From contig CALWTQ010000015.1 in assembly GCA_944384505.1 (NCBI GenBank), positions 1 through 60,797 of the forward strand: DNA of 60,797 bases, written 5' to 3'. Numbering within the stretch: the stretch's first letter is position 1; the number at the start of each line of letters is the position of its first letter. The translations under genes and the position numbers were made by a program. Under the pieces are notes generated by a model. The model was not told the DNA's origin, did not search any database, and worked only from the letters and a program-made list of their open reading frames with translations. The stretch comes from an uncultured Mediterraneibacter sp. Its GTDB lineage: Bacteria; Bacillota; Clostridia; Lachnospirales; Lachnospiraceae. Shown here in pieces: positions 1 to 60,797 of this stretch.

Positions 1-76
1 CATGCTCAAACAGCAGGTATTGTTCGGCGGCTCCGTAGTCGGCGTTTTTAGAGTTGATATGCTTGAGTGTTGCCAA
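1..76 (-). CDS. Relaxase/mobilization nuclease, N-terminal fragment cut by window edge
   Basis: Only the first 25 codons are in the window; the gene continues beyond position 1. Reading from a TTG at 76 gives MATLKHINSKNADYGAAEQY, which resembles the start of relaxases of mobilizable elements in gut Firmicutes. An AGGTG ribosome binding site lies about 6 bases upstream. The start overlaps the end of mobC by 29 bases, the usual coupled mobC-relaxase arrangement. By family knowledge the relaxase nicks oriT and pilots the strand into a recipient. The identification rests on few residues and on context. Confidence 0.6.
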   Translation of the reverse strand, partial: MATLKHINSKNADYGAAEQYLLFEH

Positions 77-446
77 CTGCGTCACCTACTTTCTTGAGGA
101 CTTCATACTTGAGGGCGGCAAGGTCGGCTATGGCGGCGCGTACCTCGCCGGACAGCGCGTTATAGGGTACGCCGTACTCGTTCAGATACCGGGCAATCTG
201 GTTGAGGTTGCCGCCGATCCTGCCGTACTCGGCTGTGAGTTTCCCGACAGCGGAAAGCAGTTCGTCATTGACCGCCGACACATGGATAATGGGGCGTATG
301 GTGGTGCGCCGTATCGCCTGCCGGAGAAATTCCGACTGGCTGATACCATAGGGCGCAAGCCGCGCTGTGAAGTCGGCGTATTCATCTTCGGACAGCCGGG
401 TTTTCACAACGCGGCTGCGGTGGGGTGTGTTGTATCGCTTCGGCAT
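48..446 (-). CDS. mobC: MobC-family relaxosome accessory protein
   Basis: The product (132 aa) begins MPKRYNTPHRSRVVKTRLSE. An N-terminal ribbon-helix-helix-like DNA-binding part (about residues 14-50, with SQSEFLRQAIRR) is followed by the MobC signature around GRIGGNLNQIARYLNEYG. The protein is expected to bind oriT and help the relaxase open it. I chose the ATG at 446 because AAAGGAGG lies 10 bases upstream; an ATG seven codons earlier has no such site. It overlaps the relaxase start. The region belongs to an integrative or mobilizable element. Confidence 0.85.
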   Translation of the reverse strand: MPKRYNTPHRSRVVKTRLSEDEYADFTARLAPYGISQSEFLRQAIRRTTIRPIIHVSAVNDELLSAVGKLTAEYGRIGGNLNQIARYLNEYGVPYNALSGEVRAAIADLAALKYEVLKKVGDAVGNTQAYQL

Positions 447-469
447 GGGCTGTAAACCTCCTTTCACTT

Positions 470-1053
470 ATCACAAAAAATAGGCTGGTCTGTTAGGCAT
501 TTCCGGGGCAGTTCCCGCAAAAAGCGGCCTGCCGGACAGAAATATTTTTGCGGCGCAAGCCGCATAGCAGGGTTTGGGGAAGGCACTCCCCAACAAGTTT
601 CCCGCGAGGGGCAAAACCGCAGAATTGCGGATTTTGGCACCGTGGTAGAAACTTGCTCTAAGACTGCCGCAGACTGCCCCTATTCGGGTTTTTCCGTACA
701 TAGAGCGAACAGGGCGGGGCTTCCGGCCCGCTGTTCGCTGTCTTTTTTTGCCAATATGACGCCGGAGAGGGGCTTCGCTGCCCGCTGGTTGCGGCCTTTC
801 CCTCTTTTCGCCAAAGATACAAATGAGAAGCCGACGTCTGCCCACTGGCCGGGAAAAAAATTCCCCTTTCACTCCCTACAACACCGCGTTTTGAAATTTG
901 CCAAATATCGGGGCAGAAAAAAATTCCCCTCACCCACTACTACACCCAACAAGGGGCTAAATGGCCGGGAAATCAAACGGGCAGAAAAAAAGCAGCAAAT
1001 CTTTTCAGACTTACTGCTTTCGGTGTTAGCCGGTGACGGCTGGTATTTAATTT
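470..1053. other. Non-coding region with candidate oriT
   Basis: No convincing gene lies between mobC and the small HTH gene. The stretch has the features expected of an origin of transfer placed directly upstream of mobC: a GGGGA/TCCCC hairpin at 576-591 and an inverted repeat with arms at 611-621 and 626-638. Open frames here on both strands have no ribosome binding sites or recognisable domains. The oriT assignment is inference from position and inverted repeats; no nic consensus was identified. Confidence 0.35.
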
Positions 1054-1266
1054 TTACGGCTTGTCCGGCGGGTAGTCGAACCGAAACTTGAATAAGCTGG
1101 CAATTAGCCGCTGCTTCACATAGTCCTCAACCTCGGCGTTGACTTGTCCATTCATTTTGGAGAAATGCCGGATATATCCGGCATAGTGGGACAGAACAGC
1201 GTTTACCGCGTCCGGGTCGCCCTCATGGGCTTTGACGATTGTTTCATAGGGCAAAAGTTTACTCAT
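1054..1266 (-). CDS. Small helix-turn-helix domain protein of conjugative elements
   Basis: The 70-residue product starts MSKLLPYETIVKAHEGDPDA and ends in a basic segment, KQRLIASLFKFRFDYPPDKP. It matches the small conserved HTH-type proteins that accompany sigma-like factors in Tn916/Tn1549-type elements. The ATG at 1266 overlaps the stop of the upstream sigma-like gene by 8 bases, so the two are translationally coupled. A longer frame starting at 1347 would run through the sigma gene and is not credible. The role is presumably regulation of element genes; no partner is visible. Confidence 0.7.
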   Translation of the reverse strand: MSKLLPYETIVKAHEGDPDAVNAVLSHYAGYIRHFSKMNGQVNAEVEDYVKQRLIASLFKFRFDYPPDKP

Positions 1267-1681
1267 GCCATAACACCCCCATTTTCTCACGCAACCGTCG
1301 CAAGGCAAGCTGGATATGCCGTCCCGCTGTGCTGCGTGACCGGCCAATAGACGCGCCGATTACTCGCTGCGGCTGATGCAGGAAGTAATAGCGCAGGATT
1401 TCTTCCTGCGCTTGCTCCGGCAAACCAGAGAGTGCAGCGACAAGGGAGGCATTGCTCAATAGGATGGTCTGCCCGCAGATTGTAAAGGGATATTCTTCGT
1501 CTGGCTCCGGCTCGGCAAACTGGACAAACTTTTCATTCATCAGATAGTCAAGGGAAACTTCCCGTTCCCATTGTTGCCGCAAATTCAAAATTTTATCTAT
1601 GGCTGCGTAACGAATAACAGTCTTGCAAAAGGCGTTATGCTTGCGTTGGATATATTCTTGATAGGCTTCAAAGTCAGTCAC
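1259..1681 (-). CDS. Sigma-70-like factor of a conjugative element
   Basis: The product (140 aa) resembles the short sigma-like regulators of Tn916-type elements. Its C-terminal third (SLVAALSGLPEQAQEEILRY, then GRSRSTAGRHIQLALRRLRE) looks like a region-4 helix-turn-helix. No clear region 2 is seen. I chose the GTG at 1681 because a GGGGGAGG site lies just upstream; an in-frame ATG at 1723 has none. It is followed, with overlap, by the small HTH gene. It probably controls element or cargo genes; the target promoters are not identifiable here. Confidence 0.7.
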   Translation of the reverse strand: MTDFEAYQEYIQRKHNAFCKTVIRYAAIDKILNLRQQWEREVSLDYLMNEKFVQFAEPEPDEEYPFTICGQTILLSNASLVAALSGLPEQAQEEILRYYFLHQPQRVIGASIGRSRSTAGRHIQLALRRLREKMGVLWHE

Positions 1682-1800
1682 GGAAAACCTCCCCCTCTCT
1701 AATAATAGTTCGGGCGGCAGCACTCCTTGCTGTCGCCCCTTGATTACCTACCAGCAAAGACAGGCGGGGCTGTCAACGACGGCGCGAAACGGCGTTTATT

Positions 1801-3150
1801 TTATCGTTGACTGGTCCCGACCGGCCTTGCTATTGTCTTGTTGTAAACAAAAATAGAGATGACTGCTGTAATCGCTTCCGCGATCCAAAACGCATTCCAG
1901 ACACCAATCGCACCGAAAAGCCTGCTGAGTAAAAACGCAGTTGGAATGATAACCACCACATATCGGCAAAGTGAAATCAGTAAGGAAGGAGTGCCTTTTC
2001 CAAGTCCCTCCAGTGCGCCGGAAGATGTAACGGAAACCGCCGAGACAATAAAACCGGCGCCGATAATGCGCAGGGCCGTTTCCCCGGCTTGAATCGTCGC
2101 TGCTGTGTGAGTAAACAGGCCCATAAGCCGACCGGGTATCAGCAGACATATCACTGTCCCAAACACCATAATGATACCACTCATGCACAAAACGATCTTA
2201 TAAATCTGGCTGACTCTTTTGCTCTCGCCCGCACCGTAGTTATAGCCGATCAGGGGACGCATTCCCTGGACAATGCCATTCGCCGGAAGATAGATGAATG
2301 TCTGCAATTTGTAATAGATCCCCAAAACCAGAATAAACACTTCGGAATATGCCGCCAAAATAGCATTGAGCGCCGAAATCAAAAGAGACGGAAGCGCAAG
2401 ATTCAGGGTTGCGGGAATTCCGATGGAGTACAGCTTTATTACCATCTTTTTGCTGGGCAGAATGTACTGTCTGCGGATATGCACGCCAATTGGCCGCACA
2501 AGATAGACTGCAAGGTAAATCGCCAGCGTCAGAGTTTGCCCGATGCCGGTCGCCAGTGCAGCGCCTTCGATTCCCATTTCCGGAAATGGGCCAAAGCCAA
2601 AAATCAGAACGGGATCTAAGACAATATTTGTAATGCACCCGCACATCAGGCTTATCATGGTTATTTTCATGTTTCCTATTGCCTGGAATAGTTTCTCGAA
2701 TGTCATGCTGACAGTGACAACCAATGTAAAAGAGAACGCAACAACAGAATAGCGGACGCCAAGTTCAACCACCGTCTCGGATGAAGTGAACATTCGCAGG
2801 AAAACCGGCATAATCGCGATACAGCAGACTGTCATGACAGCGCCATGAATCACGGCAAGCACAAGTCCCTGTGTTGCAGCCTGATCCGCTTTCCTGTGGT
2901 CTCCAGCGCCCAGATAGAAGGCGATGACTGCGTTGATTCCAACACCAAATCCAATTCCGGCAGCATTAATAAAATTTTGGATCGGGTAAACCAGTGATAA
3001 CGCCGTCATAGCGTCCTCGCTGATCTGCGCGACGAAAAAGCTGTCGACAATGTTGTATAGAGAATTAACCAGCATGGATAAAACCATAGGCAGGGCCATG
3101 GATAAAATCAGCGGTAATACCGGTTTTTCTTTCATGAAAGTATCGTTCAT
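1801..3150 (-). CDS. MATE family multidrug efflux transporter (second of pair)
   Basis: A protein of about 449 aa with the 12 hydrophobic segments and internal two-fold repeat of MATE exporters, for example NSLYNIVDSFFVAQISEDAM near the start and GIVQGMRPLIGYNYGAGESK at the start of the second half. Members exchange Na+ or H+ for cationic drugs. Two adjacent ATGs (3153, 3150) are possible; 3150 has the better spacing to GGAGG. The gene follows another MATE gene by 22 bases and probably shares the promoter at 5227-5255. A MATE pair next to conjugative-element genes suggests it may be cargo (inference). Confidence 0.9.
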   Translation of the reverse strand: MNDTFMKEKPVLPLILSMALPMVLSMLVNSLYNIVDSFFVAQISEDAMTALSLVYPIQNFINAAGIGFGVGINAVIAFYLGAGDHRKADQAATQGLVLAVIHGAVMTVCCIAIMPVFLRMFTSSETVVELGVRYSVVAFSFTLVVTVSMTFEKLFQAIGNMKITMISLMCGCITNIVLDPVLIFGFGPFPEMGIEGAALATGIGQTLTLAIYLAVYLVRPIGVHIRRQYILPSKKMVIKLYSIGIPATLNLALPSLLISALNAILAAYSEVFILVLGIYYKLQTFIYLPANGIVQGMRPLIGYNYGAGESKRVSQIYKIVLCMSGIIMVFGTVICLLIPGRLMGLFTHTAATIQAGETALRIIGAGFIVSAVSVTSSGALEGLGKGTPSLLISLCRYVVVIIPTAFLLSRLFGAIGVWNAFWIAEAITAVISIFVYNKTIARPVGTSQR

Positions 3151-3172
3151 CATTTCTCCTCCCTGGAACACG

Positions 3173-4513
3173 TTATAAGATATTTTTGTGGCGATGCCAT
3201 GCCATCATCACGAGAGCAACGAGCAAAGTGGCGGTTTCCGCAACAGGAAATGCAAGCCAGATTCCGTTCAGCTGGAATAATTTGTCCAGACACCATAAGG
3301 CAGGAACAAGGAAAAGCAGTTGTCTGCATAATTGAATTGCCATGCTTGAACCTACTTTTTCCGTAGCCTGAAAATAGGTGGAAATCATAGTAGAGAGGCC
3401 GCAAAACAGATAGCTTGCCGCCATAATCCGCATAGCGGATATTCCAAAGGAGCGCATGGCTTCCGATGCCGTAAATAATCTCAAAATCTGCGCCGGAAAG
3501 AGGATGACGGCCAACGTCCCCAGTATCATCATACCAGTGACCAAAGCGGTTCCGTATCGGAAAGCGGCGTGCAGCCTTTCTCTGTTTCCCGCGCCGTAGT
3601 TAAACCGCATAATAGGCAAACAGCCCTGGATCAAGCCATTTACCGTCATAACGATCAACTGCTGCACCTTAAAATACGCACCGAAGAAAGCGATTGCCGT
3701 ATCGGAATAGGCGACCAGAAAAAAGTTTACAAAAGTCACCATAAAAGAACTAAGGGCATTCATAATGAAAGACGGCAGCCCAAGGGCGAAAATACGGCCA
3801 ATCAGCCTCTTTTGCAAATGGAATCCTTTGATCTTTATCCGCACTTTCTGCTTTTTGCCTAGCAGCAAGGCAAATGCCAAAATCATGGATAATAAATAGC
3901 CCGCAACAGTAGCCACCGCAGAGCCGCGGATTCCCATAGCCGGAAAAACACCAATACCAAAAATCAGGATGGGGTTGAATACAAAATTAACGACCACTCC
4001 CGCAATCTGGAACCACATGGGAGCAATCATATTCCCGGTGGCCTGTATCATCTTCTGGATTGCGATATGCACCATATTGGGAACTTGCATGAACGCACAT
4101 ACGCTCATATAGGCAATGCTCAACTGATAGATTTCTTCATTACTGGTAAATGCCCGAAAGTAGGGTTTCATAACCAGTAATGACAGAAGGTTGAGCAAAG
4201 CACCAACGCCAAAGGCCAGTAACAATCCATGTGTGACAGTGGTATTTGCTTCATCCTGCTTTTTCTCCCCAAGATACCCCGCAATCAGTACATTCACACC
4301 AACACCGATCCAGATGGACGCCGCATTCATCAGTGTTGTAATCGGAAATGATAGAGAAACAGCCGTTAGTGCATTCTCATTCAACTGCGCTACAAACGCA
4401 CTGTCTATCAGATTATAGGAATATTGCAGGAACATGGAGATCAGCGGTGGTATCGACATTTGCCAAATGAGCTTTCCAACAGGAGCAACCGCCATTTTAT
4501 TATTGGTCTGCAT
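3173..4513 (-). CDS. MATE family multidrug efflux transporter (first of pair)
   Basis: A 446-aa membrane protein of the MATE family. Characteristic pieces are YSYNLIDSAFVAQLNENALT in the first half and GLIQGCLPIMRFNYGAGNRE in the second. The real start is the ATG at 4513 (MQTNNKMAVAPVGK), which has GGAGAGGAGG 6 bases upstream. The longer open frame to 4684 runs into the nitroreductase gene and lacks a ribosome binding site. It is related to, but clearly diverged from, the MATE gene directly downstream; MATE proteins normally work alone, so the pair may differ in substrate. The drug range cannot be predicted from the sequence. Confidence 0.9.
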   Translation of the reverse strand: MQTNNKMAVAPVGKLIWQMSIPPLISMFLQYSYNLIDSAFVAQLNENALTAVSLSFPITTLMNAASIWIGVGVNVLIAGYLGEKKQDEANTTVTHGLLLAFGVGALLNLLSLLVMKPYFRAFTSNEEIYQLSIAYMSVCAFMQVPNMVHIAIQKMIQATGNMIAPMWFQIAGVVVNFVFNPILIFGIGVFPAMGIRGSAVATVAGYLLSMILAFALLLGKKQKVRIKIKGFHLQKRLIGRIFALGLPSFIMNALSSFMVTFVNFFLVAYSDTAIAFFGAYFKVQQLIVMTVNGLIQGCLPIMRFNYGAGNRERLHAAFRYGTALVTGMMILGTLAVILFPAQILRLFTASEAMRSFGISAMRIMAASYLFCGLSTMISTYFQATEKVGSSMAIQLCRQLLFLVPALWCLDKLFQLNGIWLAFPVAETATLLVALVMMAWHRHKNIL

Positions 4514-4536
4514 ACTTTCCCTCCTCTCCACAAATT

Positions 4537-4563
4537 GTCCGGCGCAAAAAAATTGCGCCGGAC
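4537..4563 (-). other. Intercistronic stem-loop between nitroreductase and MATE genes
   Basis: A perfect stem TCCGGCGCAA/TTGCGCCGGA encloses a short homopolymer loop. It sits after the nitroreductase stop and just upstream of the MATE ribosome binding site. On the transcribed strand it is followed by AATTTGTGG rather than a U-tract, so it is more likely an mRNA processing or stability element than an efficient terminator. Confidence 0.5.
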
Positions 4564-4572
4564 AGCGGGACA

Positions 4573-5094
4573 TTAAATCCGAACAATATAGTTTTGTTTC
4601 CGTGCTGCGGGCTGACCGGCTTCCTTGGCCGGATAACCCAATGCAATCGCCCCGACGCCACGCAAGGTTTCCGGCAACTTCCACTCCCGCAGGAGAGCCT
4701 TGCCGCTTTCACTGTCGAAAATCTCACGTTCCCGATGTACCCATACGGTTCCCAGTCCAAGGGCATGGGCAGCGAGCATCATATTTTCAAGGACGCAGCT
4801 TCCATCCTCAACAAAGGTGCTTGCGGAGCCATCTGCCAAAACCAGGATCACGACAGGCGCGCCATAATAAGGGTCTGTGTTGCTCCCCATCACTTCTGCG
4901 TTTAACCTGGCGATTTCCTGCCGGTATTTGGGGTCTGTGATTGCAATGATGGTAGGGGATTGACGTCCTCCGCCGGTAGGTGCATAAGTCCCGGCTTCCA
5001 GTACAGCGTCCAACGCCTCGGAAGGGACAGGTTGCGGTTTGTAAGCCCGTACACTACGGCGCGTCTTGATCAGAGATAAGAAGTTGTTTTCCAT
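4573..5094 (-). CDS. Nitroreductase family protein
   Basis: A 173-aa FMN-binding nitroreductase-fold protein. The N-terminus LIKTRRSVRAYKPQPV is the phosphate-binding Arg-rich motif. The middle EAGTYAPTGGGRQSPTIIAI contacts FMN and the C-terminal part contains GLGTVWVHRE and VGAIALGYPA. Family members use NAD(P)H to reduce nitroaromatics, quinones or other electron-poor substrates in the cytoplasm. It is the first gene of an apparent three-gene unit with two MATE exporters, suggesting modify-and-export detoxification (inference). It starts at the ATG at 5094 with GGAGGA upstream. Confidence 0.88.
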   Translation of the reverse strand: MENNFLSLIKTRRSVRAYKPQPVPSEALDAVLEAGTYAPTGGGRQSPTIIAITDPKYRQEIARLNAEVMGSNTDPYYGAPVVILVLADGSASTFVEDGSCVLENMMLAAHALGLGTVWVHREREIFDSESGKALLREWKLPETLRGVGAIALGYPAKEAGQPAARKQNYIVRI

Positions 5095-5140
5095 AAAAAA
5101 TCATCCTCCATTCTGTCAACATTTCCGAGATGCAGGCAAC

Positions 5141-5178
5141 AAAAAAGCCACACAACTATCATAAGACAGTTGTGTGGC
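5141..5178 (-). terminator. Leader terminator/attenuator ahead of nitroreductase-MATE unit
   Basis: An 11-bp perfect stem GCCACACAACT/AGTTGTGTGGC with a 10-base loop is followed on the minus strand by six T residues. It lies between the promoter at 5227-5255 and the nitroreductase start at 5094, inside the transcribed leader, so it should end most transcripts unless read-through is induced. No clear antiterminator stem or leader peptide was found. Confidence 0.8.
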
Positions 5179-5226
5179 AAAAAGATGACCGAATCCGGAA
5201 AAGTCCACTCAAATTTTACGTCTATT

Positions 5227-5255
5227 ATTATAGCGAGCTTTCGGGAGACTGTCAA
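5227..5255 (-). promoter_or_regulatory. Consensus sigma-A promoter for nitroreductase-MATE unit
   Basis: The minus strand reads TTGACA (5255-5250), 17 bases, TATAAT (5232-5227): an exact consensus housekeeping promoter. Transcription would begin near 5220 and give a leader of about 125 bases containing the terminator hairpin. Confidence 0.85.
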
Positions 5256-5343
5256 GTATCAATCTTTACGGAATTGTGGCGGCTGTCTGTTGCTTTTTGT
5301 GTTACTTTATGGCACATGAGCATTTTCGCACGGCTTGTAGCCA

Positions 5344-7251
5344 TCACGAAAGCTCTAACTTCCCTGTGTACAGCTGGTAGTATGTTCCATGCTGTTTGAT
5401 CAGTTCTTCGTGGGTGCCTCTTTCGATGATGCGCCCATGCTCGAGCACCATGATCGCGTCGCTGTTGCGGATTGTGGACAGTCTGTGGGCGATGACGAAT
5501 ACGGTACGTCCTTTCATCAGGTTATCCATTCCCTGCTGAACGATCTGCTCTGTTCTTGTGTCAATTGAGGAGGTCGCCTCATCGAGAATCAGCACCGGCG
5601 GATCTGCGATGGCCGCTCTGGCGATTGCCAGCAGCTGTCTCTGTCCCTGGGACAGTTCCTCGCCGTCGCCGCTTAAGTGGGTATCATATCCCTTCGGCAG
5701 CATCTTAATAAATCCGTCCGCATGGGCCAGCTGCGCTGCCTTGTATACTTCTTCATCCGTTGCGTCCAGCTTTCCGTAACGGATATTCTCCTTGATCGTA
5801 CCCGTGAACAGGTGTGTATCCTGGAGCACGATTCCCAGTGAATGTCTCAGATCTGCCTTTTTGATCTTGTTGATGTTTATATCATCGTAGCGGATCTTTC
5901 CGTCAGCCACATCGTAAAACCGATTGATCAGGTTTGTGATCGTTGTCTTTCCCGCTCCCGTAGAACCGACGAACGCCAGTTTCTGTCCCGGCTTCGCGTA
6001 CAGGGTCAGGTCATGGAGCACCATGTGATCCGGCGTATATCCGAAAGTCATGTCATAGAAACGCACATCGCCTTTGAGCTCTGTATAAGTAATGCTTCCG
6101 TCAGCCTGGTGCGGATGTTTCCACGCCCACATTCCGGTTCTCTCTTTGCATTCTGTAATATTGCCGTCCGCGTCTTTTTTCGCGTTTACCAGTGTGACGT
6201 ATCCGTCGTCCACCTCAGGCTCTTCATCCATCATATTGAAGATACGCTCTGCTCCGGCCAGCGCCATGATAATGGAGTTGAACTGCTGAGCGATCTGCAT
6301 AAACGGCTGAGTAAAGCTCTTTGTAAACTGAAGATAAGATGCCATAACGCCAAGTGTAATGTTTCCGATTCCCGCCACGGAGAGGAAGCCGCCGAAAACT
6401 GCTGTCAGTACGAACTGCAGATTTCCCAGATTTCCGATGATCGGTCCCATCATACTGGCAAATGTATGCGCGTTGGACGCGCTGGCGAACAGGCGCTCGT
6501 TAAGTTCATCGAACTCACGCTCAGATATTTTTTCGTGGTTAAATACCTTCACCACTCTCTGTCCGTTCATCCGCTCTTCTACAAATCCTGTGATATCAGC
6601 GAGATCCAGCTGCTGGCGGATGAAGTATTTCCCGCTGTTGCCCGCCACGACGCGGGAGACAAACGTCATTATAAAAATCATCAGCACCGCCAGAACTGTG
6701 AGGAGCGGACTGAGCACCAGCATGGAGATAAATGTCACCACAACTGTAAACACTGACATCAACACCTGCGGTATGGACTGGTTGATCATCTGACGCAGAG
6801 TATCCGTATCGTTCGTATAAAGGCTCATGATAGAACCGTTTGTATTCTGGTCGAAATACCGGATCGGAAGTTTCTGCATATGTTCGAACATCTCATCACG
6901 CACGCGCTTGAGTACACCCTGGCCGATCACAACCATCATCCTGCTGTATATAAATGTCGCGATTACTCCCAGGAGGAAGATTGATCCCAGCAGAGTAAGC
7001 GCTCTGTAAAGTTCCGTATAATCCGGATTCTCCTGGCCGATCAGCGGAATGATGAAATCGTCCAGAAGGAATTTCAGAGACAGTGACACGGAGATTGATG
7101 CCACTGAACTCATCAGGATACAGAAGAGCACAATAATAAACTGTACTTTATATGTTCCTGTCACATAGCCAAGCAGGCGCTTCGCCGTCTTGATCGTAGC
7201 TTTTGTAACGGCCGGGCCGCCGCCTGGCCGCTGTTTGTTCTGATCACTCAT
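5344..7251 (-). CDS. ABC exporter half-transporter, catalytically canonical subunit
   Basis: A 635-aa fused membrane-ATPase protein: six hydrophobic segments over about residues 25-330, then a nucleotide-binding domain. Visible motifs are Walker A GSTGAGKTTI, Q-loop VLQDTHLF, Walker B LILDEATSSID with the catalytic Glu, and the switch His in VIAHRLSTI. Its signature is LSQGQ instead of LSGGQ. A roughly 40-residue insertion (VNAKKDADGNITECKERTGM onward) precedes the ATPase domain. It overlaps the upstream ABC gene by 8 bases. The complementary defects of the two genes indicate a heterodimeric exporter of the LmrCD/BmrCD/TM287-288 type, probably for drugs or peptides. Confidence 0.92.
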   Translation of the reverse strand: MSDQNKQRPGGGPAVTKATIKTAKRLLGYVTGTYKVQFIIVLFCILMSSVASISVSLSLKFLLDDFIIPLIGQENPDYTELYRALTLLGSIFLLGVIATFIYSRMMVVIGQGVLKRVRDEMFEHMQKLPIRYFDQNTNGSIMSLYTNDTDTLRQMINQSIPQVLMSVFTVVVTFISMLVLSPLLTVLAVLMIFIMTFVSRVVAGNSGKYFIRQQLDLADITGFVEERMNGQRVVKVFNHEKISEREFDELNERLFASASNAHTFASMMGPIIGNLGNLQFVLTAVFGGFLSVAGIGNITLGVMASYLQFTKSFTQPFMQIAQQFNSIIMALAGAERIFNMMDEEPEVDDGYVTLVNAKKDADGNITECKERTGMWAWKHPHQADGSITYTELKGDVRFYDMTFGYTPDHMVLHDLTLYAKPGQKLAFVGSTGAGKTTITNLINRFYDVADGKIRYDDININKIKKADLRHSLGIVLQDTHLFTGTIKENIRYGKLDATDEEVYKAAQLAHADGFIKMLPKGYDTHLSGDGEELSQGQRQLLAIARAAIADPPVLILDEATSSIDTRTEQIVQQGMDNLMKGRTVFVIAHRLSTIRNSDAIMVLEHGRIIERGTHEELIKQHGTYYQLYTGKLELS

Positions 7252-8977
7252 TTTCCGCGCCTCCTTTCACCTGTGATTCATATACTTCTCTGTAAATCGC
7301 ATTGTTCTTAAGAAGCTCCACTGATGTACCGATGCCGTTGATCTCTCCGTTATCCATGACAATGATCATATCCGCATCCTCCACCGAAGAGATTCTCTGT
7401 GCGATAATAATCTTGGTCGTATCCGGTATCTCTTCGCGGAACGCCTGACGGATCAGCGCGTCTGTCCTGGTATCGACAGCGCTTGTGGAGTCATCCAGGA
7501 TCAGGATCTTCGGCTTCTTAAGAAGCGCCCTGGCGATACAGAGCCTCTGCTTCTGTCCGCCGGATACGTTATTTCCGCCTTCCACGATCATCGTGTTATA
7601 CTTGCCCGGGAACTCCTGGATAAAACCGTCCGCCTGGGCCAGCTTACACACTCTCTGCACCTCTTCATCGCTGGCATTCTCATCGCCCCAGCGCACATTT
7701 TCATAAATGCTTCCTGTGAAGAGCACATTCTTCTGAAGCACCACAGATACCTGGTCGCGCAGAGCTTCCAGGTTATAATCCCGGACATCCACACCGCCTA
7801 CTTTCACACATCCCTCCGTCACGTCATAAAGACGGGGAATCAGCTGTACAAGCGTAGACTTCGCGCTTCCCGTTCCACCGATGATACCGATGATCTGTCC
7901 GCTCTTAATATGAATATTCACATCTTTGAGGGACAGGTTGCCGTCTTTTCCGGAATAGCTGAAATTCACGTGCTCAAAATCAATATCGCCGTTGGCAACT
8001 TCTGTGACTGCGTTTTCTTTATCCGACATCTCTGGCACTTCCACAAGTACCTCTGTAATACGGTCCGTGGAAGCCTCTGCGATCATTATCATGGTAAATA
8101 CAAACGTAACCATCATAAGCGACATCAGGATCTGAAGCGCATATACAATAACACTGGTCAGCTCTCCGGTCTGCATTGTGCCGGTGATAATGCTCTCTCC
8201 TCCGATCAGAACCATTACAATCACAACTGTGTACACCGCAAACTGCATAATCGGGGAGTTCCACGCTACGATCTTCTCCGCCTTCGTGAAGAGTTTAAAT
8301 ACGAGGGTAGAGACTTTGCCAAACTTCTCCACTTCATAGTCGCCGCGCACATACGCTTTTACCACTCTGGCCGCGTTTACATTTTCCTGCACTGTATTAT
8401 TCAGCACGTCGTACTCATCAAATACCTGGACAAAATGGGGGTGCGCCTTTTTCGCGATAAAGATCAGGCTTATGCCCAGGATCGGCGCCACAATCAGCAT
8501 CACTATGGCGATGGGCATGCTGATAGTCATGGTCATGATCAGCGAAAGTATGATCATGATCGGGGCTCTCGCCAGAAGGCGGATCGTAAACATATACGCC
8601 ATCTGCACATTTGTGATATCCGTTGTCATTCTGGTAACAAGGCTTGACGTTGAGAAATGGTCGATATTCCCAAACGAGAAGTCCTGTATTTTATAAAAAA
8701 TATCGTGGCGCAGGTTCTTTGCATATCCTGATGATGCAATTGCGCCCAGCTGTCCTGCCTTCGCGCCGAATACGAGGGCCAGCATAGCCATAAAGATAAG
8801 AAGAAGCCCCATCTTTATGATATAGCCCATATCGCCTTCCATAATTCCGACATCGATAATTCTTGCCATCAGAAGCGGAATCAGGACTTCCATCAGCACT
8901 TCCAGACAGACCAGCACAGGAGTCAGGAAAGATTCTTTTTTGTATTCCCTGACAGAACGAAGCAGTATTCTATTCAT
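7244..8977 (-). CDS. ABC exporter half-transporter, degenerate-site subunit
   Basis: A 577-aa membrane-ATPase half-transporter. The ATPase domain has Walker A GGTGSAKSTL and signature VSGGQ. Walker B reads LILDDSTSAVD, with Asp in place of the catalytic Glu, and the switch motif reads IIAQRISSV with Gln in place of His. These changes are the known hallmark of the degenerate site in heterodimeric ABC exporters; the partner is the next gene (635 aa). It overlaps the MarR gene upstream by 8 bases and the partner downstream by 8 bases, so marR-ABC-ABC is one operon. Confidence 0.92.
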   Translation of the reverse strand: MNRILLRSVREYKKESFLTPVLVCLEVLMEVLIPLLMARIIDVGIMEGDMGYIIKMGLLLIFMAMLALVFGAKAGQLGAIASSGYAKNLRHDIFYKIQDFSFGNIDHFSTSSLVTRMTTDITNVQMAYMFTIRLLARAPIMIILSLIMTMTISMPIAIVMLIVAPILGISLIFIAKKAHPHFVQVFDEYDVLNNTVQENVNAARVVKAYVRGDYEVEKFGKVSTLVFKLFTKAEKIVAWNSPIMQFAVYTVVIVMVLIGGESIITGTMQTGELTSVIVYALQILMSLMMVTFVFTMIMIAEASTDRITEVLVEVPEMSDKENAVTEVANGDIDFEHVNFSYSGKDGNLSLKDVNIHIKSGQIIGIIGGTGSAKSTLVQLIPRLYDVTEGCVKVGGVDVRDYNLEALRDQVSVVLQKNVLFTGSIYENVRWGDENASDEEVQRVCKLAQADGFIQEFPGKYNTMIVEGGNNVSGGQKQRLCIARALLKKPKILILDDSTSAVDTRTDALIRQAFREEIPDTTKIIIAQRISSVEDADMIIVMDNGEINGIGTSVELLKNNAIYREVYESQVKGGAENE

Positions 8978-9467
8978 GGTCTGTTATCTCCTCTCTCTTT
9001 TTTTCGTTGACCGACAAATTCTCCGACATCTGTTCCATCACTTCCCTGCAGACCGCAAGTTTTTCCTCAGGAATATTTCCCGTGAGAAGCCCCTCGATAT
9101 AGCGAATGTGTTCCAGGATATGTTCCCGCACCCCTTCGGCCTTCGCCGTGGGCACCAGCTTTTTCAGCCTCGCGTCCCTCTCAACGGGCTGCCTTATTAT
9201 AAAGCCATTCTTCTCCAGGATCTGAAGCGTTCCCGTAGCCGTTGACCTGCGGATCTGGAATTCCTTCTCCACGTCCTTCTGATAGATATCCCTTTGCAGA
9301 GATTCAAACAAAATGTAATGCAGTACGAGCCGCTGCATATTTGTCGTCAGGCTGTCCTCCTCTTCCGGAATGCACATCTGCCTTTTCAGCTGGTGGGAAA
9401 GCGTGTTGATCAGCCTGCCCACATCGTGCCCGCGATCGCGCGCCTCCCGGTTTCCACCGCCGCACAT
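8970..9467 (-). CDS. MarR family transcriptional regulator
   Basis: A winged-helix regulator: helices through QRLVLHYILFESLQRDIYQK, recognition region VEKEFQIRRSTATGTLQILE and wing GFIIRQPVERDARLKKLVPT, typical of MarR proteins. I favour the ATG at 9467 (165 aa, AAGGA 12 bases upstream). The open frame extends to 9548, but the earlier starts lie in or beside a perfect palindrome and lack ribosome binding sites. As the first gene of the operon with the ABC exporter pair, it probably represses that operon and responds to exported compounds (inference from context). Confidence 0.88.
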   Translation of the reverse strand: MCGGGNREARDRGHDVGRLINTLSHQLKRQMCIPEEEDSLTTNMQRLVLHYILFESLQRDIYQKDVEKEFQIRRSTATGTLQILEKNGFIIRQPVERDARLKKLVPTAKAEGVREHILEHIRYIEGLLTGNIPEEKLAVCREVMEQMSENLSVNEKKREEITDHE

Positions 9468-9527
9468 ACCCGCATCACATCCTTTCCTGGTTCTAAGCTC
9501 CGCGGGAAATCTTCCCTTAGACCACAT

Positions 9528-9551
9528 CAGATGGGAGACATCTCCCATCTG
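9528..9551. promoter_or_regulatory. Perfect 11-bp-arm palindrome in marR leader
   Basis: CAGATGGGAGA and TCTCCCATCTG flank a two-base centre. It lies between the promoter and the probable marR start, so it could be an operator on DNA or a hairpin in the marR mRNA leader. No U-tract follows, so it is not an obvious terminator. Confidence 0.55.
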
Positions 9552-9565
9552 ATCTGAAATAGTAT

Positions 9566-9583
9566 TTGTTCGGTAACTAACAA
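9566..9583. promoter_or_regulatory. Candidate MarR operator overlapping transcription start
   Basis: TTGTTCGGTAACTAACAA is an imperfect inverted repeat with matching outer arms TTGTT/AACAA. It sits just downstream of the -10 box of the marR-ABC promoter, where a MarR-type repressor would block transcription. This is inference from position and symmetry. Confidence 0.45.
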
Positions 9584-9584
9584 T

Positions 9585-9613
9585 ATAGTATATAGAAAAA
9601 TTTATAATGTCAA
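9585..9613 (-). promoter_or_regulatory. Sigma-A promoter of marR-ABC operon
   Basis: The minus strand shows TTGACA (9613-9608), a 17-base spacer and TACTAT (9590-9585), close to consensus. Confidence 0.7.
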
Positions 9614-9674
9614 TCAGTATTATGCTTTTTTATACCATTTTAACGAAAATCTTGCACTTTCTACCTCCCAGGTG

Positions 9675-9703
9675 TGGAAAAACCACAAAAAAAATTGTAT
9701 AAT
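9675..9703 (+). promoter_or_regulatory. Promoter of glgC-glgD
   Basis: TGGAAA (9675-9680), 17 bases, then a consensus TATAAT (9698-9703), with a 25-30 base leader before the glgC ATG. The -35 box is weak. Confidence 0.55.
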
Positions 9704-9736
9704 ATAAGCCATTAAGAATGAAAGTGAGGGCTCATT

Positions 9737-10876
9737 ATGAAGCAAAATAACATGTTAGCTATGATCTTAGCTGGCGGCCGCGGCTCCCGTCTTCACGAAC
9801 TGACGAAGAAGGTCGCGAAACCAGCGGTTTCATATGGCGGGAAATACCGCATCATCGATTTCCCTCTCAGCAATTGTGCCAACAGCGGAATCGATATTGT
9901 CGGTGTCCTTACCCAGTATGAATCCATTCTCCTGAACAGCTATGTGGCGGCAGGACGCCGCTGGGGGCTTGACGCGAAGGACAGCGGGGTTTTCGTACTT
10001 CCTCCCCGTGAAAAATCAGACGCCAACTTAGACGTATACCGCGGAACAGCGGACGCCATTTCGCAGAATATTGATTTCATTGATACATATTCGCCGGAAT
10101 ATCTTCTGATCCTCTCCGGTGATCACATCTATAAGATGAATTACGCGAAGATGCTCGCTTATCACAGAGAATGCAACGCGGACGCGACAATCGCTGTAAT
10201 CGAAGTTCCTATGAAAGAGGCGAGCCGTTTCGGTATCATGAATGCCAACGAAGACGGACGTATCGTTGAGTTTGAGGAAAAGCCGGAGCACCCGAAGAGC
10301 AACCTGGCTTCTATGGGAATCTATATCTTTAACTGGAAGCTTCTCCGCAAGATGCTTCTGACGGATATGAAGAACGAAGAGTCCAATCATGACTTCGGAA
10401 AAGATATCATCCCGACTATGTTAAACGACGGAAAGAGCCTGTACGCTTACAAATTCAAAGGATACTGGAAAGACGTCGGCACTATTGATTCTCTTTGGGA
10501 AGCAAACATGGACCTGCTTGACAAAAACAATGAGCTTGACTTAAATGATAAGACCTGGAAAATTTATACAGAAGACGTTACGGCACTTCCTCATTATGTC
10601 GGAGCTGACGCTGTGATTGACCGCGCGTTTATTACTCAGGGCTGTGTAATTGACGGCGAGGTAAAGAACTCTGTTCTCTTTACCGGCGCGAAAGTCGCTC
10701 CCGGCGCAAAGGTAATCGACAGCGTGCTCATGCCAGGGGCTGAAGTCGCGGAAGGAGCTGTTGTCACCCGCGCTCTCGTAGCTGACGGAATCAAGATCGG
10801 CAAAAACGCAGTTGTCGGATCTGCCGACAGCAAGAATATCGAACTCGTAGCAAAACGTGTAAAGGGGGATGAATAA
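9737..10876 (+). CDS. glgC: Glucose-1-phosphate adenylyltransferase
   Basis: This 379-aa enzyme makes ADP-glucose from glucose-1-phosphate and ATP, the committed step of bacterial glycogen synthesis. The N-terminal nucleotidyltransferase domain carries the pyrophosphorylase signature [20 protein letters not shown]. The region [12 protein letters not shown] and [12 protein letters not shown] follows, then a C-terminal left-handed beta-helix (hexapeptide-like repeats from about residue 290). Length is normal. It is co-transcribed and slightly overlapped with glgD, as in other Firmicutes where GlgC and GlgD form a heteromeric enzyme. Confidence 0.95.
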
Positions 10877-10877
10877 G

Positions 10878-11993
10878 ATGAGTAAGGCTTTTGGAATTAT
10901 TAACTTTGCCGGGAATCACATTCGGGTAGACGGCCTTCAGGAATTCCGCCCGGTAGGAGCTTTCTCCTTCCTCGGAAGATACCGCACGATCGATTTCCCG
11001 ATTTCAAATATGAGCAACAGCGAGATTGAAAACATTCAGGTTTATGTCCGTCAGAAACCCCGCTCACTTACAGAGCACCTGGGAACCGGACGCCATTACA
11101 ATATCAACTCCAAACGCGGCGGCCTGAACATCCTGTTTACTGAGCACAATCAGATCGGCGACATCTACAGCACAGATATTGCCGCTTATATGGAGAATAT
11201 GGACTGTATTGAGGAACTTCACTTCCCATATGTCGTGATCGCTCCCAGCTATATGGTTTACACCGCTGATTACAGCGTATTCTTAAAAGAGCATATCGAG
11301 TCCGGAGCGGACATCTCTATGATGTATCACTCTGTTGACAACGCGAAGGAGTCCTTCCTGAACTGCTATACTCTGAATATCAACAAGCAGAAGGGTGTAC
11401 TCTCCATTGATCCGAACCATGGCAATGCAAAAAACAGAAATATTTCCATGGACACCTATGTTATGACAAAAGAACTGTTCATTGAGCTTGTAAAGAAAGC
11501 GCATAAGATGTCCTCCATGTATACATTCTTCGATATTCTCAATGAAGAGTGTGAAGAACTTGATATCCGTGCGGTTCCTCACCGCGGATACTTTGCGGCG
11601 ATTTCAGATTTCAACAGCTATTATCACGCAAACATAGATCTGATCGACTTGAAAAACGCGTCCGGTCTCTTTGATTCAGACTGGCCGATCTATACACGCA
11701 CAAACGATTCCTGCCCGACACAGTATTTTGAGGGCAGCCAGGTGAAGTCCTCTGTCATCTCCAACGGATGTCTTATCGAGGGCACTGTAGAAAACTCCAT
11801 CATCGGAAGAGGCTGCACGATTAAACCGGGCGCAATCGTAAGAAACTGCGTTGTTTCTGCTGATGTCACAATCGGAAAAGGTGTGCACGCAGAAAATCTT
11901 GTAATCGACAAACACGCAAGACTTGTACGCGGCAAGAGAGTCATCGCCTCCCCAGAAAAACCGGGTTATATCAAACGCGGCGATGCACTGTAA
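10878..11993 (+). CDS. glgD: Glucose-1-phosphate adenylyltransferase, GlgD subunit
   Basis: A 371-aa paralogue of GlgC in which the pyrophosphorylase signature is lost: the N-terminus reads KAFGIINFAGNHIRVDGLQE where GlgC has LAGGRGSRL. Such GlgD subunits are known to be regulatory or weakly catalytic partners of GlgC. The C-terminal beta-helix (GCLIEGTVENSIIGRGCTIK) is intact. I chose the ATG at 10878 because AAAGGGGG lies 9 bases upstream; the ATG at 10869 abuts that site. It starts one base after the glgC stop and is followed by a strong terminator. Confidence 0.93.
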   Translation: MSKAFGIINFAGNHIRVDGLQEFRPVGAFSFLGRYRTIDFPISNMSNSEIENIQVYVRQKPRSLTEHLGTGRHYNINSKRGGLNILFTEHNQIGDIYSTDIAAYMENMDCIEELHFPYVVIAPSYMVYTADYSVFLKEHIESGADISMMYHSVDNAKESFLNCYTLNINKQKGVLSIDPNHGNAKNRNISMDTYVMTKELFIELVKKAHKMSSMYTFFDILNEECEELDIRAVPHRGYFAAISDFNSYYHANIDLIDLKNASGLFDSDWPIYTRTNDSCPTQYFEGSQVKSSVISNGCLIEGTVENSIIGRGCTIKPGAIVRNCVVSADVTIGKGVHAENLVIDKHARLVRGKRVIASPEKPGYIKRGDAL

Positions 11994-12033
11994 ATTCCCG
12001 GGAATCCGGTGAATTTTCTCCTCTGGCAAAATA

Positions 12034-12106
12034 TAAAAAGGGAGGATTCGTCCGCTTCGTGATTGTTCCTTATCACTGAAGCAAAACCGAATCCTCCCTT
12101 TTTTCA
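12034..12106 (+). terminator. Bidirectional terminator between glgD and coaX
   Basis: A 15-bp arm AAAAGGGAGGATTCG (12036-12050) pairs with CGAATCCTCCCTTTTT (12088-12103). An inner stem CTTCGTGA/TCACTGAAG extends it. T-runs occur on the downstream side in both directions, fitting the convergent genes glgD (+) and coaX (-). Confidence 0.9.
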
Positions 12107-12130
12107 AAGCCGTGTTTGCCGTCTGCTAAA

Positions 12131-12901
12131 TCAACCCTTCTGATTCTTCCGATAGATCACTGCCAGGCCCTTCAAAAGCAGATTATCGTCCAGTATAATC
12201 TTACGTCTGCAATAGGGCACTATTTCCCCTGCAAGCCCTCCTGTGGCAATTACCGTCACATCGCCTTCCAGCTCATCGCAGAGCCGGTCTATAATGCCGT
12301 CTATCGCCGCGGCAGAACTATAGAGAACGCCGCTTTTCATACATTCCACCGTGTTTTTCCCAATGATATGTTCCGGTGGTTCCAGGCCGATCCCTCCAAG
12401 CTGCGCCGCATGAGCCGTCAGGGAGTCCAGGGACACTCCGATTCCGGGATAAATCATCCCGCCGATATAGTTCTTATTCTTGTCGATCACACATACCGTA
12501 TTCGCGGTTCCCATATCAAAGATAAGCATTGGCGCCGGGTACTCAGCCAGCGCAGCGACAGAATCCACCACCAGGTCGCTGCCGAGCTGGGCGGGATTGT
12601 CGATCCGGATATTCAGTCCGGTCTTGATTCCCGCTCCCACAACAAGCGGTTCCTTCTTTAAGATTTTCTCAACCGCAAGCTTTGCCGTTACTGTGATCTG
12701 AGGCACGACAGATGAGATAATGCCTCCCTCCAGCTCTCTCAGCCGAATATGGTAGATATCAAACACATTTTTAATGTCTATCGCATATTCCAGTTCCGTT
12801 TTCGTCCGCACAGTTGAAAGGCGCTCTACAAAAACACACTTTGACCCGTCAATACATCCGATCACGATATTCGTATTCCCGATATCAATAGCCAAGATCA
12901 T
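12131..12901 (-). CDS. coaX: Type III pantothenate kinase
   Basis: This 256-aa enzyme phosphorylates pantothenate, the first step of coenzyme A synthesis. Type III motifs of the ASKHA fold are clear: the start ILAIDIGNTNIVIG (phosphate 1), LGSDLVVDSVAALAEYPAPM then LIFDMGTANTVCVI (phosphate 2), and GGMIYPGIGVSLDSLTAHAA. The usual start is the ATG at 12901, which overlaps the ECF gene end by 17 bases. Together with coaBC and the transporter upstream it forms a pantothenate-to-CoA module. Confidence 0.94.
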   Translation of the reverse strand: MILAIDIGNTNIVIGCIDGSKCVFVERLSTVRTKTELEYAIDIKNVFDIYHIRLRELEGGIISSVVPQITVTAKLAVEKILKKEPLVVGAGIKTGLNIRIDNPAQLGSDLVVDSVAALAEYPAPMLIFDMGTANTVCVIDKNKNYIGGMIYPGIGVSLDSLTAHAAQLGGIGLEPPEHIIGKNTVECMKSGVLYSSAAAIDGIIDRLCDELEGDVTVIATGGLAGEIVPYCRRKIILDDNLLLKGLAVIYRKNQKG

Positions 12902-13661
12902 TCCTAAAGCCCAGCCTTTCTCTGACATTTTTCTTTAAAAGAGCCCGCCCGATCAGCAGCGTGAGGATACCCGCCACAATCGCTTCTGGAATCCCGTTCA
13001 CGCAGATGACCGACAGAATAAAAGTATACACCGCTGACACTGCCACATCATTCGCGGCCGCATATGCGTCTCGGAAGAATACAAAGATCAGATTCATCAC
13101 AAGCAGTGTGTTCACCAAGGCGCCGGACACTCCCGCCAGCGCCAGGCCTGTGCCGGACACTCCCCGCTGCTTTACCTTTTCTCCGGACAGCTTAAGCGCC
13201 AGCCTGTAGACATAATAGGGAACTATTCCCACCAGGATTCTGGGGATAAAACAGATGATCACACTGCCGAAGCCCCCGCTGATTCCCGCCATACTGTAAA
13301 AGGGCGTGAACACAAACGATGTAGCCGTCGGGTTGATTGTATTGTTAATAAAGCTTGTCAGGCCGAAGAGAAAGCCCAGAACTCCTCCCTTCTTCGGTCC
13401 CATCAGAAGTGAAGCGATAATTACGGGTATATGGATAATCGTTGCCCGGGTAAATCCAAGCGGGATATAGCCCAGAAAGGGGGTAAAGGCCATGATGCAT
13501 ATGATCGCACCGAATATCGCCACCTGAACCATACTCAAAATACTGTATCTGCTTCCTGTCCTTGCGCCGGCCATCTGCGCGCCCGCTGTCTGTACATCCG
13601 CTGTCCGCACATCTGCCGCCTGCACACCGCTGTGTTTCTCTGATTTGTTTAAATTGTTCAT
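12885..13661 (-). CDS. ECF transporter S component, probably for pantothenate
   Basis: A 258-aa protein. A hydrophilic N-terminal extension of about 40 residues is followed by about six membrane segments (SMVQVAIFGAIICIMAFTPF; GFLFGLTSFINNTINPTATS; GIPEAIVAGILTLLIGRALL), as in the S components of energy-coupling-factor vitamin transporters. It lies between coaBC and coaX, so pantothenate is the likely substrate (PanT-like; inference). The start at 13661 has AAGGAGG 6 bases upstream. The extension is repetitive (AADVRTADVQTAGAQMAGAR), which is unusual for S components. The shared ECF ATPase/T-component module must be elsewhere. Confidence 0.85.
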   Translation of the reverse strand: MNNLNKSEKHSGVQAADVRTADVQTAGAQMAGARTGSRYSILSMVQVAIFGAIICIMAFTPFLGYIPLGFTRATIIHIPVIIASLLMGPKKGGVLGFLFGLTSFINNTINPTATSFVFTPFYSMAGISGGFGSVIICFIPRILVGIVPYYVYRLALKLSGEKVKQRGVSGTGLALAGVSGALVNTLLVMNLIFVFFRDAYAAANDVAVSAVYTFILSVICVNGIPEAIVAGILTLLIGRALLKKNVRERLGFRNDLGY

Positions 13662-13755
13662 AACTGCCTCCTTGTTATCATTCCCATCCGGGATACAATA
13701 CTTTTGGCACAGAGGAAAATGCAACCTTTCCCCTGCATTTTCACTTAGTTACTTC

Positions 13756-14979
13756 TTATTTTCTTCTCATGTCCATAATCTTATCCAGTATCTTTACGGC
13801 TGTCTCCTCTTTTGACATCTTTCCGAGTGAGACTTCCTCATCCTCTGTGATAAGAGTCACCACATTTGTGTCGCCGCCAAATCCGGCGCCCGCAACCCGC
13901 AGGCTGTTGGCAGCAATCATATCCAGGTGCTTTTTCTTAAGCTTCCGTCTCGCGTTTTCCAGCAAATCCTGTGTCTCCATGGCAAATCCGCACAAGAACT
14001 GTCCCGGCACCTTGCGCTCTCCCAGATACGCCAGAATATCATCTGTGCGCTCCAGCTCAAGAACTGTCTTCCCGGAGGGATCCTGTCCGTTCTCCGGCCT
14101 CTCCTGCTTCTTAATCTTCTCCCGGCTCACATGAACAGGCCGGAAATCCGCCACTGCCGCCGCCTTGATGATGATATCCTGATCCGCCGCCCGCGACGTC
14201 ACTGCAGTAAACATGTCTTTCGCCGACTTCACCTGCACTGCATCGACAAACCGCGGAGTCTCCAGCGCCGTCGGCCCCGTCACAAGAGTAACCTGAGCTC
14301 CCCGCCGGCTGCACACCTGTGCGATGGCATACCCCATACGGCCGGTCGAATGATTGGTGATATATCTCACCGGATCAATCACCTCCTCCGTAGGCCCCGC
14401 TGTCACAAGCACTTTCAGGCCTTCCATATCCTTCTCATAAGCAATTTCCTGAAGGATATACTGGAGCAGCACATCCGGGTCCGGCATCTTCCCGGCTCCG
14501 GTATCCCCGCAGGCCAGATATCCGACGGCCGGACTGATCACATCGTACCCATAGCCTTTCAGAATCTTTAAATTATCCTGAACAATCGGATTCTCGAACA
14601 TGTTCGTATTCATGGCCGGTGAAATAAAGATCTTGCACTTGCATGCCATCACTGTCGTCGTGAGCATATCATCCGCTATCCCATGGGCGATCTTTCCGAT
14701 CACATTGGCGCTGGCCGGAGCGACCATCACCACGTCCGCCTGCTTTGCCAGAGAGACATGCTCCACACTGAACTCAAAATTCCGGTCAAAGGTATCCACA
14801 AGACACTTGTTGCCGGTCAGAGTCTCGAACGTAATCGGATTGATGAAATTCGTTGCATTTCGCGTCATCAGCACATGCACGTCCGCATTCAGCTTCTTCA
14901 AAGCACTGGCCAGATACGCCGTCTTGTACGCCGCGATGCTCCCGGAAACTCCCAGAAGAACTGTCTTACCTGCTAACAT
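13756..14979 (-). CDS. coaBC: Bifunctional phosphopantothenoylcysteine decarboxylase/phosphopantothenate-cysteine ligase
   Basis: This 407-aa protein catalyses the second and third steps of CoA synthesis. The N-terminal CoaC flavodoxin-like half shows GVSGSIAAYKTAYLASALKK, VAPASANVIGKIAHGIADDM, the PAMNTNMF substrate clamp motif and ACGDTGAGKMPDPDVLL with the catalytic Cys. The CoaB half begins near residue 185 and shows TAGPTEEVIDPVRYITNHST then GRMGYAIA. Length is normal. It is the first gene of coaBC-ECF-coaX and has its own promoter at 15070-15098. Confidence 0.96.
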   Translation of the reverse strand: MLAGKTVLLGVSGSIAAYKTAYLASALKKLNADVHVLMTRNATNFINPITFETLTGNKCLVDTFDRNFEFSVEHVSLAKQADVVMVAPASANVIGKIAHGIADDMLTTTVMACKCKIFISPAMNTNMFENPIVQDNLKILKGYGYDVISPAVGYLACGDTGAGKMPDPDVLLQYILQEIAYEKDMEGLKVLVTAGPTEEVIDPVRYITNHSTGRMGYAIAQVCSRRGAQVTLVTGPTALETPRFVDAVQVKSAKDMFTAVTSRAADQDIIIKAAAVADFRPVHVSREKIKKQERPENGQDPSGKTVLELERTDDILAYLGERKVPGQFLCGFAMETQDLLENARRKLKKKHLDMIAANSLRVAGAGFGGDTNVVTLITEDEEVSLGKMSKEETAVKILDKIMDMRRK

Positions 14980-15069
14980 ATGGTTCCTTCCCCCTTTCTG
15001 AAATGTAATATGAACCGCATCCGTTTAGTGTGAACATCCCGCAGACCGGGATTGCTCCGGTTCGGATAT

Positions 15070-15098
15070 ATTATATGGTATCACCGGAGAAAAATCAA
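15070..15098 (-). promoter_or_regulatory. Sigma-A promoter of coaBC-ECF-coaX
   Basis: The minus strand reads TTGATT (15098-15093), 17 bases, TATAAT (15075-15070). The leader to coaBC is about 85 bases. Confidence 0.7.
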
Positions 15099-15114
15099 TT
15101 TCCATTTCCGGGAG

Positions 15115-15144
15115 CAGCTATTTAGCGCAATAACATTTCCTGTG
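15115..15144 (+). repeat. Relic (solo end) of the composite palindromic repeat
   Basis: The sequence CAGCTATTTAGCGCAATAAC followed by ATTTCCTGTG matches the outer end of the B module of the full repeats (for example the ends at 34330 and, reversed, 52892) with only a few differences. No A, C or inner B sequence is present. It is either a deletion remnant or an isolated terminal repeat. Confidence 0.8.
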
Positions 15145-15277
15145 CCATTTCCGCTGCTATGTGCCATTCTGTGTGTACTTTTATTCCTTCATTGTCAGTA
15201 ATTCAGCCCTCCATCGCCCGGAGACTTGTTTATGCCCGCACAGGAATCCGCCTTCTTCCCGGGAAGGATTACCGGCC

Positions 15278-15292
15278 TGGCATATAAATTGC
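15278..15292 (+). promoter_or_regulatory. Sigma-54 (-24/-12) promoter of SDR gene
   Basis: TGGCATATAAATTGC followed by T fits the sigma-54 consensus TGGCAYRNNNNTTGCW at every position, with GG (15279-15280) and GC (15291-15292) separated by exactly 10 bases. The GC is 41 bases from the SDR start codon. Two other promoters in the window (50266-50280 and 60480-60495) share the pattern. Confidence 0.85.
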
Positions 15293-15332
15293 TCTCTAAT
15301 ATAAGTAACCAAAAAATAAAGGAGGTACAGTT

Positions 15333-16169
15333 ATGTCAGAAAAGCATCGTTTTGATGAAACATGCCGTTATGCCGAGGATTTTACGATTCCGGACTTCAA
15401 CCGGCTGCTGGAAGGCAAGGTTGTCGTCCTGACGGGCGGAAGCTACGGGATGGGTAAGAAAATGGCGGAAGTTATGGCTCAGCATGGAGCGAAGCTGTTT
15501 ATTACAGCGCGGGGCGAGGAAAAGCTCAACGCCGCGATTCGGGATATCCGCGAGAAAACCAACGCGGAAATCACCGGGATCACCGCAGACTCTTCCAGTT
15601 CCGCAGACTGCAGAACGGTGATCAGCAAAGCGCTGGAAACCTACGGCACCATTGATGTCCTTGTGAACAACGCAGGCAAAGGAGAGCTGATCACTATCGA
15701 CGCGGTAGATGATGAAACGATCGACCAGGTAGTTGACACGAATATGAAAGGTCCTCTTTATCTGTGCAGGGAAGCGGTGAAATATTTCCTCACAAAGGGG
15801 TGCGGCAATATCATCAACATTTCTTCTGTAAATGGCGGACGCCCCATGTGCGGAGCTGCCTACTGCTCTACAAAAGGCGGGCTTGATACGCTCACGAAAA
15901 ATGTTGCAATCCGATGCGTAGATACAGGCATCCGGTGCAATGCTGTTTCCCCGGGACACACTCCCAGCCCGCTTGCCTATACGCTTGACGACCAGGCGCC
16001 CCAGACCGTAGCAGAGGGCAGAATGAACGAGATCCGCAATCAGAGAACCGTTCGCTCTGTACACCCGTGGGAAATTGATCAGGCATACGCCGTTCTGTTT
16101 CTGGCAAGTGATATGTCCCGCTGCATCAACGGAGAAATCCTCACCGTTGACTGCGGATGCTATCTGTGA
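15333..16169 (+). CDS. Short-chain dehydrogenase/reductase
   Basis: This 278-aa NAD(P)-dependent oxidoreductase has a Rossmann motif VVVLTGGSYGMGKKMAEVMA, the NNAG motif (DVLVNNAGKGELI) and a catalytic triad in ISSVNGGRPMCGAAYCSTKG (Ser, Tyr and Lys all present). A roughly 25-residue N-terminal extension precedes the Rossmann fold. AAAGGAGG precedes the ATG. The gene stands alone and is read from the sigma-54 promoter at 15278, tying it to the catabolic operons at 50-60 kb. The substrate is probably an alcohol or keto group of the same catabolic substrate (inference); it cannot be named from sequence. Confidence 0.9.
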   Translation: MSEKHRFDETCRYAEDFTIPDFNRLLEGKVVVLTGGSYGMGKKMAEVMAQHGAKLFITARGEEKLNAAIRDIREKTNAEITGITADSSSSADCRTVISKALETYGTIDVLVNNAGKGELITIDAVDDETIDQVVDTNMKGPLYLCREAVKYFLTKGCGNIINISSVNGGRPMCGAAYCSTKGGLDTLTKNVAIRCVDTGIRCNAVSPGHTPSPLAYTLDDQAPQTVAEGRMNEIRNQRTVRSVHPWEIDQAYAVLFLASDMSRCINGEILTVDCGCYL

Positions 16170-16242
16170 CCCCGGATGTAACCTTGTAATTGAAACAGCA
16201 CAGCGCCTGAAGCCGGGGCATCATTTAGCCATATAATAAACA

Positions 16243-16277
16243 AGAGCTGCGGCGGCAGTAATAGCCGTCACAGCTCT
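16243..16277 (-). terminator. Terminator of cstA
   Basis: AGAGCTG pairs with CAGCTCT and GGCGGC with GCCGTC inside it. On the minus strand the stem is followed by TTGTTTATTATA. It lies 28 bases beyond the cstA stop and also faces the end of the SDR gene. Confidence 0.65.
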
Positions 16278-16304
16278 GAAAAACACACTTATATATTCTT
16301 TGTT

Positions 16305-17786
16305 TTACTTTTCAGCCTTTTTTGCTTTCATCGCAGTACGCTTCTTTCCATACCACACGAGCACTGCAACATACGCAACAGCAGCCGCGATTCCGATAAT
16401 ATATGCGCCGATCCACGGAATGTTAAATCCGATCTTCGCATTCGCAATATATGTAACTGTTACAAATGCATACCACGCTCCCGGGATCAGAGGCATCCAC
16501 GCGTATTTATTCCTTCCTGTCTCAAACATCCAGACTGTAATTGCAAGAAACGCAAACAGAGACAGACTCTGGTTGGACCACGCGAAGTATCTCCACAGAA
16601 TATTGAACCCGTCCGCATTGCTCTTTGCGAATACAAGGATCGCCGCAACAAGAACAAAGATGATCGCCGCAAGACCCAGTCTCTTCTTCGCTGACTTCTG
16701 GTCAAGGTGGAACGCGTCCGCAATTGCCAGACGGAGCGCGCGAAGTGCGGTGTCTCCTGATGTAATCGGAAGCACGATAACGCCCAGAAGCGCGATCACT
16801 CCTCCTACAGGTCCGAGGATATATTTACATACTACGCCGATCGTACTGGTCGCAAGTGAAGCATCCGCCGCCTGAAGTCCCAGGTTGTAAACGCCCATAG
16901 CGCCTGCTGCCCATACCATAGCAATGAATCCTTCAACAACCATCATGTTGTAAAATGTCATGCGTCCCTGTTTCTCGCTCTTCATTGTACGGGAGATAAT
17001 CGCCGTCTGTGTTGAGTGGAAGCCGGACAGGATACCGCAGGCAACCGTAATAAAGAAGATCGGTATGAAGTGGTTTGCATTAAAATAGTCTCCATATGCA
17101 AACGCAGCTACATTCCAGTCGTCCCAGATCTCAACAAGCGGGAATCCCATGGCAAATACGCCGATGAATACACCAACTGCCGAAAACAGAAGGATCGCTC
17201 CGAAAATCGGGTAAATGCGGCCGATAATCGCATCGATCGGGAATACAGTCGCGATCAGGTAATATACAAAGATCACTCCATAGATCACCCATGTGGAAAC
17301 AGAATCCACAGCTCCGTCAAAGCCGAATACCTGAGTCGCCGCAATATCTCCCGGAGTGTAAATAAACACAGCGCCCACAAGAAGAAGCAGCAGGCTGCAG
17401 AATATCTGGTAAATTGTATAAACGCCTTTATTGCTGTACTTTCTGATCATATCCGGCATCTGTGTCCCGCCGTCACGCAGGCAGATCATCCCGGAAAAAT
17501 AATCATGCATCGCGCCGCCGATGATATTTCCGATCGGAATAGTGATAAACGCGATCGGCCCAAACAGAATCCCCTGGATCGGCCCGAGAATCGGGCCTGT
17601 GCCCGCAATATTCAGCAGGTTAATCAGGCTGTTCTTCCATTCTCTCATAGGTACGTAATCAACACCGTCCTGTTTCGTATAGGCAGGGGTTTTCCTGTCA
17701 TCAGGACCAAAAACTTTCTCACAGAACTTTCCGTAAAGAGCTGCCCCCACGAAAAGAATCGCGAGACCGATGATAAAAGTTATCAT
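16305..17786 (-). CDS. cstA: CstA family carbon starvation transporter
   Basis: A 493-aa membrane protein with the conserved CstA core near NLLNIAGTGPILGPIQGILF and IPIGNIIGGAMHDYFSGMIC and about 13-15 predicted hydrophobic segments. Family members import peptides or pyruvate during carbon limitation. It corresponds to the short Firmicutes form rather than the roughly 700-aa E. coli form. The start at 17786 has AGGAGGG 7 bases upstream; an ATG 30 bases earlier does not. It is transcribed alone from the promoter at 17845-17873. Confidence 0.92.
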   Translation of the reverse strand: MITFIIGLAILFVGAALYGKFCEKVFGPDDRKTPAYTKQDGVDYVPMREWKNSLINLLNIAGTGPILGPIQGILFGPIAFITIPIGNIIGGAMHDYFSGMICLRDGGTQMPDMIRKYSNKGVYTIYQIFCSLLLLLVGAVFIYTPGDIAATQVFGFDGAVDSVSTWVIYGVIFVYYLIATVFPIDAIIGRIYPIFGAILLFSAVGVFIGVFAMGFPLVEIWDDWNVAAFAYGDYFNANHFIPIFFITVACGILSGFHSTQTAIISRTMKSEKQGRMTFYNMMVVEGFIAMVWAAGAMGVYNLGLQAADASLATSTIGVVCKYILGPVGGVIALLGVIVLPITSGDTALRALRLAIADAFHLDQKSAKKRLGLAAIIFVLVAAILVFAKSNADGFNILWRYFAWSNQSLSLFAFLAITVWMFETGRNKYAWMPLIPGAWYAFVTVTYIANAKIGFNIPWIGAYIIGIAAAVAYVAVLVWYGKKRTAMKAKKAEK

Positions 17787-17844
17787 AAGTTTAACCCTCC
17801 TTCTCTCTGTTCTCATTCAGAGAAATACTTTAACGCACTATCAT

Positions 17845-17873
17845 AGTATATCGTTAAATTACAATAATGTAAA
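17845..17873 (-). promoter_or_regulatory. Sigma-A promoter of cstA
   Basis: The minus strand reads TTTACA (17873-17868), 17 bases, TATACT (17850-17845). The rest of the intergenic stretch up to 18048 is AT-rich and shows nothing else I can support. Confidence 0.6.
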
Positions 17874-18048
17874 TGATGCATTTTATATATTTTTTATTCT
17901 TTTAATATTTTCCTTATATTTGTAAAAGATTAAAAAAGATCAATCTTATCGTCTTTCCTCTGTTAAAAACCGCACCCATACCCTGCCAGCCGCCTTATGC
18001 AGAGTTCATTCATGGGCTGTTCAAGAGAGAAAATCACAGACAATAGGA

Positions 18049-18078
18049 TTGTAATAGGACCACAAAATATATTATAAT
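18049..18078 (+). promoter_or_regulatory. Promoter of exonuclease gene
   Basis: TTGTAA (18049-18054), 18 bases, TATAAT (18073-18078). The -10 box overlaps an upstream in-frame ATG at 18077, which rules that ATG out as the translation start. Confidence 0.55.
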
Positions 18079-18112
18079 GTCAGTCAGCAGGAGAAATAAG
18101 GAGTATTCAGAT

Positions 18113-18808
18113 ATGTTAAAGTCATATGTAGCTTTTGATGTTGAAACCACAGGCCTGGATCCTCAGGAAAATGAGATTATAGAGATAGGCGCTTTAAAAG
18201 TCAGGGAAGGAAAAGTAGCAGAACGGTTCATGGAATTTATCCACCCGCTTTCTCCGATCTCTCCGAACATTACTGCACTCACCGGAATCACAGATGAGAT
18301 GGTGGCAGACGCCCGGAACAGATGCCAGGTTGTCTCCGACTTTCTTGACTTCTGCGGAGACGATGTACTCATCGGCCACAACGTTTCCTTTGATTACAGT
18401 TTTATGAAATGCAGCGCCGCCAAAGACGGTCTTCCTTTCGAGAAAATGGGGATTGATACTTTGAAAATAGCCAAAAAGGTACTTCAGAGCCTGGAATCTA
18501 AAAGCCTGGGCAGTCTGTGCGAATACTATCATATTGAAAACAAGTCCGCGCACCGCGCCTATCACGATGCTCTGGCCACGGCCAAACTCTACCAAACTCT
18601 GGCACACTACTTCGAGGATACAGATCCAAAGCTGTTTAAACCCGTACAGCTTACATATAAGGTCAAAACGCCCCAGCCCGCCACTCCGAAACAGATCTCC
18701 TTTCTCACCAGTCTGAGCCGGAAGAAAGGAATCGCACCGCAGTGGGATGCGGGGGCGCTGACACGGAGCGAGGCTTCCAGGCTGATTGATGAGCTCCTAA
18801 AGAGCTGA
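18113..18808 (+). CDS. DEDDh 3'-5' exonuclease, PolC/DnaQ-like
   Basis: A 231-aa exonuclease domain protein: ExoI SYVAFDVETTGLDPQENEII (Asp and Glu), ExoII LIGHNVSFDYSFM (Asp) and ExoIII SAHRAYHDALATAKLY (His and Asp), so all metal ligands are present. A C-terminal segment of about 45 residues (ATPKQISFLTSLSRKKGIAP onward) is a small helical extension. Such proteins trim DNA 3' ends or act in repair. The ATG at 18113 is chosen because AAGGAG lies 9 bases upstream and the promoter excludes 18077. Confidence 0.88.
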   Translation: MLKSYVAFDVETTGLDPQENEIIEIGALKVREGKVAERFMEFIHPLSPISPNITALTGITDEMVADARNRCQVVSDFLDFCGDDVLIGHNVSFDYSFMKCSAAKDGLPFEKMGIDTLKIAKKVLQSLESKSLGSLCEYYHIENKSAHRAYHDALATAKLYQTLAHYFEDTDPKLFKPVQLTYKVKTPQPATPKQISFLTSLSRKKGIAPQWDAGALTRSEASRLIDELLKS

Positions 18809-18980
18809 GAGACAGGTGCGGATTTAATTTTACTGGACATCAATAGTCACTCGAATTGTGGCAAAAATTGGGCCAAACAAAAATCGCAATTTAGTATAGG
18901 CAGAAACACCACTGATAATCCGTAAACTTCTGGCTATAATAAAATCATAATTTGGTTTGGACGAATATTCTAAATGAAAT
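18809..18980. other. AT-rich boundary of decayed accessory patch
   Basis: No gene here. Short repeats of the type AATTGTGGCAAAAATTGGGC occur near 18854-18880. A related pair CATTGTGGGTAAATTGTGGG lies at the far side, near 21041-21060. These could mark the edges of an old integrated element. Confidence 0.3.
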
Positions 18981-19175
18981 ATGCCCACCCCAAAGCGACA
19001 GTATACTACTGACGATATTTATAAATCACCAGATTTCATAAAAGTAAATCTATTTGATGGGGAAATATTGACGGATGACTGGACAGATCTGATCATAGCC
19101 GAGGAGGTCTTTAAGGATCCCTCTTCTGAAGATCACCACGTGACATACCAACTTTCTGTAGTAAAATCTGAATAG
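18981..19175 (+). pseudogene. Truncated Uma2-like fragment
   Basis: The 64-aa frame MPTPKRQYTTDDIYKSPDFI continues VNLFDGEILTDDW. Its first 30 residues follow the Uma2 start seen in the intact gene at 20358 (YTxxDIYxxPD, then LxDG). After that, all Uma2 catalytic positions are absent and the frame ends. There is no good ribosome binding site. I read it as the remnant of a second Uma2 gene with a foreign tail, though a short functional protein cannot be excluded. Confidence 0.4.
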
Positions 19176-19250
19176 CCCTTGCATAAGGCTCAAAGCTGCT
19201 GTCTTTCCATCTTTTACCTATTCAATTATGTTCTCCCCTCAAGAAGTGTT

Positions 19251-19706
19251 TCATTTCTTTACTTCAATCGCGTAGGTTTTCTGTGTTTTCAGCGACTTTA
19301 CATAAAAATCTACTTCTCCGTTTCCCAACGTAGCAAATGCGGGTGTTTCAAGGGCAATGTCACTTGGCGGAACTATTCTTCTTTTCAGGTCAAGAAACAC
19401 AAAATTCTCATTCACGATCCCTGACACATCGCTTTCAGAACAGCCAATGTGAATCAGAAACTAGCTTGTCAGACCTACATCCATAAAATAGCATCATGAC
19501 TTCGGTTTAAAGTCCAATATATTACAATCTTTGATCTTACCTGCAAAGCCGATAATACCGGAACTGTAAAGCCAGTCAATCTCACGATTTACTGACACTT
19601 TACTATTATGATATACCTTCTCCGTGCTCTGTCCATATTTCAAGATGCATCCCACACTTTTAAACCATGCCTCGTACGTGGTATTGTGTTTATTGGCACG
19701 CTTCAC
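19251..19706 (-). pseudogene. AAA-type ATPase with DUF4143, C-terminal pseudogene
   Basis: One reading frame on the minus strand encodes a recognisable DUF4143-type C-terminal domain: YEAWFKSVGCILKYGQSTEK, REIDWLYSSGIIGFAGKIKD, CYFMDVGLTS, then VNENFVFLDLKRRIVPPSDI, FATLGNGEVDFYVKSLKTQK and AIEVKK before a stop at 19251. Two in-frame stops (TGA at 19493-19491, TAG soon after) break it. The N-terminal P-loop ATPase half is missing. Relatives are stand-alone ATPases found in mobile or defence islands. This copy is dead. Confidence 0.75.
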
Positions 19707-19759
19707 AAATTATGTACGTGGTATCACAGTTAATTTTGTGTATTTTACCATGTACGTAG
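19674..19759. repeat. Three spaced GTACGT direct repeats
   Basis: GTACGTGGTAT occurs at 19674-19684 and 19714-19724, 40 bases apart, and a third GTACGTAG at 19752-19759. They lie between the pseudogene and the promoter of the RHH gene. They could be binding sites for the adjacent ribbon-helix-helix protein or recombination scars. Confidence 0.5.
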
Positions 19760-19779
19760 CCGTTGATTTATGCTATACT
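19751..19779 (+). promoter_or_regulatory. Extended -10 promoter of RHH fusion gene
   Basis: TGCTATACT (19771-19779) is an extended -10 element; the -35 position (TGTACG, 19751-19756) is poor and overlaps the third GTACGT repeat. Confidence 0.45.
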
Positions 19780-19858
19780 TATTCCATAAGGCGGAGAAGG
19801 TTTCACCATTTTTGGGTAGCGCTCCCAGTGAAAGATTTATGCGAAAGAAGGTGACACA

Positions 19859-20311
19859 ATGGGCAATAGCGAAAGCAAAACAGAATATAATATCAGGTAT
19901 GCTAAAGAAAAACTCAAACGCATCCCTTTGGATGTCCAAAAAGAGAAATACGAAGAGATTAAAGCGGCGGCAGACGCAGCAGGGGAAAAAGTCAACGGAT
20001 ATATTAAAAAGGCAATTGACGCTTATCCTGAATTTGCCAACTCGTTTGTTATTACGTTTCAATTAAACAAAGATATCACATACAACAATGATATTTTTTC
20101 AGAATTAGAAGATGTACTCATAGCAAATTCTGAATATATGTCCGGCTTTACAAGAGAAGGAAGCTCTTTAGGTGAATTCAAATTGGTTCTTCGTTTCAAA
20201 AAGCAGGGTGACGCAATACAAGAAATAACTCAGGAATTTGCAAACATTCTTACAAAGCATAAAATTACTTTTAAATGCTCCAACATCACTGTCGCTCCAG
20301 ACTCCGAATAA
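19859..20311 (+). CDS. Ribbon-helix-helix (Arc-like) protein with an unrecognised C-terminal domain
   Basis: The product is 150 aa. Residues about 8-56 (RYAKEKLKRIPLDVQKEKYE, then IKAAADAAGEKVNGYIKKAI) match the Arc-like RHH antitoxin-type proteins common in Lachnospiraceae, which normally end soon after this point. Here about 90 further residues follow (ITFQLNKDITYNNDIFSELE; FTREGSSLGEFKLVLRFKKQ) that I do not recognise and that look like a small alpha/beta domain. The start has AGAAGGTG upstream. The gene is followed after 46 bases by a Uma2 nuclease gene, so a regulator or antitoxin role is possible but unproven. Confidence 0.75.
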   Translation: MGNSESKTEYNIRYAKEKLKRIPLDVQKEKYEEIKAAADAAGEKVNGYIKKAIDAYPEFANSFVITFQLNKDITYNNDIFSELEDVLIANSEYMSGFTREGSSLGEFKLVLRFKKQGDAIQEITQEFANILTKHKITFKCSNITVAPDSE

Positions 20312-20357
20312 GTCCTATGCAACTGTCAACACTCTCACCAGGAAAGGATGTGTCACT

Positions 20358-20903
20358 ATGCCATTACTGCAGCAGAACAAAGAGTATACCATTGAAGATA
20401 TCTATGCCCTGCCAGATGGACAACGGGCAGAGCTGATCGACGGTCAGATGTATATGATGGCGCCGCCCACGCGGAAGCATCAGCAGATACTTGGCGCTCT
20501 CTATCGTAAGGTTGCGGACTATATCGACAAGAAAGGCGGCTCCTGTGAGGTCGATATCGCCCCATTTGCCGTATTTCTAAATGAAGATGATAAAAACTAT
20601 GTCGAGCCGGATATAAGCGTTATATGCACCCCTGACAAACTCACAGACAAAGGCTGCACAGGTGCACCGGATTGGATCATTGAGATTGTTTCCTCGGGCA
20701 GTAGGCGCATGGACTACTATACCAAATTGTTCAAATACCGTACTGCCGGAGTTCGTGAATACTGGATTGTTGATCCAGAGAAAAACAGAATTATGGTTTA
20801 TTCCTTTGAGTCCGACGATACCGCAGAATATACTTTCTCTGAAGCAGTCAAAGCCGGAATCTATGATGATCTGGAGATTAATTTCAGTTCAATAGATATC
20901 TAA
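20358..20903 (+). CDS. Uma2 family endonuclease
   Basis: A 181-aa member of the Uma2 (DUF820) family, which has a PD-(D/E)XK nuclease-like fold. Key segments are EYTIEDIYALPDGQRAELID, YVEPDISVICTPDKL (catalytic Asp region), PDWIIEIVSSGSRRMDYYTK (Glu and later Lys) and YRTAGVREYWIVDPEKNRIM. Length is typical. The ATG at 20358 has GAAAGGA upstream; the open frame to 20238 overlaps the RHH gene and is not used. The cellular role of Uma2 proteins is poorly known; they are abundant in cyanobacteria and some Firmicutes. Confidence 0.88.
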   Translation: MPLLQQNKEYTIEDIYALPDGQRAELIDGQMYMMAPPTRKHQQILGALYRKVADYIDKKGGSCEVDIAPFAVFLNEDDKNYVEPDISVICTPDKLTDKGCTGAPDWIIEIVSSGSRRMDYYTKLFKYRTAGVREYWIVDPEKNRIMVYSFESDDTAEYTFSEAVKAGIYDDLEINFSSIDI

Positions 20904-20913
20904 GTAAAAGATT

Positions 20914-20949
20914 GCCGCTCCACACCATCACTAATGGGGCGGCTTTTTT
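20914..20949 (+). terminator. Terminator after Uma2 gene
   Basis: GCCGCTCCA (20914-20922) pairs with TGGGGCGGC (20935-20943), followed by six T residues. Confidence 0.9.
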
Positions 20950-21066
20950 GTAGTATTGCATAGTCCAAGGCACAAAAAAATCCTTTTGAATCTTAACTCG
21001 CATTCCCGGAACTTCATTTGGATAGAGTGCTTTTTTATTTCATTGTGGGTAAATTGTGGGTACGGC

Positions 21067-21095
21067 TTGAATTTCAGCCCTCTCCATGTTATACT
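21067..21095 (+). promoter_or_regulatory. Promoter of queT leader
   Basis: TTGAAT (21067-21072), 17 bases, TATACT (21090-21095) preceded by TG (extended -10). It gives a leader of about 115 bases before queT. Confidence 0.65.
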
Positions 21096-21166
21096 ATCCC
21101 ACGTTGCAAAGCCCATAAAAACCAAGGTCTATCGGGCTTGCCGCCGATTCCCGGCGTTAAATGAAT

Positions 21167-21206
21167 CGAGTGTTCGAGACCTTCCACTCGTAAAACAAAA
21201 CTAAAG
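21167..21206 (+). promoter_or_regulatory. Candidate preQ1-I riboswitch
   Basis: The stem CGAGTG (21167-21172)/CACTCG (21185-21190) has a loop starting TTCGAGACC. The A-rich tail TAAAACAAAACTAAAG runs into the ribosome binding site AAAGGAG (21203-21209). The UUC-type loop plus A-rich CTAA tail fits the small preQ1-I class, which regulates queuosine genes, and the next gene is queT. The pseudoknot pairing I can draw is weaker than in textbook examples. Two further stems lie upstream (GCAAAGCCC/GGGCTTGC, and AAGGTCT pairing with AGACCTT in the loop), so a different preQ1 subclass is possible. Confidence 0.55.
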
Positions 21207-21218
21207 GAGATTTAAAAA

Positions 21219-21719
21219 ATGAAAACAACTCACCAGAACAAAGTACTTTTCATAGTACAGGCGGCTATGATTGCCGCAATCTACGTTGTGCTGACTCTGA
21301 TCGGCGCGTCTTTTGCTTACGGAGAAGTCCAGGTTCGTTTTTCTGAGGCCCTGACGATCCTCCCGGCATTTACCCCCGCGGCTATCCCAGGCGTATTTTT
21401 AGGCTGTCTTATCAGCAACATCCTCGGTGGATGCATCATCCCGGACATTATATTCGGAAGCCTTGCCACGCTGATCGGAGCGATTTTCACCTGGATGCTG
21501 AGAAACAGGAGCAAATATCTTGCCCCGGTTCCACCAATCGTTGCAAATATGATTGTGGTTCCGTTTGTGCTCAGGTACGGGTATATGGTTCCGCTCCCGA
21601 TTCCCTTCATGATGCTGACAGTTGGCATCGGCGAAGTGATTTCTTGCGGTGTGATTGGAATGATTTTATATACAGCGCTGAACCGCTACAGAGGGATTCT
21701 CTTCAAGGAAGCGGTATAG
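21219..21719 (+). CDS. queT: QueT family transporter (queuosine precursor uptake)
   Basis: A 166-aa membrane protein with about five hydrophobic segments: FIVQAAMIAAIYVVLTLIGA, QVRFSEALTILPAFTPAAIP then GVFLGCLISNILGG. This is the QueT/COG4708 pattern, an ECF-type S component for a queuosine precursor such as preQ1. AAAGGAG precedes the ATG by 9 bases and forms the end of the riboswitch candidate, suggesting translational control by preQ1. It is monocistronic, between its own promoter and terminators. Confidence 0.93.
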   Translation: MKTTHQNKVLFIVQAAMIAAIYVVLTLIGASFAYGEVQVRFSEALTILPAFTPAAIPGVFLGCLISNILGGCIIPDIIFGSLATLIGAIFTWMLRNRSKYLAPVPPIVANMIVVPFVLRYGYMVPLPIPFMMLTVGIGEVISCGVIGMILYTALNRYRGILFKEAV

Positions 21720-21786
21720 CAGCCGGATCGCGGCAAATGTCTGCCCGTGCAGGCACGGCAGACGCTTTCCGGGCTTATCGGACAGA

Positions 21787-21818
21787 AAGGCAGGGTCTTT
21801 ATCAGCCCTGCCTTTTTA
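21787..21818 (+). terminator. Terminator of queT
   Basis: AAGGCAGGG (21787-21795) pairs with CCCTGCCTT (21806-21814) and is followed by a T-run. Confidence 0.9.
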
Positions 21819-21834
21819 TAAACATTCAATGCTT

Positions 21835-21875
21835 AAATAACAGTTCCTCTTTATGACGGAGCTGTTATTTTTATT
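21835..21875 (-). terminator. Bidirectional terminator at end of murA
   Basis: AAATAACAG (21835-21843) pairs with CTGTTATTT (21862-21870), with T-rich sequence on the plus side. It sits between the convergent genes queT and murA. Confidence 0.7.
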
Positions 21876-21898
21876 CGATTTTACTGATGATGGGTTCA

Positions 21899-23191
21899 TC
21901 ATCCGACTTTCAATTTGAATTTCTGAATTTCTTTATCGTTAGATACTTTCTCAATCATGCCGCCCAGGCTCCTGAGTTTTTCCTCAAACCGCTCGTATCC
22001 CCTCTGGATATATACGATATCATCAACAATGGTAATTCCGTCTGCCGCAAGTCCCGCAATGCAAAGCGCTGCCCCGGCTCTCAGATCCGGAGCGCTCACT
22101 CTCGCGCCGGAGAAACACTCAATTCCTTCGATGGTTGCGGAATTCCCTTCCACCTTCGCCCTGGCTCCCATGCGTGCCAGCTCTGCAAGGTATTTAAATC
22201 GGTTCTCAAAAATACTCTCCGTAATCGTACTCGTCCCGTTCGCCAGTGCCAGAGTAACGCCTATCTGAGGCTGCATATCTGTAGGATATCCCGGATACGG
22301 AAGCGTCTTCACCTGTGTACTGCGAAGCCGCCCTTTTGCGACCACACGCACAGCGTCATCAAACTCTTCCACCTCACATCCGATATCAATCAGTTTGGAA
22401 ATCGTAGCGTCCAGATGTTTTGGGATCACGTTGAGGACTGTGACGTCTCCTTTGGTCGCAGCAGCGGCGAACATAAAGGTTCCCGCCTCTATCTGATCCG
22501 GAATAATTGAATATTCTGTCTTATGCAGAGATCTGACCCCCCGGATCTTGATCACGTCTGTACCGGCGCCTTTGATATTTGCACCCATACTGTTCAAAAA
22601 GTTTGCTACGTCAACCACGTGCGGCTCTTTTGCCACGTTTTCCATGATTGTCAGCCCCTCTGACATGGCTGCCGCCATCATAACATTAATCGTAGCGCCG
22701 ACCGTCACCACGTCAAAATACAGATGGGTTCCCCGAAGTTTTTCTGCCTCGGCGACAATCTTGCCGTGCTCTATATCCACGTCCGCGCCGAGCGCGCGGA
22801 ACCCTTTCAAATGCTGGTCAATCGGCCTGCTCCCAATATTGCACCCGCCTGGCAGGGCCACCTCCGCCCGTCTGTATTTTCCAAGAAGCGCTCCAAGAAG
22901 ATAGTAGGATGCTCTGATCTTCTTGATATAGTCATACTCTATATTAAAATCACCGATGGGTCCGCCATTGATCTTCACCGTATGCCTGTCAACCCGCTGA
23001 ACCATCGCGCCGATCCCGGCAATCGCCTCCAGCATCACATTTACATCATTCACATCCGGAAGATTCTCAACCAGCACCGTTTCATCCGTCATAATGGCCG
23101 CCGCCAGAATCGCAAGAGCCGCGTTTTTCGCACCGCCGATCTCTACCTCTCCAACAAGCGGATTTCCGCCTTTGATGATATATTGCTCCAT
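21899..23191 (-). CDS. murA: UDP-N-acetylglucosamine 1-carboxyvinyltransferase
   Basis: A 430-aa EPSP-synthase-fold enzyme for the first committed step of peptidoglycan synthesis, transferring enolpyruvate from PEP to UDP-GlcNAc. The N-terminal GGAKNAALAILAAAIM holds the catalytic Lys/Asn pair. The active-site Cys loop reads LPGGCNIGSRPIDQHLKGFR, so the Cys is present and the enzyme should be fosfomycin-sensitive. Length is normal. It is read from a promoter at 23393-23422 with a long leader of about 195 bases in which I see no clear riboswitch. Confidence 0.96.
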   Translation of the reverse strand: MEQYIIKGGNPLVGEVEIGGAKNAALAILAAAIMTDETVLVENLPDVNDVNVMLEAIAGIGAMVQRVDRHTVKINGGPIGDFNIEYDYIKKIRASYYLLGALLGKYRRAEVALPGGCNIGSRPIDQHLKGFRALGADVDIEHGKIVAEAEKLRGTHLYFDVVTVGATINVMMAAAMSEGLTIMENVAKEPHVVDVANFLNSMGANIKGAGTDVIKIRGVRSLHKTEYSIIPDQIEAGTFMFAAAATKGDVTVLNVIPKHLDATISKLIDIGCEVEEFDDAVRVVAKGRLRSTQVKTLPYPGYPTDMQPQIGVTLALANGTSTITESIFENRFKYLAELARMGARAKVEGNSATIEGIECFSGARVSAPDLRAGAALCIAGLAADGITIVDDIVYIQRGYERFEEKLRSLGGMIEKVSNDKEIQKFKLKVG

Positions 23192-23392
23192 TTTGCACCT
23201 CGATCTAGATTCTATTATCGTAATCGTACTTTTCCTCTGTATTCCAGTCTGCCTTGTCTATTGTACCATAAAAGACGATTTTTTTGAATTATTATTTTAT
23301 CTGCCATATATCCGGCCGGCAACAGCCCATCCCGCGCCAATCGCAAAACCGCTCTTCGGACTTATCTCGGCGGCTGCCCTGACCGGATTTCC

Positions 23393-23422
23393 ATTTTAGT
23401 TTACTTTATAACATCTTGTCAA
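23393..23422 (-). promoter_or_regulatory. Sigma-A promoter of murA
   Basis: The minus strand reads TTGACA (23422-23417), 18 bases, TAAAAT (23398-23393). The -35 box overlaps the last codons of the shikimate-kinase-like gene upstream. Confidence 0.65.
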
Positions 23423-24012
23423 GATTTTTTGCACTCTTCCTTTCTTCGCCCTTCCTTTCTCCGTTTTCTGAATATCCGTTTTTTCCGGAATGGTTTCCTC
23501 CTTCCGGTTCTGCGCGGCTTCACCGCCGCAAGCACATTTTCTATCGTCTCTTCTATCTGACATCCGTCCTCACATACGGTAATATCCGCATATTTTTCAA
23601 AGTAAGGCACTCTCTCATCATAAAGATCCCTGAACGTCTGCCCCTCTCTGAGAACGACGCCCCGCTTCTTCGGGCTTCGGATCCGCTTTCTTATTGTCTG
23701 ATAAGACGCCTTCAAATATACGACCGTCCCAATCTTTTTGTAATGTTCCATGGCCTCCTTACAGTAGACCACGCTTCCACCCGGGGAAATGACAGAATTT
23801 TCCGCCTGAACAGACGCATTCACCCGATTCTCAATCTCCAGAAAACCGTCCTGGCCGCACTCCGCGATAATTTCCCGCAGAAGCTTCCCCTCTTGTTCCT
23901 GAATCAGGAGATCTGTATCAATAAAATTCATTCCAAGCCTTTTTGCTACCACAATTCCCACCGTACTTTTTCCCACCGCGGGCATTCCTATAAAAATGAG
24001 ATTTTTCTTCAT
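23419..24012 (-). CDS. Shikimate kinase-like P-loop kinase with basic tail
   Basis: A 197-aa protein. Residues about 1-165 have the shikimate kinase fold: Walker A FIGMPAVGKSTVG, DTD substrate motif in FIDTDLLIQEQEG, ENRV, SPGGSVVYCKEAM and a lid segment KKRGVVLREG. The C-terminal 30-35 residues are extremely basic (RRTGRRKPFRKKRIFRKRRK), which is not normal for AroK. Start at 24012 (MKKNLIFIGMPAVGKS) by family alignment; 24042 is also possible. It may phosphorylate shikimate or be a paralogue with another role; no other aro gene is nearby. Confidence 0.75.
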   Translation of the reverse strand: MKKNLIFIGMPAVGKSTVGIVVAKRLGMNFIDTDLLIQEQEGKLLREIIAECGQDGFLEIENRVNASVQAENSVISPGGSVVYCKEAMEHYKKIGTVVYLKASYQTIRKRIRSPKKRGVVLREGQTFRDLYDERVPYFEKYADITVCEDGCQIEETIENVLAAVKPRRTGRRKPFRKKRIFRKRRKEGRRKEECKKS

Positions 24013-24093
24013 TTGTTCTCTTCTCTCTTTTGATTCTTTCATAAGCTCCGCGGAACGGAACCAATGGCATTTATTATATCACGTTTCCGCGGA

Positions 24094-24462
24094 TTAGTAA
24101 AATCTTCTTGCCCGCCTCCTCTGATCGCTCCTGCGCTTATATAGTTCCTGAAAGAGCATTACCCCTGCAATATCATCCAGGTACTTCTCTCCCGTCTCAT
24201 CTGTCAGTTTTTCATGTTTTTTCACGTTCTCGCATATGCGCCTGCACATCAGCCTTAGCTGCAGTTTATCAGGATACTGGTCATACACCATACTGTTCTC
24301 ATATTCCATCCGGTCGCACTCCTCTTCCACATAGGGCAGGATACGCTTCGGCATCTCCGGATACATGCTTTTCAGATATTCATAATCCATACGTTCCGTT
24401 CTCTCATCATCATAAGAAAAAGGAGTCGGATAGGCCATATAATAGGGTATTTTTTCATTCAT
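24094..24462 (-). CDS. Conserved hypothetical protein of Lachnospiraceae
   Basis: A 122-aa acidic/basic soluble protein without signal peptide: YMAYPTPFSYDDERTERMDY, then YPEMPKRILPYVEEECDRME and PDKLQLRLMCRRICENVKKH, ending in RRSDQRRRARRFY. I know no function for this family. The many Tyr/Met/Cys residues and the company of sporulating bacteria would fit a spore-associated protein, but that is speculation. The ATG at 24462 has GGAG 10 bases upstream. Confidence 0.7.
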   Translation of the reverse strand: MNEKIPYYMAYPTPFSYDDERTERMDYEYLKSMYPEMPKRILPYVEEECDRMEYENSMVYDQYPDKLQLRLMCRRICENVKKHEKLTDETGEKYLDDIAGVMLFQELYKRRSDQRRRARRFY

Positions 24463-24621
24463 GCTCACGTCACTCCCAGACAGACATTATATATACAGTA
24501 TATGCAGAAAAACGGCAGTCCGTGAAGAACCGCCGTCTCTCCGCATATTTTCTCTGGATATCCGCTTCGCAGGATATACGCCGTTTCAGATTCCGGTCCG
24601 GACCTTCCGCCGGTCTGTACG

Positions 24622-25182
24622 CTACTCGCTTTCCCGCAGGATCCGCTGTACTTCCAGTCTCGTCTCCCCTGCTCCGATGATATCGTCTCTTTGAATTACC
24701 ACAGGCTCGTCGATCCGGGTTCCGTTCAGATATGTCCCGTTTCTGGAGCCTTCATCCTTCAGATACAGCCTGTCGCCCCGGTGAACAATCACACAGTGTA
24801 TTTTCGAAACTCTCCCGTCATTCAGAATCGGAAGATATTTCTCATACATGCTTCCGTCTTTTCCCCGGCCGATTCCAACTGTATCATAGAATGTAAAACT
24901 GTATTTTTCCCAGCTGTCAATATCTTCAAGAATTATCTTCCACTGCCTTCTCTTCTTCCGCTGGGGCTGTCTCTGCGCGTCCCGGGGATCGCCTGTATGC
25001 CTGCCGGTTCTGCCCCCCGGCCTGCCACTGTCATACTCGTCTTCATCCTGTACTCGTCTGCGCGATGTATCAGAACTGACTCTGACCGCCATATCATTCT
25101 GCCGCCTTATAGCCGCAAATGATATTCCCAGCATACAGATACTTCCGCCAATGAGCAAAAACATCACTATCCAGTACCACAT
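24622..25182 (-). CDS. Membrane-anchored FHA domain protein
   Basis: A 186-aa protein. One N-terminal membrane helix (WYWIVMFLLIGGSICMLGIS) is followed by a low-complexity, Arg/Asp-rich linker (about residues 35-80). A forkhead-associated domain follows: VGIGRGKDGSMYE, NDGRVSKIHCVIVHRGDRLY and LKDEGSRNGTYLNGTRI, with the Gly-Arg, Ser-x-x-His and Asn-Gly phosphothreonine-binding residues. It probably docks Thr-phosphorylated partners at the membrane. No Ser/Thr kinase is nearby. The ATG at 25182 is preferred (GAGGAG 11 bases upstream). Confidence 0.88.
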   Translation of the reverse strand: MWYWIVMFLLIGGSICMLGISFAAIRRQNDMAVRVSSDTSRRRVQDEDEYDSGRPGGRTGRHTGDPRDAQRQPQRKKRRQWKIILEDIDSWEKYSFTFYDTVGIGRGKDGSMYEKYLPILNDGRVSKIHCVIVHRGDRLYLKDEGSRNGTYLNGTRIDEPVVIQRDDIIGAGETRLEVQRILRESE

Positions 25183-25367
25183 AATATTTATCACTCCTCA
25201 GACTTTTATACTACTATACTTTTTAAACCCGGGCAAGTGAAAATGTCACATTTTGTCCTTTCCTGCGGTGGCAGCCCCCTGAAATATGTGTTAAAATATC
25301 CCCGGAGTCATTAGCGCCAGTGTACGCTGCCGCTTACAGAATATCAGATACAGAAAAGGAGACTGAC

Positions 25368-26603
25368 ATGAGTATTATCCGACCATTCTGCGCAATACGG
25401 CCGCAGCCCGAACTTGCTTCCAGAATCGCAGCGCTGCCGTATGACGTGTACAACACTGAAGAAGCACGAAAAGCCGTTGAAGCTGAACCCTTATCATTTC
25501 TTAAAATTGACAGAGCCGAAACTCTTCTCCCTGAGGGCACAAGTTTCTGTGCGCCGGAAGTATACGAGACAGCGCGGCAGACACTTGATGCTATGATCCG
25601 GGACGGTTCTTTCATACAGGATCCGTCGGACTGCTATTATATATATGCACTTACTATGAACGGCAGGACACAGACCGGCCTGGTTGGATGCGCGTCCATA
25701 GACGACTATGTAAACGGAGTAATCTTAAAGCACGAGAACACTCTTGCGGCCAAGGAGGAGGACCGTATCCGGCATGTGGACGCGTGCAGCGCCCAGACGG
25801 GTCCCATTTTCCTCACTCACCGGCCGGTCCCCGGCCTTCGCGATCTGCTGAGAGAAATTCAGCGAAAAGACGCGCTTTACGATTTCGTCAGCGAGGACGG
25901 AATCCGGCACCAGGTGTGGAAAGCAGACAGGCAGGAAGATATTGATAATATTTCTCAGATTTTTGCAGAGACGCCTCATCTTTACATTGCGGACGGGCAC
26001 CACAGAGCCGCTTCCGCAGTGAAGGTCGGCCTTGCCAGAAGAGCCGCGGATCCGGGATTTTCCGGCACAGAGGAATACAATTATTTCCTCAGTGTACTGT
26101 TCCCGTCAGACGAACTTAAGATCCTGGATTACAACCGCGTAATCACCGACATGAAAGGCTATACATTTAACGGATTTCTTGATAAGATAAGGGATGGATT
26201 TGAGATCGCAGAGATGGGAACCGCCCCGTACCGCCCGGAACGCAAAGGCGAATTTGGGCTGTACGGGCAGGGCCGCTGGTATAAGCTTCAGGCAAAGCCC
26301 TGCCTTTTATCAGATGATCCCGTCAGCGGGCTGGATGTATCGCTCCTGCAGGATCACATCTTTGCCCCCATACTTGGCATCCACGATCCAAAAACGGATC
26401 CCTCGATCCGTTTCATCGGAGGAATCCGCGGGACCGGAGCTCTTGTACAGGCGGCGGACGCCTCGGGCGGCATGGCTTTTGCCATGTATCCCACATCCAT
26501 GGAAGAACTCCTCCGCGTAGCTGACGCCGGGCGCCTTATGCCGCCCAAATCAACCTGGTTTGAGCCTAAGCTCAGGAGCGGGCTGTTCATCCACCGGTTT
26601 TGA
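25368..26603 (+). CDS. DUF1015 family protein
   Basis: A 411-aa protein of the DUF1015 family: IIRPFCAIRPQPELASRIAA, LPYDVYNTEEARKAVE, HENTLAAKEEDRIRHVDACS, then YIADGHHRAASAVKVGLARR and FIGGIRGTGALVQAAD. The conserved GHHR motif and the SerB/serine-biosynthesis association of some homologues hint at a metabolic enzyme or nuclease-like role, but the biochemical function is not established. AAGGAG precedes the ATG at 25368 by 7 bases. It is followed by map in the same direction. Confidence 0.9.
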   Translation: MSIIRPFCAIRPQPELASRIAALPYDVYNTEEARKAVEAEPLSFLKIDRAETLLPEGTSFCAPEVYETARQTLDAMIRDGSFIQDPSDCYYIYALTMNGRTQTGLVGCASIDDYVNGVILKHENTLAAKEEDRIRHVDACSAQTGPIFLTHRPVPGLRDLLREIQRKDALYDFVSEDGIRHQVWKADRQEDIDNISQIFAETPHLYIADGHHRAASAVKVGLARRAADPGFSGTEEYNYFLSVLFPSDELKILDYNRVITDMKGYTFNGFLDKIRDGFEIAEMGTAPYRPERKGEFGLYGQGRWYKLQAKPCLLSDDPVSGLDVSLLQDHIFAPILGIHDPKTDPSIRFIGGIRGTGALVQAADASGGMAFAMYPTSMEELLRVADAGRLMPPKSTWFEPKLRSGLFIHRF

Positions 26604-26630
26604 AAATATATTTTAGAGGAGATGTTATTC

Positions 26631-27494
26631 ATGGAACGTAATGACCTTTGCTGGTGCGGCAGCGGAAAGAAATATAAGAAATGCCATATGCCGATTGACG
26701 AAAAGATGCTTCTTCACGCGGAGCGGGGTGAGATTGTCCCCACAAGGAAGCTTCTGAAAACGCCGGCACAGATTGAGAAGATCAAAGAAAGCGCCGCGCT
26801 CAACACCGCGGTTCTGGACGAAGTGGCAAAGCATATCCGCGTTGGGATGAGCACAGCGGAGATTGATGATATTGTTTACCGCTTTACCACAGAACACGGC
26901 GGCATCCCGGCGCCGCTTGACTATCAGGGATTCCCGAAAAGCGTGTGCACCTCCATTAATAATGAAGTATGCCACGGTATTCCTGATGAAAATATTATCC
27001 TTCAGGAAGGGGATATTATTAATGTGGACGTATCCACTATCCTGGACGGCTATTTTTCCGATGCTTCCCGCATGTTTAAAATGGGAAAAATCTCTGACCG
27101 CGCAGAACGTCTGATCCGCGTAACCGAAGAATGCGTGGAACTGGGCCTTGCCGCAGCGAAACCGTGGGGACACTTGGGCGACATCGCTGACGCCATCAAT
27201 ACTCACGCCCGGGCCAATGGATACTCTGTTGTAGAAGAAATCGGAGGCCACGGAATCGGACTTGCCTTCCATGAGGATCCCTTTGTCAGCTATGTAACGC
27301 CAAAGGGAAGCGAGATGCTTCTCGTGCCGGGCATGATGTTTACCATCGAGCCGATGATCAATGAGGGAAGCCCTGATTTCTTCGTTGATGAAGACAATGG
27401 ATGGACCGTATATACCATTGACGACGGGCTGTCCGCTCAGATCGAATATATGGTGCTTGTGAGAGAAGACGGGATAGAAGTGCTGACCAAATAA
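26631..27494 (+). CDS. map: Methionine aminopeptidase with N-terminal SEC-C zinc motif
   Basis: This 287-aa enzyme removes the initiator methionine from new proteins. Residues 1-20 carry a SEC-C type zinc knuckle (CWCGSGKKYKKCH), which may dock it to the ribosome. The type I catalytic domain follows, with metal ligands in IINVDVSTILDGYFSD (Asp, Asp), GGHGIGLAFHEDP (His), FTIEPM (Glu) and QIEYMVLV (Glu). The ATG at 26631 fits GAGGAG spacing; the ATG at 26622 is too close. A terminator stem begins inside its last codons. Confidence 0.94.
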   Translation: MERNDLCWCGSGKKYKKCHMPIDEKMLLHAERGEIVPTRKLLKTPAQIEKIKESAALNTAVLDEVAKHIRVGMSTAEIDDIVYRFTTEHGGIPAPLDYQGFPKSVCTSINNEVCHGIPDENIILQEGDIINVDVSTILDGYFSDASRMFKMGKISDRAERLIRVTEECVELGLAAAKPWGHLGDIADAINTHARANGYSVVEEIGGHGIGLAFHEDPFVSYVTPKGSEMLLVPGMMFTIEPMINEGSPDFFVDEDNGWTVYTIDDGLSAQIEYMVLVREDGIEVLTK

Positions 27495-27518
27495 GGCCGG
27501 CACTTCTATCCCGTTTTA
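27470..27518 (+). terminator. Terminator overlapping the 3' end of map
   Basis: CGGGATAGAAGTGC (27470-27483, within the last codons of map) pairs perfectly with GCACTTCTATCCCG (27500-27513), followed by TTTTA. It also separates map from the convergent pdxY gene. Confidence 0.85.
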
Positions 27519-28388
27519 TCTCTCCCTGGGTATGAGCATCCCCAGATACTTCTCATACTCCACCCCTTCATTTCTCGGGACCTTATGCTTTACAGCATCC
27601 CGGACCGCGGCAGCGATAAATGAACCCGCAAGCGCGGCGGAGTCCTCCAGGGAATCCCCCCGGGCCTTTCCTCCGGCGATGACAGAGGCAAACAGATCGC
27701 CTGTCCCGGAATAGCTCTCCCCGATATAGGGCTGCTCACAGAGAAACGTCCCATTTCCTGTCACTGCCATATTTCCTATCATCTCTTCTCCCGAACCGGG
27801 ATCCAGGAAGCGGATCCCCGTGACAAGCGCCTCTCCCGGCTCTGCCGCCATTACCTGACGGGCAAGCTTCTCCGCCGCATTCATGATCCTCTCCTTATCC
27901 CTCTCTCCGGCCAGTTCCCGGATCGTATCCCCGTCCTCCCCGGCCAGAAGGCAGAGCTCCGTCAGATTGGGCGTAATGAGTTCCGCTCTCCTGACCAGCT
28001 CTTTCATTCCGGCCCGGAACTCTTCCGTAGAGAATCCGAACTCCACCCCGTTGTCTCCCATGACGGGATCAGCCAGGAAAAACGTATCTCCCTTATGAAA
28101 GGAATCCAGAAAGTCCATGGTCTTCCTGATCTGGCTGCACCCGGACATGAATCCGGTGTAAATCCCGTCAAAGGACGCTCCCATTTTCTCCCACTCTTCC
28201 CGGATATAATCCATTTTCTCTGTATAATCATCATAATAATAACTTGGAAAACCTGTCTGCGCGCTCAAAACCGCTGTCGGAAGCGGGCAGGGCTGCACTC
28301 CCATTGCCGCCAGTACAGAAACAGCCGCTGTCAGAGAACAGCGGCCGAATCCGGACAGGTCATTAATTACTGCTATTTTTTTTGACAT
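27516..28388 (-). CDS. pdxY: Pyridoxal/pyridoxamine kinase
   Basis: A 290-aa ribokinase-fold vitamin B6 kinase. Markers are INDLSGFGRCSLTAAVSVLA at the N-terminus, LADPVMGDNGVEFGF, LITPNLTELCLLAGE and the anion hole/catalytic Asp motif YSGTGDLFASVIAGG. It salvages pyridoxal, pyridoxine or pyridoxamine to the 5'-phosphate. It starts 10 bases after the GH13 gene and is the last gene of the tilS-hpt-ftsH-GH13-pdxY run. The exact B6 vitamer preference cannot be read from sequence. Confidence 0.88.
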   Translation of the reverse strand: MSKKIAVINDLSGFGRCSLTAAVSVLAAMGVQPCPLPTAVLSAQTGFPSYYYDDYTEKMDYIREEWEKMGASFDGIYTGFMSGCSQIRKTMDFLDSFHKGDTFFLADPVMGDNGVEFGFSTEEFRAGMKELVRRAELITPNLTELCLLAGEDGDTIRELAGERDKERIMNAAEKLARQVMAAEPGEALVTGIRFLDPGSGEEMIGNMAVTGNGTFLCEQPYIGESYSGTGDLFASVIAGGKARGDSLEDSAALAGSFIAAAVRDAVKHKVPRNEGVEYEKYLGMLIPRER

Positions 28389-28398
28389 AATCTTTTCC

Positions 28399-30450
28399 TT
28401 AAAGTCTCTGTACTTTCACAGGTTTAAGCACTGCTGCCGAGTGCTGCCCCATATTGATGACAATCTCTCCGTTCTCTACGATATATTCATCGTAGGCGGT
28501 CGTATACCCGTCTTCATATGAGTAGATCAGACGCTGCATCCGGCCTTCTCTCGGGACTCCGGAAAGCCATACCGGCACGGTGACTGACTGCAGCTCTCTG
28601 CTGTTGTTCAGAACCACGACGATCTGCTCATCCCCCTGAAATCTTGCATAAGCCATGATATTGTATGCCGCGAACAGAAGCTTGATGGATCCCTTTCTCA
28701 GCGGTTTCTCCTCTTTATGGATCCGGATCATCTCCTTGTGGAATTCAAACATTTCTCTGTCCTCATTCCCCCAGGGATATGTGCGGCGGTTGTCCGGATC
28801 TGTGAAACCGCACAGTCCGACCTCGTCTCCATAGTAGATGGTCGGCGCACCGACCCAGGTCATCTGGACAGTAACCGCCTCCCTCATAACCGCATGAACC
28901 ACGCCTTCCTCCGCTGTTTTGGCCCCTACATGCTCCGCCCGTCCCACGATCTGGTTTGTGCGGGTTAAGAACCTGGAGTGGTCATGGTTCGACAGCTCAT
29001 TCATCGCCACCTGCAGCGACGGAGTGAGCATACTTGCCATAAAGTGGCGCATAGCTCCCACAAAGCTGTCCGGGTTGCCCCAGAGGTCGTCTCTGCGCTC
29101 ATCGCTGTGCTTTTCCATTCCGGTGAGGAACCAGGTCAGGGGCTCCATGAACGCGTCATAGTTCATGACACTGTCCCATTCATCACCCTGGAGCCATTCC
29201 TGGGGATCCCCGTAGTGTTCCGCCAGAATCAGCGCGTTAGGATTGGCGTCTTTGACCTCTTTGCGGAAGCGCTTCCAGAACATATGGTTATACTCATTGC
29301 TGCACCCCAGATCCGCGGCCACATCCAGTCTCCAGCCATCCGCGTTATACGGCGGGGAAACCCATTTCCTCCCGATATCCATAATGTACTGTTCCAGCTC
29401 CGGTGAATCCTCGTATGACAGTTTCGGCAGGGTATCATGCCCCCACCATCCGTCGTAGCTCCCGTTGTAGGGCCACGCCTCATCTCTGTCATCATGAAAA
29501 TGGAAGAACTTACGGTACGGACTGTCAGCGCTCACATAGGCTCCTTTGGGATACCCGGGCTGCCGCTCGTAAATCCGCTCCCGGTCCAGCCATTTATTGA
29601 AAGAACCGCAGTGGTTGAACACTCCGTCCAGAATCACTTTCATACCGCGTTTGTGCAGCTCTTCCACCAGCCGGGCAAAGAGGTCGTTGCTCGCCTCAAG
29701 ATTCCGGATATCCCCGGTTCGTTTCTGATATTTCGTGGCATTTGTATTATCCCGGGCGTCCTCCGGAAGCGGTTCGCCCCCGTCCGCCACGATTTTGCCA
29801 TAATGCGGATCGATATAGTCATAATCCTGAATGTCATATTTATGGTTTGACGGCGATACAAACAGGGGATTAAAATAAATAACCTCAACCCCGAGTTCCT
29901 CCAGGTAATCCAGCTTATCCATCACACCCTGCAGATCTCCTCCGTAGAAATTGCGGATGTCCATGGCTGCCGGCACCTGGTTCCAGTCCTTAATCTTTGC
30001 GCTGGGCGCTCCGATATAAATATACTCCCGGTCTTCCACGTCATTATCCGGATCTCCGTTACAGAACCGATCCACGAAAATCTGGTACATAACCGCGCCC
30101 TTTGCCCAGTCCGGCGTAGAAAACCCCGGGACAATGACAAAATCATAATAATCCTCCCGATGATCTGTAACCCCGTAGCGGTTGAAATACCAGATCTGCT
30201 CTCCTTTCTTGATCTCGAAAGAGTAGTGAAACGGCTCTTCTCCCAGCTGCCATTCAATCTCATAAAAGTCAAATTCATTACCGGAATCCGCCTTCCACAT
30301 CGCATAATTTCTGTCTTCTGTAAGAAGTTCTACTTCTTCCACGTCATTGTGTGCCGTACGGAACCGCAGTAATATTTTCTCTCCCGCCTCAGGCTCCGCA
30401 GGAATGACATAATCCTGTGTGCCGTCACAGAACAGCGCGTCTCTGTTCAT
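28399..30450 (-). CDS. Glycoside hydrolase family 13 (neopullulanase/cyclomaltodextrinase-like)
   Basis: A 683-aa cytoplasmic (no signal peptide) alpha-glucan hydrolase. An N-terminal beta domain (about residues 1-125, CBM34-like) is followed by the GH13 barrel. Markers are WAKGAVMYQIFVDRFCNGDP, DGVFNHCG, GWRLDVAADLGC (nucleophile Asp), LILAEHYGDPQEWL (acid Glu) and ELSNHDHSRF (third Asp). The layout matches GH13_20 enzymes, which cut cyclodextrins, pullulan or maltodextrins. The start at 30450 has AAGGAGG, located in the tail of ftsH four bases away, so the two genes are coupled. Confidence 0.92.
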   Translation of the reverse strand: MNRDALFCDGTQDYVIPAEPEAGEKILLRFRTAHNDVEEVELLTEDRNYAMWKADSGNEFDFYEIEWQLGEEPFHYSFEIKKGEQIWYFNRYGVTDHREDYYDFVIVPGFSTPDWAKGAVMYQIFVDRFCNGDPDNDVEDREYIYIGAPSAKIKDWNQVPAAMDIRNFYGGDLQGVMDKLDYLEELGVEVIYFNPLFVSPSNHKYDIQDYDYIDPHYGKIVADGGEPLPEDARDNTNATKYQKRTGDIRNLEASNDLFARLVEELHKRGMKVILDGVFNHCGSFNKWLDRERIYERQPGYPKGAYVSADSPYRKFFHFHDDRDEAWPYNGSYDGWWGHDTLPKLSYEDSPELEQYIMDIGRKWVSPPYNADGWRLDVAADLGCSNEYNHMFWKRFRKEVKDANPNALILAEHYGDPQEWLQGDEWDSVMNYDAFMEPLTWFLTGMEKHSDERRDDLWGNPDSFVGAMRHFMASMLTPSLQVAMNELSNHDHSRFLTRTNQIVGRAEHVGAKTAEEGVVHAVMREAVTVQMTWVGAPTIYYGDEVGLCGFTDPDNRRTYPWGNEDREMFEFHKEMIRIHKEEKPLRKGSIKLLFAAYNIMAYARFQGDEQIVVVLNNSRELQSVTVPVWLSGVPREGRMQRLIYSYEDGYTTAYDEYIVENGEIVINMGQHSAAVLKPVKVQRL

Positions 30451-30454
30451 ATAA

Positions 30455-32299
30455 TCAGGCCTCCTTAGCTTCGCCGTCCTCGAATAATGCCTCGAACTCA
30501 CTTCTTGTTATCTTTTCTTTTTCAAGCAGGAGCTTTGCGCATGCGTCCAGCACATCCTGATGATCCTGGATAATCTTTCTGGCCTTCGCATAACACTCAT
30601 CGATGATTCTCTTTACCTCCTCATCGATCGTCCCCGCCACCTTCTCGCCGTAGCCTCTTGAAGTATGGCCGAAATCGCGTCCAATGAACACTTCATCGCT
30701 GTCATTGTCATAATTGATCAGTCCCAGGCGCTCAGACATACCAAATTTCGTAATCATGGACTTCGCAATCGCAGTAGCCTGCCTGATATCCTGGGATGCA
30801 CCGGTCGTGATGTCGTCGAAGATCTCTTCCTCAGCCACGCGGCCGCCCAGGGCCACGGTGATCTCCTGGAGCATATGTCCCTTTGTATTAAACATGTCGT
30901 CCTTCTCCGGCAGAGGCATGGTGTAGCCGCCGGCGCCGCCTGTCGGAATGATGGATACGCTGTATACAGGCCCCACATCCGGCAGCACATGGAAGAGTAT
31001 CGCGTGTCCCGCTTCGTGATAAGCTGTGATCCGCCTCTCCTTGTCTGAGACGATCCTGCTCTTTTTCTCAGGTCCGATCCCAACCTTTACAAATGCATGA
31101 CGGATATCCCCCTGCTGAATGAACACGCGGTTATCCTTTGCCGCCAGGATTGCCGCCTCGTTCAGAAGATTCTCAAGATCCGCTCCGGTAAAGCCTGCCG
31201 TTGTCTGCGCGATCTGTTTTAAGTCTACATCATCGCCCAGCGGCTTATTCCTGGCATGTACCTTCAGAATCTCTTCTCTTCCCCCGACGTCCGGGCGGCC
31301 TACAATTACGTTCCGGTCAAAACGTCCCGGACGCAGGATAGCCGGATCCAGGATATCCTTCCGGTTTGTCGCGGCCATGACAATGATCCCTTCATTCACG
31401 CCAAATCCATCCATCTCCACAAGGAGCTGGTTGAGGGTCTGCTCCCTCTCATCGTGGCCTCCGCCAAGTCCGCTTCCGCGCCTTCTCGCCACAGCGTCGA
31501 TCTCATCGATAAATACAATACACGGGGCATTCTTCTTCGCGTCCTGGAAAAGGTCCCGCACGCGGGACGCTCCCACGCCGACAAACATTTCTACAAAATC
31601 AGACCCGGAAATACTGAAAAACGGCACGCCCGCCTCTCCGGCCACGGCCTTTGCCAGAAGGGTCTTTCCTGTTCCCGGAGGGCCCTCCAGCAGAACTCCT
31701 TTCGGAATTCTCGCGCCAACCTGCACATATTTCTTAGGCGCCTTTAAGAAGTCAACGATTTCCTCTAATTCTTCCTTCTCCTCTTTCAGGCCCGCCACAT
31801 CGGCAAACGTAACTTTTATTTCGTTCTGGTTCGTCATCCTGGCCCGGCTTTTGCCAAAGTTCATGGCTTTGGCGTTGGCTCCGCCTCCAGCCTGCCGGTT
31901 CATAAGATAAAAGATCAGAAGCACGCCGCCCATCGTAATCAGGAGCGGCAGAATCACCGTCGATAGAACGGATTCCTCCGGAACCGCGCCTACGCTGTAT
32001 ACAATGCCGTGCTGATCCAGAAGCTCCTCCACATCCTTTACATCCGACACATTCACCGAGCGGGTGCCGTCCTCATCTTTCAGAAGGAACGACACTGTTC
32101 CTGTAGGTACCGCGCTGTTCTGGTCAATGTAAACATCCGTTATATTCTCCTGCTCCACCTCGGAAATAAATTCCGTATAGCTCATCTCCTGCCTGTGCAC
32201 CTGCATCCGGCTCGCCATCCACAGCGCTGCCGCTGCGATCACAATGAACATCAGCAGTGTAGTTCCATTGACTGTTCTATATTTTTTATTATTGTCCAA
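30455..32299 (-). CDS. ftsH: ATP-dependent zinc metalloprotease FtsH
   Basis: A 614-aa membrane protease. It has two N-terminal transmembrane helices ([35 protein letters not shown]) around an extracytoplasmic domain. The AAA+ domain has Walker [21 protein letters not shown], Walker [12 protein letters not shown], second region of homology and the zinc site HEAGH. It degrades misfolded membrane and regulatory proteins. It lies downstream of hpt by 15 bases in the conserved tilS-hpt-ftsH order. Confidence 0.97.
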
Positions 32300-32314
32300 A
32301 GTCTCTGTTCCTCC

Positions 32315-32842
32315 CTATTCCAGTCCTTCCACCACTCCGATGTACGGAAGGTTCCTATATTTCTGAGCGTAGTCAAGCCCATACCCGACGACAAACTCGT
32401 CCGGAATCTCGAATCCGCAGTAATCCACTTTCACGTCTTTGACCCTCCGCTCTGGTTTATCCAGAAGCGTGCACAGGCGCATGCCGGCCGGATTCCTCTT
32501 CTTCAGAACGTCGATCAGATAATACAGTGTATTTCCCGAATCTATAATGTCCTCCACGATAAGAACCTCTTTGTTTTCGATTGATTCATCCAGGTCCTTG
32601 GCTATACGTACAACTCCGCTGGAAGACGTCCCGTCGCCGTAGCTGCCCACGCACATAAAGTCCATGGATACCGGCACAGTGATCCTCTTGGCCAGCTCAC
32701 ACATAAAAAACACTCCGCCCTTTAATACACAGATCAGGTGAACCTGCTTTCCCGCATAGTCCTCGCTGATCTTTTTCCCCAGTTCTCTGATTCTCTCATC
32801 TACTTTTTCTTCCGGAATCAGAATTTTAATCTTCTCTGCCAT
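32315..32842 (-). CDS. hpt: Hypoxanthine phosphoribosyltransferase
   Basis: A 175-aa type I PRTase with the PRPP motif VLIVEDIIDSGNTL and the hood residues in VDYCGFEIPDEFVVGYGLDY. It salvages hypoxanthine (and guanine) to IMP/GMP. Its ribosome binding site GGAGG lies in the end of tilS, with 17 bases of overlap between the genes. Confidence 0.96.
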   Translation of the reverse strand: MAEKIKILIPEEKVDERIRELGKKISEDYAGKQVHLICVLKGGVFFMCELAKRITVPVSMDFMCVGSYGDGTSSSGVVRIAKDLDESIENKEVLIVEDIIDSGNTLYYLIDVLKKRNPAGMRLCTLLDKPERRVKDVKVDYCGFEIPDEFVVGYGLDYAQKYRNLPYIGVVEGLE

Positions 32843-34286
32843 TTTGTTTTTCCTCCGTAATCTTTATCTCAAGAATCCGCTTCGTGTCATTTCTCACCTG
32901 ATACGCCGCACTCATCCTTCTGCCCGGAATCCAGACTACATGGCTTCCGTCAGCAATCAGGGGCAGCATATTCCGCTCTTTCTGCGGAATTTTCTCGTTG
33001 ATAAAATATTCTTTCAGTTTCTTCCGGCTTCCCTTTTGATCCACTGTAAAAAAGTCTCCGGACCGTCGTGTCCTCACAGAAAGCCTATTTTTTATTATAT
33101 CATAATCAATCCATTTCGTGTAGCTTTTTTGCGGGATCTCTTCTGCGCCCAAAACGCCTGCATTCTCCGGAAAACTGCACTGTATCACAAGGCCTGTTCC
33201 GGGAATCGCAGTCTCTCCCGGGATGCAGAGCAGCACTTCCTGTTCAGATAGCCCGCGCATTCTTCCATTCTCCGGCGCATCTCCGGAAAGCCGGCGGCGG
33301 ATCCTCACCCCCTGGTAAGTCCTCTCCGCTCTCACTTTATCAGGGAGACACAGGTATCTTCCAGTCTGCAGTTCAAACAGTTCCCTCACCGCAGAGATGT
33401 GCGCCGAGCTGACGTCTCTCTCGCTTCCGGATACCTGCTCAATGCAGCGCTTCAACAGCTGGTTCTGCACGGCCGGCATCTCCTGGGCAAACATCTCCTT
33501 GCCGATCTCAAAGCCAGCGTCTTCGTCTGTATCATCCGTGTGCACGCAGCGCTCCCACGCCTGATCCACACCCTGTTCCAGATAGTCCCACACCTGGCGG
33601 GCCTGCCGGGAAAGCTCGTCAAGGTGCTTTACCACGCCCGCATTCACCTGTTCCTCCAGCATAGGCAGAATGTGATGGCGGATCCGGTTTCTTGTATAGC
33701 AGTCCTCCTGGTTCGTATGATCTTCCTTCCACAGGATTCCCTGCCTTCCCAGATATTCTTCAATCTGCTCCCTGGTAAACAGAAGCAGCGGCCGGATCCA
33801 CTTTCCGCGGACCGGTCGGATTCCGCACAGGCCTTTGATCCCGGTCCCCCTTGCGGCGTTCAGCAGAACCGTTTCCGCGTTGTCCTCCCGGTGATGGGCA
33901 GTCGCGATCTTCGTACATCCCTCTTCCCTGCACATCTCCTCAAAGGCCTCTCTCCGCGCCGTGCGCCCAGCCTCCTCAGTAGATTGTTTCCGTTTTCTGG
34001 TAATTAATTCCACATCCTTGTGAAAAACACGGCACGGCACGCCCAGCGCTTCACACAGCTCCTCAACATACCGCTCATCCGCATCCGCATCCACACCGCG
34101 CAGCCCGTGGTTCACATGGCAGACCCTCACCTCAAATCCCAGAGATTCCCGCAGGGCGCAGAGCACAAAAAGCAGGCATACCGAATCAGCTCCTCCCGAT
34201 ACGCCTGCTGCCACAATGTCGCCCTCATCAATCATGCCATATGCTTTAATATATTTTTCAATTTCCCGTTCTTCACTTCTCATCAT
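32826..34286 (-). CDS. tilS: tRNA(Ile)-lysidine synthase
   Basis: A 486-aa enzyme that converts the wobble C34 of the CAU-anticodon tRNA-Ile to lysidine, restoring isoleucine decoding. The PP-loop motif AGVSGGADSVCLLFVLCALR is near the N-terminus, then HVNHGLRG and ATAHHREDNAETVLLNAARG. The C-terminal TilS domain (about residues 390-470, SVRTRRSGDFF) is present. It heads tilS-hpt-ftsH-GH13-pdxY. It is separated from spoIIE by repeat copy 1, so its promoter must lie in or beyond that repeat. Confidence 0.95.
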   Translation of the reverse strand: MMRSEEREIEKYIKAYGMIDEGDIVAAGVSGGADSVCLLFVLCALRESLGFEVRVCHVNHGLRGVDADADERYVEELCEALGVPCRVFHKDVELITRKRKQSTEEAGRTARREAFEEMCREEGCTKIATAHHREDNAETVLLNAARGTGIKGLCGIRPVRGKWIRPLLLFTREQIEEYLGRQGILWKEDHTNQEDCYTRNRIRHHILPMLEEQVNAGVVKHLDELSRQARQVWDYLEQGVDQAWERCVHTDDTDEDAGFEIGKEMFAQEMPAVQNQLLKRCIEQVSGSERDVSSAHISAVRELFELQTGRYLCLPDKVRAERTYQGVRIRRRLSGDAPENGRMRGLSEQEVLLCIPGETAIPGTGLVIQCSFPENAGVLGAEEIPQKSYTKWIDYDIIKNRLSVRTRRSGDFFTVDQKGSRKKLKEYFINEKIPQKERNMLPLIADGSHVVWIPGRRMSAAYQVRNDTKRILEIKITEEKQNGRED

Positions 34287-34329
34287 ATGTCAACTATAAC
34301 CAATTCATTCCCAAAAGTAAAGTTAACTC

Positions 34330-35091
34330 CAGTTATTTAGCGCACTAACATTTTCTGTGACTCACGTCCGGAAGCGGAGCGGATGGTTTGCGATACGTAT
34401 TCTGTGAAAGGGGACAGCCGTGCGATGTTCCGTTCCAGAATCCGGAAAATCTAACAGGCCGAAGAGATGTTTAAAGGCAAAGCGGCGCTCCGGGCAACTC
34501 GCTGCGCTCAGACAATCCCTGCGCGCCGCTTAACAACATCTCTCCGCCCTTAAGCTTTTCAGCGGATTCCTCCAAAGTCACATCTTCCGGCTGTCTCCTT
34601 CCCCAGAAAGTTTACTCAAACCGTCCGCTCCGCTTCCTGCGTATTTCCAGACGGAAGTGTTATTGCCCTAAACAGGCTGAAACGCACAACTGGCGCGGCT
34701 TGAGGGCTTTTCGGCTGCGAAAGTCTTCCGGCCGCGCCTGCTTCTTCTGACAGCTATATATTCACTGACTTCCGGCTTGAAAAAGCCCAGAAAACAGCCC
34801 CATTTCGAGAAAGATTCTGCGGGGATGGAGGATGGCGACGGGCGCCTTCGGAAGGGGATTAGGGAAAGTTAAAGCTGCGGCGACAGACGTTAGGGCTGAC
34901 GGTGGAATTGTCTGAGCGGATGCGAGTTGTCCACCGTCAGTCCTTGCATTTAGTCTGCCGCCGCAGCTTTTAGTTTCACTTATCCCCTGTAGCGAAGCCC
35001 TGAGTCATCCTCCATCCCCGCAGAATACGCCTTAGAAATAGTCTCTGTTTTCGACCGTTTTGAACAAGGACGTTAGTGAACTAAATAGCTG
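34330..35091 (-). repeat. Composite palindromic repeat, copy 1 (B-C-A order)
   Basis: A full unit in reverse orientation: B palindrome 34330-34679, C hairpin 34680-34750, A palindrome 34751-35091. The ends are inverted repeats (CAGTTATTTAGCGCACTAAC at the left, GTTAGTGAACTAAATAGCTG at the right). A's stem is of subtype 1 (GCTGCGGCGACAGAC paired with GTCTGCCGCCGCAGC). The right end abuts the spoIIE stop codon at 35092. No conserved reading frame is present. It fills the whole gap between spoIIE and tilS. Confidence 0.9.
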
Positions 35092-36489
35092 TCATGCCCT
35101 CCAGATTCCAACGGCCAGCACTGTCATGTCATCCGCCGGTTCTTTCCCTGTCCAGGCCAGCACCTGTTCCAGCACATGGTGTGCCAGTTCTTTGGGATTG
35201 GAGATTTCCGTCCCCTGGATGATGGTCTCCAGCAGGATATCCTGTTCCCCCACCGGCAGCGCATCCAGCACGCCGTCTGTTACCATGATGACAAAGTCTC
35301 CGTCCTCCAGCTGTCTTTTGACGGAATCTATCTCGATCCGATTCATTACGCCGATCGGAAGGCTTGTGGAACTCAGATGCTCAACGTGATCTTTTTTCCT
35401 GATAAAGGTGGACGACGCACCTGCCTTGATGATCTCGCACTCTCCTGTATACAGGTCAAATACGGTCATGTCCACAGTGGAATAATGTATCTCCTCCCTT
35501 CCCATGACCAGGGTGGTGTTAATCATCTGGATCGCTGTTTTCTCCGGGAACCCCGCCTCAATCAACTCTTCCAGCAGTTCGATAACCAGGGTGCTCTCCC
35601 TGCATGCCTCTTCCCCGGAGCCCATTCCGTCAGAGAGGACAGCGCCGCGCCGTCCGCCCGGCATTTCCATCATGGAGAAATTGTCTCCGGAGATTTTTTC
35701 ACATCCTCTTCCGATACGCGCAGTTCCCTGCATGGTATAAAAGGCCGGCCCTTCCCGGCACACGACCGTTACATAACGGTTTCCCATCATCATAACACTG
35801 TCCCCCGGAAGCACGAAACGTCTCCCTGATATATCGGATACAGTTTTCACCACTTCCCTGACCGGTATCTTTTGCTTCCCCATGTTCCGGGCAGTGACAT
35901 GGATCTCATATCTCCCCTCACTATTCATAAAGAAATTTGTATACAGTACGCGAATCCCTTTCCGCTTCAGGGCTGTTACGATCTTCTTTTCCAGCCGTTC
36001 ATCTGAAAAGATACTCTGTTCCAGTTCCTTCGCGGCATTCTGAATCACGTCCGCGAATGTGTCGAGCTGGATAGCGCACCCCTCCCTGCTTCTTGCCAGC
36101 CGGTTCCCCCACATAATGTTCTGCCGCGCCGAATGGAATCCTGTAAGCATCTCGCGCAGGAACCGGGGAGCCATAATGCATTTCTGCATCAGCTTCCTCT
36201 TGACCTCTGTATTCAGCTCGTTCCCATACTGGTCCACAGCCGAAAGAATCTCATACCCCATCTGATAAGTATGTACAAAGTTTTCCCCCCAGCACCAGCC
36301 GCATTTCTCGCATTTCCCGCACACCTTTTCTTTTACCTCGGCAAACATCTCCTCAATCTCCTCCGAAGAAAAGGCCTGCCGCTTCTCCTCCAGTCCCATG
36401 AAAGTCTGCGAGAGCTGCCGGAGCGACCGGGAAAGCTTTTCAATCTGTTCGACATAAGGGCTCCCGTGCAATGCCTGTCCCTGATTCAT
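35092..36489 (-). CDS. spoIIE: SpoIIE-like PP2C phosphatase lacking the membrane domain
   Basis: The product is 465 aa. The C-terminal PP2C domain (about residues 255-465) is clear: GDNFSMMEMPGGRRGAVLSD, GMGSGEEACRESTLVIELLE, IMVTDGVLDALPVGEQD and DDMTVLAVGIW hold the metal-binding Asp residues. The N-terminal part is soluble and has a Cys cluster (VCGKCEKCGWCWGENF). Classical SpoIIE carries about 10 membrane segments before the phosphatase; none are present. The position after divIC and before tilS matches spoIIE. Its expected job is to dephosphorylate SpoIIAA and activate sigma-F in the forespore. The ATG at 36489 has AAAGGAAG upstream. Confidence 0.9.
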   Translation of the reverse strand: MNQGQALHGSPYVEQIEKLSRSLRQLSQTFMGLEEKRQAFSSEEIEEMFAEVKEKVCGKCEKCGWCWGENFVHTYQMGYEILSAVDQYGNELNTEVKRKLMQKCIMAPRFLREMLTGFHSARQNIMWGNRLARSREGCAIQLDTFADVIQNAAKELEQSIFSDERLEKKIVTALKRKGIRVLYTNFFMNSEGRYEIHVTARNMGKQKIPVREVVKTVSDISGRRFVLPGDSVMMMGNRYVTVVCREGPAFYTMQGTARIGRGCEKISGDNFSMMEMPGGRRGAVLSDGMGSGEEACRESTLVIELLEELIEAGFPEKTAIQMINTTLVMGREEIHYSTVDMTVFDLYTGECEIIKAGASSTFIRKKDHVEHLSSTSLPIGVMNRIEIDSVKRQLEDGDFVIMVTDGVLDALPVGEQDILLETIIQGTEISNPKELAHHVLEQVLAWTGKEPADDMTVLAVGIWRA

Positions 36490-36527
36490 AGTCTTGACTT
36501 CCTTTCTACCTATCGAAAATACAATTG

Positions 36528-36559
36528 AAAAAAGAACCCGGAAGCGTTCTTCCGGATTC
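36528..36559 (-). terminator. Terminator between divIC and spoIIE
   Basis: On the minus strand GAATCCGGAAG and CTTCCGGGTTC pair around a four-base loop and are followed by six T residues. It ends the hup-to-divIC transcript, so spoIIE should have its own promoter in the 40 bases before its start. TATCGAAAA at 36511-36519 resembles a Spo0A box with one mismatch (weak). Confidence 0.85.
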
Positions 36560-36607
36560 TTCATTAGTAATCTCTTTTTATCAGCCTGCCGCCTGATCTG
36601 GCATCAG

Positions 36608-36946
36608 CTATTGGGCAGGCTTGAATATAATCTCGTTCGGATCTACAAGATCCAGCTTATTTTCTGCGGTATCCTTAATATAATCGTCAGTCTTTACGTA
36701 CTCTTCGAATTCCTCCACTTCTTCAGCGCGCTCTTCTTCCTCGCTGATCTGTGCCTCAAGCTCCTTCTCCTGCTCCTTATACTGCGCATTCTTCGCCTGT
36801 AGTTTCACAGAACTGGCTGCGAGTACTCCGGTAAGGCATATCAGCACCAGGCAAATCAGAAAGACGCTCCTTCTGTGCTGGCGGAATCTGGTATTTTTCC
36901 TCCTCCTGCCCGGACGGCCTGTCCGTTTCCTTTTTGCATTATCCAT
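36608..36946 (-). CDS. divIC: Septum formation initiator, DivIC/FtsB family
   Basis: A 112-aa bitopic division protein: a basic cytoplasmic N-terminus, one membrane helix (SVFLICLVLICLTGVLAASS), then a coiled coil (QYKEQEKELEAQISEEEERA) and a short C-terminal tail with DDYIKDTAENKLDLVDPNEI. By homology it joins FtsL and DivIB in the division complex. Its position between yabQ and spoIIE is the conserved one. Confidence 0.93.
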   Translation of the reverse strand: MDNAKRKRTGRPGRRRKNTRFRQHRRSVFLICLVLICLTGVLAASSVKLQAKNAQYKEQEKELEAQISEEEERAEEVEEFEEYVKTDDYIKDTAENKLDLVDPNEIIFKPAQ

Positions 36947-37003
36947 TCATACTCACCCACTTATTGATCTGATTGTCTCTCCCCATTCAATGATACTGTT
37001 ATT

Positions 37004-37336
37004 CTATCCGCTTTTCCTGTGCTTTTCAAGTTTTTTCTTTCCCTTTACATATATTTTAGCCGCGGCCCTGGCGGCAGACATCCCCAGACCTCCCCCGCAC
37101 AACAGCCCGAACAGGAAAAAGCCGCGGATACTCCCATATGTTGTCTCATACATTTTCCAGAAAATGTACGCGCTCGCTCCCAGCCAGAAAATAATGTCTT
37201 CCACGCCTTCTGCCAGAGCACTGTGCCGGATCAGCCTGCGGAAGCAGGCACAGACTCCATAAGCCGCAAGAACGCTTATTCCCGTCAGGCAGGCATACAA
37301 AAATATTCTGGCCTCTGAGCTGATTCCAAGTATCAT
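37004..37336 (-). CDS. yabQ: Spore cortex biosynthesis protein YabQ
   Basis: A 110-aa membrane protein with about three hydrophobic segments (RIFLYACLTGISVLAAYGVC; DIIFWLGASAYIFWKMYETT; FFLFGLLCGGGLGM) and a basic tail. In B. subtilis YabQ sits in the forespore-surrounding membrane and is needed for cortex formation. AGGAG precedes its ATG. It is 9 bases from yabP. Confidence 0.9.
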   Translation of the reverse strand: MILGISSEARIFLYACLTGISVLAAYGVCACFRRLIRHSALAEGVEDIIFWLGASAYIFWKMYETTYGSIRGFFLFGLLCGGGLGMSAARAAAKIYVKGKKKLEKHRKSG

Positions 37337-37345
37337 ACTCCGCTC

Positions 37346-37630
37346 CTATTTAAACAGTTTTGTCAGAAATGTCTCCCCCTGCTTTCCCACAGGAGAACTG
37401 CTGGAGTATGCGATACTGTCAATATTTCCCGACAGATCCACCTCGCCTTTCTCTACAGTGAGTCGGTTTACATGCAGGTCTGTCCCTTTCACCATAAGCA
37501 TCCCCTGTTCTGTCTCCAGCAGGACCTCATTCAGGTCAAAGGAAAGAACATCAAGAACGCCTGTCACCATAGCGGACTTCCTGTTATTTACCACAAGTTT
37601 ATGTGTTTTTGCAATACGCTGCTCTTCCAT
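37346..37630 (-). CDS. yabP: Sporulation protein YabP
   Basis: A 94-aa YabP/YqfC-family protein: KTHKLVVNNRKSAMVTGVLD, SFDLNEVLLETEQGMLMVKG and LTVEKGEVDLSGNIDSIAYS. It is required with YabQ for spore cortex assembly in B. subtilis. The start at 37630 has GGGAG upstream; the longer frame to 37744 adds an unrelated N-terminus. Confidence 0.92.
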   Translation of the reverse strand: MEEQRIAKTHKLVVNNRKSAMVTGVLDVLSFDLNEVLLETEQGMLMVKGTDLHVNRLTVEKGEVDLSGNIDSIAYSSSSPVGKQGETFLTKLFK

Positions 37631-37750
37631 CCCTACTCCCTCCCAGATACGGCCCCAGGTTATCCCGTATGCGCCGCAGCTGTTCTGCCAGAGCGCGCAT
37701 TTAACCTGACGCCTGATTCTATATATATGAGAGGCAGTCCACATTTATTC

Positions 37751-37990
37751 CTAAAGATAGCGGAACATCTCTGCCGCGTCTTCTTTTTTTGTTGTATCCT
37801 GAAGTTTTAATACTTCTGCCTTCACGTTCTTTGTACCAAACTGAATCTCAATCACATCCCCGGGCTTTACCTGCACCGATGCCTTCGCAGGCCGTCCGTT
37901 GACTGTCACCCGCCCTGCGTCGCACGCCTCGTTCGCCACAGTGCGTCTTTTGATCAGCCTGGATACTTTCAGAAATTTGTCCAGACGCAT
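37751..37990 (-). CDS. rqcP: S4-domain RNA-binding protein RqcP (YabO/Hsp15-like)
   Basis: A 79-aa protein made almost wholly of one S4 domain: MRLDKFLKVSRLIKRRTVAN, ACDAGRVTVNGRPAKASVQV then KPGDVIEIQFG. In B. subtilis RqcP (YabO) works with RqcH to add alanine tails to stalled chains on 60S-like large subunits. It precedes yabP in the usual order. Confidence 0.93.
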   Translation of the reverse strand: MRLDKFLKVSRLIKRRTVANEACDAGRVTVNGRPAKASVQVKPGDVIEIQFGTKNVKAEVLKLQDTTKKEDAAEMFRYL

Positions 37991-38114
37991 ATACGTCTCC
38001 TTCCCTTCCTCAATGTAATGTTTTTATCTGCGCTGTACCTGCATCGCTTCCCCGCGCATTGCGGCGCACATTTCTTCTCAGCGCCACATTCTGCCGCCCG
38101 CAGCGCAGTGTCAG

Positions 38115-38151
38115 AAAAGGCACTTACAATGCGCCATGCATCGTAAGTGCC
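38115..38151 (-). terminator. Terminator of hup
   Basis: GGCACTTAC (38119-38127) pairs with GTAAGTGCC (38143-38151); the minus strand then reads TTTTCT. It may partly separate hup from rqcP. Confidence 0.8.
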
Positions 38152-38186
38152 TGTACATACTTTCTATCCGTTCTCAGTTCTCCGGA

Positions 38187-38459
38187 TTAGTTGATCGCAT
38201 CCTTTAAAGCTTTTCCTGCTTTGAATTTTGGAGCCTTGCATGCCTCAATCTTCATTGTCTTACCTGTCTGCGGATTTCTTCCCTCTCTTGCAGCTCTCTT
38301 GCTCACTTCAAATGTTCCAAATCCAACAAGCTGAACTTTCTCATCGTTCTTAAGCTGTTCTGTCACTACATCAATAAACGCCTTTAAAGCCTTTTCAGAA
38401 TCTTTCTTTGAAATTTCCGCCTTCTCGGCAATTGCTGTAATTAATTCTGTTTTGTTCAT
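38187..38459 (-). CDS. hup: HU family DNA-binding protein
   Basis: A 90-aa nucleoid protein: [20 protein letters not shown] at the N-terminus, dimer core [20 protein letters not shown] with the DNA-minor-groove Pro, and the C-terminal helix [10 protein letters not shown]. It bends and compacts DNA as a dimer. It has a consensus promoter at 38554-38582 and a strong ribosome binding site GAGGAGG. Confidence 0.97.
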
Positions 38460-38553
38460 GGATAAATCCTCCTCTTCGTATCTGCATACAGTCTTATTCT
38501 AATGCTTAAAGGGGAATGCGCCTTCCGGCCGCGCATTTCCGCCTTTATGTACT

Positions 38554-38582
38554 GTTATAACGGTTTCCGGAGGCTTTGTCAA
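38554..38582 (-). promoter_or_regulatory. Sigma-A promoter of hup
   Basis: The minus strand reads TTGACA (38582-38577), 17 bases, TATAAC (38559-38554). The leader is about 85 bases. The -35 box lies five bases from the pgm stop. Confidence 0.8.
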
Positions 38583-38586
38583 GATT

Positions 38587-40269
38587 CTATTTCATCATTG
38601 GCTCCAAAGCCTGTGATAACTTATTCTTTTCTGCCTGTGCCTCCTCGAGATCCCTGCCGAGCGTTGTGTAATAAATCTTGATCTTCGGCTCTGTTCCGGA
38701 CGGGCGCACGATTACAGTGGCATTATTTTCCAGTTTGTAAATGAGCACATTTGCGGACGGCAGCCCGGTCTCCTCCGGTTTCGTATAATCCGTTACGGCC
38801 ACAACTTTGTAACCTGCAATCTCTGTCAGAGGCTCATTCCTAAGCTGCTGCATAATGCCTGCCATCTTGTCCATTCCGCTCAATCCCGGGAATTCAAAGC
38901 TGTCCACCTTGTTGAGATAGCGTCCGTACTGTGCATAGATCTCCTCCATCCTCTGCTTTAAGGAACTTCCGATACTTCTGTAGTAAGCCGCCATCTCGCA
39001 GATCAACATAGAACCGATCACCGCGTCTTTATCACGGACATAAGGGCCGGCCAGGTATCCGTAGCTCTCCTCAAAGCCGAAGATAAACCTGTCCACTTCA
39101 CCTGCCTGCTCAAGCTGTGCGATCTGATCCCCGATCCATTTGAATCCGGTGAGCACATTTCTCAGCTCCACACCGTAGTGTTCTGCAACCGCATCCGCCA
39201 GCGGAGTAGATACGATAGACTTCACCGCAACTGGTTTCTCCGGCATAGTTCCCTTCTCAATGCGCCCCGCGCAGATATAATCCAGGAGCAGCACTCCCGC
39301 TTCATTTCCGCTGACCAGCTCATAGGAACCGTCCGGACACTTCATGGCAATTCCAACACGATCCGCATCTGGGTCTGTCGCAAGCATCAGATCCGCCCCT
39401 GTCTCTTTTGCCAGGTTAAGCCCGAGCTCCAGCGCCTCAAAAATCTCCGGATTCGGATAACTGCACGTGGTAAAGTAGCCGTTCGGATACTCCTGCTCCG
39501 GAACAATCGTAATGTCAGTGATTCCAATATCTTTTAACACCTGTGTTACAGGTACAAGTCCCGATCCGTTCAGCGGGCTGTATACCAGTTTCAGTCCTGC
39601 GGTCTTACACAGTCCCGGGCGAACCTGGCGGGATTCAATAGCCTCATACAGCGCTTCCTTACAGTCGTCGCCGACGAAGCGAATCAGCCCTTCCTCAACG
39701 CCCCGGGCAAAGGACATATATTTCGCTCCTGTGAGCACGTCCGTCTTCTGAATCTCCTCGTACACGATAGCCGCCGCGTCGTCCGTCATCTGGCAGCCGT
39801 CCGGGCCATACGCCTTGTATCCGTTATACTTCGCAGGATTGTGGGAAGCTGTCACCATAACGCCCGCGTTGCAGTTATAATAACGTGTTGCAAAAGAGAG
39901 CGCCGGCACCGGCATCAGAGCATCGTAGATGCGCACCTTGATTCCATTGGCCGCCAGCACACCTGCCGCCGTCTTCGCGAATACATCGCTCTTTAACCGG
40001 CTGTCATAGCTGATCGCGACAGTCTGTGTTCCTCCCTGTGTTTTTACCCAGTTTGCAAGTCCCTGCGTCGCCTGGCGCACTACATAAATATTCATCCGGT
40101 TCGTTCCTGCTCCAAGCACTCCGCGGAGTCCCGCCGTCCCAAACTTTAACGCTACTGCGAAACGTTCCTTTATCTCTTCGTCTTTCCCTTCGATTCCGGA
40201 CAACTCCGGCTTCAGATCCGCATCCTCAAGATCCGCTGCCATCCAGCGCTTATACTCGTCCTGATACAT
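38587..40269 (-). CDS. Phosphoglucomutase/phosphomannomutase (alpha-D-phosphohexomutase)
   Basis: A 560-aa enzyme interconverting hexose 1- and 6-phosphates. Visible motifs are LKFGTAGLRGVLGAGTNRMN, the phosphoserine loop MVTASHNPAKYNGYKAYG, metal loop ATDPDADRVG, sugar loop FGFEESYGYL and phosphate loop IVRPSGTEPKIKIYY. It would supply glucose-1-phosphate to glgC. The ATG at 40269 has AGGAG 8 bases upstream. It is monocistronic, read from the promoter at 40332-40360. Confidence 0.94.
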   Translation of the reverse strand: MYQDEYKRWMAADLEDADLKPELSGIEGKDEEIKERFAVALKFGTAGLRGVLGAGTNRMNIYVVRQATQGLANWVKTQGGTQTVAISYDSRLKSDVFAKTAAGVLAANGIKVRIYDALMPVPALSFATRYYNCNAGVMVTASHNPAKYNGYKAYGPDGCQMTDDAAAIVYEEIQKTDVLTGAKYMSFARGVEEGLIRFVGDDCKEALYEAIESRQVRPGLCKTAGLKLVYSPLNGSGLVPVTQVLKDIGITDITIVPEQEYPNGYFTTCSYPNPEIFEALELGLNLAKETGADLMLATDPDADRVGIAMKCPDGSYELVSGNEAGVLLLDYICAGRIEKGTMPEKPVAVKSIVSTPLADAVAEHYGVELRNVLTGFKWIGDQIAQLEQAGEVDRFIFGFEESYGYLAGPYVRDKDAVIGSMLICEMAAYYRSIGSSLKQRMEEIYAQYGRYLNKVDSFEFPGLSGMDKMAGIMQQLRNEPLTEIAGYKVVAVTDYTKPEETGLPSANVLIYKLENNATVIVRPSGTEPKIKIYYTTLGRDLEEAQAEKNKLSQALEPMMK

Positions 40270-40331
40270 TTTTACCACTCCTGACATTCTCTTTATTGAT
40301 TTTTGGTAGAAAGTCGCAAAAATCTGGTTTT

Positions 40332-40360
40332 AATATACCATGTTTCCGGGAGAACAGCAA
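40332..40360 (-). promoter_or_regulatory. Sigma-A promoter of phosphoglucomutase gene
   Basis: The minus strand reads TTGCTG (40360-40355), 17 bases, TATATT (40337-40332), with TG one base upstream of the -10. Confidence 0.6.
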
Positions 40361-40391
40361 CAAATCTCTGGGAGAACTTTAAAGTTTATTC

Positions 40392-40859
40392 CAGCTATAA
40401 AGTTCAATAACTTCCACGTGTAAAACTTCCGAAAACAGAGACTATTCCAAAGACGTATTCTGCGGGGATGGAGGATGACTAAGGGCTTCGCTCCAGGAGA
40501 TAAGGGAAACTAAAAGCTGCGGCGACAGACTAAATGCAAGGGCTGACGGTGGACAACTCGCATCCGCTCAAACAATTCCACCGTCAGCCCTAACGTCTGC
40601 CACCGCAGCTTTAACTTTCCCTAATCTCCTTCCGAAGGCGCCCTTAGTCATCCTCCATCCCCGCAGAATTTTTCTCGAAATGGGGCTGTTTTCTGGGCCT
40701 TTCAAGGCGGGAGTCAGTGAATATATAGCTGTGAGTAGAAGCAGGCGAGGCCGGAAGACTTTCGTAGTCGAAAGTCCCCTTTCACAGAATACGTATCGCA
40801 AACCATCCCCTCCGCTTCCGGACGTGAGTCACGGGAAATGTTATTGCGCTAAATAGCTG
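40392..40859 (+). repeat. Composite palindromic repeat, copy 2 (internally deleted)
   Basis: A complete A palindrome (40392-40731) of stem subtype 1, then half of the C hairpin, then only the outer right arm of B ending GCGCTAAATAGCTG at 40859. Compared with copies 1 and 4 it lacks most of C and the left arm, tip and inner right arm of B. The junction falls at CCCCTTTCACAG. It occupies the space between the cotS-like gene (stop at 40867) and the phosphoglucomutase promoter. Confidence 0.88.
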
Positions 40860-40866
40860 TACTTCT

Positions 40867-41883
40867 CTACAGATGTAATGAAAATATTTCCTCCAGAAAC
40901 CCATATTTTTCCTCTGTCTGCCGGACCGCCAGCTCCAGCTTTTCTACATATTTTTCGGGGAGCCATGCCTTATTTGAGTGGTAATATGTGCTTGCTGTTT
41001 TCCAGTATTTTTCGGGATAGGCCAGGCAGACGGCAGTATATTCCAGCTCTCTTGGGCTGAGTTTTCTTTCCTGCGAATAGGCTTCCAGTATCTTCCGTCC
41101 GGTTTTTTGTTTCCAATGACACTTTTCCATGACTTTCCTTGTGAAATAATACAGATCCTGAACCTGAACGCCTGCATGTATCCGCTCAAACCCGGTCACC
41201 GCCATGTCCTCTTTCATCACAAGAAGATTATGGTAATTATAGTCCCCGTGCACCATACTCCCCTCACGTGACGCATCCTGCCAGAGCAGGAAGCTTTCTG
41301 TTCCTTCCATCTTTTTAAGAACTTTTTCCGCGATCTCATACATTGACTCAAAGCTCTCAAGGAAAAGCGCTTCGAACTCATTTTTCACTGTGCGTTTCCG
41401 TATAAATGTTCTCACTTTTTTCAGTTCCCGGTTATGCCTCCGGATCTCCTCCGCAGGGTCTCTCAGAGTACCTGCGCCTTCCAGATGGTACGTCCTGTCT
41501 GGATCCCACAGCTCTTGTTTTCCGAGTTCCCTGTGAAGAACGGCAAGCTTCATCGCGGCCTGCTCCATCTCCTCTTCCTGCCGGATATCACACTCTTTCC
41601 CCGGATACCACTTTTTCAGCATATAAGTCCTGCCTTCCCTGGAAGTAACAAGTAGTTCTCCATCCCGCGTGAATACCGGCGTATCAACTTTCAGTGTCCC
41701 CTGCCCTTCAATATAGCTGAGCACAGCATACAATAAGGGGGCGCGCCGCGCGGACACCTTCGTCTCTTTCAGCAGCATCGTCCCCTCATTTGTATCGCAA
41801 AAAAACGCACCCCTGATTCTGCGGGTGCCTTTTACCTCGATCTCATACCGCTCCAGCACTTCAAGTTCATATTCTTCCCTCAT
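40867..41883 (-). CDS. CotS-like spore coat kinase-fold protein (possible pseudokinase)
   Basis: A 338-aa protein of the CotS/HSK2-like phosphotransferase family: YMLKKWYPGKECDIRQEEEM, RRHNRELKKVRTFIRKRTVK (typical of CotS) and the catalytic-loop motif MVHGDYNYHNLLVMKED. The next segment, where relatives have a metal-binding IDFD, reads AVTGFERIHAG, so the Asp is missing. It may be a structural or pseudo-kinase component of the spore coat. The start codon follows GGGGG. Its stop is seven bases from repeat copy 2. Confidence 0.8.
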   Translation of the reverse strand: MREEYELEVLERYEIEVKGTRRIRGAFFCDTNEGTMLLKETKVSARRAPLLYAVLSYIEGQGTLKVDTPVFTRDGELLVTSREGRTYMLKKWYPGKECDIRQEEEMEQAAMKLAVLHRELGKQELWDPDRTYHLEGAGTLRDPAEEIRRHNRELKKVRTFIRKRTVKNEFEALFLESFESMYEIAEKVLKKMEGTESFLLWQDASREGSMVHGDYNYHNLLVMKEDMAVTGFERIHAGVQVQDLYYFTRKVMEKCHWKQKTGRKILEAYSQERKLSPRELEYTAVCLAYPEKYWKTASTYYHSNKAWLPEKYVEKLELAVRQTEEKYGFLEEIFSLHL

Positions 41884-42016
41884 GGCTGCCCCCTGTCACA
41901 ATCTGTTATCCCTCCGCGCACCGGCCGGACGCTTTTTCACGCTCTTTTCGCGCTCTCATCCGGCACGCGGCTGAACCTTACATCCTAATCTATGAGGGGG
42001 ACAGCCCGGGTATGAC

Positions 42017-43351
42017 TCACAGGCCGAGTTTTTCTTTCACATAATTACATAAAATCTCTTTTTCATTCCGTTTCGGGTCGTCAATCACATATTCCAGAAG
42101 CTCGCTTAACATCTTCCCGATCTCGCGGCCCGGCTTCATGCCGAGCTCCATCAGTTCACGGCCGCCCACCGCAAGCTGTCTTAAAGTAACACAGTCCCCG
42201 TTTAAAAGAGCCTCCTGATACAGTTTCCGTATCTCCACAATATTTTCAATCTTCTCCCTGCGCCTGTATGGGCTCTGAGCTTTTGTGTCAGCCATGCGCA
42301 CCGCAAGATAATAGGGAAAAAGTTCTACCCCGATCCGGTTCATGGCGCGGCGCACATTCACCGGCGTCGCCTCCATCCTATAGTCGTGGAAGCAGACCAG
42401 CCGGCTTACCGCACGGATTGTATCATTATCGAACTTAAGCCTGCGCATGATTTTCCTGGCAATCTCTTCGCTGACAAGGGCATGGCCCTTGAAATGATCC
42501 CGGCCGTCCTCATCCGTAGTCTTTGACTCTGGTTTTCCCATATCATGGAAAAGCATGGTGAGGCGAAGCACCTTATCCCTTTTAATGCTCTTGAGCGCAT
42601 GGAGCGTATGGCGGGCCACATCATACCTGTGATGCGGCGTATTCTGTTCTACTCCCACCATAGCGTCCCATTCTGGCAGAATGACTTTTGTAATTCCCAG
42701 TTCATAAGCATCCTGAATCCGTTCCGGGTGAGGAGACACAAGCAGTTTTACCAGTTCTGTCTGGATCCGCTCCGCACTGATTTTCTCTAAAGTCGGCGCC
42801 AGTTCTCTCACCGCCTCCGCGGTCTGCTCCTCAATCGGGAAATTAAGCTGGGCGGAAAAGCGGACAGCGCGCAGGATTCTGAGGGCGTCCTCTGAAAATC
42901 TCTCCTTCGGATCCCCCACGCACCGGATCAGATGATGGTTCAGGTCCTTCATCCCGCCGAATACATCCACCAGACGCACATCATCATTATACGCCATAGC
43001 ATTGATCGTAAAATCTCTTCGCCGCAGATCTTCCTCCAGCCGGCTGGTAAATTCCACCTGCTTCGGATGTCTCCCGTCCTCGTATGCCCCGTCGATTCTG
43101 TAGGTTGTCACCTCAAAGCTGTCCTTCCCCAGCAGAACCGTAACAGTACCATGCTCAATCCCGGTATCCACAGTTCTGCGAAACAGCTTCTTGATCTCCT
43201 CGGGCCGCGCGGACGTGGTGATATCCCAGTCCTCCGGACGCCTGGCAAGGATCGAATCCCGGACGCATCCGCCCACGGCATATGCCTCATAGCCGTGGAG
43301 CTGCAGATTATTAATAATCATCATCACTTTTCTTGGCAACGCTATCTTCAT
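42017..43351 (-). CDS. cca: CCA tRNA nucleotidyltransferase
   Basis: A 444-aa class II tRNA nucleotidyltransferase that adds or repairs the 3' CCA end. Markers are AYAVGGCVRDSILARRPEDW, DWDITTSARP, the RRDFTINAMAY motif, and a C-terminal HD domain (LTMLFHDMGKPESK). The stop overlaps the start of the YhaN-like gene in ATGA (43348-43351), indicating coupled translation. Confidence 0.95.
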   Translation of the reverse strand: MKIALPRKVMMIINNLQLHGYEAYAVGGCVRDSILARRPEDWDITTSARPEEIKKLFRRTVDTGIEHGTVTVLLGKDSFEVTTYRIDGAYEDGRHPKQVEFTSRLEEDLRRRDFTINAMAYNDDVRLVDVFGGMKDLNHHLIRCVGDPKERFSEDALRILRAVRFSAQLNFPIEEQTAEAVRELAPTLEKISAERIQTELVKLLVSPHPERIQDAYELGITKVILPEWDAMVGVEQNTPHHRYDVARHTLHALKSIKRDKVLRLTMLFHDMGKPESKTTDEDGRDHFKGHALVSEEIARKIMRRLKFDNDTIRAVSRLVCFHDYRMEATPVNVRRAMNRIGVELFPYYLAVRMADTKAQSPYRRREKIENIVEIRKLYQEALLNGDCVTLRQLAVGGRELMELGMKPGREIGKMLSELLEYVIDDPKRNEKEILCNYVKEKLGL

Positions 43352-45045
43352 GAAAAATCTTCCTTCTTCATAATCTCTTCTTCTCTTCTATGACAAGTAA
43401 ATATTATAACTTGCTTTTTTTGTCCGCTCAACCACTTTAATGCAGATTTCAGTCTTTTCTCGTCATAAAACGCAAATACTTCATCCAGAATCACCGGCAT
43501 CGGTTCGTCCAGGATCAGATCCGCCGCGGCCATCCGCACTGCAAAATAGATCTGATCCAGTGTTCCCCGGCTTAAGCCGGCGGCCGGAATCCTGCGCACA
43601 CCGTCCCACACCGAGATCTCCATCTTCTGCCCCACACTGACTCCCTGATATTTTCCGTCCGTAACAGCAGAAAATATCTCCGAAGTCCGTCGGTTGATAA
43701 GATGCGCCGTCCGGCTTCCGGTCTCATCGGCCGCTTTTTCCATCTCCTCCTCTGCCAGGGTGATGACCCTGCACTGTCTCCGGGCCTCGCGAAGGCCCTC
43801 GCTTTCCTTTATTTCCCGAAGTTGTTCTTTCCGGTTTTCACAGCGGATCTCTTTCTCTTTCCATTCCGCGCGAATCCGCTCCAACTCCCAGGAAAGCCGC
43901 CTCTCCTCCTCTGCCGCTTTCTCCGTCTGTCCTGAAGTTTCTCCGCTTTTCCGACTGTTCTCTTCCTCTCGTCTGCTTTCTTCTTTCTGACTGCTTTCTT
44001 TGTTCCGTCTGCTTTTTTCTTTCCTCCTGCGTTTTTCCTTCCGCCAGGCAAGACAGCCGGCCACAAGGACAGCGGCGCCCGCAAGGGCGATCAGAGCTCC
44101 GATCACTGTGATCGGAAATGACGGCAGGCCGGCGAAAGCCCCGGCCCCCCCGGCCTGTCCCATATCTCCCAGGGCCATTCCCCAGGCAAAGCCTATCAGG
44201 CCGGCAAAGATCCCACCCGCTCCCGCGAGCAGCATACTTCTGGCGCTGATACCGGACTCTGCACCCTCTTCCTGTTCACTCTTCGCCGGCTCTTCCCCTG
44301 TGTCCTGTCCATTGGTTTGCGGCTCAAGAACGTGCGTTTTCCTGTTTCGTTCCTGTCTCAGCTCCTTCATACTCTCCCGGCAGGATTCATACTCACAGTT
44401 CAGCCGCTCCATATCCTGTTCCAGGTAACGGCATTCCTGCAGAAGTCTCTGCTGCCGCTCTCTCTGCGCAGCCTCTTCCTCCCGGGCCTTTTTCTCAGCG
44501 GCGCGCCGCCTCTCTCTCAGGATCCGGAGCGCCCTGTTTAAATCCACCTCGCCGTTCCCGGTTTCATAATAATTTGCCGCATAATTCTCAAGGACATCTG
44601 AGAGCGTCTTCCCCGGCTCCGCCTTCAGCTGTCCCACCGAAACCGTGCTGTCGAACACGCCTTCCGTCAGACCGCCCAGCAGCATAGCCAGATCTCCCTG
44701 CTCCACAGACAGTTCCTCCCCGTCATCCTCGCAGATCAGAACCGCGGGACGGACCGGCCGGGCAAAACTTCTCTCCAGCCGGAATGATCTTCCCCCGCAT
44801 ACAAAACGCATCGTTCCGCCATAGCATTCCGGGTGATCCCAGGGCTCATACCGGCTGAAGTCATCCTTTGCCGCAGCCCGCCCGCGTCCCCTCTCCATTC
44901 CGAAGAGCATGGCACGGATAAAAGCGTGGATTGTGGACTTTCCATATTCATTTTCGCCGGATATCACCTGAATCCCGTCATAAAGACGTATCCGCTTTTC
45001 CGAAAGCATTCCAAAATTTTTCAAATACAATTCTGTTATAACCAT
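43348..45045 (-). CDS. YhaN/SbcC-like SMC-type ATPase
   Basis: A 565-aa protein. The N-terminal half of an ABC/SMC head (ELYLKNFGMLSEKRIRLYDG, Walker A SGENEYGKSTIHAF) is followed by coiled coil (about residues 175-250). Two membrane-like helices follow (MLLAGAGGIFAGLIGFAWGM; FPITVIGALIALAGAAVLVA), then a charged coiled coil. The C-terminal head half has signature GLSRGTLDQIYFAVRMAAAD and Walker B MPVILDEVFAFYDEKR. This is the YhaN architecture. The nuclease partner is the next gene upstream (45114-46223). The pair is likely an SbcCD-like DNA repair machine tied to the membrane. Confidence 0.88.
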   Translation of the reverse strand: MVITELYLKNFGMLSEKRIRLYDGIQVISGENEYGKSTIHAFIRAMLFGMERGRGRAAAKDDFSRYEPWDHPECYGGTMRFVCGGRSFRLERSFARPVRPAVLICEDDGEELSVEQGDLAMLLGGLTEGVFDSTVSVGQLKAEPGKTLSDVLENYAANYYETGNGEVDLNRALRILRERRRAAEKKAREEEAAQRERQQRLLQECRYLEQDMERLNCEYESCRESMKELRQERNRKTHVLEPQTNGQDTGEEPAKSEQEEGAESGISARSMLLAGAGGIFAGLIGFAWGMALGDMGQAGGAGAFAGLPSFPITVIGALIALAGAAVLVAGCLAWRKEKRRRKEKSRRNKESSQKEESRREEENSRKSGETSGQTEKAAEEERRLSWELERIRAEWKEKEIRCENRKEQLREIKESEGLREARRQCRVITLAEEEMEKAADETGSRTAHLINRRTSEIFSAVTDGKYQGVSVGQKMEISVWDGVRRIPAAGLSRGTLDQIYFAVRMAAADLILDEPMPVILDEVFAFYDEKRLKSALKWLSGQKKQVIIFTCHRREEEIMKKEDFS

Positions 45046-45113
45046 ATGAGGTAATCTCTCCCCTATATCAGAATTCCCGGCCTGTTCTAACGGTTCATGC
45101 GTCAGGGACGAAC

Positions 45114-46223
45114 TCAGCGCGTCAGCAGCGCATCCAGACCTTCACAAAGCGCGTCATACTCTTCGCTCCCCCTGACACATCCCTCAAAACGGCCGATATA
45201 TCTGCCAATCAAATTATCCCTGTTCTCCCTGAGCAGCGCGTCAATATCATAGTCCGGCTCTGTCCGGTCCAGAACTTCCAGGATATTTCCTCTGCCCGCC
45301 AGATATTCCGTATCAAAAATAATATCCGGGTCCCGTTTTCCTTTCAAAATCATTTTGTAAATATTTTCATTTCCATATTCACTAATTAGTTTATCAATTT
45401 CTTTTTTTATACTGATTTCTGTATCCTCAGCATTCACGGACACCTCTGCGTGAACATATTCCCTCAGCGCGCACGGAATCCACTGAACCGCAGGCTCCCC
45501 TTGCATCCTGCTTTTCCTCCCGCTTTTTATCCCGTTCTGATTCTGCTCTGTAATTTCTCCGCGTTCTGTAATCTCCCCTCGTATATACCCGTGAGGCCCT
45601 GTGTCATTCCGATCCACAGGTTCCAGCGCCCCGCTGTATATCACGCGGTTTTTCCTGACCGCCTGAGGTTTATGGATATGCCCAAGCGCCACATAAGAAA
45701 ATCCTGCGTCCGACACCTCATTCCAGTCAATGGGAATATGTTTCTCATCCCCGCCATGAGCCAGCAGGATCTCAATGGGCTCCACTCCTGCCGCACGCAG
45801 CTGATCGTACAAAGGCTCCCGGATCTCCCTGCTGTGATAACTCAGCCCATACACCGCTGTATGAAGTTCCGGAAAATCAATATATTCCGGTGTCCTGCCA
45901 AACAGGGGGAACACATTGCCGCTCCATTCAAAGGTGCGGTAATAGGAATCCTGCCTGATATAATCATGATTTCCCGCAATAAGAACCACTTTCGTATGAG
46001 ACAGTCCTGAGAAAAGCGCATCCACCTCTTTCAGTTCTCTGAGAAGCGGCTGCCGATGGAACAAATCCCCGGCAATCAGAAGCAAATCCGTCCGCTCGGC
46101 CTCGCAGACTTCCACCACGTGCTCCAGCGTCTCCCACAATTCCCTGGGACGTTTCTCACTGTACAGAGGGCCTGCATCCGGCTCTGCTCCCAGATGCACG
46201 TCCGCAATATGTATAAATTTCAA
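45114..46223 (-). CDS. YhaO/SbcD-like metallophosphoesterase
   Basis: A 369-aa DNA-repair-type metallophosphoesterase: FIHIADVHLGAEPDAG, LLLIAGDLFHRQPL, VVLIAGNHDYIRQDSY, ILLAHGGDEKHIPID and YVALGHIHKPQAV carry all five metal-site motifs. The likely start is TTG at 46223 with GGAGG 7 bases upstream; the ATG at 46262 lacks a site. A hydrophilic insert with a GEITERGEITEQ repeat lies near residue 215. It precedes the YhaN-like ATPase. Confidence 0.9.
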   Translation of the reverse strand: MKFIHIADVHLGAEPDAGPLYSEKRPRELWETLEHVVEVCEAERTDLLLIAGDLFHRQPLLRELKEVDALFSGLSHTKVVLIAGNHDYIRQDSYYRTFEWSGNVFPLFGRTPEYIDFPELHTAVYGLSYHSREIREPLYDQLRAAGVEPIEILLAHGGDEKHIPIDWNEVSDAGFSYVALGHIHKPQAVRKNRVIYSGALEPVDRNDTGPHGYIRGEITERGEITEQNQNGIKSGRKSRMQGEPAVQWIPCALREYVHAEVSVNAEDTEISIKKEIDKLISEYGNENIYKMILKGKRDPDIIFDTEYLAGRGNILEVLDRTEPDYDIDALLRENRDNLIGRYIGRFEGCVRGSEEYDALCEGLDALLTR

Positions 46224-46301
46224 GCTGCCACCTCCTCTTTCCAGTAATTCCAGACCATACAAACAGCTCCCTGGCCACGTCTTTTGCTGCTCATATCTTC
46301 G

Positions 46302-46733
46302 TTATTCATATTTTTCGTAATAGAATTTAACAAATATCTGAATAATAAGAAATAATCCTAAAAGGAAACCCGGAATAACAAAAAGGCATCCCCATACTAT
46401 ATTTGCCGTCAATTTGAAGCCGATTATCCCGCAAACCATAATCACAAACAAAATAGCATATACTATATCCAGCATCCGTGACTGGCTTTTATATTCTATC
46501 AAACGGTTTCTTTCATCATATTTCTCAATAATGTCTTCTTTTGAAGCTTTTTTTGAAAATGCCCGCCAAAACGAATTTAATCCCATCAAAAGAAGAAATA
46601 TAGATATTATACTATCCCTTATCTGAACCAAAGTATTGGAGTCCGGAGAACGGAAATCAAGAAATATCCCGCAACACGCTAATAATATTAAAAATATTCC
46701 TGCAAAAAGCCCTTTTTTATTATAAATCTTCAT
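46302..46733 (-). CDS. Four-helix membrane protein of unknown function
   Basis: A 143-aa membrane protein: two N-terminal helices (GLFAGIFLILLACCGIFLDF; IISIFLLLMGLNSFWRAFSK), a cytoplasmic loop with EKYDERNRLIEYKSQSRM, and two C-terminal helices. The DERN-type loop resembles DUF2178-like small membrane proteins that are paired with XRE regulators. It overlaps the regulator gene by 14 bases. The function is unknown. Confidence 0.8.
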   Translation of the reverse strand: MKIYNKKGLFAGIFLILLACCGIFLDFRSPDSNTLVQIRDSIISIFLLLMGLNSFWRAFSKKASKEDIIEKYDERNRLIEYKSQSRMLDIVYAILFVIMVCGIIGFKLTANIVWGCLFVIPGFLLGLFLIIQIFVKFYYEKYE

Positions 46734-46950
46734 ACTGCTTATCCTCCAGCTCTTTGTTCTCTTTTAAACAGCACAAATCCTCAACCGTCACTCCAAATAT
46801 CTGCGCCATTCTATACGCAAGCATGAGAGACGGGCTATATTGTTCTTTTTCTATTGAGATAATCGTTCTTGACGAAACATGAGCCAGATCAGCCAATTGC
46901 TGCTGTGTCATTTCCGCCGCTGTTCTTAATTCCTTTACTCTGGTTTTCAT
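46720..46950 (-). CDS. XRE family transcriptional regulator
   Basis: A 76-aa protein that is a single helix-turn-helix of the XRE/YozG type: VKELRTAAEMTQQQLADLAH, VSSRTIISIEKEQYSPSLML and AYRMAQIFGVTVEDLCCL. It is co-transcribed with the membrane protein gene. Two GAAG-N4-CTTC palindromes directly before the -10 region of its promoter are candidate autoregulatory operators. Confidence 0.93.
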   Translation of the reverse strand: MKTRVKELRTAAEMTQQQLADLAHVSSRTIISIEKEQYSPSLMLAYRMAQIFGVTVEDLCCLKENKELEDKQYEDL

Positions 46951-46970
46951 GCGCTTCCTCCCGGAAATAT

Positions 46971-46998
46971 GAAGCTCGCTTCTTGTGAAGGTAACTTC
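46971..46998. promoter_or_regulatory. Tandem GAAG-N4-CTTC operators
   Basis: GAAGCTCGCTTC (46971-46982) and GAAGGTAACTTC (46987-46998) are two 12-bp palindromes with identical arms, separated by four bases (period 16). They cover the transcription start between the -10 box and the XRE ribosome binding site, so binding would repress. Confidence 0.65.
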
Positions 46999-47027
46999 AT
47001 GTTATCATGCAGGCATACCACTGTCAA
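46999..47027 (-). promoter_or_regulatory. Sigma-A promoter of XRE-membrane protein operon
   Basis: The minus strand reads TTGACA (47027-47022), 17 bases, TAACAT (47004-46999). Confidence 0.65.
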
Positions 47028-47249
47028 CCCAAATACGAAATCGATTTTGCGCATGCGGCGGAGCGGCCCGCGGATAGTATAACTATACCTCCACTAATCA
47101 GGGGAATAGTCTCAGACAGTCAGCCACTTCGGAGGCTAAAGAGCGAAGACATAAAAGCAGCCCCCTGAAAACTCACCGTTTTCCAGAGGGCATTTTCTTG
47201 TTTCTCCAGCAACGGTGTACAAGGGGCAATCCCCCCTTGCGCACCAGTG
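47028..47249. other. Intergenic stretch with terminator stems
   Basis: No gene is seen. The part from 47028 to 47150 shows nothing I can support. Two stems follow: 47160-47191 (described separately) and AAGGGG/CCCCTT near 47220-47241. Confidence 0.5.
47160..47191 (-). terminator. Terminator of asnS
   Basis: GCCCCCTGAAAAC (47160-47172) pairs with GTTTTCCAGAGGGC (47178-47191). T-rich sequence follows on both sides (TGCTTTT on the minus strand, ATTTTCTT on the plus strand). Confidence 0.75.
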
Positions 47250-48641
47250 TTATAATTCGCAGTTATTCACAGTTCTCGGGAACGGGATCACGTCACGGAT
47301 ATTTGACATACCTGTCAGGTACATCACACAGCGCTCAAATCCAAGTCCAAAACCGGCGTGTCTCGTAGAACCGTACTTTCTCAGATCCAGGTAGAAGCTG
47401 TAATCCTCCTCTTTCAGCCCCAGCTCTTTCATACGGGAAAGCAGCTTATCGTAGTCGTCCTCCCTCTGGCTTCCGCCGATGATCTCTCCAATTCCCGGTA
47501 CAAGACAGTCTACAGCAGCAACTGTCTTCCCATCATCGTTCTGTTTCATATAGAAAGCTTTTATCTCTTTCGGGTAGTCTGTCACAAATACCGGGCGCTT
47601 ATAAATCTGTTCGGTCAGATAGCGCTCATGCTCAGTCTGAAGGTCACATCCCCAGGAAACTTTATATTCAAACTTATCATTATTCTTTTCCAGAATCTCA
47701 ACTGCCTCTGTGTACGTCACACGGGCGAAGTCCGAGCCTGCCACATTGTGGAGCCTCTCAAGAAGGCCCTTATCCACAAAGGAGTTAAAGAAGTTCATCT
47801 CTTCCGGCGCGTTTTCCAGGACATAGTTGATGATGTATTTCAGCATGTCCTCCGCCAGATCCATATCATCTTCCAGATCCGCAAAAGCAATCTCCGGCTC
47901 AATCATCCAGAATTCAGCCGCGTGCCTTGTCGTATTCGAATTCTCCGCACGGAAAGTCGGCCCGAAAGTATAAATGCTCCGGAACGCCTGGGCATAAGTC
48001 TCGCCATTCAGCTGGCCGCTTACTGTTAGGCTCGTCTCCTTTCCGAAGAAATCTTTCGAGTAATCCACTGTACCGTCGTCATTTTTCGGAACATTTTCAA
48101 GATCCAAGGTCGTCACTCGGAACATCTCCCCTGCCCCCTCACAGTCGCTCCCTGTGATCAGCGGAGTGTGCACATAGACAAACCCTCTCTCCTGGAAAAA
48201 CTTGTGGATCGCGTACGCAGCCAGCGACCGAACGCGGAACACCGCCTGGAATGTATTCGTTCTCGGACGCAGATGAGAAATCGTCCTGAGATATTCAAAA
48301 CTGTGCCTTTTCTTCTGAAGCGGATAATCCGGAGCAGAAGCTCCCTCTACCGTCACTTCATCCGCCTGAATCTCAAAAGGCTGCTTTGCCTGAGGAGTCG
48401 CTACCAGAGTACCTGTAACGATTACCGCTGCTCCTACATTTAATTTTGAGATTTCCGCAAAGTTCTCCATCTTATCATGGTACACGATCTGAAGCGTCTG
48501 AAAATAAGATCCATCGTTGAGCACAATAAATCCAAAAGTCTTCGAATCACGGATGCTCCGAATCCAGCCGCCCACCGTCACCTGTCTGTCCAGGTACTCC
48601 TCACGGTTCTTAAATAAATCGCGTATAGTTGTCAGTTCCAT
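47250..48641 (-). CDS. asnS: Asparagine--tRNA ligase
   Basis: A 463-aa class IIb synthetase. The N-terminal OB-fold anticodon domain ([20 protein letters not shown]) is followed by the catalytic core with motif 2 [20 protein letters not shown] and motif 3 [20 protein letters not shown] then DVIPFPR. The ATG at 48641 ([12 protein letters not shown]) has GAAGGAG 10 bases upstream; the ATG at 48659 overlaps that site. The leader is only about 75 bases, too short for a full T-box. Confidence 0.96.
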
Positions 48642-48722
48642 ATCAAAAAGCTCCTTCAATAATTAAATGATTATTACTAACAGGCAGCGTCTTCTCCGTC
48701 CCTGCCGTCAGCCAGTATTGAC

Positions 48723-48751
48723 ATTATAACACTCCCCGGCATGGTCGTAAA
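48723..48751 (-). promoter_or_regulatory. Sigma-A promoter of asnS
   Basis: The minus strand reads TTTACG (48751-48746), 17 bases, TATAAT (48728-48723), with an extended TG. Confidence 0.7.
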
Positions 48752-49204
48752 CAAAAAACTAGCTGTAGTTCAGCTATTTCGTCTAACAGCTATTTAGCGC
48801 ACTAACGTCTGGATGAGAAACGTCCGAAAACAGCGACTGTTTCAAAAACGTATTCTGCGGGGATGGAGGACGGCTCAGGGCTTCGCTCCAGGGGATAAGG
48901 GAAACTAAGAAGTTGCGGCTGCGGATTAGATACAAGGACAGGAGGGGAGCAACTCGCTTCGCTCAGACAATCTCCCCTCCTGCCCTAACATCCGCAGCCG
49001 CAACTTCAAGTTTCCCTAATCCCCTCCGAAGGCGCCCGTCGCCCTCCTCCATCCCCGCAGAATTTTTCTCGAAATGGGGCTGTTTTCTGGGCTTTTCAAG
49101 CCGGAAGTTAGTGAATATATAGCTGCTGCGAGAAACAGGCGCGGCCGGAAGGCTTTCGCAGTCGAAAGCCCACAGGCCGCGCCAACTCGCGTTTTACAGC
49201 CTAA

Positions 49205-49876
49205 GTCACAACCACCACTTCAAGTGGTGGTTTGGGTTGGCCCTCATAAGGGCCGATTGCGCGCTCGCCCAAAAGGGCGGGTATCGCAAGCGTTGTTACT
49301 GGTCCGCTTATAAAGCGGTACTACTTGAATCTTCTTTCCTCGATTCTTCTGCCTGCTCTCTTATATATTTCTTTATTGCATCTTCTGTGATATTACCAAT
49401 TGTTGAAACGTAATATCCTCTAGCCCAAAATGCTTTATCCCATTTACTCTGTAATTTGGGATGTCTATCATATATCATTAATGTGCTCTTTCCTTTTAAG
49501 TACCCCATAAATTTTGATATGCTATACTTTGGCGGAATCGCTACGCTTAAATGAATATGATCCTCGCATACTGCACCATCTATAATCTCTACGTCTTTAT
49601 ACCTGCATAACGTTGAAATTATATCCCGCACGTCTGCTTTTATTTTTCCATACAGAATTTTCTTTCTATATTTCGGTATAAAAACGATATGGTACTGGCA
49701 TTTCCAACTTACATGTGATAAGCTCTTTTTGTCCATTTGTGACCGCCTCCTATGCTAATTTTTGAGTTTGGCTTGCGACACCATTCTCATTTTAGCATAG
49801 GAGGCTTTTTATTGGTATCTTACACCGTTCCTGCTTACTCCATTCTCCCCAGCATAGCTGGGGGATTAGCTCTTTC
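49205..49876 (-). mobile_element. IS200-type insertion sequence (tnpA only)
   Basis: The element is about 670 bp. Its limits are inferred by comparing the interrupted repeat copy 3 with the uninterrupted copy 4. The left end (at high coordinates) has the terminal hairpin CCCCAGcataGCTGGGG (49847-49863) and a 14-bp inverted repeat GCCTCCTATGCTAA (49745-49758/49792-49805) with a T-run, which shields tnpA from outside transcription as in IS200. The right end has the hairpin AACCACCACTT/AAGTGGTGGTT (49210-49232). There is no tnpB gene and no terminal inverted repeat, as expected for HUH single-strand transposition. Confidence 0.88.
49308..49736 (-). CDS. tnpA: IS200-family HUH transposase TnpA
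   Basis: A 142-aa Y1 transposase. The HUH motif is in VCEDHIHLSVAIPP, the catalytic Tyr in ARGYYVSTIGN, and the N-terminus HVSWKCQYHIVFIPKYRKKI is typical. The length is normal for an active enzyme and no frameshift is seen. GGAGG lies 9 bases upstream of the ATG. It would excise and insert single-stranded DNA at hairpin-marked ends; the copy sits inside a large palindrome, a plausible single-strand target during replication. Confidence 0.95.
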   Translation of the reverse strand: MDKKSLSHVSWKCQYHIVFIPKYRKKILYGKIKADVRDIISTLCRYKDVEIIDGAVCEDHIHLSVAIPPKYSISKFMGYLKGKSTLMIYDRHPKLQSKWDKAFWARGYYVSTIGNITEDAIKKYIREQAEESRKEDSSSTAL

Positions 49877-50265
49877 ATTAAGCAGTAACATTTCCGGCAG
49901 GAAATGCGCAGGAAGCGGAGGGGATGTTTGAAGCGTAAGTTCTTTGAGCGGGGGCGTGTGGGGACTGTGACTTTGGAGGAATCTGATGGAAGATCTTAGA
50001 AGGCGGAGAGCTGTTGTTAAGCGGTGCGCAGGGATTGTTTGAGCGGAGCGAGTTGCCCGGAGCGCCGCTTTGCACTTAAACAGCTCTCCGACTTCTTAGA
50101 TCCTTCCCGGATTCCGGAACGGAACAGTACACACACGTCCCCTCTCCAAGAACACGTTTCAAACATCCCCTCCGCTTTCGGACGTGAGTCACAGGAAATA
50201 TTAGTGCGCTAAATAGCTGAACTACTGCAAATGGTGTGTGGCGAGCGGATCTTTCGGCGCAGAAT

Positions 50266-50280
50266 TGGCACAGTTCTTGC
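50266..50280 (+). promoter_or_regulatory. Sigma-54 promoter of acyl-CoA dehydrogenase/lactonase pair
   Basis: TGGCACAGTTCTTGC followed by T matches TGGCAYRNNNNTTGCW fully. GG (50267-50268) and GC (50279-50280) are 10 bases apart. The GC is 44 bases from the start codon at 50324. Confidence 0.87.
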
Positions 50281-50323
50281 TATATATTACTGTATCTACA
50301 AATTTAAAAGGAGACGATGATCT

Positions 50324-51277
50324 ATGAGGAAAACATCTGTTGAAAATTTTGAAATTGCTGTGCTGGGCGCCGGTACTATGGGGCTGTGCGTGGCACAATT
50401 TTTCGCTATGAACGGGCATGAGGTTAATCTGTACAACAGGACATATGCCAATCTGGACAAAGCCCTGATTCAGATCCGCAGCAATCTGCAGACTCTCGTA
50501 TCTTTAGATCAGATCAGCAAGGAAGATCTCCGCTCTGCCATGGCGCACATTCACGGAACCGGCGATCTGAAGGAAGCTGTGGAACACGCAGATTTCGTCA
50601 TTGAAAATGTAGCCGAGAGAGAAGACGTCAAGAAGGAGATTTTTGCAAAAATTGATGAATTCTGCGATGAAGACGTCATTTTTTCCAGCGATACTTCCAC
50701 AATGAACATTTACGAGTTTCTCGAAGTCAGTCACCCGGAGCGTCTTATTATCACCCACTTCTTCAATCCGGCCTATGTAATGCCCCTGGTGGAAGTTGTC
50801 CGCGGTCCGCACACTTCTGACGAAACCACAGCGGTCACAAAAGCGCTCCTGGAATCCTGCGGCAAGAAAACAGCCGTCATCAACAAAGCGATTCCCGGAT
50901 TTATCTTGAACCGCATTACCATGGCTGTATTCCGCGAAGCCGCCTACATCGCCGGAAACGGCTGGGCTTCTCCTGAGGATATTGACAAGGCGATCGTATC
51001 CACTTTTGGTCCTCGCTATACCTTTGAAGGTCCATTCGGACTCAGCGATTTCGCGGGCCTTGACATTTACGAAAGGCTTGCCACTCTTCTGTATCCTGTA
51101 CTCTGCTCCGACACAGAAGCGCCCTCCATTCTCACAGATAAAACAGGGAATGGAATCCTCGGAGTAAAATCCGGCGAAGGCTTTTATGAATACACGGACG
51201 CGGCAGAAGCCCACAGAGCGCGCGACTCGAAAATCATGAAAATGATCCAGGCCATCAACGCCGTAAACAATTCTTAA
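50324..51277 (+). CDS. 3-hydroxyacyl-CoA dehydrogenase family protein
   Basis: A 317-aa NAD-dependent L-3-hydroxyacyl-CoA dehydrogenase-type enzyme. The N-terminal Rossmann motif AVLGAGTMGLCVAQFFAMNG is followed by ADFVIENVAEREDVKKEIFA, the SSDTSTMNIYEFLEVSHPER segment, ITHFFNPAYVMPLVEVVRG (catalytic His) and PGFILNRITMAVFREAAYIA. The C-terminal dimer domain ends with GILGVKSGEGFYEYT. It is close in size to butyryl-pathway Hbd but diverged, so the substrate is likely a branched or cyclic 3-hydroxyacyl-CoA (inference). It is read from the sigma-54 promoter and followed after 19 bases by the MBL gene. Confidence 0.92.
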   Translation: MRKTSVENFEIAVLGAGTMGLCVAQFFAMNGHEVNLYNRTYANLDKALIQIRSNLQTLVSLDQISKEDLRSAMAHIHGTGDLKEAVEHADFVIENVAEREDVKKEIFAKIDEFCDEDVIFSSDTSTMNIYEFLEVSHPERLIITHFFNPAYVMPLVEVVRGPHTSDETTAVTKALLESCGKKTAVINKAIPGFILNRITMAVFREAAYIAGNGWASPEDIDKAIVSTFGPRYTFEGPFGLSDFAGLDIYERLATLLYPVLCSDTEAPSILTDKTGNGILGVKSGEGFYEYTDAAEAHRARDSKIMKMIQAINAVNNS

Positions 51278-51296
51278 AAGAAAGGACGTCCTAACT

Positions 51297-52133
51297 ATGA
51301 GTAAAGTTTCAAAGACACGTTTCACACTGCTCCACCTGGCAGATTTTGACGCTTATAAAGATGAGCATGTAACACTTTCTGAATCAGAGTCAGCCAGAAA
51401 CAGGGAAAACAGGATTGTCTGGCCTCTGAACTGCTATGCTGTGCTCATTCAGCATCCGGTTCTTGGAAATATCCTCTATGACACCGGAATTGATGCAAAC
51501 TGGAGCTATCGCTGGCCCCGCAACCTGGCGGAAGACTATCCGGTACACCGCTCCTTTGATCTGAAAGAGAAACTGCGGGAAGTCGGTTTATATCCGGACG
51601 ACATCGATCTTCTCATCATCTCCCACCTACATTTTGACCATGCGGGGAATCTCCACATGTTCCGCGGAACAAAGGCAGGAGAAGGAGTTATTATTCAGGA
51701 GGCGGAGGCCGCGCACGCCTTCATGCTGTCCAATATATATGATCCGTCCAAAATCGAATACCGGGGCGACGGATACGTCCGCCACGAATTCAACGGACTT
51801 GATGGAATATCATTCAAACTGGTAAACGGTGACTGTAAACTGGCAGATGATCTGGAACTGCTGCTCCTGCCCGGACACACTCCCGGCACTATGGGCCTTG
51901 TCGTAAGGACCGAGGAGACGGGCACAGCCATCTTTCCGTCAGATGCAGTATACAACGCCACAAATTTCGGTCCGCCGGCAGTCCTCCCGGGAATGTGCGC
52001 CCGGCCGGAAGAATACGGGAACAGCATAGAAAAATGCAGAAAAATCGCAGAAGCCGAGAATGGTACAGTATTTTTCAGCCATGATGTAAATACCTTTAAG
52101 ACATACAAAAAATCACCGGAGTGGTATGATTAA
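51297..52133 (+). CDS. Metallo-beta-lactamase fold hydrolase, lactonase-like
   Basis: A 278-aa protein with the HxHxDH zinc motif in LIISHLHFDHAGNLHMFRG, a second site in LLLPGHTPGTMGLVVRTEET, then AIFPSDAVYN and a late His in VFFSHDVNTF, as in AHL lactonases and related thioester or lactone hydrolases. In this operon it could open a lactone or cleave a CoA thioester. AAAGGA precedes the ATG. The stop codon TAA (52131-52133) is itself part of the TAACAGCTAT sequence at the edge of repeat copy 4. Confidence 0.88.
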   Translation: MSKVSKTRFTLLHLADFDAYKDEHVTLSESESARNRENRIVWPLNCYAVLIQHPVLGNILYDTGIDANWSYRWPRNLAEDYPVHRSFDLKEKLREVGLYPDDIDLLIISHLHFDHAGNLHMFRGTKAGEGVIIQEAEAAHAFMLSNIYDPSKIEYRGDGYVRHEFNGLDGISFKLVNGDCKLADDLELLLLPGHTPGTMGLVVRTEETGTAIFPSDAVYNATNFGPPAVLPGMCARPEEYGNSIEKCRKIAEAENGTVFFSHDVNTFKTYKKSPEWYD

Positions 52134-52892
52134 CAGCTATAAGGTTCACTAACGTCCTTTTGCAAAACGTCCGAAAACAACTCCTTTGCCAAGACGTATT
52201 CTGCGGGGATGGCGGACGGCTCTGGGCTTCGCTCCATGGGATAAGGGAAACTAAGAAGTTGCGGCTGCGGATTAGATACAAGGACAGGAGGAGAGCAACT
52301 CGCTTCGCTCAGACAATCTCCCCTCCTGCCCTAACATCCGCAGCCGCAGCTTCAAGTTTCTCTAATCCCCTTACGAAGGCACCCGTCGCCATCCTCCATT
52401 CCCGCAGAATTTTTCTCGAAATGGGGCTGTTTTCTGGGCCTTTCAAGGCGGGAGTCAGTGAATATATAGCTGTGAGTAGAAGCAGGCGCGGCCGGAAGAC
52501 TTTCGTAATGGAAAGCCTCCAAGCCGCGCCAGTTGTGCGTTTCAGCCTGTTTAGGGCAATAACACTTCCGACAGGAAATGCGCAGGAAGCGGGGCGGATG
52601 GTTTGAGCATACTTTCTGGGGAAGGGGACAGCCGGGAGATGTGACTCTGGAGGAATCCGCTGAAAATCTTTAGGGTGGAGAGATGTTGTTAAGCGGCGCG
52701 CAGGGATTGTCTGAGCACAGCGAGTTGCCCGGAGCGCCGCTTTGCCTTTAAACATCTCTTCGGCCTGTTAGATTTTCCGGATTCTGGAACGGAGCATCGC
52801 ACGGCTGTCCCCTTTCACAGAATACGTATCGCAAACCATCCGCTCCGCTTCCGAACGTAAGTCACAGGAAATGTTTGTGCGCTAAATAGCTG
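52134..52892 (+). repeat. Composite palindromic repeat, copy 4 (intact type copy)
   Basis: A complete 759-bp unit: A palindrome 52134-52472 (subtype 2 stem), C hairpin 52473-52542, B palindrome 52543-52892. It fills the whole interval between the stop codons of two convergent operons (MBL gene stop 52131-52133, flavin reductase stop at 52901), with no other terminator visible. A's tip reads CAACTCGCTTCGCTCAGACA and B's tip carries the same motif in reverse. Open frames inside are not conserved between copies. Confidence 0.92.
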
Positions 52893-52900
52893 TTCCACCT

Positions 52901-54820
52901 TTAGAGTTCACACCCAAGCACCGCGCCTTTATACAGTGCCTCTATTGCATTAGACCCGCGGGTCGCGTCTCCAACTGTGACAACTTTATCTACCTGGCCC
53001 GCCAGCTCTTCCTCAAGGGGGTTAAAGCTGCGCACGCCCAGGGACATGATCACTCGGTCGTAGCCTCTCAGGGAGACTTCTTCGCCGTTCTGCTCTGCGT
53101 CTACACCGTCTCTGTATATGTGTGTCACTTTTGCGCCTGTCACACATTTCACGTGATGTTTTTCAAAGCGCTCAAAGAGTTTTTCGCGCACGGCTTCCGG
53201 ATCGTCCAGCGCGATTCCGTCACGCATCTCCACAACAGTCACGTCATATCCGTAATCTGCCAGATGATCCGCTGTCTCAGCTCCGTTTGCGCCGCCGCCC
53301 AGGACGAGCACTTTCTTACCGCCGGGCTGTACGCCTTCGAGCACCTGAACTCCGGTGAGAGTATCTGCGTCCGCAAGTCCCGGTATCGGCGGCATCAGAG
53401 CCTGTCCGCCTGTTGCAAGGACAACCACATCCGGTTTCAGCGCAAGAATCTTCTCTTTATCAGCTTCTGTATTGTACTGAATATCTACGCCGTATTTCTC
53501 GCACATTGTGCGGTAGTAGCAGATCGCGGAGGCGATGAGCTGTTTGTGAGGCGGCACTGCCGCTGCCTGGAACTGGCCTCCTACGTAGCTGTTTTTCTCC
53601 ATCAGTGTCACGTGGTGTCCGCGGCTTGCGGCAACCCATGCAGTCTCCAGGCCTGCCGGTCCGGCGCCGACCACTACGATATTCTTCTTTTCTTCTGCCG
53701 GCTGCGGCACAAGAGTTGTCTCTCTCATGGCGAACGGATTAACCATACATCCGCGGAAAATGCCGCCGTGGCCGTAGTTTCCGTAGCATCTTAGCAGGCA
53801 GCTGACACACGGACAGATTTCATTTTCACGGCCTTCCTGCGCCTTAATGACGAAATCCGGATCTGCGAAGAGCGGACGTCCGATTGTGACAAAATCCGCG
53901 CTTTTTGTTTTAAGCACCATCTCTGCGTATTCGGGTTCCGTAAGCCTTCCCGCAACGCCGACTTTAATGTCTACTGCCTTTTTGATCTGTTCCGCTGCTT
54001 CTACGTTGTGTCCTGACTCGCGGGCTGCCGGAGCGATTCCCTTTCCGACGCCGTTAACGCCGCAGGATACGTTGATCAGGTCAGCGCCGGCCTGCTCAAA
54101 GAGCATGGCCAGAACAGCGGAATCCCGTTTCTTATTTCCATCCTCAACCATCTCGTCCGCACTCATACGGATGCTTACAGGGTAATCATCTCCACATTCC
54201 TTTTTAATGCCTTTGATGATCTCAACTACAGCTTTTGCCCTGCCTTCGCTGCTTCCGCCAAACTCATCTGTCCTTCTGTTTGCGCGCGGCGATACGAAAT
54301 CATTCAGCAGATAGCCATGCGCACAGTGAACTTCCACCAGATCAAAGCCGGCTTTCTTCGCCCGCACTGCGCCGGCGATAAACGCATCGATCAGGTCATA
54401 CACTTCTTCTCTTGTCATGGCATGGGGAACCCGCGCTCCGTACTCCATCGCAATCGGAGACGGGGCCACAAGATCGCAGTTCTCGCCCATGGCTCTGCGC
54501 CCGCCGTGCTGCAGCTGCAGCCCAATCTTACAGTTATACTCATGGATCTTTTCTGTCAGCTTTGTAAGGCCTGGGATCACGCTGTCATCCGCGATGGAAA
54601 TCTGATGGTCGGAAGATCTTCCCTCAGGCGTAACAAATGCATACTCTGTCAGGATCATCCCGATGCCGCCCTTCGCCCTTGCCTCATAGTAAGCGATCAG
54701 CTGATCTGACATCGTCCCGTCGGGATTCGCCAGGGCTGCGGACATGGGCGCCATGATTGTCCTGTTCTTTATTTCCAGACTCCCGATCTTTTCCGGAGTG
54801 AATAAATATTTGTACTTCAT
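52901..54820 (-). CDS. NADH:flavin oxidoreductase with FeS and FAD domains (BaiCD/FadH-like)
   Basis: A 639-aa enzyme of the 2,4-dienoyl-CoA reductase/BaiCD/BaiH family. The old-yellow-enzyme barrel (residues 1-340) contains FTPEKIGSLEIKNRTIMAPM, QLQHGGRRAM and HCAHGYLLNDFVSPRANRRT. A 4Fe-4S cluster site CVSCLLRCYGNYGHGGIFRG then C follows, with FAD and NAD Rossmann domains after it (VVVGAGPAGLETAWVAASRG; VLVLGGGANGAETADHLADY). Such proteins reduce or oxidise C=C bonds conjugated to CoA-esters, including steroid dienes. It is the last gene of the seven-gene sigma-54 operon and ends against repeat copy 4. Confidence 0.92.
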   Translation of the reverse strand: MKYKYLFTPEKIGSLEIKNRTIMAPMSAALANPDGTMSDQLIAYYEARAKGGIGMILTEYAFVTPEGRSSDHQISIADDSVIPGLTKLTEKIHEYNCKIGLQLQHGGRRAMGENCDLVAPSPIAMEYGARVPHAMTREEVYDLIDAFIAGAVRAKKAGFDLVEVHCAHGYLLNDFVSPRANRRTDEFGGSSEGRAKAVVEIIKGIKKECGDDYPVSIRMSADEMVEDGNKKRDSAVLAMLFEQAGADLINVSCGVNGVGKGIAPAARESGHNVEAAEQIKKAVDIKVGVAGRLTEPEYAEMVLKTKSADFVTIGRPLFADPDFVIKAQEGRENEICPCVSCLLRCYGNYGHGGIFRGCMVNPFAMRETTLVPQPAEEKKNIVVVGAGPAGLETAWVAASRGHHVTLMEKNSYVGGQFQAAAVPPHKQLIASAICYYRTMCEKYGVDIQYNTEADKEKILALKPDVVVLATGGQALMPPIPGLADADTLTGVQVLEGVQPGGKKVLVLGGGANGAETADHLADYGYDVTVVEMRDGIALDDPEAVREKLFERFEKHHVKCVTGAKVTHIYRDGVDAEQNGEEVSLRGYDRVIMSLGVRSFNPLEEELAGQVDKVVTVGDATRGSNAIEALYKGAVLGCEL

Positions 54821-54884
54821 AGAGTTCTCCTTTCAAAATCCGGGACCTGCCTCCTGGCAGGCCCCTGATGACTGAACTATCGCG

Positions 54885-55703
54885 CTATTTGATCTTCATG
54901 TCCATGCACTTGCTGACTACATTTCTATAAGCATCCGCAAGTGTCATCTGATCTGTATTCAGTACTACCGCACTGCACCCTTCATCAATAACCGTCTGTA
55001 CGTCTGCGGCTGTCTGTCCGCCCGGCGTCGTCTGCGGGCAGGCCATGAATCCGATCTTGTACTCACGGCATTTTTCCATAGTCTTGATATACGCCTCATT
55101 GACCGCCGGATTGATTGATCCGTCCCGATTCAGGGTTCCGAGCGCCTGGCCGTAATCTGCTTTTCCGAACATTACCATATCGCGTCCCGGCTGCAGCACG
55201 GACAGAATTTCATCCAGGTTGTCCACGCCCTTCGGATCTTCGATCATCGGGATGTAGGAAACATTTTCCTGAACCCAGTCAAGATAATCCATCCAATTTG
55301 CCGGACGGTAGCCGTCCGAATGAATAGAGCGGCAGCAGCTTGCGGTTCCGTACGGCGGATAGCGCAGTGCGTCCTGGCCTTTTTTGCACTCCTCGCCGGT
55401 CGTCACATGAGGCACCAGGATTCCCTGGGCCCCCATCTCCATGTAGTTGCGCATCAGATAAGGGATAATGTCCGGTACACGGATCAGCGGTACGACGTCA
55501 TTTACCTGCGCTGCAAGTATCATGTGCTCGATCGTCTCGCGATCCATCACTGCGTGCTCGCTGTCGATAATAGCGAAGTCGAATCCTACTGTGCCAGCCA
55601 CATCGAGGATTGTCGTATCCTTGATATAATTAAAAAATCCAATTGGAGCCCGGCCGTTCTTTATGGCCTCAAGCATCTTGTTTTTTTCAAAAAGTTTTCT
55701 CAT
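54885..55703 (-). CDS. HpcH/HpaI family aldolase
   Basis: A 272-aa class II, metal-dependent pyruvate-type aldolase. The catalytic His is in FAIIDSEHAVMD, the Arg in VVPLIRVPDI and metal ligands in YIPMIEDPKGVDNLDEILSV (Glu) and MFGKADYGQALG (Asp). Relatives cleave 4-hydroxy-2-oxo acids (for example 4-hydroxy-2-oxoheptanedioate) to pyruvate plus an aldehyde. It has a ribosome binding site before the ATG and lies 17 bases after the hydratase gene. In this operon it could perform the carbon-carbon cleavage step. Confidence 0.9.
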   Translation of the reverse strand: MRKLFEKNKMLEAIKNGRAPIGFFNYIKDTTILDVAGTVGFDFAIIDSEHAVMDRETIEHMILAAQVNDVVPLIRVPDIIPYLMRNYMEMGAQGILVPHVTTGEECKKGQDALRYPPYGTASCCRSIHSDGYRPANWMDYLDWVQENVSYIPMIEDPKGVDNLDEILSVLQPGRDMVMFGKADYGQALGTLNRDGSINPAVNEAYIKTMEKCREYKIGFMACPQTTPGGQTAADVQTVIDEGCSAVVLNTDQMTLADAYRNVVSKCMDMKIK

Positions 55704-55720
55704 GGAACAGACCTCTTTTC

Positions 55721-56656
55721 CTATTTATACTCTAACAGGCAGTTGTCAATGACAGCCTTGCCCTGCTCGTTCAGCATCTTGTAAACAATCTTTCCTTCTT
55801 CCAGTTTCCATGCCTGGAATTTCACATGTGTATCCGGGAATGTCACAGCACGCAGCTGTGTCGCAATGTGTGTCACTCTCTCCGGCTGATACGGGATAAA
55901 CGCCTGGATTGCCAGTCTCGCGCCGAATCCCACCGTGCACAGTCCCGGCATGAACGCTCCTTTGTACCCGTAGCTCTGTCCGACTGTCGGATCGATATGT
56001 GTTGTATATGTATCTCCTGTAAGTCTGTAAAGAGCCGCCAGGTTATCTGCGATGTGATCCTCACATTCAAAGTCCGGAGCTCTGTCCGGATACTGCATTT
56101 TATTGGAAACGAACTTCGGTCTGCCGTTATTGCCGAACGCCGCGAATAAATGCTGGCTTCTCAGTGTACATACGGGTCTGCCCGCGATATCGTACATATC
56201 CATCTTACACTGATTTACAACGCCTTTTTCTCCCCAGTCGTAGATCTCCTCAACGCAGTCCTCTGTCAGGAACTTGCCGCACAGCGGGTCAATCGGTCTG
56301 TGAAGCTGAATATCCACGCCCATGTGAAGGCGGTTCGGAATATATCCGCCGAGAGCGTTAATAATCAGATCCCCCGGGATCTCGTTAGGTGCGTAGGGCA
56401 CCCGTCTCTGTGGCTGCATCTGGATCGCGTTCAGATAAGTAACAAGAACGAATGTGGGAAGCGCTTTGAATCCGTCCGGGCATCCCTCCCATACATAGGG
56501 AAGGTCATCCTTCGTACATCCTACGCCCAATGCGTAAAGGATTACGTCTCTCCACGTATATTCCATATATCTGGGCCCCAGGCCCTTTCCGATAATTGAA
56601 TCAAAATCCGGCGTCGGAAGTTTGTGCCAGTCTGGTTTTTCAATTGTCTGTGCCAT
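55721..56656 (-). CDS. Type 2 (R-specific) enoyl-CoA hydratase, MaoC-like double hot-dog
   Basis: A 311-aa protein matching the hydratase-2 part of peroxisomal multifunctional enzyme. The N-terminal half has YTWRDVILYALGVGCTKDDL and FKALPTFVLVTYL. The C-terminal half has LYRLTGDTYTTHIDPTVGQS and GYKGAFMPGLCTVGF. The Asp and His of the hydratase-2 motif are present, but the usual NPLH reads TTH and the usual HGLC reads PGLC, so the active site is modified. It would hydrate an enoyl-CoA to a 3R-hydroxyacyl-CoA. Confidence 0.85.
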   Translation of the reverse strand: MAQTIEKPDWHKLPTPDFDSIIGKGLGPRYMEYTWRDVILYALGVGCTKDDLPYVWEGCPDGFKALPTFVLVTYLNAIQMQPQRRVPYAPNEIPGDLIINALGGYIPNRLHMGVDIQLHRPIDPLCGKFLTEDCVEEIYDWGEKGVVNQCKMDMYDIAGRPVCTLRSQHLFAAFGNNGRPKFVSNKMQYPDRAPDFECEDHIADNLAALYRLTGDTYTTHIDPTVGQSYGYKGAFMPGLCTVGFGARLAIQAFIPYQPERVTHIATQLRAVTFPDTHVKFQAWKLEEGKIVYKMLNEQGKAVIDNCLLEYK

Positions 56657-56698
56657 ATGATTTCTCCTCTCCTTTTTCTTTCTTCTTTATGAATCACT

Positions 56699-57487
56699 CT
56701 ATTTACCCTGCTTCTCTGCCTCTACTTCGGCAATCGCTTCTTTTAAGATCGGCACGCCCATCGTGATGGCGTGAATGCCGAGCGTACTTACGATCTCGAA
56801 TACCTCGGCGATCTCCTGCATCGTCGCGCCGCAGTCAAGCGCCCTGTCGATATGATATTTCAAAGCATCTCTGTGAAGGGTGACAGGCGCCGCATGAACG
56901 GCAATATAAAGAAGTTCGCGCTCTTTCTCTGAGAGCGGGCCGCTCTTGGCCGGAACTGCTTCAAACTTTGAAAATGTCTCAAAATAATCCGGGTCAATTC
57001 TGAGGATATTCTCCTTCTCATCTGTCCAGTATCCGTTGTGTTCCTCCATGTACTGTTTCTTGAGCGCTTTCTGCCTGTCATCCAGTTCAATGGCCGCGAT
57101 GCTTACCCCTCTTGCCTGCATGGCGTCGATGAGAAGCGGCATTCCCAAGTCATAAGTACAGCTCCCGACCATACTTGTGATCTCAAGAGTCTCCAGAATC
57201 TCTGCCACACTAATTCCAAGCTGCAGAGAATGTTTCATATGGTTTTTCAATCCATTAGCGTTCAGGCAGCCGGTCACACTGTCGATAGCGACACAGATCA
57301 GCTTGCGCATCTTCAGCTCCAGGACCTCACGCTTTTCCGCAACTGATGAATAATCCGCATATGCATCAATAATATCCGGATCCAGCTCGAGGATTGTATC
57401 CCACATTGCACTCCATTTCCACTTTCCGCGGGCTTCAATAAATTTCTGCTTTACTTCCTCCTGCCGCGGCGTCCATTGTTTTTCCAT
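56699..57487 (-). CDS. Tandem carboxymuconolactone decarboxylase (CMD) domain protein
   Basis: A 262-aa protein with two CMD/AhpD-like helical domains. The first is at about residues 45-130 (RKLICVAIDSVTGCLNANGL, NHMKHSLQLGISVAEILETL). The second is at about residues 170-255 (ERELLYIAVHAAPVTLHRDA, YHIDRALDCGATMQEIAEVF). The AhpD CxxC pair is absent from both, so a peroxidase role is unlikely. CMD proteins decarboxylate gamma-carboxymuconolactone or act as unknown catalysts in CoA-ester pathways. Operon position suggests a catabolic step, not defined. Confidence 0.85.
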   Translation of the reverse strand: MEKQWTPRQEEVKQKFIEARGKWKWSAMWDTILELDPDIIDAYADYSSVAEKREVLELKMRKLICVAIDSVTGCLNANGLKNHMKHSLQLGISVAEILETLEITSMVGSCTYDLGMPLLIDAMQARGVSIAAIELDDRQKALKKQYMEEHNGYWTDEKENILRIDPDYFETFSKFEAVPAKSGPLSEKERELLYIAVHAAPVTLHRDALKYHIDRALDCGATMQEIAEVFEIVSTLGIHAITMGVPILKEAIAEVEAEKQGK

Positions 57488-57541
57488 AATCTGATTCTCC
57501 TTTTCCCTGTCTTCCGCCCGTCCGGATGGCCGAACCGGTTC

Positions 57542-58147
57542 CTAATACTCGAACTCAACTACATCCTGATAAAAGAACTTATGCTCATCGAGCACTGCCT
57601 GCCATTCCACGCCGGATACTTTTGCGATAACCAGTGTGAAGTGAGACGGGAGTTCAGGATCTCCCGAACCAACCTTTGTCCCGGGCATCAGGTGTCCGCA
57701 TACAGTACAGTCCTTGTTGGAAGCCACACAGTGCGCATGCACATACGGAGTACCGTCCCCGCCCATGGAACCGAGCATATGCCATTTATCTTCAATGGTC
57801 TCCAGATATCCCGGAATCGTCGGATACATGCTGTCAATTACTTCATCCGCATTTTTTCCTTCCGGAAGCTTCACGACTGTTGTGCCGATTGTTCCATGAA
57901 TACTCATCTCGCACTTGCCCTCCATGGATGCGATTACAACATTAAGCTTCGGATCAATGAACGCTTTATTCAGCGGGAAATGCTGATATGTAAAGTCCGC
58001 TCCCGCGCCGCTTCCATCCAGAATCACTCCTGTTTTGATGTCGTGCTCCGCGCAGATCTCATAGATCGCCTGAAGAATATCCTCTCCCGGGATCAGCCGC
58101 GCGTAGTACACTTCTTCAATTTTTCCTGCTTTGACCAGCCTGCTCAT
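57542..58147 (-). CDS. PPC domain (DUF296) protein
   Basis: A 201-aa single-domain protein of the plant-and-prokaryote-conserved family: YARLIPGEDILQAIYEICAE, GVILDGSGAGADFTYQHFPL and the His motif DGTPYVHAHCVASNKDCTVC then GHLMPGTKV. The HAH and GH residues are the usual metal or ligand site. Bacterial members have uncertain function; some occur in DNA-binding fusions, but this one lies inside a metabolic operon, suggesting a catalytic or ligand-binding role. It starts 54 bases before the CMD gene in the same direction. Confidence 0.85.
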   Translation of the reverse strand: MSRLVKAGKIEEVYYARLIPGEDILQAIYEICAEHDIKTGVILDGSGAGADFTYQHFPLNKAFIDPKLNVVIASMEGKCEMSIHGTIGTTVVKLPEGKNADEVIDSMYPTIPGYLETIEDKWHMLGSMGGDGTPYVHAHCVASNKDCTVCGHLMPGTKVGSGDPELPSHFTLVIAKVSGVEWQAVLDEHKFFYQDVVEFEY

Positions 58148-58203
58148 TTTATTTCTCCTTTCACTGCCGCGCCGCGTTCCCCGCGGCGCGGGCCGAACTG
58201 TTC

Positions 58204-59139
58204 CTATTCTTCTGCGTCCACACCGGACATCTTTACATCAGCCCATTTCTCATAGAGTCTGGGAACTTCAATCCAGTCTTCTGTTTCACCTAATTCCGCC
58301 ATCGGAATCTTCCAGATCTGTGCGGTTGTATTCCCGAAGAACGCCGGGACATTTGCCTCTTTTGCAGCTTTATTAAAAAGTCCGATATCTTTTTCCATCA
58401 GGTTCAGGGCGAAATTGAATTTTTTGCCCTTGAACAGAAGATTCGGGAATTTCGTTGTAGCAGCGTGGTTCGTACCGCCGCTCTTTCCGATGATATCGGC
58501 GGCAACTCTCGGATCGATCCCCGCCTTCGCGCAGACAGAAACCGCTTCAGCCGTAGCCGCCGCGCAGCATGCGCTCAGGAAATTGTTCGCGCACTTGATC
58601 ATATCTCCTGATCCGCTTGGCCCGATATAGAAGATCTTCTGCGGATCGCCAGCCGTATCCAAAATCTCTCTGTACTTGTCAAATACTTCCTTCTTTCCTC
58701 CGACCATGATTGTAAGGGTCTGAGCGGCAGCCCCGCCGACGCCTCCGCTGACCGGACAGTCCAGAATATCAATGTTCTTTTCTTCCAGAAGTTTTGCCAG
58801 TTTCCGTGTGCTGGCGGCATCAGCAGACGTCATGTCAATGATTGCTGATCCCTCTTTTGCATTTTTCAGAATTCCGTCCTCGGCGAGCACCAGTTCCTCC
58901 ACCTGCTGAGATTTCGGAAGACTCAGCATAAAGATATCGCACTGCTCAATCATCTCTTTCTGGGATGAAGCGGCCTGCGCTCCATTTTTCAGCATCTCTT
59001 GTATCGCATCTTCACGTTCTTTCGTCTTTGCAGGTCTGTAACACGGAAGAATCACTTTGTATCCGCACTTCACCATTCCCTGACAAATCGGCATTCCCAT
59101 GTTCCCAAGGCCAAAAAAGCCAATTACTTTCTCTTTCAT
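58204..59139 (-). CDS. 3-hydroxyisobutyrate dehydrogenase-family oxidoreductase
   Basis: A 311-aa beta-hydroxyacid dehydrogenase. Markers are the Rossmann motif IGFFGLGNMGMPICQGMVKC, substrate motif ILDCPVSGGVGGAAAQTLTI, and catalytic Lys in GPSGSGDMIKCANNFLSACC. Relatives act on 3-hydroxyisobutyrate, tartronate semialdehyde or similar short 3-hydroxy acids with NAD(P). The operon context (aldolase downstream) would suit reduction of the aldehyde product or oxidation of a hydroxy acid. Confidence 0.9.
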   Translation of the reverse strand: MKEKVIGFFGLGNMGMPICQGMVKCGYKVILPCYRPAKTKEREDAIQEMLKNGAQAASSQKEMIEQCDIFMLSLPKSQQVEELVLAEDGILKNAKEGSAIIDMTSADAASTRKLAKLLEEKNIDILDCPVSGGVGGAAAQTLTIMVGGKKEVFDKYREILDTAGDPQKIFYIGPSGSGDMIKCANNFLSACCAAATAEAVSVCAKAGIDPRVAADIIGKSGGTNHAATTKFPNLLFKGKKFNFALNLMEKDIGLFNKAAKEANVPAFFGNTTAQIWKIPMAELGETEDWIEVPRLYEKWADVKMSGVDAEE

Positions 59140-59208
59140 CTTCCCACCTTTCCGGCATATTCTGCCTTCACTGTTTTTTATGTATTCAATGTTCGCCTAA
59201 GCTGTTTA

Positions 59209-60438
59209 TTATTTCTTTGATTTTGAGTAAACTGCATCCTGAGCTTCTTCGATCTTCTCAAATACCGGGTCAAAGATTTCATGGAGTTTGTCTTCCTCCT
59301 CGACCTCTTTGAGAATCTCAAAAGTATGCTCTCCGAGAGCCGCCGCCTTGTAAACTTCGCCTCTCTCCACGCCGCTCATAAGGATCGGATTGCCCGGCAC
59401 TGTGAACTTCACGCCGTTGTCGAACTCCGTATCTACAAGAGCCTTGCGGTACGCGATCTGCGGATGATTCTTTACAGCTTCAAAATCATTGATCTTGCCG
59501 TATACGCAGTTCTTTGCCAGAAGCATTTCTGCCAGCTCATCGCTTGTATACTGGGAGAATACCCGGTTTACTTCTGCGTCAACCGCCTTGTAGTCCTTTG
59601 CTCTCTGCACCATTGTGGACCAGTTCTCGTTTTCGAGCCACTGAGGCTGATTTAACGCCTCGCAGAACGTCTTCCACTGTGCGTCCGTTCCGACTGTAAT
59701 CATCAGGGACTTGCCGTCCTTGCACTTGTAAGCTCCGATCGGCGCGGAGGAAGCGTAGCTGTTTCCGCTCGGTTTCGGCACGATGCCTGTTCTTAAGTAA
59801 GAACTGAACTGATTCTCCAGGCCGAACAGAATAGACTCCATCATAGATACGTCAATTCTTCTTCCATGGCCGGTTTTCTGCGCTTCCAAGATCCCCATCA
59901 AAGTTCCGATACATGCCATCAATCCTCCGGAATAGTCCGCAACAGAAGCTCCGCATTTTACAGGCTCTCCGCCCTCAGGGCCGGTGATGCTCATCAGTCC
60001 TGACTCCGCCTGCACAGTCTGGTCAAACGCCGCATGGTTCGCGTAAGGTCCTTCCTGCCCGTAGCCGGATATAGAGGTGAAGACAATCTTCGGGTTGATC
60101 TCTTTTAATACATCATAATCAATACCGAACTTTTTCATTGTGCCGGGCTTATAATTCTCGATCACTGCATCCGCTGTCTTCACCAGCTTCAGGAAAAGAT
60201 TTTTCTGAGTCTCATCTTTCATATTTAAGACAATACTCTTCTTCCCTCTGTTCCTTGTAGCAAAGTGACTGCTGGTTCCATTATCAATCACCTGCCCGTA
60301 GCGTGTATTATCTCCAAGCGGCGGATTCTCGATCTTGATAACTTCTGCGCCAAAATCGCTCAACAGCATAGTGCACATGGGGCCAGACATAAACTGGCTA
60401 AAATCCAGGATTCTGTATCCTTCCAATGGTTTGCTCAT
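59209..60438 (-). CDS. CaiB/BaiF family CoA-transferase
   Basis: A 409-aa class III CoA-transferase: LEGYRILDFSQFMSGPMCTM, LLSDFGAEVIKIENP, GYGQEGPYANHAAFDQTVQA with the catalytic Asp of the family, and GHGRRIDVSMMESILFGLEN. It moves CoA between carboxylic acids without ATP, the usual entry step that activates the substrate. It is the first gene of the seven-gene operon and starts 42 bases from the sigma-54 -12 element, with AGGAG 9 bases before the ATG. The donor and acceptor acids cannot be predicted from sequence. Confidence 0.93.
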   Translation of the reverse strand: MSKPLEGYRILDFSQFMSGPMCTMLLSDFGAEVIKIENPPLGDNTRYGQVIDNGTSSHFATRNRGKKSIVLNMKDETQKNLFLKLVKTADAVIENYKPGTMKKFGIDYDVLKEINPKIVFTSISGYGQEGPYANHAAFDQTVQAESGLMSITGPEGGEPVKCGASVADYSGGLMACIGTLMGILEAQKTGHGRRIDVSMMESILFGLENQFSSYLRTGIVPKPSGNSYASSAPIGAYKCKDGKSLMITVGTDAQWKTFCEALNQPQWLENENWSTMVQRAKDYKAVDAEVNRVFSQYTSDELAEMLLAKNCVYGKINDFEAVKNHPQIAYRKALVDTEFDNGVKFTVPGNPILMSGVERGEVYKAAALGEHTFEILKEVEEEDKLHEIFDPVFEKIEEAQDAVYSKSKK

Positions 60439-60479
60439 AACATTCAGCTCCTATCTAAATATTTTTACTATATTATTTA

Positions 60480-60495
60480 GCAAGTTCCATGCCAA
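60480..60495 (-). promoter_or_regulatory. Sigma-54 promoter of the seven-gene catabolic operon
   Basis: The minus strand reads TTGGCATGGAACTTGC then T, a full match to TGGCAYRNNNNTTGCW, with GG and GC exactly 10 bases apart. It lies seven bases from the outer end of repeat copy 5, so any activator sites must be inside that repeat or beyond the window. Confidence 0.87.
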
Positions 60496-60501
60496 GTTTA
60501 A

Positions 60502-60797
60502 CAGCTATAAAGTTCACTAACACCCTACTGTAAAACGGCCGAAAACAGAGTCGATTCTCAAGACGTATTCTGCGGGGATGGAGGACGGCTCAGGGCTTCG
60601 CTCCAGGGGATAAGGGAAACTAAGAAGTTCCGGCTGCGGATTAGATGCAAGGACAGGAGGGGAGCAACTCACTTCGCTCAGACAATCTCCCCTCCTGTCC
60701 TAACATCCGCAGCCGCAACCTCAAGTTTCCCTAATCCCCTTCCGAAGGCGCCCGTCGCCGTCCTCCATCCCCGCAGAATTTTTCTCGAAATGGGGCT
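60502..60797 (+). repeat. Composite palindromic repeat, copy 5 (cut by window end)
   Basis: It starts CAGCTATAAAGTTCACTAAC and contains nearly all of an A palindrome (stem subtype 2, tip CAACTCACTTCGCTCAGACA) up to the window edge. Whether C and B follow is not visible. Confidence 0.9.

Follow-up and report, generated by a model that had tools for sequence, protein, structure and literature searches.

MITEs such as Correia, RUP and ERIC are short, non-coding inverted-repeat elements present in many intergenic copies; their ends are those of a parent transposon, and their insertion usually duplicates the target. Integron attC sites are single-strand hairpins that are recognized by their structure and combine variable arms with a conserved hairpin base. 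Most of the dispersed bacterial palindromes described are short, and the GTAG type is tied to its own transposase. In the available portions of the reports on them, REPINs and BIMEs are inverted hairpin doublets that are proposed to multiply as a unit (PMC3116915, PMC2817692). According to the available text of PMC3733652, CGTC-tagged REPs occur in several phyla, as dimers and downstream of genes, with no dedicated transposase known; G.T pairs are noted there in REP stems, for GTAG families. Here we analyze a much larger repeat found in a 60,797-nt stretch of DNA (the window) from an uncultured Mediterraneibacter species, whose genome and genus are referred to below as the source genome and the genus.

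Results

The element is about 760 bp long and non-coding, and consists of two imperfect palindromes of about 340 bp (A and B) that flank a hairpin (C). This A-C-B structure, with inverted ends on each palindrome, had been proposed in a sequence-only reading of the window and is borne out by the coordinates and fold of copy 4 (52134-52892). Palindrome A (52134-52472) has its apex-sense strand on minus, with the exact apex TTGTCTGAGCGAAGCGAGTT at 52297-52316 (minus), while palindrome B (52543-52892) is apex-sense on plus, with the apex TTGTCTGAGC-ACA-GCGAGTT at 52707-52726 (plus). The C spacer between them (52473-52542) contains a GC-rich hairpin with arms at about 52485-52492 and 52523-52530. 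All four ends of the two units are versions of CAGCTATTTAGCGCACTAAC. The whole copy has a folding energy of -395 kcal/mol; shuffled sequences average -261.9 (sd 9.7, z -13.7), and none of the 20 was as stable.

Using copy 4 as the blastn query, all five copies listed in the earlier reading were recovered in the window, together with an unlisted 30-bp remnant of the B outer end (15115-15144, minus, 93.3% identity). Copies lie in both orientations, as had been claimed: copy 1 (34330-35091) is complete, reversed and 88.6% identical to copy 4, with its B apex at 34496-34515 (minus) and its A apex at about 34908-34928 (plus). Copy 2 (40392-40859, plus) has lost its core, query positions 1-382 being joined to 674-759 with 383-673 missing, and retains a variant A apex at about 40555-40575 (minus). 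Copy 5 (60502-60797, plus; query 1-295, 90.5%) is cut by the contig end and has its apex at 60666-60685 (minus). Copy 3 had been taken as a single copy at 48787-50219; it is the same element, but its length of 1433 bp is due to an IS200/IS605-type insertion (49203-49881, minus, bounded by the break in the blastn match) that encodes a TnpA of 142 aa (49308-49736, minus; NF033573, 152 bits). On either side of it, blastn places palindrome A plus C (48787-49202, minus, query 1-415), with an exact apex 20-mer at 48951-48970 (minus), and palindrome B (49882-50219, plus, query 423-759), with the apex TTGTTTGAGC-GGA-GCGAGTT at 50035-50054 (plus). The sequence-only reading had overlooked this insertion, as well as the conserved apex, the divergent order of the doublets and the spread across phyla.

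Further copies exist beyond the window, with relatives in the genus. The source genome has at least 40 strong blastn copies at 82-100% identity, a count based on scoring 40 out of 335 candidates. When at most 2 mismatches are allowed, the terminal 16-mer occurs there 193 times (95 forward, 98 reverse) and the apex 20-mer 83 times forward and 93 times reverse, with no match in the reversed control of either. The element is thus not a product of chance, and the source genome probably carries about a hundred copies. Both ends, which are sharply inverted in this genome, and the A-C-B order are common to its copies (40 scored; ends of 25 loci read). The full-length copies suggest that the whole doublet may be the replicating unit.

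Every apex has the form TTGTCTGA-[2-bp stem, 3-nt loop]-GAGTT. In its exact form, the 20-mer was found in at least 106 stretches of the genome collection (genome_contigs), where about 0.5 would be expected by chance assuming uniform bases, and in a single stretch of the viral collection. By record name only, these stretches belong to Bacillota, Bacteroidota, Pseudomonadota, Desulfobacterota and Thermotogota; the set was gathered via the exact apex, so the frequency of apex-less palindromes is not inferable from it. Within the genus, 25 of 58 genomes have the apex when at most 2 mismatches are allowed and 33 lack it, a patchy distribution; the reversed control found nothing in any genome. The tip shows compensatory variation: among the matches listed, the mini-stems GC/GC, GT/AC, AC/GT and CC/GG all stay paired, some by wobble. 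Relaxed apex matches in the fetched loci pair in 193/193 cases, a count that includes 106 loci fetched by the exact motif itself, and the reversed control gave no match. GCGAAGC is an extra-stable DNA mini-hairpin, and the GA...GA steps might allow a kink-turn-like reading. The arms are dissimilar, 118 units falling into 28 arm clusters at E 1e-3 (the largest of 65), and the Ralstonia and Bacteroides units have sharp inverted ends, each clade its own.

The arrangement of the units is also conserved. Where adjacent apexes lie less than 700 bp apart, the order is minus-plus, that is divergent, in 53 of 55 pairs: 20/20 in the genus (16 from the source genome) and 33/35 elsewhere, or 27/29 once six hand-picked loci are left out. 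One of the 33 divergent pairs outside the genus is spaced by 21 bp only. The TGTC of the apex is embedded in the long rod and faces the inside of the doublet; the mini-stem measures 2 bp.

In other phyla, 54 of 93 apex windows have z<-3 against shuffled controls, compared with 7/93 windows 2.5 kb away; the other 39 apex windows lie above -3. When stability was compared with that of random windows taken from the loci themselves, the apex window was lowest in 49/95 cases but lay outside the best fifth in 27/95, which is why shuffled controls were added. When the 50-nt arms are considered alone, the apex-sense strand folds better in 53/54 genus units, and outside the genus in 68/104 with RNA and 89/104 with DNA parameters. 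The 40-nt apex-sense arms in the genus have a strong excess of G.T over A.C (42:8, 8:2 and 49:2), although these copies are non-independent; elsewhere the excess is weak (97:77, and 494:449 in 120-nt arms). In the B alignment from the source genome, double changes affect 7 of 97 pairs, few because the copies are alike. These data favor folding of the apex-sense single strand and do not separate RNA from single-stranded DNA.

The elements could instead be RNAs that serve the host, transcribed units forming 3'-end structures between genes as bidirectional terminators, mRNA stabilizers or RNase III substrates, with copy spread being secondary. The G.T excess in the genus is as expected for RNA. 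Of 20 loci examined in genus genomes with few copies, 18 could be classified, and 15 of these have the unit between convergent genes, compared with 0/35 other gaps of 100 bp or more at those loci. A conserved gap, which we call sigK-PEPCK, occurs with and without the element in different species, a point in favor of the doublet proposed below: two species have only a plain terminator there, in 92-98 bp, whereas the gap spans 186-1296 bp with an apex in the five species for which it was measured. The apex is present at 8/30 such loci, compared at species level and at distances too great for clean empty sites. Against mobility, four of the species compared have a similar element at this gap, shared by descent, and four long gaps (571-972 bp) have no apex and hold different content. 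In the whole gaps of four species, inspection by eye places the unit where others have the terminator hairpin, as the host-RNA explanation would have it. However, only 5 of 34 classified element-bearing gaps in the source genome are convergent (21 tandem, 8 divergent), and in other phyla convergent gaps make up 20/63 of those classified versus 40/177 controls. The patchy occurrence in the genus also speaks against this explanation, and divergent doublets are ill-suited to a terminator read from outside. We consider it unlikely.

A MITE of a conventional DDE transposon, with the CAGCTATTTAGCGCACTAAC ends as terminal inverted repeats and a transposase acting in trans, would account for both orientations and for the sharp ends in the source genome, Ralstonia and Bacteroides. 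Yet the clades share the apex and not the ends, and the target duplications that the earlier reading had suggested looking for did not appear, with no excess flank identity at 2-12 bp in 23 copies. Facing ends in the loci read are 403-765 bp apart, copy 3 excepted, and are therefore too close for a transposase gene. Taken together, this makes a MITE quite improbable. No autonomous copy or mobilizing gene was found in the loci scanned (part of the 193 end matches): by eye, no obvious transposase is present at L153 and L164, where the apexes are separated by 1.9 and 3.5 kb, and no gene is common to more than 3/20 single- or low-copy apex loci. In a search for an empty site for copy 4, the neighboring gene (E 1e-40) matched only the source genome and one other at 39% identity. 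Copy 4 matched nothing in the plasmid and phage collections; a Variovorax unit matched 2 plasmid records, a Ralstonia doublet 11 (each over 8-15% of the query; 0 phage records) and a Bacteroides doublet 3 (over 14-27%). Judged from sequence, the doublet may be mobile.

Mobilization by a RAYT or IS200/IS605 TnpA, as for REPs, would fit the inverted hairpin doublet, the TnpA in copy 3, two partial TnpA matches that adjoin element pieces (L072 and L074), and the Y1 transposase and RAYT-like gene of the source genome (255 aa; NF047646, 70.6 bits, below the cut-off of 80). However, the locus of that gene (L073) has no apex, and at the 30 RAYT-type loci read of 73 listed matches there is none in the surrounding 1.5 kb, even when 4 mismatches are tolerated. 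NF047646 is unmatched in 10/30 apex genomes and Y1_Tnp in 6/16, the Y1 of Clostridium sp. KNHs205 (67 apexes) is only a sub-threshold remnant with stops, and RAYT-size Y1 matches occur in many apex-less genus genomes. With no linkage in the loci read and no universal presence, this route is largely refuted as a general explanation and very improbable. A retroposon, in which a reverse transcriptase copies the folded RNA, would suit the RNA-like G.T tolerance in the genus, but is equally hard to credit: RVT_1 is unmatched in 8/21 apex genomes, among them a Thermotoga MAG with 15 apexes and G008, which is 89% complete and has 34, and 30 RT loci gave only two weak apex-like matches with 4 mismatches each, no convincing linkage.

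The earlier reading could name no matching repeat or RNA class, and this holds: Rfam gave no match at the gathering score in the window or in 16 apex loci, and the literature searched contained no description of the element. A permissive scan of six loci returned nothing relevant: a T-box separate from the element, and two hits that scored well under the gathering cut-off, one of which, mir-580 (34 of 83 bits), falls on a unit of L243.

Discussion

Between the mobile, REP-like and structured-RNA options that the sequence-only reading had offered, with the last inseparable here from single-stranded DNA, the evidence favors a REPIN-like doublet that may be mobile. With modest confidence, we propose a non-autonomous inverted doublet of giant hairpins whose tip is recognized single-stranded by a putative trans-acting factor. 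Two hairpin units would be inverted, with their apex-sense strands pointing apart around the short spacer C, and the A-C-B doublet would multiply as a whole. When the DNA or its transcript becomes single-stranded, the apex-sense strand would form a rod with TTGTCTGA-mini-hairpin-GAGTT at its tip, and this tip would be the recognition point of the factor; we infer both this recognition and the factor itself. The factor could then process the doublet or copy it into intergenic sites. Provided that they stay complementary, the arms may drift or be re-made, and this freedom would explain why distant bacteria share the tip and the doublet layout.

The tip, its compensatory variation, the single order and the dissimilar arms would together amount to a conserved signal, unnamed in the searches made, and suggest a widespread class of mobile or structured DNA that has yet to be described. 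Our proposal predicts that some widely shared protein binds the tip. It is possible, although we would not count on it, that this is bacteria-wide selfish or structural DNA unlike REPs, with a universal host protein that recognizes the folded single-strand tip and so keeps 20 nt constant across phyla; with a host protein in this role, the element would need no transposase of its own. We take replication, recombination or RNA-processing proteins to be the candidate classes. The REPIN-like proposal also bears on how repeats spread with no dedicated transposase, a question raised for CGTC-tagged REPs in the available text of PMC3733652.

As far as the available portions of the REP literature go, the element resembles REPINs and BIMEs (GTAG REPs with RAYT) as an intergenic, non-coding inverted doublet in many copies, but its units measure about 340 bp (339-350 bp) rather than 20-40 bp. 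It lacks the GTAG head of REPs and has CAGCTATTTAG...CTAAATAGCTG ends instead of a GTAG/GTGG foot; the apex is conserved, as one tip across phyla, where REPs conserve the foot. REPs flank their cognate RAYT, whereas the loci read here show no RAYT linkage. By unit size, foot and RAYT linkage, the element is not a REP. It shares with CGTC-tagged REPs its occurrence in several phyla, dimers, a position downstream of genes and the lack of a known dedicated transposase, and with the stems of GTAG families its G.T pairs. CGTC-tagged REPs, however, are 20-40 bp long, have stems of 8-9 bp and carry their tag at the end, and their dimers are mostly head-to-head with the tags outside, whereas the TGTC side of the element points inwards; the available text of PMC3733652, figures aside, does not mention the 20-nt apex. 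With no outer tag, 8-9 bp stem or head-to-head order, the element does not belong to this group either. Like the MITEs Correia, RUP and ERIC it is a non-coding inverted-repeat element in many intergenic copies; unlike them, it showed no target duplication or parent here, and its tip is conserved. It resembles integron attC sites in being a hairpin with variable arms, but attC conserves the base and this element the tip.

Folding predicts three hairpins, A, C and B, for copy 4 (52134-52892), at -395 kcal/mol and with a z of -13.7 relative to 20 shuffled sequences, in agreement with the sequence-only reading, which had proposed a palindrome A (about 340 bp), a C hairpin (about 70 bp) and a palindrome B (about 350 bp) for an element of about 760 bp. 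Blastn with copy 4 confirmed the positions of the other copies, 1 (34330-35091), 2 (40392-40859), 3 (48787-50219) and 5 (60502 to the edge). Copy 2 is without the middle part of the element, the extra length of copy 3 comes solely from an IS200/IS605-type insertion (49203-49881) between C and B, and a 30-bp element remnant lies at 15115. No conserved protein was seen in the window copies, as had been noted. Stop codons directly adjoin several copies: a stop whose last base is 52133 immediately precedes copy 4, which finishes 8 bp short of an opposing stop, copy 1 touches an ORF end at 35092, and copy 2 is followed by a 7 bp gap and an ORF end at 40867.

The idea of a wider family was borne out by at least 40 strong copies in the genome as a whole (3.95 Mb, 141 contigs; 40 of 335 candidates scored), with identities of 82-100% and near-full query length covered in most. 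The terminal 16-mer and the conserved 20-nt hairpin tip, or apex, occur there 193 and 176 times, respectively (≤2 mismatches; reversed controls 0), and because each element has two of each, we infer roughly 90-100 elements. Five copies among the loci read are shortened (L046, L047, L053, L059 and L069; ends 403-595 bp apart), inner portions of one or both palindromes being gone, which would fit the deletions expected at palindromes. Assembly breaks are probably caused by these repeats; among the first 100 of the 193 terminal 16-mer places listed, at least 18 contigs have an element end no more than about 300 bp from their start. At three contig ends (L022, L024 and L026), different elements are each followed by the same sequence, AATTATTATTGGCAAAGAT, up to the contig end, as if another repeat adjoined. 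Across the genus, the apex is present in 25 of 58 genomes and a blastn match, with no more than nine candidates scored in each, in 22 of 58; in related species the arms differ in part and the ends are other than those found here.

Between the arms, the apex consists of TTGTCTGA, a mini-hairpin (2-bp stem, 3-nt loop) and GAGTT. This mini-stem varies on both sides together in the genus listing (GC/GC, GT/AC, AC/GT and CC/GG, with some wobble or single variants), and B palindromes of the own genome have the additional loops ACA, AGA, AAA and GGA; the loop is thus not fixed. Pairing is kept in 193 of 193 relaxed apex matches in fetched loci (reversed control 0), partly by construction, the exact motif having served to fetch 106 of those loci. 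When the apex was swapped for a neutral loop and 50-nt arms were folded in both senses, the strand reading the 20-mer forward folded better in 53 of 54 genus units (single palindromes), and elsewhere in 68 of 104 with RNA parameters and 89 of 104 with DNA parameters. Counts of G.T versus A.C were 42:8, 8:2 and 49:2 in the genus sets and 97:77 elsewhere (40-nt arms), and 157:78, 46:12 and 113:36 against 494:449 (120-nt arms), the genus counts not being independent because the copies are related. Folding of the apex-sense strand, as either RNA or ssDNA, is supported.

A scan of the genome collection found the exact 20-mer in at least 106 stretches, whose records name Burkholderiales genera, Marinobacter, Sedimenticola, Xanthomonas, Bacteroides, Porphyromonadaceae, Lachnospiraceae, Clostridium, Phascolarctobacterium, Desulfobacterales, Adiutrix and Thermotoga, besides others. 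At E 1e-3, 118 apex-bearing units form 28 arm clusters (largest n = 65). A z below -3 was obtained for 54 of 93 apex windows versus 7 of 93 windows 2.5 kb off, and many weakly folding apex windows are from Burkholderiales. Twelve named genomes hold 1 to 67 apexes each (≤1 mismatch, free loop base; reversed control 0 in 11 and 1 in a Thermotoga MAG). Plasmid matches were few or none for four elements, and the exact apex occurred in one stretch of the viral collection. That match (L233, 6440-6600) is by eye a Bacteroides-type unit, perhaps host DNA next to a prophage.

In fetched loci, adjacent apexes with less than 700 bp between them follow a minus-then-plus order in 53 of 55 cases, about a quarter being our expectation for random orientation; L112 (minus-minus) and L294 (plus-minus) deviate. 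Genus doublets are minus-plus in 20 of 20, with about 410 bp between apexes, these pairs not being independent because 16 are copies from the own genome. Elsewhere, mostly in Burkholderiales, the order holds in 33 of 35, or in 27 of 29 (one pair merely 21 bp apart) without six Ralstonia and Bacteroides pairs whose loci were fetched because the listing showed a close pair. The Ralstonia doublets, about 550 bp long, are sharply bounded by inverted ends, and a small outer palindrome in the Bacteroides doublets is similar by eye to the Ralstonia one. The composite itself thus recurs, beyond the single unit. In L314-L324, from both genera, the small outer palindromes look alike around a box TTTGTCTTG..CAAAG.

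Gaps were classified with a simple ORF caller. Of 20 loci examined in low-copy genus genomes, two lie at edges; the unit stands between convergent genes in 15 of the 18 that were classified, versus 0 of 35 other gaps; the proportion is 7 of 9 in one further genus genome (G029) and 5 of 34 in the own genome, with eight more loci at edges. In other phyla it is 20 of 63 versus 40 of 177 control gaps; a further 23 loci fall within called ORFs and 41 lie at edges. The comparison of one conserved gap between convergent genes, putatively sigK and PEPCK by their sequence, covered three earlier loci and 30 of the 53 matches reported, and 8 of these 30 hold an apex there. Where measurable, the gap is 92-98 bp long with an ordinary terminator hairpin in two species, 186-1296 bp with an apex in G006, G022, G013, G028 and G053, and 172-972 bp with other content and no apex in others, including the own genome. 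Four apex-bearing gaps are 93-97% alike (blastn) and therefore inherited; the fifth, in G053, retains the terminator. The site thus varies in occupancy from one species to another and, from then on, is passed down. The flanks of 23 copies showed no target duplication. Read outwards, bases beyond the ends lean to AACTGC, which may mean that the element extends further than its apparent ends or that its target is a palindrome. One locus of a genus relative (L249, 415-620) has a T-box leader barely over the gathering score.

Three enzyme classes were considered as mobilisers. Reverse transcriptases matched in 13 of 21 apex genomes, with no convincing linkage to the apex in 30 loci; Clostridium sp. 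KNHs205 (67 apexes) has 24 RVT_1 matches (L335, L347, L355 and others). Y1 transposases matched in 10 of 16 apex genomes and gave no match in six, and in KNHs205, one of the ten, the match is just a remnant that contains stops and scores below threshold. Pieces of the element adjoin partial IS200-type TnpA matches at two loci (L072 and L074). RAYT-type genes (NF047646) matched in 20 of 30 apex genomes, and none of 30 loci, from 73 listed matches, had an apex. The single RAYT-like gene of the own genome (L073, 1099-1866; 255 aa, under the NF047646 cut-off) has no apex nearby; its neighbour looks like a glycyl-tRNA synthetase gene. The remaining candidates are a universal host factor or an enzyme outside these three classes.

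Searches by literal sequence, mini-hairpin and topic, covering text without figures and mostly outside subscription journals, found no description of these repeats. With REPs defined as in PMC6006769 and PMC2817692, the nearest known kinds are REPINs (PMC3116915) and CGTC REPs (PMC3733652). This likeness places the element among dispersed palindromic doublets, as a variant for which we found no prior description; that a universal factor lies behind these doublets is a bolder and rather tentative reading. CGTC REPs likewise form dimers and have no known dedicated transposase, but at 20-40 bp they are unlike the giant element described here (PMC3733652).
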